From NCBI GenBank assembly GCA_017608345.1, contig JAFCGA010000001.1:1-33765 (forward strand): a stretch of 33,765 nt of DNA. The letters are read 5' to 3'. The DNA is from Candidatus Pacearchaeota archaeon. GTDB taxonomy: Archaea > Nanobdellota > Nanobdellia > UBA10117 > JAFCGA01. The position numbers were made by a program, and so were the translations under genes. Positions 1 to 33,765 of the stretch are shown here, piece by piece. The notes beneath the pieces are model-generated. The model saw nothing but the letters and a program-made list of their open reading frames with translations, did not search any database and was not told the origin of the DNA. Numbering within the stretch: position 1 is the first letter of the stretch; the number at the start of each line of letters is the position of its first letter.

Positions 1-1
1 T

Positions 2-577
2 CCAAGCGGTAGCGGTAAGAGTACAATTATGCATATTCTCGGAGCGCTAGATAATCCATCAAAAGGCAGTGTGAGAATTAATAAACGAAATATCGCTGAA
101 CTTAACGAATCAGAATTGGCAATGCTTCGTGGAGATACAATCGGTTTTATTTTCCAGCAATTTAATTTAATTCCTACTCTGAGCGCATTACAAAATGTTA
201 TGTTGCCGATGGATTTCCTAGAAAAGCCACCGGAAATTGCGCAGGAACGGTCGAGGAGTCTGCTGAAAATGCTAAATTTAAAAGATCGGATTGATCATAA
301 ACCTACTGAATTAAGCGGTGGTGAGCGTCAAAGAGTTGCGATTGCTCGATCGCTAGCAAATGATCCCGAAATTATACTTGCGGATGAGCCAACAGGTAAT
401 CTGGATAGCAAGTCAGGTAGATATGTGATGGAGTTCTTAAGCAAGTTAAATAAGGAAGGCAAGACAATTATCTTGGTTACGCATGATCTTGAGTTGGTAA
501 AACATGCTGACCGAATTATTTATGTTCGAGATGGAATCATCGAGAAAGATAAGAGAATTAGAGGAATAGCGAGATGA
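2..577 (+). CDS. ABC transporter ATP-binding protein (LolD/MacB type), 5' end cut by window
   Basis: This is the ATPase of an ABC system of the LolD/MacB/FtsE type, which powers export or lipoprotein-type transport at the membrane. The frame is open to the window edge and begins inside Walker A (PSGSGKST), so only about 30-40 N-terminal residues are missing. Counting from the first ATG at 29, the Q-loop (FIFQQF) is near residue 40, the signature LSGGERQR near 95, Walker B with D-loop (ILADEPTGNLD) near 116 and the switch His (VTHD) near 150. All catalytic motifs are intact. The stop overlaps the next start by 4 bp (ATGA), and a FtsX-type permease follows, so the three genes are one transcription unit. 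The substrate cannot be told from sequence. Confidence 0.93.
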   Translation, partial: PSGSGKSTIMHILGALDNPSKGSVRINKRNIAELNESELAMLRGDTIGFIFQQFNLIPTLSALQNVMLPMDFLEKPPEIAQERSRSLLKMLNLKDRIDHKPTELSGGERQRVAIARSLANDPEIILADEPTGNLDSKSGRYVMEFLSKLNKEGKTIILVTHDLELVKHADRIIYVRDGIIEKDKRIRGIAR

Positions 578-1536
578 AAAAGAAATTATTGAGTGGAATA
601 TTTATATTAGTGGCTTTATGCTGTTTTAGTTTAGTTTCAGCAATTGAAGTTAACTTTACAAGTTCTGAAGCTGTATCTCAGATTAGAATAGATCAGCTAA
701 AGTATGAACCTTATCCAGTTAATCCGGGTGAGTATTTTGATTTGTGGATTAAAGTAGAAAAGACAGGTAGTGATTTAACTAGTGATGCTGTGTTTGAGTT
801 GCTGCCAGAGTATCCGTTTTCTTTGGACTCAAATGAACGCGCGATTCGGAGCTACGGAAAGATAACTAATTTTCCAGATGATCGCCCGATTGTGATCAAG
901 TATCGCATAAGAGTGGATGAAGATGCTGTAGAAGGAACAAATACAATAGAACTAAAGTACAGCGCCGACGGAATATCCTCTTCGAATTGGGGAAGAAATT
1001 CTTTTGACATCGAAGTAGCTGATGCTCAGACTGATTTTGATATTGTTGTTCAGGATGTTAGCGATTCAGAAGTATCGTTTGCAATTGCAAATATCGGTAA
1101 GAACACCGCTAATTCAGTTATAATAAAGATACCCGAGCAAGATAATTTTAGAACGGTTGGAACCGCAGGTCAGATGCTTGGTAATCTGGAGAACGGGGAT
1201 TATACAATTGCTAGCTTTAATATCGCTGGAGCAAGAGGATCAATTGGATCAGATTCAGGACAACCTCTAACGCTTCAAGTGGATTACACAGATAATATTG
1301 GTGAGCGTAGAACTCTTGTAAAAGAAGTTTCGTTTAGTTCAGGGCTTTCATCAGCACCAGCAGGTATGGAGAATGCAGGTCAGATGAGCGGAAGCCGTCG
1401 AACTCAAATACAAACTAGCCCTAGTATTTTTCAGAGCAGTTGGTTTTGGGCGATAATTATAATTGTTAGTTGCATAAGTGCAATAATAATATACAAGAAG
1501 TATATTAAGAAGCGAGTGAAGCGCAAAAGTAAGTAG
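574..1536 (+). CDS. Membrane-anchored extracellular protein of an ABC operon (S-layer-domain-like)
   Basis: This 320-aa protein has a Lys-rich N-terminus and a hydrophobic signal segment (about residues 5-22), a long extracellular beta-rich region, and a C-terminal membrane helix (about 289-308) followed by a basic tail. The topology is therefore outside with one or two anchors. The region around YPVNPGEYFDLWIKVEKTG and the later CARDB-like stretch resemble archaeal 'S-layer domain' proteins (COG1361 type) found next to MacB-like transporters. It lies between the ATPase (4-bp overlap) and the permease (starts directly after its stop), so it probably works as the surface partner of that transporter. 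The family assignment comes from recalled resemblance, not a search. Confidence 0.75.
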   Translation: MKKKLLSGIFILVALCCFSLVSAIEVNFTSSEAVSQIRIDQLKYEPYPVNPGEYFDLWIKVEKTGSDLTSDAVFELLPEYPFSLDSNERAIRSYGKITNFPDDRPIVIKYRIRVDEDAVEGTNTIELKYSADGISSSNWGRNSFDIEVADAQTDFDIVVQDVSDSEVSFAIANIGKNTANSVIIKIPEQDNFRTVGTAGQMLGNLENGDYTIASFNIAGARGSIGSDSGQPLTLQVDYTDNIGERRTLVKEVSFSSGLSSAPAGMENAGQMSGSRRTQIQTSPSIFQSSWFWAIIIIVSCISAIIIYKKYIKKRVKRKSK

Positions 1537-2784
1537 ATGAAACTTCGAAAATCCTTGCAGCTGTCATTTAATATCCTTCAGAATAGCAAGCTACGAAGCT
1601 GGCTTACAATAATTGGAATTATTATTGGGATAGCTGCAATTGTCTCAATTGTCTCAATAAGTAATGGTGCAAAACAGAGCTTAGAAGAACGCTTAGGTGG
1701 TTTGGGAGCAGATGTTATAACTATTTCTCCAGGATTTTCGCAGGCAAGCGGTTCAGGCGGACACTTTAGACGTTCTTTTGGTGAGACAAGTCCGTCTGCA
1801 GCAGAGCAAAAGAATCTCACTTCTAAAGATGCTATCGCTCTGAAAGGTGTGCAGAATATTAAGTACATTATGGGAAGTGTTTCTGAGCGAGCAGACATTG
1901 CTTATTCGGGTAAAACTGCTTCAGTCTCAGTTAGTGGAGTTGATACTCTTGTTTGGAAAGATATTACTACTGAAACTATTGCTTCGGGGAGATACTTGAC
2001 TAAAGGTGATGCTTATTCGGTAGTTTTAGGTGGACGAATAGTTGAGTCTACTTTCGAAGAAGGAATACCTCTAAATCGGAGAGTGACTATCGAAGGCAAG
2101 TCCTTTAAGGTCGTAGGAATATTAGAAAGCGGCAGTACAATTTACATGCCGATTGAGATTGCAAGAATTATCTTAGAAGACGTAGGGGATAAAGAGTTTG
2201 ATTCAATCTCTGTTAAAATAGAAGATGTTGATCTTTCAGATGATACTGTTGCTAGCATTGAGAAAAAGCTAATGATGTCTAGAGGGATTTTGCAGGAGCG
2301 AGAGCGAGATTTTTCTGTTTCGTCAGTAAAAGCAATGCAAGAGACTATGAGCGCGACAATGGATACTATGTCTCTCTTTCTAAGTGCGATTGCAGCTATT
2401 TCCTTACTTGTCGGCGCAGTTGGTATTGCTAACTCAATGTTTACTTCAGTTTTAGAAAAGACAAAGGAAATTGGGATAATGAAATCTATTGGTGCTAAGA
2501 ATCGAGATATAATGTTAATCTTCTTGTTTAACGCAGGGATGATTGGATTAGTTGGCGGTATCGGCGGAGTTATTCTTGGATCGATTATTTCGTCAATTAT
2601 CGGTTCTGCTGGGGGCTTATCTCCGTCCAATGGAATGATGAGAATGTTTAGCTCTACTCTAATTACTCCGCAGCTGATAATCGGTACTTTACTCCTAGCT
2701 GTTTTAATCGGAATGATCGCAGGAGCTATTCCTGCTTATCGAGCTTCGAAGCTAGACCCTGTTGATGCGCTAAGATATGAGTAA
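1537..2784 (+). CDS. ABC transporter permease, MacB/FtsX family
   Basis: This 415-aa permease has the MacB layout. A first membrane helix (about residues 20-42, rich in Ile) is followed by a large extracellular MacB-PCD domain (about 45-270) and then a FtsX domain with three helices (about 280-305, 325-355, 378-402). The cytoplasmic coupling segment EKTKEIGIMKSIGAKNRDI and the C-terminal PAYRASKLDPVDALRYE are classic for the family. It starts at the ATG immediately after the upstream stop and is the third gene of the operon. Its stop codon directly abuts the stop of the convergent pelota gene, with no base between them. With the upstream ATPase it would form an export pump or a mechanotransmission complex. 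Confidence 0.93.
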   Translation: MKLRKSLQLSFNILQNSKLRSWLTIIGIIIGIAAIVSIVSISNGAKQSLEERLGGLGADVITISPGFSQASGSGGHFRRSFGETSPSAAEQKNLTSKDAIALKGVQNIKYIMGSVSERADIAYSGKTASVSVSGVDTLVWKDITTETIASGRYLTKGDAYSVVLGGRIVESTFEEGIPLNRRVTIEGKSFKVVGILESGSTIYMPIEIARIILEDVGDKEFDSISVKIEDVDLSDDTVASIEKKLMMSRGILQERERDFSVSSVKAMQETMSATMDTMSLFLSAIAAISLLVGAVGIANSMFTSVLEKTKEIGIMKSIGAKNRDIMLIFLFNAGMIGLVGGIGGVILGSIISSIIGSAGGLSPSNGMMRMFSSTLITPQLIIGTLLLAVLIGMIAGAIPAYRASKLDPVDALRYE

Positions 2785-3810
2785 TTAGTAACGTAAGAGT
2801 CCACCAATTCCACCAAGAGAATCAAGTTTCTTACCTGCTTCATTCTTAGAATCAATAATATGAACCTCGCCTTTCGAAGCTTCGATAGCATCGATTATCT
2901 GGCTAACTTCTTCTTTGTGGATCTCTAGAAAAGTATCACTAACTAAAAGAACTCTGATCGCGGCGATGTTTGACTGGACTTCATCGATTCCGTAGATAAC
3001 TTTCCCACCTTTAGCAATCTCGCCCAAGAGCTTTTCAACTAGCTGTGTCTCGCGAGCTACTCGTGATTCTGAAATAATTTTGTTTAGCTTGCCTTCAGAA
3101 ATTAGCTCGTGAATTCCTCTCTTGCTGCCAGTGCTAACGTTTTCTAGCAAGATTTTTTTAGCTAGCTCCGGAGCTTTAGATTTCAGCTCTTTCAGAACAA
3201 TATCTTTCCAGATGATTGGGCTAGCTAATACAATGTGCTCAACTCCTTCTCCTTTCTCTTTCAGAATCTTAATCAAACTATCAACGCTAGCTTTCTTTTC
3301 TCTTGCTTCTTTCTCTTTTTTTCTACTTAGTCTTAGCTTCATCGAGCCAGCGGATTTAACTCCCGAAGCTGTTAAATGAGCAAAGCTAGCTTGCTCATCA
3401 TCTAACACACAAAGTAAAACTTTTGGAACTAGCGAGGATTTCTCAGCTTCCCTCAATCGATCGACTTGATATTTCATCCACTTAGCTTTCTCTATTTTCA
3501 AATCCATGCCGGGAGCAATAGATAGAGAATGCACAGAGCCTTTTGCAATATTTTCTTTCTCTTCAACAGTCCGGCCGTGCAGCTTAAGCTCGTGTCCTAG
3601 CTCGACTTTATCAACTTCAATCTTAATGTAGAAGCTCTTTTTGATAACCTTAGCTCGTTCAGCATCTCCGCCCAGCTTGATCTTGCGAGTTGTCCTAGCT
3701 GAGGCTAGATCTCCCTTTTCTATAATCTTGCTAAGGTGCCAGAGATCATCTAGCGAGTTGATTAGTAGCTTAGCATAGCCTGCTTTAGGATTTAGCTTTA
3801 TTATTTTCAT
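2785..3810 (-). CDS. pelA: mRNA surveillance / ribosome rescue factor pelota (Dom34)
   Basis: Pelota recognises stalled ribosomes and, with ABCE1, splits them. The 341 residues have the three-domain eRF1-like layout. There is an N-terminal Sm-like domain (about 1-130: MKIIKLNPKAGYAKLLINS... DDLWHL, later TRTVEEKENI-type strand), a central domain (about 135-240, with no GGQ motif, as expected for pelota and unlike eRF1), and a C-terminal L7Ae-like domain (about 245-341, with VIYGIDEV and VHIIDS). The length matches archaeal pelota (about 350 aa). It is encoded alone and runs convergently into the ABC permease. The following DUF123 gene is only 30 bp from its start on the same strand, but its RBS region is short and A-rich. 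Confidence 0.93.
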   Translation of the reverse strand: MKIIKLNPKAGYAKLLINSLDDLWHLSKIIEKGDLASARTTRKIKLGGDAERAKVIKKSFYIKIEVDKVELGHELKLHGRTVEEKENIAKGSVHSLSIAPGMDLKIEKAKWMKYQVDRLREAEKSSLVPKVLLCVLDDEQASFAHLTASGVKSAGSMKLRLSRKKEKEAREKKASVDSLIKILKEKGEGVEHIVLASPIIWKDIVLKELKSKAPELAKKILLENVSTGSKRGIHELISEGKLNKIISESRVARETQLVEKLLGEIAKGGKVIYGIDEVQSNIAAIRVLLVSDTFLEIHKEEVSQIIDAIEASKGEVHIIDSKNEAGKKLDSLGGIGGLLRY

Positions 3811-3840
3811 AAAGATAAAGAGAGTTTTCTGTTTATAATA

Positions 3841-4200
3841 TTATTCTTTAGTTCTAAAGAAGTGGCTCTTGCACTTGCAATCCGAACATCCAAAATTTAA
3901 TACAGCTTCACCTTTGATCCTGGCAGCAATTTCACATTCTTCTTTCTTATTAGATGGAAGTTTAGTTATGTCTACAACTTTAATGTAAGGATGAGAAAGC
4001 AAATAATCAATATGCCAGTGCTTCTTTTCAGTTTCACCCCGGCTAGTTCTCAGATGTCTCTCAGTTCTCTTGTCTATATTGTTCATAGCGGATCCTACAT
4101 AAACGTATTCTCCTGCTTTAAAATCTAGCTCACCTAAGGCTCCGATTTTAATTGTAATATTTTTAGAAATAGAAATGTGTAGTAAATACGCGCCTTTCAC
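3841..4200 (-). CDS. DUF123 (GIY-YIG-like) protein
   Basis: This 119-aa protein matches the archaeal/bacterial DUF123 family: KGAYLLHI at the N-terminus, GEYVYVGSAMNNIDKRTERH, then HWHIDYLL and a Cys-rich end (GCSDCKCKSHFF) that probably binds zinc. The fold is related to GIY-YIG nucleases, but the cellular role is unknown. I choose the GTG at 4200-4198. It gives a 4-bp GTGA overlap with the upstream DUF134 stop and puts the conserved KGAYLL at the start. Starts further upstream (for example ATG at 4224) would add residues that are not typical of the family. It is the last gene of the DUF5320-permease-NifX-DUF134 operon. Confidence 0.8.
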   Translation of the reverse strand: MKGAYLLHISISKNITIKIGALGELDFKAGEYVYVGSAMNNIDKRTERHLRTSRGETEKKHWHIDYLLSHPYIKVVDITKLPSNKKEECEIAARIKGEAVLNFGCSDCKCKSHFFRTKE

Positions 4201-4679
4201 TCTCGGACCAGCTTGCACTCGCATTTCGGACAGACTTCTAAATAGCAAGGAGTTCCTAGCTGGTGTGGTTTTTTGTAACCGCATTTCGGACAGATGCAGT
4301 ATCCTGTGGGTCCTGCTGCAGTTCCACCCATTCGTCCACGTCCGCTAGCTAATCCAGCACCTCTGCCGCTTCCAACTCCCCTTCTTGGTCTTACCATTCT
4401 ATATTCACCTCCTTCGATTTTAATCCCTCTGCCTTCAACTAACGCAGACGCTACTTTCTTATGCGATGATTCTATAATTCTTGAGAAGGTTGGCTGAGAG
4501 ACATTCATTTCTTTGGCGCATTTAGCTTGAGTTTTTCCTTCCAAGTCTCTTAGTCGGATTGCTTCCAGCTCAGGTAAAGTCAGACCGATATCCTCAACGC
4601 CAACTCTAGCTTGCGCTGGCTTAAAGTAATTAACATCTGGTCGGAATCTGATTCTTCTGCGCAGTAATGGTCTTGGCAT
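4197..4679 (-). CDS. DUF134 DNA-binding protein with C-terminal zinc ribbon
   Basis: DUF134 proteins are small HTH regulators often linked to Fe-S, NifX/NifB or Mrp genes. The family start MPRPLLRRRIRF is present, followed by an HTH of about residues 33-72 (TLPELEAIRLRDLEG, then VSQPTFSRII). Residues 95-125 form a Gly/Arg-rich linker. The C-terminus carries C128, C130, C133 (CICPKCG) and C145, C150, C153, C155, a likely zinc-binding tail of the type often seen on small proteins near NifX-like genes. The gene is 1 bp downstream of the NifX-like gene and overlaps the DUF123 gene by 4 bp. It is the obvious candidate to bind the paired palindromes upstream of the operon (inference). Confidence 0.85.
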   Translation of the reverse strand: MPRPLLRRRIRFRPDVNYFKPAQARVGVEDIGLTLPELEAIRLRDLEGKTQAKCAKEMNVSQPTFSRIIESSHKKVASALVEGRGIKIEGGEYRMVRPRRGVGSGRGAGLASGRGRMGGTAAGPTGYCICPKCGYKKPHQLGTPCYLEVCPKCECKLVRE

Positions 4680-4680
4680 C

Positions 4681-4974
4681 TTAAAGTAGTTCTTTAATTT
4701 TCTTCCCTAGCTCGACTATTTTTATCTCGATTCCCGCAGACTTGAGCGAGTTCTTCATGTGCGGTCCAATATGACCAGCAATGATTAAGTTTACTTTTTC
4801 ATTTTCGAGCATTTTTGCTACGCTTAGCCCCGCGCCGCCGCCAAACTGAAATGGATTTTTAATTGCTTTTATTAGTTTCTTGCCGTCAAAAATCAAATAA
4901 AACGGTGCTCTTCCAGCTATTTCACACATTTGTGCATCCTCGTCTTTTCCCATTGAAGCTATTGCTGTTCTCAT
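4681..4974 (-). CDS. Dinitrogenase iron-molybdenum cofactor family protein (NifX/NafY/NifB C-terminal type)
   Basis: This 97-aa single-domain protein fits the family (MRTAIASMG start, CEIAGRAPFYLIFD, then NLIIAGHIGPHMKNSLKSAGIEI). In nitrogen fixers these domains carry Fe-Mo or Fe-S cluster precursors. Stand-alone archaeal members have no proven role and probably bind an Fe-S or other metal cluster. No nitrogenase genes are nearby, so a role in nitrogen fixation is not supported. It overlaps the upstream permease by 4 bp (ATGA) and sits 1 bp from DUF134, so it is translationally coupled to both. Confidence 0.87.
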   Translation of the reverse strand: MRTAIASMGKDEDAQMCEIAGRAPFYLIFDGKKLIKAIKNPFQFGGGAGLSVAKMLENEKVNLIIAGHIGPHMKNSLKSAGIEIKIVELGKKIKELL

Positions 4975-5465
4975 CTTACTAACCTCTCAATAATCATACC
5001 TTGGATTACAGAGAATAAAACCATTACTATTGTTAGCACAGCAGTGTAGATCCAACCGAAATAGAATATTATCATTGGCAGCAGAGGGAGCTTTATCGCT
5101 CTGTTGTATAAAAATGTAGCTAGAAAGCCAGTTCTTGCACCGTTTTTCTTTAAGTCGGCTAGCAAAGGATACCACATATAAATCGGACCTGTCGAAATAA
5201 TTCCAGTTACTACTGCAATAAGCCAGCTCTTTGCTCCAGCTTGCTGTCCGATGTATTTGACTAGCGTCTGAGGATCAACAAAGTAATTTGTTAGAGCCAT
5301 TAATACAAATATTAATATGAATATTGGAATGATGCTGATAATTATGTTGCTGAAAAATTCAAAGCTCGGCTTGAGTATTTCGGGTTTTAGTAAAACTGCA
5401 ATCCCGTAGATTATTAGGACTGCAATTAAGAAGTACAACCTAGAATAGCTCTTCTCACTTTTCAT
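4971..5465 (-). CDS. Half-size permease, COG0701 (ArsP/YraQ-like), second half
   Basis: This 164-aa integral membrane protein has about four hydrophobic helices (around residues 8-24, 36-58, 80-100, 135-158). The segment TGIISTGPIYMWYPLLADLKK carries the Gly/Pro pattern of the second half of COG0701 permeases, a family that includes organoarsenical and possible metal transporters. In many organisms both halves are one ~300-residue protein. Here they are two adjacent genes overlapping by 4 bp, so they probably form a heterodimer. The neighbouring NifX-like and DUF134 genes suggest a metal or redox-linked substrate, but this is inference. Confidence 0.8.
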   Translation of the reverse strand: MKSEKSYSRLYFLIAVLIIYGIAVLLKPEILKPSFEFFSNIIISIIPIFILIFVLMALTNYFVDPQTLVKYIGQQAGAKSWLIAVVTGIISTGPIYMWYPLLADLKKNGARTGFLATFLYNRAIKLPLLPMIIFYFGWIYTAVLTIVMVLFSVIQGMIIERLVR

Positions 5466-5887
5466 AATAGATTAAGCACCCCCACAGTTATTACTGCCAC
5501 AACAATGGCAAATATGAAAGCGGTTATGTTTCTGGCAATTGCAAATCTCTTTCCTAAAAGCATTGATTCTGCTGGCAATTGAACAACTCCGACTGTTACC
5601 CACGCGACTATAAATGCAGTTACTGCGGTTAAGCTAACACCTTGAGAAAGGAATTCTCCGCCTAAGATGTAGCTTGTGATTGGATGACCTAAAAGTATGC
5701 TTCCGATAGCACTTCCCGCTATTGAATCTAGTAGAACATTCTTGCTAAATATTAATGCGTAAGCTTCTTTTGGAATAAGAGAATTAGCTAAGCTAACTAG
5801 AAGAACAACTCCGAAGATTACTGGCAGATTGTTGTAGAGTGCCTTAGCTGCTTTGATTATTGATTGTTTTAGCTTTTCGATGTTCAT
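5462..5887 (-). CDS. Half-size permease, COG0701 (ArsP/YraQ-like), first half
   Basis: This 141-aa membrane protein has three to four helices (around residues 20-40, 55-75, 85-108, 118-140). The motif GSILLGHPITSYILGGEFL corresponds to the conserved GxPxxSYxxG element of COG0701 permeases. It overlaps the second half by 4 bp. Upstream, a 78-bp gap containing a strong hairpin (5903-5938) separates it from the DUF5320 gene in the same direction. That hairpin could set the expression ratio of the small DUF5320 protein to the permease. Confidence 0.8.
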   Translation of the reverse strand: MNIEKLKQSIIKAAKALYNNLPVIFGVVLLVSLANSLIPKEAYALIFSKNVLLDSIAGSAIGSILLGHPITSYILGGEFLSQGVSLTAVTAFIVAWVTVGVVQLPAESMLLGKRFAIARNITAFIFAIVVAVITVGVLNLL

Positions 5888-5902
5888 AATAAAATAAATG
5901 AA

Positions 5903-5938
5903 GAGCTCTTATCTTAACCGTTTCGGTTAAGAGAGCTC
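5903..5938. repeat. Long hairpin between DUF5320 and permease genes (copy 1 of a hairpin family)
   Basis: Inner stem CTTAACCG/CGGTTAAG (8 bp, TTT loop) and outer stem GAGCTCT/AGAGCTC (7 bp) are separated by a 3-nt bulge (TAT). It lies inside the operon transcript. A related hairpin with compensating base changes is at 6235-6256. It could act as a terminator, attenuator or processing site. Confidence 0.8.
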
Positions 5939-5965
5939 GGAAAGGATAATAAATCCGATTCTGAA

Positions 5966-6181
5966 CTACTTAAGCTCTCCTAATTTCTTCTTAACAGCTT
6001 CAATCTCCGTTTCTAGAGCTTTAATTTCGTTGTTTAAGTAACCGCGCTCTTCTTCTTTAGTGGGCTCTGCGTAAGTAAACCGTCTAAATCCGCGTCCAAA
6101 GCCTCTACTGAAGCCACGTACAGCTCGCCTGCACGGCCAGCTAGCTTCTCCGTATGGTCCTGTTCCGTCTCCTCTTGGCAT
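5966..6181 (-). CDS. DUF5320 family small protein
   Basis: This 71-aa protein begins with the family signature MPRGDGTGPYG, then an Arg/Gly/Phe-rich stretch (about 18-40), and ends in a predicted coiled coil (about 43-71, ERGYLNNEIKALETEIEAVK). DUF5320 proteins are common next to NifX/NifB-like and DUF134 genes, and their function is unknown. The start is supported by a strong Shine-Dalgarno sequence (GGAGGTG, 6189-6195 on the minus strand) and by a TATA-like TTTATAA at about 6221-6228. It is the first gene of the operon, and one of two identical palindromes (6207-6220) covers its promoter. Confidence 0.85.
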   Translation of the reverse strand: MPRGDGTGPYGEASWPCRRAVRGFSRGFGRGFRRFTYAEPTKEEERGYLNNEIKALETEIEAVKKKLGELK

Positions 6182-6206
6182 GTTTATAACACCTCCACTA
6201 ATATTA

Positions 6207-6220
6207 TGAATATATATTCA
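6207..6220. promoter_or_regulatory. Palindromic operator candidate, site 1
   Basis: TGAATATATATTCA is a perfect 14-bp palindrome, 26 bp upstream of the DUF5320 start and next to its TATA-like box. The identical sequence recurs at 6298-6311. AT-rich palindromes can arise by chance, but two exact copies in one intergenic region favour a protein-binding site. Confidence 0.65.
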
Positions 6221-6234
6221 TTTATAAAGATTTC

Positions 6235-6256
6235 TATCTTGGCCGGAACGGCTAAG
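6235..6256. repeat. Hairpin (copy 2 of the CTTRRCCG family)
   Basis: TATCTTGGCCG, GAA loop, CGGCTAAG, followed by AGAGCGCGGAAGAT. Copy 1 at 5910-5947 reads TATCTTAACCG, TTT, CGGTTAAG, AGAGCTCGGAAAGGAT. Stem bases differ but pairing is kept (one G-T wobble here), and the 3' flank AGAGC-CGGAA is shared. Confidence 0.65.
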
Positions 6257-6297
6257 AGAGCGCGGAAGATCCAAAAGCTCGGCTTCCGGGCTATTTT

Positions 6298-6311
6298 TGA
6301 ATATATATTCA
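6298..6311. promoter_or_regulatory. Palindromic operator candidate, site 2
   Basis: Second exact copy of TGAATATATATTCA, 91 bp from site 1 and about 165 bp upstream of the uS12 start. The spacing would allow looping between the two sites. Confidence 0.6.
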
Positions 6312-6314
6312 ATA

Positions 6315-6445
6315 ATAAAACTCGCTTCACAAGTTTTATAGATAAAAATCAAGATTTTGATAACAAAACTTTCCCCGAAGGTTTTATAACTCGAACAAGT
6401 TCGAGAATAAAACTTACTGAGTGCTTGTACTTACGTAAGTTTTAT
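6315..6445. repeat. Array of ATAAAAC/GTTTTAT inverted repeats upstream of rpsL
   Basis: Successive hairpins share the same arms: ATAAAACT/AGTTTTAT (6315-6322, 6332-6339), AAAAC/GTTTT (6365-6369, 6381-6385), CTCGAAC/GTTCGAG (6390-6396, 6399-6405) framed by GTTTTAT and ATAAAAC, and an 11-bp perfect pair ATAAAACTTAC/GTAAGTTTTAT (6407-6417, 6435-6445). Each right arm also reads as a TATA box (GTTTTATA). The last one lies about 30 bp upstream of the uS12 start and is the likely promoter. Confidence 0.75.
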
Positions 6446-6474
6446 AAACCCATATTCATTAGGAAAATCGTAAG

Positions 6475-6915
6475 ATGGGCAGCAAAACAAGAGGGCTAAA
6501 CGCAGCAAACAAGCTAAAACAAAGAAGAAAAAAACATCGTTATAGCGACAGATGGTTTGTTCGGCGAGTTTTGAAGATAAAGCAGAAAGTAGATCCGCTA
6601 GAAGGTTCTCCACAAGCTAGAGGTATTGTTCTTGAAAAGCGGCAGTTAGAGGCTAAACAACCTAATTCCGCTATGCGTAAGGCTGTCAGAGTTCAGCTAA
6701 TAAAGAACGGTAAGCAGATCACAGCTTTCGTACCACGATCAGGAGCTATCAAATTCATAGATGAGCACGATGAAGTAATTGTCGAAGGGCTCGGCGGTCA
6801 CATGGGTAAAACTAAGGGAGATATTCCTCAGATTCGATGGCAGGTTGTGAAAGTAAATAACCAGCCGCTAATTCAATTAGTAAGGGGTAAGGTTGAGAAG
6901 ATTATCGGACGTTAA
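6475..6915 (+). CDS. rpsL: 30S ribosomal protein uS12
   Basis: uS12 lies in the decoding centre and checks codon-anticodon pairing. The 146-aa length and sequence are typical of archaeal/eukaryotic S12 (S23e type). Visible are [20 protein letters not shown], the decoding loop [19 protein letters not shown] and the conserved [16 protein letters not shown]. The ATG at 6475 gives the normal family N-terminus. A TATA-like AGTTTTATAA at about 6438 fits a short leader. uS7 follows 1 bp after its stop, the classical str-type arrangement. Upstream lies an unusual inverted-repeat array. Confidence 0.96.
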
Positions 6916-6916
6916 T

Positions 6917-7840
6917 ATGACACAAATCAAAGATTCGCGGACTTCAGCTGCTAAGAAAGCAGCCGAAGTGGTTGATAAAAAAGAGACAAAGAAAGTAGAA
7001 GAAAAACCTAAAGTTCAACTTAAATTAGCTAAGAAAGCTGAGCAGTCAGTACCTATTCCTAAGAAAGTAGAGCCTAAACCCGCAGTCAAAATGCAGGAAC
7101 CAAAGGAAGCTGTTAAAAAAGTAATAGCAATCAAAATCGACGCAAAACCAAAAGAGCAGCCTAAACCTAAAGTAAAAATAAAGATACAGGCAAGGCCGGA
7201 AGAGCAGCCAAAGAAACTTTCTAAGCCTGAAATTCATAAATTTAAGCTGTTTGGAGTGTGGGATACTACTGAAATTCAAGTGCTCGATCCCGGGCTAAAG
7301 AGATATATTAATTTATATCCATTTCAAGTACCATATACGCAAGGTAGAGAAATCGCTAAACAATTCTGGAAGTCTAAGAAGCCGATAGTGGAGCGGCTAG
7401 CTAACAAAGTGATGGTTTCTGGACATAAGGGTAAGAAGCACTGGAGAAGTTCTGGTCACAACGGTGGCAAGAAATTGCTAGCTATGAAGATAGTTATGGA
7501 AGCATTCAAGATTATTGAAGCGAAAACTAAGAAGAATCCTGTCGAAGTATTTGTGAGAGCTATTGAAACTGGCTCTCCGCGAGAAGGTATTGTTTCGATT
7601 GAATACGGTGGAGTAAGATATCCTAAGGCCGTAGATGTATCTCCGCAGCGGAGAATTGATTTAGTTCTTAGATGGCTAACTCAAGGCGCACATCAGAGTG
7701 CTGCTGCTGGCAAAGAATGCAAGAAAAAGATGCCGATGGCACTAGCTGAACAGATCCTATTAACTGCTGACGGCAATAATTCAGCATTCTGCATTTCTAA
7801 GAAGATCGATCTAGAACGACAAGCTGCTGCTTCTAGATAA
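6917..7840 (+). CDS. rpsG: 30S ribosomal protein uS7 with long Lys/Pro/Glu-rich N-terminal extension
   Basis: uS7 nucleates the 30S head. The conserved core occupies about residues 110-307 (FKLFGVWDTTEIQVLDPGLKRYI, PVEVFVRAIETGSPREG, YPKAVDVSPQRRIDLVLRW, ending in ISKKIDLERQAAASR). Archaeal uS7 is usually about 190-220 aa. This one has about 100 extra N-terminal residues rich in Lys, Pro, Glu and Ala and probably disordered. The ATG at 6917, 1 bp after the rpsL stop, is chosen over an upstream in-frame start inside rpsL. The extension resembles the tail of L7Ae in this window, so it may be a lineage habit. Confidence 0.95.
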   Translation: MTQIKDSRTSAAKKAAEVVDKKETKKVEEKPKVQLKLAKKAEQSVPIPKKVEPKPAVKMQEPKEAVKKVIAIKIDAKPKEQPKPKVKIKIQARPEEQPKKLSKPEIHKFKLFGVWDTTEIQVLDPGLKRYINLYPFQVPYTQGREIAKQFWKSKKPIVERLANKVMVSGHKGKKHWRSSGHNGGKKLLAMKIVMEAFKIIEAKTKKNPVEVFVRAIETGSPREGIVSIEYGGVRYPKAVDVSPQRRIDLVLRWLTQGAHQSAAAGKECKKKMPMALAEQILLTADGNNSAFCISKKIDLERQAAASR

Positions 7841-7867
7841 TTATAAAAGTATTAGAAGCGAATTCAA

Positions 7868-8422
7868 TTATTTATTAATCCGCTTCATAATTAGGTCAGT
7901 TTCTGTATACAGCGATTCATAACCGTCATTATTAATTATTACAAAATCGGCATACTGAAATAGTTTTTTTAATCCAAATCTCTTGAATTCCTTAGCATCT
8001 AGCTTCTTAAAGTCAGCCAGTGTTTTAGGATCTCCGCGCCGCCGCCGAGCTTTTATTCTCTTAAATCTGACTTGCTGCGAAGCGTCAATTTGGATAAATT
8101 TCAGTTGCCGCTTGAATCTGCGCCTTAGGCATTTGATTTCTGCTTCTTTTCGAATATCAACGATTAGAATTTTCTCCCACTCGCGTTTCTCAGCTTCCGC
8201 TACTGCTTTCTTGACTAAGAAGCAAGGATCATACTTATTTAGTTTCTTGCTTAGCTCGTATAAATTATCTCGATTAACTTTGATCCCTCGTTCTTTTGCT
8301 TCTCCTCGAAGAATATTCCCTAGCTTTACTGCTTTATACTTATGTTTCTTAATTAAGTAATCTTTCAGAGAATCCTTTCCAGAGCAAATAGAACCGGTGA
8401 TAGCTATGATTTGCTGGATCAT
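7868..8422 (-). CDS. P-loop kinase, dephospho-CoA kinase / nucleotide kinase-like
   Basis: This 184-aa protein has a Walker A-type P-loop near the N-terminus (IAITGSICSGKDSLKDYL, about residues 6-20), a LGNILR segment as in nucleotide kinases, and a basic LID-like region (RIKARRRRGDPKT, about 125-137). The strand ILIVDIRKEAEI is typical of the archaeal CoaE-like/AAA kinase group. The substrate cannot be fixed from sequence: dephospho-CoA or a nucleoside monophosphate are options. It is convergent with uS7 (28 bp between stops) and appears monocistronic. Confidence 0.65.
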   Translation of the reverse strand: MIQQIIAITGSICSGKDSLKDYLIKKHKYKAVKLGNILRGEAKERGIKVNRDNLYELSKKLNKYDPCFLVKKAVAEAEKREWEKILIVDIRKEAEIKCLRRRFKRQLKFIQIDASQQVRFKRIKARRRRGDPKTLADFKKLDAKEFKRFGLKKLFQYADFVIINNDGYESLYTETDLIMKRINK

Positions 8423-8482
8423 ACGCAGTTAATTATCTGCTAGAATAAATAGTTATTGAAATTCGCGAGTTTTGATTAGAAA

Positions 8483-8962
8483 TTATCCAACATAATGAAT
8501 ATCTTCTTTTTCTTTCTTCTTGCCGTTGAGCCACTCGTCGGTTATTTTTTCCATGTAGCCTCTGGCTTTTGTTTTTAGCTCAGGCCAGTCTTTCCATAGA
8601 TCATTTATGAATTTCGCCTCAGCTTCTTCTGAAATCATAGAAACAGTTATACCGCGGTGCATCCAATAGGATAGCTTCTTATAGAATTTAAACAGTGCAT
8701 CTTTTTCTTTGCTGTTAAACGCGCCCATTTCGACTAAGGAATGGAGTTCCGAAGGATGTGGATCCAGAACCGGTAGGAAGAACGCTGAGATGCTCCTAAT
8801 CCTGTTAAGTATAGCTCTCCTTACCTCTTTAATAAGGAAGTGCTGATCTTCAATTAATCTTATCTCGAATTCAGAATCTAAATCTTCGAATTTAGGAAGC
8901 TTATATTTAGCTCCTATCTTTTCGTATTTTGTCTTAAGTTTTTTTAACTCTGAATCAGTCAT
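8483..8962 (-). CDS. Uncharacterised protein (159 aa)
   Basis: I do not recognise this protein. It is predominantly helical and charged, with no signal peptide or membrane segment. A proline-containing centre (FFLPVLDPHPSELHSL, about residues 61-76) may be a conserved signature. The C-terminus is Lys/Glu-rich. It is transcribed alone, with a perfect hairpin (9002-9022) about 40 bp upstream of its start. The reading frame is clean and codon use matches its neighbours, so it is a real gene. Confidence 0.65.
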   Translation of the reverse strand: MTDSELKKLKTKYEKIGAKYKLPKFEDLDSEFEIRLIEDQHFLIKEVRRAILNRIRSISAFFLPVLDPHPSELHSLVEMGAFNSKEKDALFKFYKKLSYWMHRGITVSMISEEAEAKFINDLWKDWPELKTKARGYMEKITDEWLNGKKKEKEDIHYVG

Positions 8963-9001
8963 TGTGAATCCTATTTTTGCTTAATCTATTGATTTACAAT
9001 C

Positions 9002-9022
9002 CCAAAAATCATAGATTTTTGG
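9002..9022. repeat. Perfect 9-bp hairpin between divergent genes
   Basis: CCAAAAATC, ATA loop, GATTTTTGG. It lies between the divergent starts at 8962 and 9079. It could be an operator for either gene or another dispersed hairpin. Confidence 0.6.
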
Positions 9023-9078
9023 TCATGAGATAGTAGTACAGAGTTGACTTTTTAAAGCTAGCGAATCTAATCCTCAAT

Positions 9079-9666
9079 ATGGAACCTTCTTACTTGGAGC
9101 GGCTAATGGAGCTGACTGGAGAGCCGACAGTAGATGGAATGCTAGACGCAGTATTTGATGGCTTCTCATATTATGGGAATATTGTAGATCACCTGCATAT
9201 TCAATATGCTCGTCTCAAAAGAGAACGTATACTAAATATAGAATCTGGGTTTGATGCTTTTAACGAAGTAGCAGCGCCGTGGAAAAGACTCAGAATTTCT
9301 ATATGTCCCTGGCGGCCGGAGACCCAGCAAGGAGAAGGTTTAAGATTCAAGAGCTTTGAAGATTTTGTAGAATTCAGATTAGGAATTATTTTAAATTCCA
9401 AGGCGAATAAAGGACTGCTTGAGCGCCATGGTTTGGATTATGTTCTACGGACTAAGAAGTCCCAGCAAGCAGTTCTCAGTCCTAGCGGAAAGTATAATTC
9501 TCGGATGAAGTTCCCGTATTTTTCTCACCCTCCTGAGTTCCATAATACTCCTGGATTGTTTAGAGTTAGTTCTGCTCCCGAACCTCTCGGCGAAGATCCA
9601 GATAGCTTAATGCACGACCCCGAATGGCTAGCTAAACTATACTCTGGCGATTTAGATTTCGAATAG
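9079..9666 (+). CDS. Uncharacterised protein (195 aa)
   Basis: I do not recognise this protein. It is soluble, with no membrane segments. The N-terminal half is acidic/helical and the second half Pro/Ser-rich. A TATA-like TTTTTAAAG at about 9048-9056 lies 27 bp before the ATG, which fits a leaderless transcript and supports this start. The stop is 4 bp from the 3' end of the convergent tRNA-Thr gene. Confidence 0.6.
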   Translation: MEPSYLERLMELTGEPTVDGMLDAVFDGFSYYGNIVDHLHIQYARLKRERILNIESGFDAFNEVAAPWKRLRISICPWRPETQQGEGLRFKSFEDFVEFRLGIILNSKANKGLLERHGLDYVLRTKKSQQAVLSPSGKYNSRMKFPYFSHPPEFHNTPGLFRVSSAPEPLGEDPDSLMHDPEWLAKLYSGDLDFE

Positions 9667-9670
9667 AAAG

Positions 9671-9742
9671 AGCCCCCGGCGAGATTTGAACTCGTGACCT
9701 CTGCCTTACCAAGGCAACGCTCTACCACTGAGCTACGAAGGC
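9671..9742 (-). tRNA. tRNA-Thr (GGT), uninterrupted
   Basis: This 72-nt cloverleaf has acceptor GCCTTCG/CGGGGGC with three G-T wobbles and discriminator T. The anticodon stem is TTGCC/GGCAG, the loop TTGGTAA (anticodon GGT) and the T-loop TTCAAAT. CCA is not encoded. A TATA-like CTTAAAAAC sits about 30 bp upstream (9769-9777). It is the only tRNA in the window without an insertion and serves as the local reference. Confidence 0.93.
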
Positions 9743-9791
9743 TTAAGAATAGAGAAATAGAGCTAGTTTTTAAGATTTTTGCTAAATGAGA

Positions 9792-10181
9792 TTATACATA
9801 TTTAGCTACTATGCTATTTACTTGTGTTAGTCGCTCAAGGAGTTCGGGTAATCCACCGCGCTCGCGTATTTCTAGCCAGACTCTTCGTTTAGTATTTTTT
9901 TCGTCTCTTTCAGTTATAAATGCTGGCCCTTGTGATATTGGCGGAAGTTCACAATGTAATTCACTCCGAAGGCTGATTGGTCTAGCTACAAAATCAGTAT
10001 GAACATAAGCTACGCTAGAAACTTGCCCAATCCATCCATTTTGAGTGAGCTGAAGATGATTTATTTTATTGGGTAAGCTGAGTATATCAGTCTTTTCTCG
10101 AGGCATAACATCAATCGGATATTTTGTGAGTTGTAGGTTAAATCCTAGCTCCGAATATGTACTTACTTGTTCAGGTTTCAT
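9792..10181 (-). CDS. Uncharacterised protein (129 aa)
   Basis: I do not recognise this soluble protein, which has no clear motif. Strand-rich segments such as DILSLPNKINHLQLTQNGWIGQVSSVAYVHTDF and a basic helix near the C-terminus (KKNTKRRVWLEIRERGGLPELLERL, about residues 95-118) are seen. The frame and codon use are normal. It lies between tRNA-Thr and the zinc-ribbon gene on the same strand, and its upstream region holds the displaced tail of that gene (10227-10247). Confidence 0.55.
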   Translation of the reverse strand: MKPEQVSTYSELGFNLQLTKYPIDVMPREKTDILSLPNKINHLQLTQNGWIGQVSSVAYVHTDFVARPISLRSELHCELPPISQGPAFITERDEKNTKRRVWLEIRERGGLPELLERLTQVNSIVAKYV

Positions 10182-10226
10182 AATAATATATTTAAAATTC
10201 GCTTTAAAAAGTTATCTGCGTCGCAG

Positions 10227-10247
10227 TTATTTCATTTTCTTCGTAAC
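10227..10247 (-). pseudogene. Second copy of the zinc-ribbon gene's 3' end (VTKKMK-stop)
   Basis: On the minus strand this encodes VTKKMK plus stop, the same seven codons that end the gene at 10286, lying 59 bp further downstream. Two codons differ, both synonymously (AAA/AAG and AAG/AAA). The 38 bp between the copies contains the hairpin GACGC-ACA-GCGTC. Another hairpin (CTGCG-T-CGCAG) follows the copy. The match is short, so it rests partly on the three longer cases in this window. Confidence 0.55.
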
Positions 10248-10285
10248 CTTGGACGCACAGCGTCTGAGGTCTAGGAAAAGATGGA

Positions 10286-10678
10286 TTATTTCATCTTTTT
10301 CGTAACGTTAATCTTAAAACCACAAGACTCGCACTCAAACGAGATCGCATCTACGCGAGCTTTTTTACCATTTTCTTTGATGATTGTGACTTTCTTCCGC
10401 TTGAAAGGTACTTGCGTCTCTCCTGACTTTCCGCAAGAAGGGCAAGTATATGCAATGCTAGCGGTTAATGTATCTTCATATTCTTCGCTCGGAATTGATT
10501 TTCCACATGCGCAGATATATTCCTTTGCCCGCATCTTCGGCTTTTTAGGTGTACTGCCACACTCGCACTTTTCCTTGAAAACCCATACTTCTGTCTTACC
10601 TTCCTTCCCGTCTACTATGACAGCTCTGCGAGTATAGTACGCAAGTTCTGACATTGATTTTGGTCTTAGTAATGTCAT
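10286..10678 (-). CDS. Zinc-ribbon protein with multiple Cys pairs (130 aa)
   Basis: At least four Cys clusters are visible: CECG (about residue 38), CACG (about 57), CPSC (about 79) and CESC (about 117). This suggests two zinc ribbons in a small, basic, probably nucleic-acid-binding protein. I cannot name the family; similarity to TFIIS/RPB9-like ribbons is only of the general CxxC type. ATG at 10678 is used; an ATG eight codons later (MSELAYYTRR) is possible. Its last seven codons recur with synonymous changes 59 bp downstream, marking a recoded-tail insertion. Confidence 0.7.
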   Translation of the reverse strand: MTLLRPKSMSELAYYTRRAVIVDGKEGKTEVWVFKEKCECGSTPKKPKMRAKEYICACGKSIPSEEYEDTLTASIAYTCPSCGKSGETQVPFKRKKVTIIKENGKKARVDAISFECESCGFKINVTKKMK

Positions 10679-10748
10679 GGTTTTCAGTTATTTTGTTTGT
10701 TCAAAAAGGTTTCGATATAACTCGGAACTCTGTTCGGAGTAATTCACA

Positions 10749-10957
<209 letters not shown>

Positions 10958-11019
10958 ATGATAATAGAACTCTATACTGGCTTTTTAATTGTTTCGGAGA
11001 AGAAAAATAGTATTTATTT

Positions 11020-11403
11020 TTAAATAGTATCTTCGAGGGCGGAATTATTTATTCGGAATTGTTTACCATCAAAAGTACCTTGAAATCTGACTGGTCTTTT
11101 ATGCACTTGAGCACGAGTTAAGCTTATGATCTTGTATATCGCTGTAGAGATAGTTATGCCAAGTTCTGTTGTTTGTGCAGGTATTGTCTCTTTCGCTTTA
11201 GTAAGCTTATTACCCTTTATATCTGCAATCTGGTACTTTAGTATGACTGACGCGCCACTTAAACCTCTAGTAACTATTCCCTGAGAACTCTCGTCGAGTA
11301 CAGGGATTCCAATAATCTCAATTCCTTGATTCAGAAAATCTTTTGGATGCTCATAGATTTCTTTAAGATGCACTCGTTTGTATAGCTCATTCATGTCATT
11401 CAT
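11020..11403 (-). CDS. Uncharacterised protein (127 aa)
   Basis: I do not recognise this protein. It appears soluble and mixed alpha/beta (KEIYEHPKDFLNQGIEIIGIPVL, then strand-rich ASVILKYQIADIKGN). The ATG at 11403 is preferred. A frame extension to a TTG at 11457 would start upstream of the expected transcript start, because a TATATAA box (11461-11469) predicts initiation near 11437. It is divergent from the CaCA exchanger and shares that TATA region. Confidence 0.6.
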   Translation of the reverse strand: MNDMNELYKRVHLKEIYEHPKDFLNQGIEIIGIPVLDESSQGIVTRGLSGASVILKYQIADIKGNKLTKAKETIPAQTTELGITISTAIYKIISLTRAQVHKRPVRFQGTFDGKQFRINNSALEDTI

Positions 11404-11460
11404 GTTAATACTACTATTAATAACTCTTTTAAGACTTATGTTTCGTAGTCTCTGCAAAAT

Positions 11461-11469
11461 ACTTATATA
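11461..11469. promoter_or_regulatory. Shared divergent TATA region
   Basis: CTTATATAA reads as a TATA box on both strands. It is 22-30 bp before the CaCA exchanger ATG (leaderless) and about 25 bp before the expected start of the divergent 127-aa gene. Confidence 0.55.
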
Positions 11470-11490
11470 ATTCCAAAGCTTTTCTTTTAT

Positions 11491-12444
11491 ATGCTCTGGG
11501 TAAATCTAATTGTTCTCGTAGTAGCAGTAATAGCGCTGATCAAAAGCGCCGACGTTGTTGTAAAGACTCTTACGCGGCTGGCTATCTATTTCAAGCTGAG
11601 CGAGTTTGTTATTGGATTTATAGTGCTGGCAATAGCTACATCTATACCTGAGTTGTTTGTTGCCATTGCTTCTGCTACTGCTAAAATTCCCGCGCTTGCG
11701 CTCGGAGACGTCCTCGGTGCGAATATTGTGAATCTAACGCTTATAGTCGGAGTAATCTTGATAATATCAAAGAGCATTAAAGTGAAGAGCGAGATAGCTA
11801 AGAAAGATATTCTTTATATGATTATATTAGTAATCCTCCCACTCGTTTTGATGTTAGATAAGGTTCTTTCTCGGATCGACGGCGTGGTTCTAATCACTGT
11901 TTTTGGATTATATTTGTTTAGGATATTGAACCAAGGAAAATCCTTTAGAAAAGTAATAGATCATACTTCAAAGAAAGAAGCGATTGCGGATGCGGTATTA
12001 TTGGTGCTAGCTATTGCAGTTCTTTTGGTTGCTGTGCGCACAATAGTTCAGTTTGCATCGCTGCTTGCTACAGAAGCTGGAATCCCCCCATTTCTTATTG
12101 GTGTTCTCATGCTAGCAATCGGGACATCCTTGCCCGAGTTGAGCTCGGCGGTAATGGCCACAGTAAGTCACCTTCAAGACATGGCCATCGGGGATATATT
12201 TGGCAGTGTTGTGGTTAACTCTACTCTTGTGCTCGGCATAGCAGCGCTGATACACCCTATTACAACAGAATTCACGCTATTATTGATATCAGCTATTTTT
12301 ATGATATTTAGCTTGCTGTTTGTCGCATATTTGACTCGAGTTAAGGATGAAATCGGCTGGAGAGCAGGTGTATTTCTAATTATACTTTATATCTTGTTTA
12401 TAATGATAGCCGTAGGAACTAAACTTTCAGGTCATCTTTTCTAA
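11491..12444 (+). CDS. Calcium/sodium:cation antiporter, CaCA family
   Basis: This 317-aa membrane protein has about ten helices in two inverted halves. Both alpha-repeats are clear: GFIVLAIATSIPELFVAIAS (about residues 42-61) and LIGVLMLAIGTSLPELSSAV (about 202-221), each followed by a GD-x-G-x-NxxN-type segment (ALGDVLGANIVNLTL; AIGDIFGSVVVNSTL). This is the YrbG-like Na+/Ca2+ exchanger fold, exchanging Ca2+ or another cation for Na+/H+. The TATA region at 11461-11469 suggests a leaderless mRNA. The stop overlaps the convergent 67-aa gene's stop. Confidence 0.93.
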   Translation: MLWVNLIVLVVAVIALIKSADVVVKTLTRLAIYFKLSEFVIGFIVLAIATSIPELFVAIASATAKIPALALGDVLGANIVNLTLIVGVILIISKSIKVKSEIAKKDILYMIILVILPLVLMLDKVLSRIDGVVLITVFGLYLFRILNQGKSFRKVIDHTSKKEAIADAVLLVLAIAVLLVAVRTIVQFASLLATEAGIPPFLIGVLMLAIGTSLPELSSAVMATVSHLQDMAIGDIFGSVVVNSTLVLGIAALIHPITTEFTLLLISAIFMIFSLLFVAYLTRVKDEIGWRAGVFLIILYILFIMIAVGTKLSGHLF

Positions 12445-12644
12445 TTGATCTTCTCAAGCCAAACTTTCGTTCCTGTCTGTTTCATAACACCAATCCCGCT
12501 AGTATGCTCTTCGGCGTGAATTACTTTATATTTTCCTTTTATCGGCTTTGAATCAGAATCAATATGCAGAATTTCCCCTGGATGAATGGTTCGGTGCTCA
12601 TCGTTTTTGATTATAATAGTAAAGAAAGGAAGTTCACCATTCAT
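12441..12644 (-). CDS. Small uncharacterised protein (67 aa)
   Basis: This compact, beta-rich protein (FFTIIIKN, IHPGEILHIDS, GKYKVIHAEEHTSG, TKVWLEKIN) resembles a small barrel domain. A PUA/ASCH-like fold is a guess. An RBS-like GGAG precedes the ATG at 12644. Its stop overlaps the exchanger stop in a convergent arrangement. Confidence 0.55.
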   Translation of the reverse strand: MNGELPFFTIIIKNDEHRTIHPGEILHIDSDSKPIKGKYKVIHAEEHTSGIGVMKQTGTKVWLEKIN

Positions 12645-12748
12645 AACTCTCCTTTGAGTTAGCTAGTTAATAAATCTAATTTAGCTCTCGAGAGTAAGAA
12701 TACCTCCCAATCCGAAGCTTTATTAGTTTGTTTAGATTAGCTATACTA

Positions 12749-12985
12749 ATGCGAAAAATAATTACTATTTTGATTATTGTAATTATTCTAGCAGGAACGC
12801 TTGCTTTCTTTTGGCCTAAAGAGTGTGGTAAGGGTTATTTGCGAGGTGGGGAGTATTGCTCGATTTCATGCAAATGCGTTGGTAAACTTCTGCACTCGAA
12901 TTTAGATATGTTAGGTGCACCGAGCACTTGTTTTGGTATTTGTTATGGCTGCGATACAAATTGTATAAATATGACTAGAGAATAA
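12749..12985 (+). CDS. Small membrane-anchored Cys-rich protein (78 aa)
   Basis: The ATG at 12749 gives MRKIITILIIVIILAGTLAF, a basic start plus a single membrane helix or signal anchor. A short extracytoplasmic part follows with eight cysteines (for example CSISCKC, CFGICYGCDTNC), probably disulphide-bonded or metal-binding. A TTG seven codons upstream is an unlikely start. A TATA-like CTTTATTAG at about 12717 fits a leaderless mRNA. The stop ends 1 bp from the 3' end of the convergent tRNA-Glu. Confidence 0.65.
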   Translation: MRKIITILIIVIILAGTLAFFWPKECGKGYLRGGEYCSISCKCVGKLLHSNLDMLGAPSTCFGICYGCDTNCINMTRE

Positions 12986-12986
12986 G

Positions 12987-13222
12987 TGCCCCTGCCGAGA
13001 TTCTCGGTCGAACAGTTCTCGCGTAAATTCGAACTAATCCGAATTTGAACTCCCGGACCTCCGGAGTTCTTTTTCTTTCCCCGGGGTTTCTTTTTCTTTG
13101 AAGACCAAGCGGAATGAAATTCCGCGTGGCCAACCGGAACTCGTTCCGGTCTGGAAAATAAAGGCCGCTCGGGTCTTCAGGGTGAGAACCTGAGATGCTT
13201 GGCCGGGCTACACCACAGGGGC
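12987..13222 (-). tRNA. tRNA-Glu (CTC) with two introns in the T arm
   Basis: Acceptor GCCCCTG/CAGGGGC and discriminator A. The D stem is GTGT/GCAT, the anticodon stem TCAGG/CCTGA and the loop TTCTCAC (anticodon CTC, no canonical intron). The T stem is CCGAG (13168-13172) with CTCGG (12995-12999), and a perfect T-loop TTCAAAT sits at 13043-13049. To bring these together two stretches must go: about 118 nt (13050-13167) after position 53 and about 43 nt (13000-13042) after position 60. The spliced tRNA is then 75 nt. Boundaries can slide by up to 3 nt because of GAG and AAT repeats. Intron 1 carries the double-hairpin repeat at 13105-13154. A TATA-like TTTTAAAAAG is about 28 bp upstream. Confidence 0.88.
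13105..13154. repeat. CCAA double-hairpin element, copy 1 (inside tRNA-Glu intron 1)
   Basis: CCAA, stem GCGGAAT/ATTCCGC, GTGG, CCAA, stem CCGGAAC/GTTCCGG, TCTGG. Copies 2 and 3 lie at 24391-24438 and 26119-26169. The frame (CCAA ... TGGCCAA ... TCTGG) is conserved, while stem sequences vary with base pairing kept. Confidence 0.85.
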
Positions 13223-13261
13223 ATGAATTAACACTGATTTCCCGCTTTTTAAAACATTTGG

Positions 13262-14311
13262 TTAGTAGAAGTCCGGATCAAATCTCTGAGCGATACACCA
13301 TTTCTTTTCAATATTGAAAGCAATTTCTTTAATAACATCCGGAGAATTAAACCACAGCTTGCTAATCCGCAAACCTCGCTTGATCGGCTTCTCTAGAATC
13401 TTGCACCATTCTTTTTCATAATGCTTTCTAAGAAATGCTTCTCCGTAGCTTGATTCTTGAACAGCTTTCTCAGCCGCGCTAGCACATTTCTCCGCTGCTA
13501 ATAATGAATAAATAATTCCTCCGCCAGAAAATGGTTTGACTTGAGAAGCTGCATCTCCGATTAGCATAATATTGTCAGCAACTGTCTGCTTCTGCAAGCC
13601 AAATTTGATCAAGCCTCCGACGTCCGGGCGCGGAACAAATCCTAATCGTTTTCTAGTGAAGTTATCAAAGTATTTCTTCGGCGAGTTATAGGTAGCCAAT
13701 CCAACCCGCGCTTTCTTCGAACTAAGCGGAACAACCCAAGCAAAATATTTCGGAGCTATCTTCGAGCCGAAATGCAGCTCTGCATAACCTTTATCAAACT
13801 CGCCGCTGACTGTTGCTTGTACTCCGATTAGGTTCTTAGTTAATTTGATTCCCGCTGCGTTTGCAACATCGGAGCTCGGTCCGTCAGCTCCGACTAGCAA
13901 CTTAGTTTCTAACTCTCCCTTGTTTGTCTTAATTTTTAGCGTATCTCCTTGTTTTAAGTAGCTGAGAAACTTAGCTCTTAGCTTGATCTCAGCGCCAGCT
14001 TTCTCTGCTCGTCTTGCTAGCCATTGATCTAATCCAGCGCGATCAATTACTGCAAATGGCTTAGCGGATAGCTCAAAAGAGCTTCCAGATGGCGAAAAGA
14101 ACCTTGCTTTTGGAACTTTGTTTAATATATATTTCTTTGGAAATTCCGGAAGCAATTCCAAGAAGCGAGAACTAACCAAACCTGCGCATTGAACAGGAAT
14201 TCCGATCTCTTTGCCTTGCTCGAGAACAAGAACTTTTAGTCTTTTTTGAGCAGCGCACTCGGCTGTTCTTAAGCCGGCGACTCTAGCACCAACGAGGATT
14301 AGGTCATACAT
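13262..14311 (-). CDS. Geranylgeranyl reductase family FAD enzyme
   Basis: These FAD enzymes reduce the geranylgeranyl chains of archaeal lipids (or related isoprenoids). The 349 residues include the N-terminal dinucleotide fold, PVQCAGLVS (about residues 39-47, the family's PxxCxG motif), LLVGADGPSS (about 138), and the second FAD motif MLIGDAASQVKPFSGGGI (about 249-266). Unusually, the first Gly motif reads GARVAGLRTAE instead of GAGPAGSxAA, with Arg in place of the central Gly and Val for Pro. Otherwise the enzyme looks complete. It stands alone, 31 bp from the next gene on the same strand, and may be co-transcribed with it. Confidence 0.88.
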   Translation of the reverse strand: MYDLILVGARVAGLRTAECAAQKRLKVLVLEQGKEIGIPVQCAGLVSSRFLELLPEFPKKYILNKVPKARFFSPSGSSFELSAKPFAVIDRAGLDQWLARRAEKAGAEIKLRAKFLSYLKQGDTLKIKTNKGELETKLLVGADGPSSDVANAAGIKLTKNLIGVQATVSGEFDKGYAELHFGSKIAPKYFAWVVPLSSKKARVGLATYNSPKKYFDNFTRKRLGFVPRPDVGGLIKFGLQKQTVADNIMLIGDAASQVKPFSGGGIIYSLLAAEKCASAAEKAVQESSYGEAFLRKHYEKEWCKILEKPIKRGLRISKLWFNSPDVIKEIAFNIEKKWCIAQRFDPDFY

Positions 14312-14342
14312 GCGGCTAATTAGTTAGAAATCTTAAAGAAGC

Positions 14343-15080
14343 TTATGCACCGAAGTTCGGAAAGAGTTTCTCAAAGTCTTTCTTGCATTGAGCAATACAG
14401 TATTCTAAAAATTCATCAACAGTTGGCTCAATTAGATTATAAGCTTTCTCAATGTACCTAGCAATAGCCCTTGCATCGCCTTTCTTTCCAGTCGTAGTTT
14501 CCATAATCGCCGCCCATTGCTTGCCTAATCCTTCAAACGTGCTGTAATCATACTCAAGCGTCAGCGCTTTGAAATCTTCAAAAGCCTCACGCACTTTAGG
14601 CTCGTCGATAGAGTAAAATCCAGACAGCGCAGAAATAACTTTATATTCATCAATCTCGTCAAAGACTGTCTTAATTGTTTTTTCAACTTCAGGGTGCTTC
14701 TTAATCACAGCATAGTCCATCGCATACTCTACCGCGAAATGCGTCATTAATAGTGTCCAATGATCATCTCCGAATAGGTTCACCGCATCTTCGCGTAGTT
14801 CTCCGATAAATTGAAACGCATAACCAATTCTCTGGCTCGTGCCATGCGCAAATCGATCTACTCCAATTGGAATCTCATGAAGAGTCATCCCAATTCCGAT
14901 GTTCTCAAACGCAGGATTATTTTTGTTTAGATACTGAATAAGCTCTTTCCACTTACTATCAAATCCCTGCGGAAAGACTCCCGTACAATGAAAATCTGGG
15001 AAGAGCGATCCAAATAGCAAATAAGGATCCTTGCTTCCCGTTATTTTCTGAGTGCAGTATATATGTGCTCTGAAGTTCAT
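14343..15080 (-). CDS. Uncharacterised His/Asp-rich protein, possible metal-dependent hydrolase (245 aa)
   Basis: I do not recognise the family with certainty. It is soluble and all-helical. Conserved-looking polar motifs are spaced along it: RAHIYC (residue 4), GSLFPDFHCTG (about 24-34), LHEIPIGVDRFAHG (about 67-80) and THFAVEYAMDYAV (about 111-123). His and Asp residues on helices in this order recall zinc-dependent phospholipase C or HD-like hydrolases, but that is inference. It lies 31 bp upstream of the geranylgeranyl reductase start on the same strand, so a role in lipid metabolism is conceivable. Confidence 0.6.
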   Translation of the reverse strand: MNFRAHIYCTQKITGSKDPYLLFGSLFPDFHCTGVFPQGFDSKWKELIQYLNKNNPAFENIGIGMTLHEIPIGVDRFAHGTSQRIGYAFQFIGELREDAVNLFGDDHWTLLMTHFAVEYAMDYAVIKKHPEVEKTIKTVFDEIDEYKVISALSGFYSIDEPKVREAFEDFKALTLEYDYSTFEGLGKQWAAIMETTTGKKGDARAIARYIEKAYNLIEPTVDEFLEYCIAQCKKDFEKLFPNFGA

Positions 15081-15118
15081 AGTAGGGGGCCTTAATCTGC
15101 ATTTAAAAAGATATTGAA

Positions 15119-15232
15119 TGGGCCCGAAGGGATTCGAACCCTCATCAACCGGTCCGAAGCCGGCCGCACTATTTACCCAACTAAATAGCTTCCGGGTTAC
15201 ACTGAGCTAAAGCTCATTTATGCTACAGGCCC
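15119..15232 (-). tRNA. tRNA-Arg (TCG) with an insertion in the D arm
   Basis: Acceptor GGGCCTG/CGGGCCC, discriminator A, anticodon stem GCCGG/CCGGT, loop CTTCGGA (anticodon TCG) and T arm GAGGG-TTCGAAT-CCCTT are clear. The gene is 114 nt, about 37-40 nt too long, and all the excess lies between position 9 and the anticodon stem. One reading pairs GCAT with GTGC as the D stem and removes 37 nt after A14, with TAAAT and ATTTA paired next to the cut sites. A reading using TAGCTCAG is also possible but leaves a T-T mismatch. A TATA-like CTATTTAAGG is about 27 bp upstream. Confidence 0.85.
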
Positions 15233-15304
15233 AAAGATAAAGAAAAATAACCCCTTAAATAGTTTATCCTCTGGAGTTCAGGTTCGTGAAGGGCGGAGCC
15301 CTTA

Positions 15305-16591
15305 CTACGGAGTGCACCGCCGAGGCGTCCGAGGGAAGGGTATTGCATCTCGAATAGTGTCTAGCTTGCATATCCATTGTAATAGTCTAGCTATTCCTAA
15401 TCCAAAACCAGAATGCGGGACAGCACCGTATCTGCGAGTATCTAAATAGAATTCGTAGTCTGAAACTTTCTCCCCCTTTTCTTTTAGTGATTTCTTCAAC
15501 GATTTAATATCCATATCTCTTTCTGAGCCGCCGATCATCTCGATTCCGATCTCTGGAGCAATTAAGTCAAAGCATAGCGCTGTTCGTGGGTCTTTGGGCG
15601 CTCTCGGTTTGTAGAATGCCATAGCTTCTTTTGGATAGTGTGTAACAAAAATTGGTTTATCATAGAATGATGCAATCTTTTTCTCCTCGAGCGTCCGTAA
15701 ATCTTTTCCCCACTTGACTTTCATTCCACTCTTTTCCAGCTTCTTTAGTGCCTGTGAGTAAGTAATTCTTGGGAACGGGGCTTTTATTTTGAGCAAATCT
15801 TTAGGATCTCGCCCAAGGATATCCAAGGATTTGGATTCTTCTTTAGCAACTTTTTGGCATATATGTGCAACTAGCCCTTCTGCTAGGTCAATGCATTCAT
15901 CTAGCTTTTGCCAAGCTGTTTCAACTTCTGCTGTCCAGTACTCGCAAAGATGCCGAGTTGTCTTTGATTTCTCGGCTCTGAATGCCGCAGTGATCGTATA
16001 AATCTTCTCCAAAGAAGTTATTTCTGCTTCTGCGTATAGCTGCCATGTTTGAGCAAGGAACGCTTTTCGTTTGTAGTATTCAATTTGGAATAATGTTGGA
16101 CCGTCTTCTGCTCCTCCAGGGATAATTATCGGTGCTTGGAATTCATAATACTTCTCTTTTCTAAAGAACTCGTGAATCGCTTCAAATACTTTAGAGCGCA
16201 CTTTCATGATAGCAGTCATTTTCCGGCTACGTAGCCAGAGGTGTCTAACATCTAGCAAGAATTCCTCGCTTAGATCCTTAGCTATTGGAAAAGTTTCAGC
16301 AATATGAACTGGCTTAATCTGGATTGCATCTAATTCATAGCCCGTCGGAGCTCGCTTATCCTTTCTAACTTTTCCAGAGAGCTCCAGAGAGCTTTCAATA
16401 GTTAGCTTCTCTGCATCCTTGAAAGCTTTGGTTCCTTTCTTAACTACAGCTTGAATTATGTCAGTCGAATCTCTAAGCACGACAAAGACCTTATCTTTGT
16501 GTTTTCTAATTCGATATACCCAGCCGCGAGTCTTGACTACTTTGCCAACTTGCGATGGTTTTAGTATCTCTTCAATTTGTTTCATTGTCAT
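15305..16591 (-). CDS. asnS: Asparaginyl-tRNA synthetase
   Basis: This class IIb synthetase charges tRNA-Asn. An N-terminal OB fold (about residues 15-105: KTRGWVYRIRKHKDKVFVVLRD) is followed by the catalytic domain. Motif 2 (about 205-225, FRAEKSKTTRHLCEYWTAE) and motif 3 (GFGLGIARLLQWIC) are present. AsnRS-type GGAEDGPTLFQIEYY and LAQTWQLYAE favour AsnRS over AspRS. The length (428 aa) is normal. The gene for asparagine synthetase A and tRNA-Asn lie upstream on the same strand. Oddly, its last codons are GC-rich, with three CGG Arg codons among the final eight, unlike the AGA/CGA use elsewhere, and a 6-bp hairpin follows the stop. Confidence 0.92.
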   Translation of the reverse strand: MTMKQIEEILKPSQVGKVVKTRGWVYRIRKHKDKVFVVLRDSTDIIQAVVKKGTKAFKDAEKLTIESSLELSGKVRKDKRAPTGYELDAIQIKPVHIAETFPIAKDLSEEFLLDVRHLWLRSRKMTAIMKVRSKVFEAIHEFFRKEKYYEFQAPIIIPGGAEDGPTLFQIEYYKRKAFLAQTWQLYAEAEITSLEKIYTITAAFRAEKSKTTRHLCEYWTAEVETAWQKLDECIDLAEGLVAHICQKVAKEESKSLDILGRDPKDLLKIKAPFPRITYSQALKKLEKSGMKVKWGKDLRTLEEKKIASFYDKPIFVTHYPKEAMAFYKPRAPKDPRTALCFDLIAPEIGIEMIGGSERDMDIKSLKKSLKEKGEKVSDYEFYLDTRRYGAVPHSGFGLGIARLLQWICKLDTIRDAIPFPRTPRRCTP

Positions 16592-16692
16592 TTCATTTCA
16601 CCACATCTCTACATTATTTTTTAGTATAGTGCACGTAGAGAGAAAGCGGATGTTCTTTATATTTATAATCCGCTTTATTCTATTAAGCCTTA

Positions 16693-17640
16693 CTAAAGCA
16701 ATACTTCCTCCCCCGGGACTTTTGTAAACGGACCGACTTCTCGTATGTGCTCCAGTCCTGCGATAAATCGCACCAATCGTTCAATACCTAATCCGCCTCC
16801 AGACGTCGGTTTCAGTAATCCTCGCTTCGCTAACTCAAGATACGCTTCGAAATGCTTTTTGTCTTGACCTCGAGAGTCCATGATTCTAATTATCTCTTCA
16901 TGTTCGTAGTATCTCTGACCTCCGGAAAGAGCTTCTCCAAAGCCTTCTGGCCAAACTAAATCATAGTTTGCATCTTCTCGATCGTAGAACTCTCTTACTA
17001 GTTCAGTAATCCAGAACGGTTCTTTTAGTTGTTTAGAGATTATTTTCTCGTAATCCGGACCGTATTGTTCTTCGAGATCCTTAGCAATGAACACTTTAAA
17101 CTGTCCTTCCGGTACATGCAATTCTCGTCCGAGTGCTTTAAGCTCGTCTGCACATCTTTCCTTCACTCTTCCGAGCACGTAGGTTACTAGCTCTTCGATT
17201 AGGTCCATGAACGCTCTTTTGTCAGCGTCCTTTAGTTCTATATCTACTTGCGTAAATTCGATTAGATGCCGACCGCTAGTCTTGTTTTCTGCGTGCTCTA
17301 ATCTAACGCACGGAGACATGGCATAGATGCTGTCTATATGGTCAGACATCAAGGTCATGAACTTATGCAGGATCATGCTTTTAGTTAGCATTAGCTTCTG
17401 CCCGCCGTACGAAATGTCAGCTTCTTCCACGCTGTGAAAGAGCGGATCTGTCATTGGCGCGATAATCACCGGCATAATTTGTGTTATCCTTTTCTTATGC
17501 ATGAATTCATGTATCGCTGCTAATGCTTCCGTTTGTATTGCCAATATTTGCGCTAGCTTCTCGCTTCGAGCATATTCTACTTTCGACAGCAATCCAGCTA
17601 GCTTTACGTCTTCTTCTGTTTGAATCATTTGTTGTTTCAT
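16693..17640 (-). CDS. asnA: Archaeal asparagine synthetase A (AsnRS-derived, AS-AR type)
   Basis: This 315-aa protein is an AsnRS-like catalytic domain without the anticodon-binding OB fold. Archaeal proteins of this kind make asparagine from aspartate, ATP and ammonia (shown for Pyrococcus abyssi). Seen here are the motif 2 region (SPCVRLEHAENKTSGRHLIE, about residues 109-128), VWPEGFGEALSGGQRYYEHE (about 229-248) and motif 3 (SGGGLGIERLVRFI). It is 101 bp upstream of asnS and 27 bp downstream of tRNA-Asn on the same strand. The three genes thus group asparagine synthesis, charging and the tRNA. Confidence 0.88.
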   Translation of the reverse strand: MKQQMIQTEEDVKLAGLLSKVEYARSEKLAQILAIQTEALAAIHEFMHKKRITQIMPVIIAPMTDPLFHSVEEADISYGGQKLMLTKSMILHKFMTLMSDHIDSIYAMSPCVRLEHAENKTSGRHLIEFTQVDIELKDADKRAFMDLIEELVTYVLGRVKERCADELKALGRELHVPEGQFKVFIAKDLEEQYGPDYEKIISKQLKEPFWITELVREFYDREDANYDLVWPEGFGEALSGGQRYYEHEEIIRIMDSRGQDKKHFEAYLELAKRGLLKPTSGGGLGIERLVRFIAGLEHIREVGPFTKVPGEEVLL

Positions 17641-17667
17641 TGTTTCTACCTCTTAGCCTTACGGCAA

Positions 17668-17861
17668 CGCTCGAGGTAGGACTTGAACCTACAATCTTCT
17701 GGTTTCTTTGAACCAACATCCCTTTTTCTTTCTTGGATGTCTATCTTGGTTGTGATAGCAACTAAGAGATATCGGAAGATTTTCCGATATAGTTCTTTCT
17801 TTTTGGAAAAAGAAAGAAATGACCTAACAGCCAGATGCTCTACCAATTAAGCTACTCAAGC
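17668..17861 (-). tRNA. tRNA-Asn (GTT) with a 121-nt anticodon-loop intron
   Basis: Exon 1 (17825-17861, 37 nt) ends with anticodon GTT plus A37, and exon 2 (17668-17703, 36 nt) begins with A38. Acceptor GCTTGAG/CTCGAGC (one G-T wobble), anticodon stem TCTGG/CCAGA and T-loop TTCAAGT are intact, giving a 73-nt mature tRNA. The intron (17704-17824) is at the canonical 37/38 site but is long. It contains a 12-bp polypyrimidine/polypurine hairpin (17793-17818) and an 8-bp hairpin TATCGGAA/TTCCGATA (17770-17789). No ORF fits in it. Confidence 0.92.
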
Positions 17862-18012
17862 AGAATTTTAGGATAGAGCTCTAGCTATTGCAAAAGGACA
17901 TTGGATATTCGAATATAGAACTGTCTAGGCTTAATCTACTGGAGATTCCGATAATCACCTAGTTCTTGCATAATATAGAAGTAACTTAGAGATTTAAAAA
18001 GATTTCGCTGTA

Positions 18013-18456
18013 TTAAGTTTCTTTTTCTTCGAGTTCTTTTAATAATCTTACTTTTATTTCTGGAAGGCTCTTCTTTGCGAAGTCAATAGCTTCTTTTCCC
18101 GTTTCGAGCGAGATTTCCTTAGCTTCGTATACTGATTTGTTCCTTAGGATTCTGTAACGGTTTAGCTCATTAATATCTTTAGTATCTAGCAGATGTTTTT
18201 CTTTTAAGAAAGCGATTAGAGCTTCATGCGAGTAAGGCTTGAATCCCTGCAGCTCCATGAGCGACTGCGCTGCTTCTCTTACTGCTTCGTATGCATCTTC
18301 TAGAATTAATGAAGCAAACTCAGCAGTCAGTTGGCTAGATACTATGCGATTAAGTCGCATGTTCGCTTTTTCTAAAAGGGACTTAGCTAGCGCAATATTC
18401 GGAGATTTTCGCTTTACAGCATTGGTTTTAATATAGTAATTAAAGTCTCGGATCAT
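18013..18456 (-). CDS. HEPN-domain protein of a HEPN/MNT pair
   Basis: HEPN proteins paired with minimal nucleotidyltransferases are usually ribonuclease toxins held inactive by the MNT partner. This 147-aa all-helical protein has the expected helix with LILEDAYEAVREAAQSLMELQG (about residues 50-71) and a C-terminal RYRILRNKSVYEAKEI (about 104-119). In canonical HEPN toxins the motif is Rx4-6H. Here the His position after RNKSV is Tyr, so the RNase site may be lost or belong to the His-less HEPN subfamily. It overlaps the MNT gene by 4 bp. Confidence 0.82.
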   Translation of the reverse strand: MIRDFNYYIKTNAVKRKSPNIALAKSLLEKANMRLNRIVSSQLTAEFASLILEDAYEAVREAAQSLMELQGFKPYSHEALIAFLKEKHLLDTKDINELNRYRILRNKSVYEAKEISLETGKEAIDFAKKSLPEIKVRLLKELEEKET

Positions 18457-18983
18457 TGGATTATCTCCAAGAAGCCAGATAGTACTATTCCATTAGCTAG
18501 CGAATTCTTAAAGTTCGCTTTTGCTTTAGATAATTCTACAGTTAGAAGGTTTATCTTGCGTTTTAACTTCTTTTCAAATTTGCGCAGATCCGGCAATTTA
18601 TTGTGTTTTGTTATAACTGCAATATCAATATCGCTAGTTGATATGTCTGTACTTTCAGCATAGCTACCGAAAAGAATTATACATCGCGGCTGTTCATAAA
18701 AGTCTAGAAGCTTAGTTACTAGTCCAGAATCATATGTGGAAATAAGATTATGCGCCCGCTTTGCGTATAAGAAATGTTTTTCAATATCGGCTTCTACTAG
18801 CTCTACATTCCGCTCTTTTTTTGATTTCAGTAAGCCCTGCTCTTTCAGCCGCTTAACTATTTTTATTATCCCTGCGCTAGATAAACCCGTTAATCTAGCT
18901 AGCTCTCTGAGGTGGAATTTTCCTTCTGGTTTCTCGAAAAAGATTCTAAGCACTTTTTCATTATTGTTAATTATAGTAATCAT
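18453..18983 (-). CDS. Minimal nucleotidyltransferase (MNT) with N-terminal winged HTH
   Basis: The N-terminal 65 residues form a winged helix (KFHLRELARLTGLSSAGIIK). The nucleotidyltransferase domain follows, with the signature GSYAESTDISTSDIDIAV (about residues 101-118), which carries the GS and DxD catalytic pattern. In HEPN/MNT systems this protein is the antitoxin and may modify (AMPylate) the HEPN toxin. The HTH makes it the likely autorepressor. A perfect 18-bp palindrome lies directly upstream of its start. The TATA-like TTTAAATA at about 19009-19016 predicts a leaderless mRNA starting within that palindrome. Confidence 0.88.
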   Translation of the reverse strand: MITIINNNEKVLRIFFEKPEGKFHLRELARLTGLSSAGIIKIVKRLKEQGLLKSKKERNVELVEADIEKHFLYAKRAHNLISTYDSGLVTKLLDFYEQPRCIILFGSYAESTDISTSDIDIAVITKHNKLPDLRKFEKKLKRKINLLTVELSKAKANFKNSLANGIVLSGFLEIIQ

Positions 18984-18984
18984 A

Positions 18985-19002
18985 TGATTACTTAAGTAAT
19001 CA
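18985..19002. promoter_or_regulatory. 18-bp perfect palindrome, operator of the HEPN/MNT operon
   Basis: TGATTACTTAAGTAATCA is self-complementary over all 18 bases and sits 1 bp upstream of the MNT start codon, over the predicted transcription start. The MNT's HTH domain is the obvious ligand (inference). Confidence 0.8.
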
Positions 19003-19072
19003 ACTGATATTTAAAGTTATCGTTTTTCGGTAAGTTCGATTTACTTATAAATCTTCATAGTTACATAATGTT

Positions 19073-19669
19073 ATGAAACAGCTAATTGCGCAAGGCGCAG
19101 AAGCTAAAATCTATCGTTCTAAAAACTGCATCCTAAAAGACAGAATCAAAAAGTCCTACCGCTTACCGCAAATCGATCAGAGACTTAGAACCCTACGAAC
19201 AAAAGCAGAAGCCAGACTGCTGGCGAGAGCTTCTAGAGCTGGCGTTCCAGTGCCAAAAGTCATAACTCAAGAAAAAACAAAGCTAGAAATAGAATTTCTA
19301 GATGGACCAAAACTACGAGACTGGATCGATGCTCAGGAAGATTTAGACGCTCTCAAGAAAGTTCTGAAAACAGTTGGACAGCTGACAAATAAGCTACATG
19401 AAGCAAATGTGATCCACGGTGATCTAACAACTTCTAATCTTATCAAGTTAGCAGATCTTTATTTCATCGATTTCGGCTTAGGAACTTTCTCAACGAGACT
19501 TGAAGACAAAGCAGTCGACCTTCATTTATTTAAAGAATGCCTCAAAAGTAAGCATTATACTCATTGGCTAACTCTTTGGAAAGCTTTCAAACAAGGGTAT
19601 AAAACTGAAGACGTCTTCCAACAATTAGAGCGAGTCGAAGCGCGAGGGAGATATAAAAAAGGAGCTTAA
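19073..19669 (+). CDS. bud32: Bud32 kinase/ATPase of the KEOPS complex
   Basis: Bud32 is a small RIO-like kinase that supports Kae1 in making t6A37 in tRNAs. The 198 residues show QGAEAKIYR (P-loop), the invariant Lys in ILKDRIKK, HEANVIHGDLTTSNLIK (catalytic loop, about residues 113-129), FIDFGLG (metal-binding DFG) and the C-terminal RGRYKKG needed by the family. It is free-standing, not fused to Kae1, and kae1 is not in the window. It is 1 bp from the following PHP gene. A TATA-like TTACTTATAAATC lies about 30 bp upstream. Confidence 0.93.
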   Translation: MKQLIAQGAEAKIYRSKNCILKDRIKKSYRLPQIDQRLRTLRTKAEARLLARASRAGVPVPKVITQEKTKLEIEFLDGPKLRDWIDAQEDLDALKKVLKTVGQLTNKLHEANVIHGDLTTSNLIKLADLYFIDFGLGTFSTRLEDKAVDLHLFKECLKSKHYTHWLTLWKAFKQGYKTEDVFQQLERVEARGRYKKGA

Positions 19670-19670
19670 G

Positions 19671-20366
19671 ATGGTAACTTTAATGGATCTGCATATTCAT
19701 TCTTCGTATTCTCGCCATTGGTGGGCAGGTCAATCTTCGCTAGCGACTCCGAAAGAAATACTCGATGCTGCGGAAGAGCGAAATATCAAAGTAATAGCTA
19801 TTGCAGATCATAATTCAATTGAAGGAGCAAAGGAAGCAGTTAAACTAGCTAGAGATAGAGATATTATCGTCCTCCCCGCTGTTGAACTATCTACAATCGA
19901 CGGTCATTTGCTGGGATTTAATGCGACTGAGCCGGTTCCGAAATGGCTGACTGCAGAAGCCGCGATAGACAAATTGAGAGAGCAAGGCGCATTCGTAGTA
20001 GCAGCGCATCCGATGTTTGTTATAGCATCAATCGGTCTGAAAGCTAGAAAGTTAAAATTAGATGCACTAGAAGGTTTTAACGCGAGATGTGCTGTTAGCA
20101 ATTCTTCTTCCCAGCGGTTGGCTAAACGGCTAAACTTACCCGTTACTGGCGGGAGCGATGCACATAGCCTTGATGAAATTGGAAACGGGCTGTGTATAAC
20201 AGCTAAAGAAGTATATACTGTTGAAGATGTGCTGAGAGCAATTAAGCACCATAAAGTTATTCTTTCAGGCAACCCAGCGAAAGCTTATCAGATTGTTAAG
20301 AATTCAATGCAAATTATGGCTAGTAAGGTTCGGAGAGAGTCTCAATTCATTAAGCATAAGATTTAA
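19671..20366 (+). CDS. PHP-domain phosphoesterase
   Basis: This 231-aa protein has the metal-binding motifs of the PHP family: DLHIHSSYSRH (about residue 5), IADHNSIEG (about 43), PAVELST (about 65), AAHPMF (about 110) and a final GGSDAHSLDEIG (about 160). Stand-alone members hydrolyse phosphate esters such as histidinol phosphate, 5'-nucleotides or cyclic phosphodiesters. The exact substrate is unknown. It starts 1 bp after the bud32 stop and is probably translationally coupled. Confidence 0.9.
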   Translation: MVTLMDLHIHSSYSRHWWAGQSSLATPKEILDAAEERNIKVIAIADHNSIEGAKEAVKLARDRDIIVLPAVELSTIDGHLLGFNATEPVPKWLTAEAAIDKLREQGAFVVAAHPMFVIASIGLKARKLKLDALEGFNARCAVSNSSSQRLAKRLNLPVTGGSDAHSLDEIGNGLCITAKEVYTVEDVLRAIKHHKVILSGNPAKAYQIVKNSMQIMASKVRRESQFIKHKI

Positions 20367-20433
20367 AAACCCTCTATTCTAGCTCTTTTTAGAAGGATAG
20401 ATAGGTCTTAGGGCGTGTCTATGCCGGATGTAA

Positions 20434-20542
20434 TTTTAGATTTTATCCGGTAACCTTTATATATTACACGTCGGAAAGCCACGAAATTGGTTACTTTCCT
20501 CGTGTCTTAGTTTCCTGGATGCAGTCCAGGGAGGAAACCAAT
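20434..20542 (+). promoter_or_regulatory. Structured leader of the uS15 gene
   Basis: Ordered features: hairpin CCGGAT/ATCCGG (about 20434-20452), TATA-like TTTATATA (about 20455), CACGTC hairpin (20467-20504: CACG-TC-GGAAAG ... CTTTCC-T-CGTG), then GTTTCC-TGGA ... TCCA-GGGA-GGAAAC (20510-20538), which pairs the Shine-Dalgarno GGGAGGA (20529-20535) into a hairpin. This could let uS15 or another factor gate translation, as S15 does in bacteria with unrelated structures. The regulatory role is inference. Confidence 0.6.
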
Positions 20543-20998
20543 ATCGCACGAATGCATGCAAGAAAGAAAGGAAAATCTGGCTCAAAGAAGCCTCTAGCTA
20601 CGACTCCACCGTCTTGGATAAATTATAAACCTGAAGAAATCAAGACGCTTGTAGTTAAGTTAGCTAAACAAGAATTATCAACTAGCGAGATTGGACTCAC
20701 GTTGCGAGATGTTTATGGTATTCCTGACGTGCGAATGAGCACTAAGCAAAAAATAACGCAGATTCTAAAGGAAAAGAATTTGTCATCTAAGCTCCCAGAA
20801 GATTTGCAAAATCTTATACGAAAAGTCGTTAAACTCCAAAAACATTTAACTATTAATAAGAAAGATAAATTCTCTAAGCGAGGATTACAGCTTACTGAAG
20901 CTAAGATAAGACGATTAATTAAATATTATAAGCGCAATGCTAAATTGCCAAAGGATTGGAAATACGATCCAGCTAGAGCGGAGTTATTAGTAAGATAA
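20543..20998 (+). CDS. rpsO: 30S ribosomal protein uS15, start codon ambiguous
   Basis: Archaeal S15 (about 150 aa) begins MARMHARKKGKSGSKKP. Here the matching residues are I-A-R-M-H-A-R, so the family start falls on an ATC codon at 20543, exactly 8 nt after the Shine-Dalgarno GGAGG (20530-20534). An in-frame ATG lies at 20552 (17 nt from the Shine-Dalgarno, losing three residues), and another at 20519 (upstream of the Shine-Dalgarno, adding eight non-conserved residues). The remainder (PPSWINYKPEEIKTLVVKL, GLTLRDVYGIPDV, LQLTEAKIRRLIKYYKRN) is typical. It overlaps eS1 by one base (TAATG). Confidence 0.85.
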   Translation: MARMHARKKGKSGSKKPLATTPPSWINYKPEEIKTLVVKLAKQELSTSEIGLTLRDVYGIPDVRMSTKQKITQILKEKNLSSKLPEDLQNLIRKVVKLQKHLTINKKDKFSKRGLQLTEAKIRRLIKYYKRNAKLPKDWKYDPARAELLVR

Positions 20999-21570
20999 TG
21001 GCTAAGACGAGAAAAGTATCAGCAAAGGATAAGAGAAAGAAGAAGTGGTTCGCAGTCCTAGCACCGAAAATATTTGGCGAGCGGAATCTCCCAGATATAG
21101 TCGCATTCGAGCCAAAGGAATTAATTGGCAGAAAGATCGAAATAAGCCTTAAGATTTTTACAGCTAGCCCACGAGATGCACTTAAGCGAGTAGTTTGTAA
21201 GATTGTCAAAGTTGAAGGAGACACAGCACACACCGAAGCTTGTAGGTTCTTTATTGCAGATAATTATATACAGCGGGTTTCAAAGCGCTCAAAATCTCGC
21301 GTATTAAAAATTCATACTGCTAAAACTAAAGATGGGAAGACTGCTAAGTTGAAGTTGTACACACTAATTACTAATAAAGTTAAAAGAGATATTAAGACGA
21401 CAATTAGTAAATATATGGTGGATACGGTCTCAAGGGAAGTTAGCAAGGCGACCTCGCAAGAAATATTTTCACCGAAATTTATAGATTCTGTTTTCGCAGA
21501 TAAGAAACATATAAATAAGGTTTACCCGATTGCTAAAATGCTTATTTGGAAGATTAGCTTAGTAGAATAA
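20998..21570 (+). CDS. rps3ae: 30S ribosomal protein eS1 (S3Ae)
   Basis: This 190-aa protein matches archaeal eS1, located on the 30S platform near the mRNA exit. Visible are KWFAVLAPKIFGERNLPD, VVCKIVKVEGDTAHTEACRFF and DIKTTISKYMVDTVSREVSKAT, close to the family. The basic N-terminus and length are normal. It is co-transcribed with uS15 and convergent with aCPSF1. Its stop is only 14 bp from the displaced tail copy of that gene. Confidence 0.93.
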   Translation: MAKTRKVSAKDKRKKKWFAVLAPKIFGERNLPDIVAFEPKELIGRKIEISLKIFTASPRDALKRVVCKIVKVEGDTAHTEACRFFIADNYIQRVSKRSKSRVLKIHTAKTKDGKTAKLKLYTLITNKVKRDIKTTISKYMVDTVSREVSKATSQEIFSPKFIDSVFADKKHINKVYPIAKMLIWKISLVE

Positions 21571-21584
21571 ATTCTTTTAATTGA

Positions 21585-21632
21585 TTATCTTAATCTTATT
21601 GCATCAAGATTTCTCGGAGCAGTTGTATCGAA
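21585..21632 (-). pseudogene. Displaced second copy of the aCPSF1 3' end
   Basis: On the minus strand it encodes FDTTAPRNLDAIRLR plus stop. The functional gene ends VETTAPRNLDAIRLR. From ACA on, 17 nt are identical between copies, and then seven of the last eight codons differ, all synonymously (AAC/AAT, TTA/CTT, GAC/GAT, GCT/GCA, ATT/ATA, CGA/AGA, CTT/TTA), as does the stop (TAG/TAA). This pattern requires past selection on the encoded protein and rules out a simple recent duplication. Confidence 0.85.
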
Positions 21633-21746
21633 CGCACCTTTTACTTCGCACGTGACCGGCTCGCAAAAGCTATCACGAAACAAGTTCCGCGAAACCACGC
21701 GAACAAGTTCGCTAGGTGCACTAAAAGTCTTAAGCTAACTGAAGAA
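21633..21746. mobile_element. Structured insert between the two aCPSF1 tails
   Basis: About 114 bp with a branched inverted-repeat layout: outer arms GCACCT (21634-21639) and AGGTGC (21714-21719), inner pairs CGTGA/TCACG (21651-21655, 21673-21677) and GCGAAC/GTTCGC (21699-21704, 21707-21712). There is no ORF. Calling it a mobile element is inference from its position between recoded tails. Confidence 0.5.
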
Positions 21747-23624
21747 CTATCTAAGTCGAATAGCGTCTAAGTTTCTCGGAGCAGTTGTTTCAACTCTGAA
21801 TTTTTTATGGCAGGTTGAGGCGATATTTAGGCATTTGGAGTTTTCTCCGTGAACTACTATAATTCGACGAGGTGTAGGTCGCATTTTTTCAACGTAGCCA
21901 ATGATTTCATTAAATCCGGAGTGGCCGGTTAAACCGGCGATTGTGTGTACGTCCATCTTCAGTTCAATCTCTTTTTTCTCTCCTTCGATTTTTAATCTAG
22001 TCTCTCCACTCTGAATTGTGTGACCTAGTGATCCTGGACCTTGATAGCATACGAAGATTAGCTGATTCTTTTTATTTCCAGCTAGCTCTTTCAAGTACGT
22101 TACAGATGGTCCGCCGACAAGCATACCCGACGTGGCTAGAATCACACAAGGCTTTCCGTCAATGACTTCATCCCGCTCTTTTTTGCCACCTACTCGTTTG
22201 AAAGTTTTAGATAGGAACGGATCGTCCTTGGCGTAGAAGATTTGCTCGCGAATGTCCTTGTTCAAGAACTCTGGATAAGAATTGCAGATAGCATTTATTT
22301 CCCCAATCATTCCATCAATGTAGATTGGCGCCTTGATCTTCTCTTTCTTAAAGAACTTTTCAAGTATGATCATGACTTCCTGCGCTCTTCCAACTCCGAG
22401 AACTGGAACCAGAACTTTCCCCTTTTTCTTAAGAGTCTTTCTAATGAGGTCGCAGATTTCTTTTTCAGAATCTTTTCGCGGTGGAAGTACATTTTCGCTT
22501 CCCCCGTATGTGCTTTCAGTGATCAATGTCTCAACTCGTTGAAATTCATGATGCGCGGGGTTAAGTAATTGAGTTCGCTTTGTCTTATAATCGCCAGTGT
22601 ATAAAACGTTGTGCCAGCCCTCACCAATATGTAGGTGAACTAGCGAACTGCCAACTATGTGACCCGCATTGTATAGCGTGATTCGAATGTCTGGTGTTAT
22701 ATCTGTGACTTCTCCGTAATCCAGCACAATTGTATTTTTGATAGCTGCCTTGACTTCATTGCTGCTATATATTGCTTTCTTAGCTTGCGCAAATCCAACG
22801 TCAATATAGTCTAATTGCAAAAGAGCCATTGTATCTCGTGTTGGCGCAGTGCAATAAACTGGGCCGTCATAGCCGTATTTAAATAAATATGGTAGAAATC
22901 CGCAGTGATCTAAATGCGCGTGGGAGATGATAACTGCATCTATATTCGAGAGGTCTACTTCTGGAGCAGCTAGATAAGGATAGCCATGCTTATCTGAAGC
23001 AACATTTACTCCGCAATCAATTAAGACCTTGGACTCTGGCGTTTGCAACAAAAAGCAACTACGTCCGACTTGTCTAGCGCCACCTAAACAACTAATTCTG
23101 GCCCACATGTCATCTCCTGAGCTCTTTTTTTCTTCATAAATCCGTTCCCCAACTCGGTTTAAGAACTTTCGCCGCTCAGCGCTGTCTTTGTAGAGCACAG
23201 ATCGAATTCCTTTAGTGATTTTAGAAGGTAAAACTGACTCCCGCTTAACGATTGGAGTCCATAAAGTCTTTTCTTTTATTTTCCGTAGATTAGCACCGCT
23301 TTTTCCAATAGCTTCTCCCGGATTCTTTGCTTCGATTGTTATTAATGATCTAGCAGGTTCTAATATAATATCTGTTACTTCTGCTTTCTTTGGTAGGATC
23401 TTCCGAACTTCTTTTTCAGTCGCTTCCACGTCCATTCGAATAGAAGAATCTGCGCGCAAGTCGATTCGCTTCTTGAATTCATCAACTACGCAATGAATTA
23501 TATCTCCACCTTGTCTGAAGAATTTCTTGTTCTTCGTATAAAGAACTATATTTGCGCCTTCATAGCTATGGCTAGCGATATTTGCATCGTCTGGCAATTT
23601 TTCTAGAATCTTATCTATTATCAT
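21747..23624 (-). CDS. Archaeal CPSF1-type ribonuclease (KH, metallo-beta-lactamase, beta-CASP)
   Basis: aCPSF1 (FttA) cleaves RNA 3' ends and terminates transcription in archaea. The 625 residues hold an N-terminal KH region (about 1-145), a metallo-beta-lactamase domain with SHAHLDHCGFLP (about 232) and TGDYKTKRTQLL (about 342), and a beta-CASP domain with VLVPVLGVGRAQEV (about 400), SGMLVGGPSVTYL (about 505) and a late HTIAGLTGHSGFNEI. All metal-binding motifs are present. psmB is 48 bp upstream on the same strand. The last eight codons are recoded relative to a displaced copy at 21585. Confidence 0.94.
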   Translation of the reverse strand: MIIDKILEKLPDDANIASHSYEGANIVLYTKNKKFFRQGGDIIHCVVDEFKKRIDLRADSSIRMDVEATEKEVRKILPKKAEVTDIILEPARSLITIEAKNPGEAIGKSGANLRKIKEKTLWTPIVKRESVLPSKITKGIRSVLYKDSAERRKFLNRVGERIYEEKKSSGDDMWARISCLGGARQVGRSCFLLQTPESKVLIDCGVNVASDKHGYPYLAAPEVDLSNIDAVIISHAHLDHCGFLPYLFKYGYDGPVYCTAPTRDTMALLQLDYIDVGFAQAKKAIYSSNEVKAAIKNTIVLDYGEVTDITPDIRITLYNAGHIVGSSLVHLHIGEGWHNVLYTGDYKTKRTQLLNPAHHEFQRVETLITESTYGGSENVLPPRKDSEKEICDLIRKTLKKKGKVLVPVLGVGRAQEVMIILEKFFKKEKIKAPIYIDGMIGEINAICNSYPEFLNKDIREQIFYAKDDPFLSKTFKRVGGKKERDEVIDGKPCVILATSGMLVGGPSVTYLKELAGNKKNQLIFVCYQGPGSLGHTIQSGETRLKIEGEKKEIELKMDVHTIAGLTGHSGFNEIIGYVEKMRPTPRRIIVVHGENSKCLNIASTCHKKFRVETTAPRNLDAIRLR

Positions 23625-23672
23625 TATATTATATATTCAAAAATCTCCTTTGGGGAGTTCATTACTGCGATG

Positions 23673-24308
23673 TTACTTTTCGAGGACTACTGCTTTAGTA
23701 TCACTAATGTCTTTATATCCGTTCTCGTTAATTACAGCAACGCTTATTCCATCGCCACTGTATATATCTCGTTTAATTGCTTTGTTTATTGCTTTTACCG
23801 CAAGAGCTACAGCCTCTTTTTCGCTCATGCCTTCTTTCCAAGCATCGTCTAGAGTAGCTAGAGCTAGCTCCATCCCTGAGCCAGAACAAGTATACTTGTC
23901 AATTATGACGCTCCCGTCGCCGAATATACTGAATAGTTTGAAATCAGATTCATCATCTCGTCCGCCGAGGAGAATTTGTACCATATATGGAAAGAAACTT
24001 TGGCGTCCGCCGTATGCGATTGTCCCAAGCAGACTCGCAGCAACATCAATAGATGGCTCCTTATTTCTATCGAGCTTATACAGCTCCATCTCTGCTTTGA
24101 GATATTTGAGAAGATTTTGAGCATCGCTAACTGCCCCAGCAGTTGTTATGCCAATAAACTCAGCTACCTTGAAAACTTTAGGCACCTTATGCATGCTAAG
24201 ATGGCCTAAGCTAGCCCGCTGATCTGATGCTAGAACAAGACCACCCTTGAATATCATTCCGACAGTCGTTGTTCCTTTTTTATAATTAGCCTCTGTCAAT
24301 TTACTCAC
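23673..24308 (-). CDS. psmB: 20S proteasome beta subunit
   Basis: This is the proteolytic subunit of the 20S core. A 12-residue propeptide ends in Gly before the catalytic Thr (KKG|TTTVGMIF), the normal autocleavage context. The equivalents of Asp17 (ASDQRA) and Lys33 (MHKVPKVFK) are present, as is YTCSGSGMELALATLDD. Length 211 aa is typical. It is followed by aCPSF1 after 48 bp containing GGAG. The alpha subunit is not in the window. Confidence 0.95.
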   Translation of the reverse strand: MSKLTEANYKKGTTTVGMIFKGGLVLASDQRASLGHLSMHKVPKVFKVAEFIGITTAGAVSDAQNLLKYLKAEMELYKLDRNKEPSIDVAASLLGTIAYGGRQSFFPYMVQILLGGRDDESDFKLFSIFGDGSVIIDKYTCSGSGMELALATLDDAWKEGMSEKEAVALAVKAINKAIKRDIYSGDGISVAVINENGYKDISDTKAVVLEK

Positions 24309-24375
24309 CCCTGTGATTAGAAGTATATTCTAACAGAGTTATAGGGCTTTATAAAAGTTTCTGATGGAAGCAGCC

Positions 24376-24448
24376 TTTCTTTTCTTTGGACCAAGCGAAC
24401 TTCGTTCGCGTGGCCAAGCGGAACTCATTTCGCTCTGGAGAAAAGAAA
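24376..24448. repeat. CCAA double-hairpin element, copy 2, with polypyrimidine/polypurine arms
   Basis: Core 24391-24438: CCAA, GCGAAC/GTTCGC, GTGG, CCAA, GCGGAA/TTTCGC (one G-T wobble), TCTGG. Outer arms TTTCTTTTCT (24376-24385) and AGAAAAGAAA (24439-24448) pair perfectly. It lies in the 337-bp gap between psmB and L7Ae, which holds no ORF over 30 codons. Confidence 0.85.
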
Positions 24449-24518
24449 CGCTGGCGAAAGAAAAGAATAATAGCTCGCTTCGCTCGGTAATAATTGATTA
24501 GTTAAGTTACAGCAACCT

Positions 24519-24645
24519 TTTTAAATGCATTACAGCTGTTCTTATTATTCAATAAATGGTGAAATACTACGCGAATAACAACCGATTAGTTCGATTCGCT
24601 AGGTTTTCAATTCACCAATGGATATCGACGAGGTAAATCGAAAAT
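24519..24645 (+). promoter_or_regulatory. Promoter and structured leader of L7Ae
   Basis: A TATA-like TTTTTAAATG lies at about 24519. The leader contains nested inverted repeats TGGTGAA/TTCACCA (about 24557-24563, 24611-24617) and GCGAAT/ATTCGC (about 24571-24576, 24594-24599), plus a short hairpin TCGA/TCGA around the Shine-Dalgarno GAGGT. It also holds a 26-codon ORF (24556-24636). Archaeal L7Ae is known to repress its own mRNA through a leader K-turn; I did not find a clean K-turn consensus here. Confidence 0.5.
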
Positions 24646-25326
24646 ATGGAAAAAGTTGAAGCGACAGAAGAGTTAGCCAGAAAGATTTATGGCGCAGTAG
24701 AGGTCATAAAAGAAGACGGCAGGCTCCGAAAGGGCGCTAATGAGGCTACGAAAAGCATAGAACGTGGCGAAGCTAAGCTAGTAATAATTGCTAGTGATGT
24801 AAATCCACCCGAAGTGATTATGCACTTGCCTATGCTTTGTACTGAGAAGAATATTCCTTTTGTTCATGTATCTTCTAAAGCCGAATTAGGTGCCGCGGCA
24901 GGATTGCCAGTCGGAACGTCTGCAGTAGCTATTGCTTTAGCAGGAGATGCTAAGCGTAAATTAGATGCAATTTTAGAAGACCTAAGAGCATTGACCACCC
25001 CTAAACCTAAAGCGGAGCCAAAAGTAGCGCCGAAGGCTGAAGCGAAGCTAAAAGACACGTCGGAACAGGTTCCTCGTGCCTCCAGCAAAGCTGAAGGACA
25101 ACCGAAAGCGGTTTCTGAAGAGAAAAAATCAGCGAAAGAAGAAAAACCGGCAGTTGAGGAGAAAAAACCTGAGGCTCCGAAAGAAGCTCCGAAGGCTGAA
25201 GCGAAGCCCGCTGAAGAACCCAAGGAAGCTCCTGTAGAGAAACCAGCTAAAAAGAAGCAAGAAACTCCAAAAGAGGAAGCAAAACCCGAGCAAGCTCCAG
25301 ATAAGTCGGAAGAAAAGAAAGAGTAA
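24646..25326 (+). CDS. rpl7ae: Ribosomal protein L7Ae with long Lys/Ala/Pro/Glu-rich tail
   Basis: L7Ae binds kink-turns in rRNA, box C/D and H/ACA RNAs and RNase P. The core (about residues 1-118) is canonical: RKGANEATKSIERG, LVIIASDVNPPEVIMHLP, CTEKNIPFVHVSSKAELGAAAGL. Archaeal L7Ae normally ends near 120-125 aa. Here about 105 residues of Lys/Ala/Pro/Glu-rich, probably disordered tail follow. Within the tail, nucleotides 25056-25078 are a copy of the CACGTC hairpin repeat, read in frame as part of KDTSEQVPRASSK, which breaks the otherwise regular A-P-K-A-E repeats. eS28 follows 48 bp downstream. Confidence 0.93.
   Translation: MEKVEATEELARKIYGAVEVIKEDGRLRKGANEATKSIERGEAKLVIIASDVNPPEVIMHLPMLCTEKNIPFVHVSSKAELGAAAGLPVGTSAVAIALAGDAKRKLDAILEDLRALTTPKPKAEPKVAPKAEAKLKDTSEQVPRASSKAEGQPKAVSEEKKSAKEEKPAVEEKKPEAPKEAPKAEAKPAEEPKEAPVEKPAKKKQETPKEEAKPEQAPDKSEEKKE
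25056..25078. repeat. CACGTC hairpin element inside the L7Ae coding sequence
   Basis: CACG-TC-GGAA, CAGG loop, TTCC-T-CGTG. Sister copies are at 20467-20504 (uS15 leader) and 25987-26012 (insert after eL24). The asymmetric TC/T internal loop and the flanks (GACACG ... CGTGCC) are shared while loop and inner stem vary. Confidence 0.8.
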
Positions 25327-25374
25327 ATCGAAAATGAAACTTACGATAATTTCCTCACAAGAGGTTCGGAAATA

Positions 25375-25647
25375 ATGGCAAAGCATCAAAACCAGAAAAA
25401 GAAGCAGGGAAAAGCTGGTATGAAAATAGAAACTAGCGATAATGCTTGGGCTGGCGAAGTTGTAGAGATTGCTGGAAAGATTAGTTCTAAACAAGGCGGA
25501 ATGCAAGTTCGTTGTAAGGTTCTGCAAGGTTCAGATGAAGGAAAGATTATGCGAAGAAATGTTCAAGGTCCGATTAAACTTGGCGATATTCTCATGCTAA
25601 AACAGACCGAAATCGAAGCACAAGCGCTTAGGGGCGGAAGGAGATGA
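25375..25647 (+). CDS. rps28e: 30S ribosomal protein eS28 with N-terminal extension
   Basis: The core from about residue 25 (AGEVVEIAGKISSKQGGMQVRCKVLQGSDEGKIMRRNVQGPIKLGDILMLKQTEIEA) is archaeal eS28. The usual protein is about 70 aa; this one has about 20 extra basic residues at the N-terminus. ATG at 25375 overlaps the stop of a 13-codon upstream ORF (TAATG), and an internal ATG (codon 16) is an alternative. The last ten codons are recoded relative to a second copy of the gene's end at 25719-25769, eight of them differing synonymously. Confidence 0.9.
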   Translation: MAKHQNQKKKQGKAGMKIETSDNAWAGEVVEIAGKISSKQGGMQVRCKVLQGSDEGKIMRRNVQGPIKLGDILMLKQTEIEAQALRGGRR

Positions 25648-25718
25648 TCTTCTTAGATAGAAGTCTTTTGGCCTCGGTTTTGCCGAGCTGCGATAAGCTA
25701 ACGAGGGAAAAGCGAGTG
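25648..25718. mobile_element. Structured insert between the two eS28 tails
   Basis: About 71 bp of non-coding sequence. Arms CTTTT..CCTCG (25665-25669, 25672-25676) pair with CGAGG.AAAAG (25702-25706, 25708-25712). A smaller pair CTTCT/AGAAG lies before them and CTCGG/CCGAG overlaps the arm. The mobile label is inference from context. Confidence 0.5.
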
Positions 25719-25769
25719 ATTAAACAGACCGAAATCGAGGCGCAAGCCTTACGCGGAGGTCGTAGATAA
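25719..25769 (+). pseudogene. Displaced original 3' end of eS28
   Basis: Encodes IKQTEIEAQALRGGRR plus stop, the same residues as the functional eS28 end (LKQTEIEAQALRGGRR). After 17 identical nt (25722-25738), eight of ten codons differ synonymously (for example GCA/GCG, CTT/TTA, AGG/CGC, AGG/CGT), and the stop is TAA instead of TGA. Its stop overlaps the eL24 start (TAATG), so this was the original gene end in the operon. Confidence 0.9.
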
Positions 25770-25948
25770 TGCCCAACTGTAATTATTGCAAAGTTGATAT
25801 TCCAAAAGGAACTGGTACGCTGTATATCAAGAAAAGCGGCAAGTTTGCCTATTTCTGCTCATCTAAGTGCGGAAAGAACGCTCTTAAGCACAAGATCAAG
25901 CCAGCAAAAAAGAAATGGAGCGCTAAATTAAAAGTTCCTAAGAAATAA
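25769..25948 (+). CDS. rpl24e: 50S ribosomal protein eL24
   Basis: This 59-aa zinc-ribbon ribosomal protein begins MPNCNYCKVDIPKGTGTLY. Cys4, Cys7, Cys30 and Cys34 bind zinc (FCSSKC). A basic tail ends in WSAKLKVPKK. It is normally the partner of eS28 in archaeal operons. The start overlaps the displaced eS28 stop, so translation may be uncoupled from the functional eS28, which now stops 120 bp earlier. The last ten residues are repeated at 26052-26084. Confidence 0.93.
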   Translation: MPNCNYCKVDIPKGTGTLYIKKSGKFAYFCSSKCGKNALKHKIKPAKKKWSAKLKVPKK

Positions 25949-26051
25949 TTTATTCTGAGTTTTGGCCTTGCTTTTGTGAACTCTGACACGTCGGAAGCAG
26001 AGCTTCCTCGTGCCTTACTTCGTGCTCCGCACTCGCAAGGAAAGCGAGAGT
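25949..26051. mobile_element. Structured insert between the two eL24 tails, with CACGTC hairpin
   Basis: About 103 bp. Outer arms CCTTGC (25966-25971) and GCAAGG (26035-26040) enclose two hairpins: the CACGTC element at 25987-26012 (CACG-TC-GGAAGC, AGA, GCTTCC-T-CGTG) and GTGC-TCC-GCAC (26022-26032). No ORF is seen. The layout matches the aCPSF1 insert: one outer stem and two inner hairpins. Confidence 0.5.
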
Positions 26052-26084
26052 TGGTCTGCTAAATTAAAAGTTCCTAAGAAATAG
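26052..26084 (+). pseudogene. Second copy of the eL24 3' end
   Basis: Encodes WSAKLKVPKK plus stop, identical in protein to the eL24 end. The Ser codon is TCT instead of AGC, a synonymous change that needs several base changes, and the stop is TAG instead of TAA. The other 26 nt are identical. Confidence 0.85.
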
Positions 26085-26111
26085 TTTCTTGCTAGAGATT
26101 TAGTTTTTGTC

Positions 26112-26183
26112 CTCGCTTCCAGAGCGGAATTTATTCCGCTTGGCCAAGAGAATCTTTGATTCTCTCTGGTTTTTAAAAGCGAG
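26112..26183. repeat. CCAA double-hairpin element, copy 3, with 7-bp outer arms
   Basis: Core 26119-26169: CCAGA, GCGGAAT/ATTCCGC, TTGG, CCAA, GAGAATC/GATTCTC, TCTGG. Outer arms CTCGCTT (26112-26118) and AAGCGAG (26177-26183) pair perfectly. The stem GCGGAAT/ATTCCGC is shared with copy 1 in the tRNA-Glu intron. Confidence 0.85.
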
Positions 26184-26258
26184 AACTATATGCTCGCCCG
26201 CCACAAGCCTTAAAAAGATTCTCTCTTTTACAGTGATTAATTAATTGGTGACTGAAAA

Positions 26259-26429
26259 ATGAATGTAGGAAAATACTTTAAGATCGTAATGGGACTGCTA
26301 CTTGTAACTGTTGGTATTTATGGATGCGTATATTTCTGGCCGCACTTATGGCGACTAATGAAGGGCGCAGTAGGTCCATTCATAGTATTAGTGGGATTAT
26401 TAGTAGTAGCAATAGCAGCTCTGGATTAA
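26259..26429 (+). CDS. Small two-helix membrane protein (56 aa)
   Basis: This short gene encodes MNVGKYFKIVMGLLLVTVG and a second helix FIVLVGLLVVAIAALD. It has two membrane segments (about residues 7-27 and 38-55) with a short Trp/Arg-containing loop (FWPHLWRLMKG). The function is unknown. Similar tiny two-helix proteins occur in DPANN genomes in my recollection. A TATA-like CTTAAAAAG lies about 45 bp upstream. Downstream it is followed by a hairpin-rich non-coding stretch. Confidence 0.65.
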   Translation: MNVGKYFKIVMGLLLVTVGIYGCVYFWPHLWRLMKGAVGPFIVLVGLLVVAIAALD

Positions 26430-26633
26430 TTCTGCCCCTTTTCTTTTGCAAAAAGAAAAGGTGTAAGGTAGCCCAAAAGAAAAGCATATTTCTCCGCGAC
26501 TTTGTCGCGTCAATAATAATCGCTCACTCATAAGTTCGCTCTAGCGAATCGGGGCGATTCGCTTTGGAGTTGATAGCTGAATTAGTCTCTCTTCTAAATA
26601 AAACCTATTAAACCTCAGGCTAGCAAGTCTTTT
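26430..26633. repeat. Hairpin-rich non-coding stretch before rad50
   Basis: Contains CCTTTTCTTTT/AAAAGAAAAGG (26437-26461), CGCGAC/GTCGCG (26495-26509), TTCGCT/AGCGAA (26535-26548) and GCGAATC/GATTCGC (26544-26562); the last two are mutually exclusive. No convincing ORF. The polypyrimidine hairpin resembles those in the tRNA-Leu and tRNA-Asn introns. Confidence 0.7.
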
Positions 26634-28901
26634 ATGATAACTGGCTTGCAGCTACAAAATTGGAAGACTCATTCTTCTATTTCTTTGGAATTTAAGCCAG
26701 GCGTCAATGTATTGCTTGGAGCAATGGGTTCGGGCAAATCTTCGATTCTCCAAGCAGCCTGTTTTGCTCTTTTTGGCACTTTTGCTGAGCTAAAGAGCCA
26801 TGATGTTCGGCTACAAGATCTAATAACTCGCGGTCAGGGCGCGAAATTCGCAGAGCTATCGTTGTCTTTTAATACAAAGCAAGGTTTGCTAGCTGCTAGC
26901 CGCAAGATCGATGCGACTAAGGGTTCTGAAGCAACTTTGAGGGATTCTGAGGGCAAGCTCCTCGCGGGCACTAATTCGACAGCGGTGAATGAGTATGTCT
27001 GTAGGATTTTAGGTACTAGCGAGGACATTTTTCTTAGAAATATTTATGCTATGCAGAATGAGATTGATCTGCTGCTGAAAATGACTCCCAAGGAACGCAA
27101 GAGACGCGTTGATGAATTAATGGGGTTGGATAAATTCGAGATAGCTAGGGGGAATTCAATAACTTTGAAGAATAAGCTAGTTTCCGAATCCGCAGCAGTA
27201 CGCCGAATTTGGGAAGGGACAGATCTGCAGGGCTTGAATGAACAAGTTAATAAATTAGCGCAAGAGTGCAGCTTGCTTAAGGATAAATCTGAAGCTAAGT
27301 CTGTGGCTCTGAAGAATATTAGCGAGGATAAAATCAAGGCTCACGGCGCATTGGCGGCATTAAGGGAGAAATCCAAGGAGTATTATCAATTTGAGACTCG
27401 TAGAGATTTTCTCAGGAAACAGCTAGAGCAGATTGATGCTAAATTATCTGGAAAAGATCTGACTTTGACTAAAAAAGAGATTGAGGACAAACTGCTCTCG
27501 ATAAAGCAGAGTATCGCTGATCATCAGAAGCAAAAGACAGATTTGTCTGAAGATATAGACTCAAATCAGAAAGCACTTCGGTTGCTAGAACGCGAGGCAG
27601 GAATATTTGAGGAAAAGTCTCGGTCGATTCAAGATAAACTCGGTGAGCTAATCAAAATCAAGGAAAAGCTATCTGAGATAGACATTTCTGAGTTAAAGCC
27701 TGCAGAGCGGCAAATCCAAGAATATAACGAGAAGCGGCAAGCATTAATCGCGGAGATTAAAACCTTGAGAAAGAGTCTGGAGGAATTGGAATTAGCTGAA
27801 AGTACGTGCCCAGTGTGCAGTAATCAGCTTACTGCTGAAAAGAAAGTCCAGCTTATTTCTCTGCGGAAACGAAGTATAGCTGAGAAGCTGCTGAACCAAA
27901 ATGAATATACTGAGCAACTAAATCAGCTACGTATAAAGTTTTCAGAACTAGAAAAATTAGCTAATCTCCAGCGTCTATATTCTGAGAGAGTTGCTGAGGA
28001 AAGTAAATTGCTAGAAGAGCGAAGAGTTTGCTCAGAGAAGTTGAATAGCTCGCAGCGAGGCAAGGCGGAATTTGAATTAGCGATTTCTGCGAAAATTGTT
28101 AAATTAAAGGAATTTGAAAGGAAGATTGAGTTATTTGGGAAGGATTATTCAGAATTATTTGAGAATAAGAATTTGTATGATCTAAAAGAACAGCGAGAGC
28201 AATATTCTGTAGAAGTTAATAAGCTAACTGCGATTATAGAAAGCATGGCTTTAGACCCGAAGGCGCTTTCTGTGGCAGAGCTAGCTTTCCAGGAGCTCAT
28301 TACGCAGGAGCAGCAAGTTAAATCTGAAATCGAGTCAAGTAAGGAGTTACTGGCGGAGAAAAAGATCCGGCTGAATGATTCCAAATCCAAGCTTAATGAG
28401 CTTAAGGCGATGGAGCATAAGATGAAGTTGAGTGAGAAAAACGTTGAGTTTCTGAATAAATTTGCAGGCGCCCTCCAAGCTACGCAAGTTGCTCTTCGAG
28501 ATGAATTAATCTTAGCAGTTAATGAAGTGATGAACTCGCTGTGGCTGGATTTATACCCTTATGATAAGTGGTCTGGGATTCGACTGTCTACTGGCGAGAA
28601 CGACTACACCTTACAGCTAAAAGAAGCCGATGGCGAGTGGATTTCTGTAGTTGGCTTTGCTTCTGGGGGTGAGCGGATGTTAGCCTCGCTTGCTGTTCGG
28701 ATAGCTTTTGCTAGAATTTTGTCTCCTAATTTCAGCTTATTGATATTAGATGAGCCAACTCATAATCTAGATGAGAAAGCCATAGAATCTCTTATCGAGA
28801 TCATCCAAACTAAGCTATCGGATCACATAGAACAAATTATAATCGTTACTCATGACGAAAAATTGGCTGAGGCCGGCGATAATGTGATAAGACTTAGCTA
28901 G
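26634..28901 (+). CDS. rad50: DNA double-strand break repair ATPase Rad50
   Basis: Rad50 is the SMC-like ATPase of the Mre11-Rad50 complex. The 755 residues show Walker A GAMGSGKSS (about 32-40), the Q-loop near LRNIYAMQNEIDLLL (about 135), long coiled coils (about 170-380 and 410-620), a zinc hook CPVC (about 396), the signature FASGGERML (about 675), Walker B LLILDEPTHNLDE and the switch IIIVTHDEKL. The protein is shorter than typical Rad50 (about 850-900 aa), mainly through shorter coils. mre11 is not adjacent, unlike in many archaea. It is transcribed alone, and the 204-bp upstream region is full of hairpins. Confidence 0.94.
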   Translation: MITGLQLQNWKTHSSISLEFKPGVNVLLGAMGSGKSSILQAACFALFGTFAELKSHDVRLQDLITRGQGAKFAELSLSFNTKQGLLAASRKIDATKGSEATLRDSEGKLLAGTNSTAVNEYVCRILGTSEDIFLRNIYAMQNEIDLLLKMTPKERKRRVDELMGLDKFEIARGNSITLKNKLVSESAAVRRIWEGTDLQGLNEQVNKLAQECSLLKDKSEAKSVALKNISEDKIKAHGALAALREKSKEYYQFETRRDFLRKQLEQIDAKLSGKDLTLTKKEIEDKLLSIKQSIADHQKQKTDLSEDIDSNQKALRLLEREAGIFEEKSRSIQDKLGELIKIKEKLSEIDISELKPAERQIQEYNEKRQALIAEIKTLRKSLEELELAESTCPVCSNQLTAEKKVQLISLRKRSIAEKLLNQNEYTEQLNQLRIKFSELEKLANLQRLYSERVAEESKLLEERRVCSEKLNSSQRGKAEFELAISAKIVKLKEFERKIELFGKDYSELFENKNLYDLKEQREQYSVEVNKLTAIIESMALDPKALSVAELAFQELITQEQQVKSEIESSKELLAEKKIRLNDSKSKLNELKAMEHKMKLSEKNVEFLNKFAGALQATQVALRDELILAVNEVMNSLWLDLYPYDKWSGIRLSTGENDYTLQLKEADGEWISVVGFASGGERMLASLAVRIAFARILSPNFSLLILDEPTHNLDEKAIESLIEIIQTKLSDHIEQIIIVTHDEKLAEAGDNVIRLS

Positions 28902-28915
28902 TTATTATCTCTTCA

Positions 28916-29617
28916 TTATTTTCTTTCGATCAAAACTGGAGCGCTTTTTGCTAGATCTTCGAGAGTAGTGCTATTAATTCTTTCAAGTGCTGCACTAGCT
29001 AGCTCATGAATTCTTATTAATTTATCTGCATGCTCATAAATATACTCCTCATCACTCTTTGCAGCGTGATCTCGAGCAGCAATTAAGTGTGGTACTGACA
29101 TCTGTAATTTTTTGAAAGATCTTTCTCCGCCCAGTATCGCCAGGGCAATATTATATTCTTTTACAGCTACTGGAGAGAAATTTCCGTTTTGCATATGCTT
29201 ATTTAGATATATCCTCTCGAAATTATCAGAGTCTTCAACTAATTGTTGTTCTCCGCTTTGCTGTGCATATATTGTAGATAGTTTAAAAAATTGCTTGGCT
29301 TGCTCTAGTTTATCTAGCGGTAAATCTTCTAGATTCTTGGACTCACCGGATGAGAATTGAGTTCTATATCTGTCTGCTAAAATGTACTTTGTTTTTCCAT
29401 CGAGAAAAACTGGCTCTAGCCCAAGTATTTCGTTACGAGCAAACGAATTTGCAAGTACTGCTGCTCGTTTAAGGCTTCCTTGTGTTATCGCTCCAAATAG
29501 TGCTTGATACTTTTTGTTATCTTTATACGCTCGATGAGTTTTATCCAATATTTCAGTTATTTCTTCTCGCTGCGGCGAATTGTAAGGTATACTTGTTAGT
29601 TCGAAGCCTCTTTTCAT
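28916..29617 (-). CDS. Uncharacterised helical protein (233 aa)
   Basis: I do not recognise this protein. It is soluble, helical and charged. The second half has a repeated His/Arg-containing helix pattern (MSVPHLIAARDHAAKSDEEYIYEH, HADKLIRIHELASAALERI) reminiscent of TPR-like or HEPN-like bundles, but no motif fixes it. The start overlaps the stop of the upstream 110-aa gene by 4 bp (ATGA), so the two are an operon. Its stop is 14 bp from rad50's stop (convergent). Confidence 0.6.
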   Translation of the reverse strand: MKRGFELTSIPYNSPQREEITEILDKTHRAYKDNKKYQALFGAITQGSLKRAAVLANSFARNEILGLEPVFLDGKTKYILADRYRTQFSSGESKNLEDLPLDKLEQAKQFFKLSTIYAQQSGEQQLVEDSDNFERIYLNKHMQNGNFSPVAVKEYNIALAILGGERSFKKLQMSVPHLIAARDHAAKSDEEYIYEHADKLIRIHELASAALERINSTTLEDLAKSAPVLIERK

Positions 29618-29946
29618 TTTTTAGTTCTATCTGAGAAATCTCGTAATGCAGTAACTAGTCCTTCGTTGGTATCGGATCTAGAACGCCGAGGTAGTTTTTC
29701 TAGCTTTTCTATTAATCCATCTATCCCTCCAGGGATGCTTTGATTCACTATTCCTGCTCTTATTCCGTTTTTGAAAAGGACTGTATCGCCGTAGCTGGTT
29801 TTTACTTGTAAGTCAGCTCCATCTTTGATGAGCGTCTGATTTATCCAACCATAGTTAGTTCGCTCTGAAGGATTCTTTAGATTTAAGTAAGGACCGTTTT
29901 GGATAAGTCTGTAATCTTTAGTTTGATCTATTATTTGGTCTGCCAT
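29614..29946 (-). CDS. Uncharacterised protein (110 aa), first gene of a two-gene operon
   Basis: I do not recognise this protein. It has a beta-rich start (DYRLIQNGPYLNLKNPSE) and a basic C-terminus. ATG at 29946 (MADQIIDQT) is chosen because the TATA-like CTTTTAAG (29969-29976) then sits 23-30 bp upstream, giving a leaderless mRNA. An upstream ATG at 29964 would lie before the expected transcript start. It shares a 49-bp promoter module with the 300-aa gene at 30118. Confidence 0.55.
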   Translation of the reverse strand: MADQIIDQTKDYRLIQNGPYLNLKNPSERTNYGWINQTLIKDGADLQVKTSYGDTVLFKNGIRAGIVNQSIPGGIDGLIEKLEKLPRRSRSDTNEGLVTALRDFSDRTKK

Positions 29947-29968
29947 TTGACCATAAAAGAGCATCACG

Positions 29969-30017
29969 CTTAAAAGACTTACGTAGGGCGATAATTTGAG
30001 ATAGTAAGTATCACGAA
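29969..30017 (-). promoter_or_regulatory. Promoter module, copy A
   Basis: 49 bp that match 31041-31089 at about three quarters of positions without gaps. Exact blocks are CTTAAAAG (TATA on the minus strand), CTTACG, GATAA and TAAGTATCACGAA. It serves the gene starting at 29946. Confidence 0.7.
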
Positions 30018-30117
30018 GAGAGATATTAACGTTTAGTATTGCAGTGAAACAATAATAATGATTAACGAAGAATTATCTGTTTATTATTGAGAAACTTCTT
30101 TAGATAGTTACTTTATA

Positions 30118-31017
30118 CTATTTTTTCGAGAGCTGCTGGAAGTCTAGTTTACCCACTTTCTTCAGAGCATTAAGCTTGGTTTCATTATCCATGAATGCTG
30201 CTAATGACGAAAACTCTTCATTTCCTTCATCTACGTATTGACTATAATTTACAAAGTCATTAAAAGATGCACCGTGCTTCGTTTTTTCATCTATATCCAA
30301 GAAAGAGTCATATTGCTCAACATTGAAGTCCTCGAAAGAAATCTTTTCTCTGTCCCGAAGAGGTAACATAAAATAACCACTAATTTTCACGTCCTTCATA
30401 AAATCGCAGAAGCTCTGATCCATCCGTTCTTCTTTAGGTATTGCTAATAAAGGATTCTCTGTAAATTCATTGAAAGATATGTCTTGTTTATATATTTCAG
30501 TTAGTCTAGAATAAGTTAAGAATTCAAGTAGTGTATCTCTTGCGCTTCCAAGACTATCTGCTCCAGTTAGGATTTCTGTTAGCTTTCCGCCCTGTAAATA
30601 ATGGAATAATTCCTTAGTTTCTTCCGGAGAAAGATATGTTGGTGATGTTAATATACCATCATAGATGGACATACCCTTCTCAGTACTTAATGCTAGTGTT
30701 GGCGGTACTTGAAGTTGATGTGTTCTATCTTGATATAGTAGTATTTGCTTCCAGTCTGTTTTCGAATTTGTTTGAGAATTTATTTTAATTCCTCGCGGAT
30801 TAACTTCATTAATTACTCTCGCTAGTCCTTGTTCTTCGGAACAGGAATGATATTCGTATTGGCATTTAGTCTTCTTCGCAATACAAGGCTCGCTAGCTTC
30901 TTCGTCTAAGCTTAGGGATTGAAGCTGTGGTTCTATTGAGAGAGCATATAATCCGTCCTCTAATGAATCTTCTTCTCGCGGATCGTTAATACCATAAGGA
31001 ACCTGTTTAATTTCCAT
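30118..31017 (-). CDS. Uncharacterised acidic protein (299 aa)
   Basis: I do not recognise this protein. The N-terminal 65 residues are acidic and low-complexity with four Cys (C47, C54, C60-type pattern CIAKKTKCQYEYHSC). Several segments later repeat a theme of 'F-x-E/D-F' (ISFNEFTENP, ISFEDFNVEQYDSFLDID, ASFNDFVNYSQYVDE), suggesting a short internal repeat. No signal peptide or membrane helix. ATG at 31017 fits the TATA-like CTTTTAAG at 31041-31048; a GTG at 31023 is the alternative. It shares the 49-bp promoter module with the gene at 29946. Confidence 0.55.
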   Translation of the reverse strand: MEIKQVPYGINDPREEDSLEDGLYALSIEPQLQSLSLDEEASEPCIAKKTKCQYEYHSCSEEQGLARVINEVNPRGIKINSQTNSKTDWKQILLYQDRTHQLQVPPTLALSTEKGMSIYDGILTSPTYLSPEETKELFHYLQGGKLTEILTGADSLGSARDTLLEFLTYSRLTEIYKQDISFNEFTENPLLAIPKEERMDQSFCDFMKDVKISGYFMLPLRDREKISFEDFNVEQYDSFLDIDEKTKHGASFNDFVNYSQYVDEGNEEFSSLAAFMDNETKLNALKKVGKLDFQQLSKK

Positions 31018-31040
31018 ATTCACCTATTAAGAACGTCATG

Positions 31041-31089
31041 CTTAAAAGGCTTACGCTAAGAGATAACTAAAAATACTAAGTATCACGAA
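31041..31089 (-). promoter_or_regulatory. Promoter module, copy B
   Basis: Second copy of the 49-bp module. The distal block TAAGTATCACGAA is identical to copy A, and the proximal CTTAAAAG lies 24-31 bp from the chosen start at 31017. The spacing between blocks is identical in both copies. Confidence 0.7.
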
Positions 31090-31096
31090 ATAGAAT

Positions 31097-31402
31097 TCAT
31101 TCGTATCCCATTAAGGAATCTAATTTTTTTAGACGGCTATTTGCTTGTGCTGTTATATACATGTTTTTGTTTGATGCGAGTGCCTTTGCGAGTCTAAGGT
31201 ATTCATGCGCCCCTGCAGCCATGGAGGTGTATCCTTCTCGGGGGAAACGTATCAGAAGATGTGTAAGTTCTATACGCCCGAGATTTAGTGCATCGAATGC
31301 AAATGCGATTTGATTGCGCAAAGTTACTTCTCCCCCCTCAATTTTATTCAGCTGGGCTTCTAGTCTTTCATAATGCGCTCTTGCTTCTGTATCTACAACC
31401 AT
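31097..31402 (-). CDS. Uncharacterised helical protein (101 aa)
   Basis: I do not recognise this small all-helical protein (NKIEGGEVTLRNQIAFAFDALN, EYLRLAKALASNKNMYITAQANSRL), possibly a helical bundle. A TATA-like TTTATAA at about 31430 fits a short leader before ATG 31402. The codon use is slightly more GC-rich at the centre than its neighbours, without clear signs of transfer. Confidence 0.55.
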   Translation of the reverse strand: MVVDTEARAHYERLEAQLNKIEGGEVTLRNQIAFAFDALNLGRIELTHLLIRFPREGYTSMAAGAHEYLRLAKALASNKNMYITAQANSRLKKLDSLMGYE

Positions 31403-31489
31403 ATTCTGACTAGCGCAGAATAATTTATAAAACTTATTAAAAAATAATCGTTGAGGATCCTAAGATCCCCATAGACGTTTGTGGCTATC

Positions 31490-31723
31490 TTATATGGATT
31501 TTAGTTTCTTAGCAACGTCTACGATAACTTCCTCTTCCGCAGGAATTGAGACGTTCTTACCCTTTGAGAACCGCTTAGTTCCATCAGGAAGGTAAAAACC
31601 CTTTGAGATTGAGATGAACTCATTCTCGCCTTCGTCTGTTTTTGCAACTTTTCTAGCTATTTCTACAAAGCTATTTCTTCCGAATTTTATGATTTCTGCT
31701 TTTTTTGTTTCAAATTCTACCAT
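31490..31723 (-). CDS. Small uncharacterised basic protein (77 aa)
   Basis: The protein starts MVEFETKKAEIIKFGRNSFVEIARK and has a beta-rich centre (NEFISISKGFYLPDGTKRFSKG), ending in a helix (EEEVIVDVAKKLKSI). The strand-plus-helix layout recalls PC4/p15-like single-strand DNA-binding domains, but this is only a resemblance in shape. A TATA-like TTTTTAAATC lies about 40 bp upstream. The gene is divergent from uridine phosphorylase. Confidence 0.6.
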   Translation of the reverse strand: MVEFETKKAEIIKFGRNSFVEIARKVAKTDEGENEFISISKGFYLPDGTKRFSKGKNVSIPAEEEVIVDVAKKLKSI

Positions 31724-31835
31724 CGTCTATCACCGTGTATTTGGTAAAGATAAGGCTTTTTAGGGATTTAAAAAGTTTGCTATTCTAAGAAATCATCTGC
31801 GATAGTCTTAAAATTCTTCTCCATCTAAAGAGAAT

Positions 31836-32579
31836 ATGCGCGAGAAACAATATCATATTGGTCTCTCAAAAGGCGACGTTGGAAAGTATTGCATATTACC
31901 TGGAGATCCTGGACGCGTGCCGCAGATTGCGAAATACTTTGATACTGCTAAGAAGGTTGGAGAGAATAGAGAGTTTGTTACTTATACTGGTGAAGTAGAT
32001 GGAATCAAGATCTCCGCTGTATCAACCGGGATCGGCTGCCCATCTACAGCTATTTGCGTTGAAGAACTGATAAAGATTGGTGCAGACACGTTTATCCGCG
32101 TAGGAACTGCTGGTTCTTTACAAAAAGAAATTAAGAATGGAGATATTGTAATCTCAACTGGCTCAGTCAGAGAAGAAGGTACATCTCGACAGTATGTTCC
32201 GCTTTCTTATCCGGCTGTTGCGGATCTTGATATCGCGTTAGCGCTCAGACAGGCAGCTAAAAAGTTTGATTATAGATATCATTGTGGTATAACTCACTGC
32301 AAGGATGCTTTCTATATTGAAGGCGGAGCTCAAATCCCCTTAGCGAAGCATAACGCTACGCTCTGGGAAGTATGGACTAATGCTAATGTCCTAGCTACTT
32401 CTATGGAATCTGCAGCGCTGTTTTCTATATCTTCTATTCGCGGAGTTAGAGCCGGAGAAGTAATGGCAATAATTGGCTCAACTCTCGAAAATAAACCAAT
32501 TGAAAAGAAAGCCGGGATCGACGAAGCTATTAAGGTGGCTATCGAAGCGGTGAAGATTCTTGATAAGCAGAGACTATAG
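31836..32579 (+). CDS. udp: Uridine phosphorylase (PNP/UDP family)
   Basis: It cleaves uridine to uracil and ribose-1-phosphate for pyrimidine salvage. The 247-aa protein fits the NP-I family: phosphate-binding ILPGDPGRVPQIAKYFD (about residues 20-36) and VGENREFVTYTGEVDG, the IRVGTAGSLQ motif (about 88-97), and the substrate/base region with MESAALFSI (about 192-200, Glu binding ribose). These are Udp-type rather than purine-type signatures, although specificity should be viewed as probable. It is monocistronic. Confidence 0.88.
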   Translation: MREKQYHIGLSKGDVGKYCILPGDPGRVPQIAKYFDTAKKVGENREFVTYTGEVDGIKISAVSTGIGCPSTAICVEELIKIGADTFIRVGTAGSLQKEIKNGDIVISTGSVREEGTSRQYVPLSYPAVADLDIALALRQAAKKFDYRYHCGITHCKDAFYIEGGAQIPLAKHNATLWEVWTNANVLATSMESAALFSISSIRGVRAGEVMAIIGSTLENKPIEKKAGIDEAIKVAIEAVKILDKQRL

Positions 32580-32646
32580 AAAATTCTCTTCAATATAGGT
32601 GAACTATCGAAGTGTTTATAATATTTTCTTATGAGTACGTAGTAAA

Positions 32647-33603
32647 ATGGTAAACGAATTTAGTCAACAATTATATGCAGTCGGTCAGGAGATGGCTGCG
32701 GTACAAAAGTTAGAACTCCCGCAAGAAATTGCTCGAGGATATGGAGCAGCTATTGGAAAATTAGATGCATTGAAACAAGTAGCTAAAGATAGCTATACTC
32801 AACAAGTAGCTGAAGCTGAGATAATCTGTCCGAAAGTTGATCTGAGTATGATTGATGTTTTTGAAGGCGCTATTCCCGGTCTCGAAGCTATGAATGACCG
32901 GCTTAGTTCAGGACAATATGATGAAGAAGAGATGAATACTGTTCTGGAGTCAATTAAGGGAACTCTAGATACTGTATTAGACCCTGTTTTGTCTTGTCCT
33001 TACAATAAGAATGAACCTTTGTGCGAGATTGCTAAATATAATCACGGAAACATAACGAATGAAAGAAATAGTTCTATGCAAGTAATTGAGAAATTGACTT
33101 CATCTGCATATCATGGCGTAGTTCAGAATAGTGCGATTACTCCTCTTTATGAAGCGCCTAACGGTGAGCAACAAGAAGCCGTTCCGAGAGTATTTGACTT
33201 CCTACTTGGACGAAGAACGAGGCAAAGATCGCCAGAATCTCCGCAATATACTGTTTTCATAAAAGACGCTAGTGGTAGTATTAGTAAGTATAATCTAGAC
33301 CTCGCGAGTAATAATTTAGGTGAGCTAGAACTATCTGGAGCTGAAGCAGCAGCTATTAATTTAAATGAGATAGATAGTTTGAAACAAGATGATAAGAAAG
33401 TTCTTTTCGTAGACGTGCCCGTAGAAGGATTATCTCATGAGGAAATTGCAAGATATGTAGGTAGGGATTTGTATCCGCAGAATGAAGGCAATATTACTCC
33501 ATTTGGAGTGCTTGAGGGTTTGGAGGGTGCCTTGGATCTTCCTGGTGTTGGAATTAGCATGAGAGTAATGAGATCACCTTTTGGGATGCACCATCAGGAA
33601 TAG
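32647..33603 (+). CDS. Uncharacterised protein (318 aa)
   Basis: I do not recognise this protein. The N-terminal 130 residues are helical with three Cys (IICPKV, LSCPYNKNEPLCEI). The C-terminal part (about 190-318) is mixed alpha/beta and includes VFIKDASGSISKYNLDL and KVLFVDVPVEGLSHEEIARYVGRDLYP. No signal peptide or membrane segment. A TATA-like TTTATAATA lies about 35 bp upstream. It faces a partial gene at the window edge. Confidence 0.55.
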   Translation: MVNEFSQQLYAVGQEMAAVQKLELPQEIARGYGAAIGKLDALKQVAKDSYTQQVAEAEIICPKVDLSMIDVFEGAIPGLEAMNDRLSSGQYDEEEMNTVLESIKGTLDTVLDPVLSCPYNKNEPLCEIAKYNHGNITNERNSSMQVIEKLTSSAYHGVVQNSAITPLYEAPNGEQQEAVPRVFDFLLGRRTRQRSPESPQYTVFIKDASGSISKYNLDLASNNLGELELSGAEAAAINLNEIDSLKQDDKKVLFVDVPVEGLSHEEIARYVGRDLYPQNEGNITPFGVLEGLEGALDLPGVGISMRVMRSPFGMHHQE

Positions 33604-33631
33604 GGAGATCTCCCCTTCTTACTTTTTTATT

Positions 33632-33765
33632 TTATAAAAACTCTTCAGCTTTAGCTAGCTTCTTCCCTTTCTCTTGCTCATATTGAATAGAATAATCCTC
33701 TAAGCTAGTACCGTGTTTCTCAGCAGTCTTCCGCTTCCGAATTTTAACAAAGACCGGATAATTAA
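33632..33765 (-). CDS. Partial uncharacterised protein, C-terminal 44 residues
   Basis: A minus-strand frame open to the window edge ends KLAKAEEFL-stop at 33632. The visible part (YPVFVKIRKRKTAEKHG, TSLEDYSIQYEQEKGKK) is basic then helical. Codon use matches the neighbours. It is too short to name. Confidence 0.55.
   Translation of the reverse strand, partial: NYPVFVKIRKRKTAEKHGTSLEDYSIQYEQEKGKKLAKAEEFL

What the first reader, a model, noticed from the sequence alone, without database searches (positions are those of the whole stretch)
21585..21791. aCPSF1 has two 3' ends encoding TTAPRNLDAIRLR with seven recoded codons
The functional end (21747-21791) and the downstream copy (21585-21632) share 17 nt and then differ in seven of eight codons, all synonymous, including Arg CGA/AGA and Leu TTA/CTT. 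The stop also changes (TAG/TAA). The 114-bp insert forms one outer stem and two inner hairpins. This is the cleanest single case.
Basis: seen in the sequence. Interest (0 to 1): 0.85.

Follow-up and report, generated by a model that had tools for sequence, protein, structure and literature searches.

The report
Hairpin inserts that rebuild gene ends
The last 13 codons of an essential archaeal gene are present twice, once in a working copy spelled with different codons and once as the stranded original, because a small hairpin element sits inside the gene end; the same thing recurs at many other genes in this group of archaea, so it looks like an undescribed kind of tiny inserted element.

Summary
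Confirmed, and larger than reported. aCPSF1 (21747-23624, minus strand) ends in TTAPRNLDAIRLR-TAG. After a 120-nt spacer the same peptide is encoded again with TAA (21626-21585): 17 identical nt, then 7 of 8 codons changed, all synonymously. The downstream copy is the native-like one; the upstream, working copy is the recoded one. It is not a single case. In about 350 kb of this genome seven genes have a duplicated 3' end, and aIF2gamma has both ends duplicated and recoded. Relatives of the order show it at aCPSF1 (5 of 15 genomes), S28e, S14, tRNA genes and others; shuffled controls give almost none. Inserts in this genome share a hairpin (variable 4-bp stem, TTTT/AAAA stem). Its 3' foot abuts the stranded native end, also in reverse orientation at the aIF2gamma 5' end, so the event is at DNA level. 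Best reading: a miniature, non-coding element integrated inside a gene end, the gene being rebuilt by a diverged end on the element's other side. It works like islands in tRNA genes or fungal mitochondrial C-terminal duplications, but no recombinase, Cas1, Y1 transposase or TnpB that could explain it was found. The insertion mechanism is inferred, not shown.

The parts
21747..23624 (-). aCPSF1/FttA gene, 625 aa, working copy
21772..21788 (-). 17 nt identical to the downstream copy (ACAACTGCTCCGAGAAA); presumed insertion/crossover block
21747..21771 (-). recoded end of the working copy, 7 of 8 codons changed, stop TAG
21627..21746 (-). spacer with the hairpin element (family X member with an extra inner hairpin); its 3' foot abuts the stranded native end
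21585..21626 (-). stranded native-like 3' end TTAPRNLDAIRLR-TAA; 14 nt from the stop of convergent S3Ae (20998-21570 +)
25600..25647 (+). S28e working 3' end (KQTEIEAQALRGGRR-TGA); first 17 nt identical to the downstream copy, then 8 codons changed
25648..25721 (+). family X element (CTCG-G-TTTT ... AAAA-G-CGAG hairpin) at S28e
25722..25769 (+). stranded native S28e end; its TAA overlaps the ATG of L24e (TAATG)
25916..25948 (+). L24e working 3' end (WSAKLKVPKK-TAA)
25949..26051 (+). family X element with a longer loop at L24e
26052..26084 (+). stranded L24e end (WSAKLKVPKK-TAG), one synonymous codon change (AGC/TCT)
10286..10309 (-). weak further case: zinc-ribbon ORF 3' end VTKKMK; copy at 10227-10250

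Best explanation
The aCPSF1 gene carries a small non-coding DNA element inserted inside its 3' end. The insertion stranded the original last 13 codons downstream, and the gene is completed by a diverged but protein-identical end lying on the other side of the element. Shown: the order working end / hairpin element / stranded native end; synonymous-only differences; a 17-nt identical block at the junction in three genes; the same arrangement, mirrored, at a 5' end; the same hairpin at several genes of the genome. Inferred: that element and new gene end came in together, as in elements that integrate into tRNA or protein gene ends and restore them; that the 14-19 nt block is the recombination or target-duplication core; and that an unidentified recombinase acts in trans. 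The restored peptide matters: deleting the C-terminal 12-13 residues of aCPSF1 abolishes dimerisation and termination in other archaea (PMC8716108).
For: Downstream copy native-like, upstream recoded. In G007 S28e the recoding of the working copy is confined to the duplicated stretch (codons where only G007 differs: 7 of 16 there, 5 of 60 in the body), and the stranded copy keeps the AGA GAG ACA of its genus. 17 identical nt then saturated change in aCPSF1, S28e and aIF2gamma (P about 0.005 each). aIF2gamma: recoded working head, stranded native head, and a family X hairpin in reverse orientation whose 3' foot touches the stranded head. Hairpins with this signature are enriched between genes (22 vs 2 shuffled in G000, 57 vs 4 in G009), and the long-loop family X ones in the G000 sample border a duplicated gene end. 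In most cases the duplication ends at the stop codon and, in G009 tRNA genes (8 of 24), near the tRNA 3' end. aCPSF1 is a recurrent site: 5 of 15 genomes of the order.
Against: No recombinase gene in or near the insert. Genomes of the order have no Cas1; Y1 transposases occur only in G001, which has almost none of these insertions; tyrosine recombinases are few; LAGLIDADG and TnpB are absent from G000. The hairpin family is specific to the genome while the gene ends are specific to the site, so one element with a fixed target cannot explain it. Many G009 duplications are 100% identical, which fits a target duplication at least as well as a carried end. In G007 the upstream aCPSF1 end and its 3' hairpin are shared with G016, which lacks the duplication, so there the upstream end may be the older one.
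Confidence: 0.5

Rival explanations
1. One-sided homologous recombination with DNA of a related cell: a fragment holding the donor's gene end and its flanking hairpin recombines inside the gene and is joined illegitimately in front of the native end. The recoding is then ordinary divergence between donor and recipient.
For: Right parts are at synonymous saturation, as between two separate lineages; one case has conservative amino-acid changes as between orthologues (EWYVHHSLTRVITEIKV / DWYIHYSLTRVIIEIKV); sequences after the stop are unrelated.
Against: A fixed foot of one hairpin family at the junctions, short inserts (39-225 nt in clear recoded cases) and dozens of cases are not expected from random fragments. 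In G007 S28e the gene body is not foreign.
Confidence: 0.25
2. Tandem duplication of gene end plus 3' hairpin by replication template switching, followed by divergence in which both ends stay coding, with gene conversion keeping stretches identical.
For: G009 has near-perfect tandem units (YEINWIRP, NHKKG, FMNRIRP) and triple copies (KLSEHQ, AMKEV); a graded series of identities.
Against: Identical ends (51 of 51 nt in S14 of G007) are followed by unrelated sequence right after the stop; a free second copy should collect amino-acid changes, yet 86 nt differences in 12 pairs are all synonymous within the matched codons; it does not explain a hairpin foot that touches the stranded end in both orientations.
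Confidence: 0.15
3. Both ends are used: the spacer plus the first end is an intron or a ribosome-bypassed stretch, so either reading gives the same protein and both copies are under coding selection.
For: Both copies keep the protein sequence; frame offsets are mostly not multiples of three, so only splicing or bypass could use the second end.
Against: At the aIF2gamma head the hairpin is in reverse complement relative to the tail cases, which no RNA signal explains. The recoding does not improve RNA folding with the insert except perhaps at one gene. Decayed second copies exist.
Confidence: 0.08
4. Assembly artefact joining two strain variants.
For: The genomes compared here are largely metagenome-assembled.
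Against: The same structure is in several MAGs from different projects, with protein-perfect recoded pairs and a shared hairpin family.
Confidence: 0.02

Closest known systems
Mobile ORF elements with C-terminal duplications in Glomus (and Allomyces) mitochondrial genes (PMC3630166)
   Same: Insertion in a gene 3' end; the inserted C-terminus completes the gene and differs largely by synonymous changes; the native end is stranded downstream
   Different: Those carry a homing endonuclease gene of about 1 kb; here the insert is 39-225 nt in the clear recoded cases, non-coding, in archaeal chromosomes, at many genes and also at a 5' end
Genomic islands and integrated elements in tRNA and protein gene ends (Islander PMC4383910; thaumarchaeal iMGEs PMC6563490)
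   Same: Gene end restored by the element and displaced fragment left at the other side; short att repeats (13 bp in one protein-gene case); 3'-distal regions of genes and tRNAs as targets
   Different: Those are large, gene-bearing elements that typically use an integrase; here one short non-coding hairpin family sits at many different genes
e14 and phage 21 in the icd gene of E. coli (from memory, not tested)
   Same: Element-borne, mostly synonymous replacement of a gene 3' end
   Different: Full prophage-sized elements with an integrase
Casposons in ef-2 and tRNA genes (PMC6563490)
   Same: Target duplications at gene 3' ends; a probable EF-2 gene is also a site in G009
   Different: No Cas1 in any genome of this order; no long element
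REP/REPIN hairpins (PMC3116915, PMC3733652)
   Same: Short dispersed DNA hairpins between genes
   Different: No Y1 transposase in the genomes that have many insertions; here a hairpin foot is tied to a duplicated gene end

Membership tests
Elements integrated in gene ends (tRNA/protein-gene islands) | Direct repeat of the gene end with a restored working gene | tested here: met
Elements integrated in gene ends (tRNA/protein-gene islands) | Cognate integrase in the element | tested here: not met
   the 120-nt spacer holds no gene; 2 tyrosine recombinases elsewhere in the genome
Mitochondrial mORF C-terminal duplications | Inserted end recoded synonymously, native end stranded | tested here: met
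Mitochondrial mORF C-terminal duplications | Endonuclease ORF between the two ends | tested here: not met
   no ORF in the spacer; LAGLIDADG_3 absent from G000
Casposons | Cas1-type casposase | tested here: not met
   0 of 18 genomes
IS200/IS605 or REP elements | Y1 transposase in the genome | tested here: not met
   only G001 has it
OMEGA/TnpB guide loci | TnpB-type nuclease | tested here: not met
   no match in G000, G009 or G007; the first 17 nt are identical in the working gene, which a guide would also hit
Bulge-helix-bulge mRNA intron | BHB motif at both junctions and a spliced RNA | tested here: inconclusive
   junctions read by eye only, no convincing motif; RNA not testable; orientation at the aIF2gamma head argues against it
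Diversity-generating retroelement | Amino-acid-changing differences between repeats, reverse transcriptase | tested here: not met
   all differences synonymous; reverse transcriptase itself not searched
Known RNA families | Rfam match | tested here: not met
   only tRNAs in the window; none in three G007 loci

The most novel reading that the evidence does not exclude
A new class of miniature integrative DNA element of DPANN archaea, defined by a hairpin with a variable 4-bp stem and a constant TTTT/AAAA stem. It enters the ends of conserved protein and tRNA genes in either orientation and is tolerated because a protein-identical, recoded gene end is formed on one side: a natural counterpart of a recoded rescue design, mobilised by an unknown enzyme.
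Probability: 0.35. Interest if true: 0.9.

Novelty: new variant of a known kind. Interest (0 to 1): 0.75.

Why it matters
Essential genes (transcription termination factor, ribosomal proteins, initiation factor, tRNAs) repeatedly carry insertions inside their ends without losing their product's sequence. If element and recoded end travel together, this is a very small, non-coding mobile element that repairs the gene it enters, in genomes that have few known transposases. It would also be a test bed for how gene ends are exchanged between species, and a warning for annotation: the stranded ends look like coding sequence.

Tried and rejected
Inverted repeat in the gene at the insertion point: no (p = 0.93). 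RNA structure between recoded end and insert as the reason for recoding: no. Recoding beyond synonymous saturation: no. Whole-gene foreign replacement: not for G007 S28e. Donor of the aCPSF1 insert in 378 genomes of the class: the insert itself has no match, only the gene ends do. Rfam, Cas1, Y1, TnpB, LAGLIDADG, tyrosine recombinase: no candidate enzyme that follows the distribution. The 29957/31029 repeat of the window lies just upstream of two neighbouring ORFs, not at a gene end. MAFFT alignments of the hairpins were too poor for a covariance model, so stems were compared by eye and by a scan.

Full report
WHAT IS THERE. The aCPSF1/FttA gene (21747-23624, minus) ends with TTAPRNLDAIRLR-TAG; after 120 nt the same peptide is encoded with TAA at 21626-21585. 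The first 17 nt agree exactly, then 7 of 8 codons differ, all synonymously. The 13-residue tail is not decoration: removing it destroys dimerisation and termination in other archaea (PMC8716108).

NOT A SINGLE CASE. In about 350 kb of the genome six genes have a protein-identical copy of their last 7-15 codons 113-162 nt downstream: S28e, aCPSF1, aIF2gamma, L24e, an MBL-fold protein and a MacB/FtsX permease. A weaker seventh is at 10227-10309. Upstream controls gave 0 and shuffled controls none above score 18.5. In other genomes of the order the same holds at aCPSF1 (G009, G007, G002, G017), S28e (G005, G007), aIF2gamma (G005), S14 (G007), EF-2 and AsnRS (G009; named from size and C-terminus only) and others. 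In G009 8 of 24 tRNA genes have their 3' end, from about the T-loop, repeated downstream. None of the 14 aCPSF1 loci examined from outside the order has it. Sampled stretches of G001, G004 and G006 have few or none.

WHICH COPY IS NATIVE. Undivided aCPSF1 genes of the order use AGR at the Arg of '(I/L/V)RL' in 10 of 10; downstream copies in 5 of 5; upstream copies use CGN in 4 of 5. In 378 genomes of the class the downstream copy is the better match in 19 and the upstream copy in 9, although the query also contained a few gene-body bases next to the upstream copy. S28e's downstream copy overlaps the start of L24e as a native operon would. In G007 S28e the working copy is recoded mainly within the duplicated stretch, and the stranded copy keeps the codons of G016 and G010 at its start. 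One observation points the other way: in G007 the upstream aCPSF1 end and its 3' hairpin are shared with G016, which lacks the duplication.

THE INSERT. In this genome the inserts at S28e, L24e, MBL and FtsX, and at the aIF2gamma head, share a hairpin: a 4-bp stem that varies by compensating changes (CTCG/CGAG, CCAC/GTGG, CTCA/TGAG, CTTG/CGAG), usually a mismatch, then TTTT/AAAA. aCPSF1 has GCAC/GTGC with an extra hairpin inside. Such hairpins are enriched between genes (22 vs 2 in G000, 57 vs 4 in G009). The long-loop, family X ones in the G000 sample border a duplicated gene end; short-loop palindromes of the genome mostly do not. The aIF2gamma 3' insert is not clearly of this family.

MIRROR CASE. 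aIF2gamma also has a stranded, native 5' end (53 nt), then a family X hairpin in reverse orientation, then a recoded working 5' end. The hairpin's 3' foot touches the stranded end both there and in the tail cases. An RNA signal would not behave so; a DNA element would. Head cases are rarer than tail cases (6 vs 24 at score 17 or more), and some of the six are low-complexity or otherwise doubtful.

MOSAIC. aCPSF1, S28e and aIF2gamma each have 17 identical nt next to the insertion point and near-saturated synonymous change beyond (P about 0.005 each). The changed parts look like two independent lineages. The duplication mostly ends at the stop codon, even where it is 100% identical. Identical or nearly identical cases (FtsX; many in G009; S14 in G007) show that recoding is not required at birth.

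MECHANISM. The structure is that of an element integrated into a gene end which is restored by sequence on the element's side. The precedents are tRNA islands, thaumarchaeal integrations at gene 3' ends with a 13-bp att site, and Glomus mitochondrial genes with synonymous C-terminal duplications. What is unlike them: the size, the absence of any gene, one hairpin family at many targets, and no enzyme that follows the distribution. I therefore hold the integration reading at about one half, with recombination of foreign gene ends and hairpin-driven tandem duplication as live rivals.

LIMITS. The genomes are largely metagenome-assembled; no reads or RNA data were available; rates come from samples; several weak cases (5-6 codons) may be chance; gene names of non-window cases are read from sequence unless checked here.

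Noticed in passing
L041:17870-18048 and 19171-19362: aIF2gamma of the same genome is flanked on both sides by stranded native ends and recoded working ends; the head leftover ORF stops 3 nt before the working ATG.
   Followed up: partly
window 17668-17861 (-): tRNA (Rfam hit) with an insert of about 118 nt, probably an intron; ARAGORN does not report it with default settings.
   Followed up: no
window 15119-15178 (-): Weak tRNA-like Rfam match just above threshold (29.5 bits).
   Followed up: no
window 13107-13158, 24396-24442, 26118-26152: Another dispersed hairpin family (CGCGTGGCCAAGCGGAACT..TTCGCTCTGG) between genes, without gene-end copies.
   Followed up: partly
window 29957-30017 and 31029-31089: 61-nt, 77% identical repeat just upstream of two neighbouring ORFs, a possible shared promoter/leader.
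   Followed up: partly
L121, L117, L120, L191, L193, L196 (G009): 8 of 24 tRNA genes have their 3' end from about the T-loop repeated 81-243 nt downstream, several of them behind GGCAACTT-type hairpins.
   Followed up: partly
L128 (G009, - strand, stop at 1187) and L197 (G009, - strand, stop at 9550): Gene ends present in three tandem copies with different hairpins between them.
   Followed up: partly
L192 (G009, - strand, 3919-4687): Tail copy with four conservative amino-acid changes (E/D, V/I, H/Y, T/I), as between orthologues.
   Followed up: no
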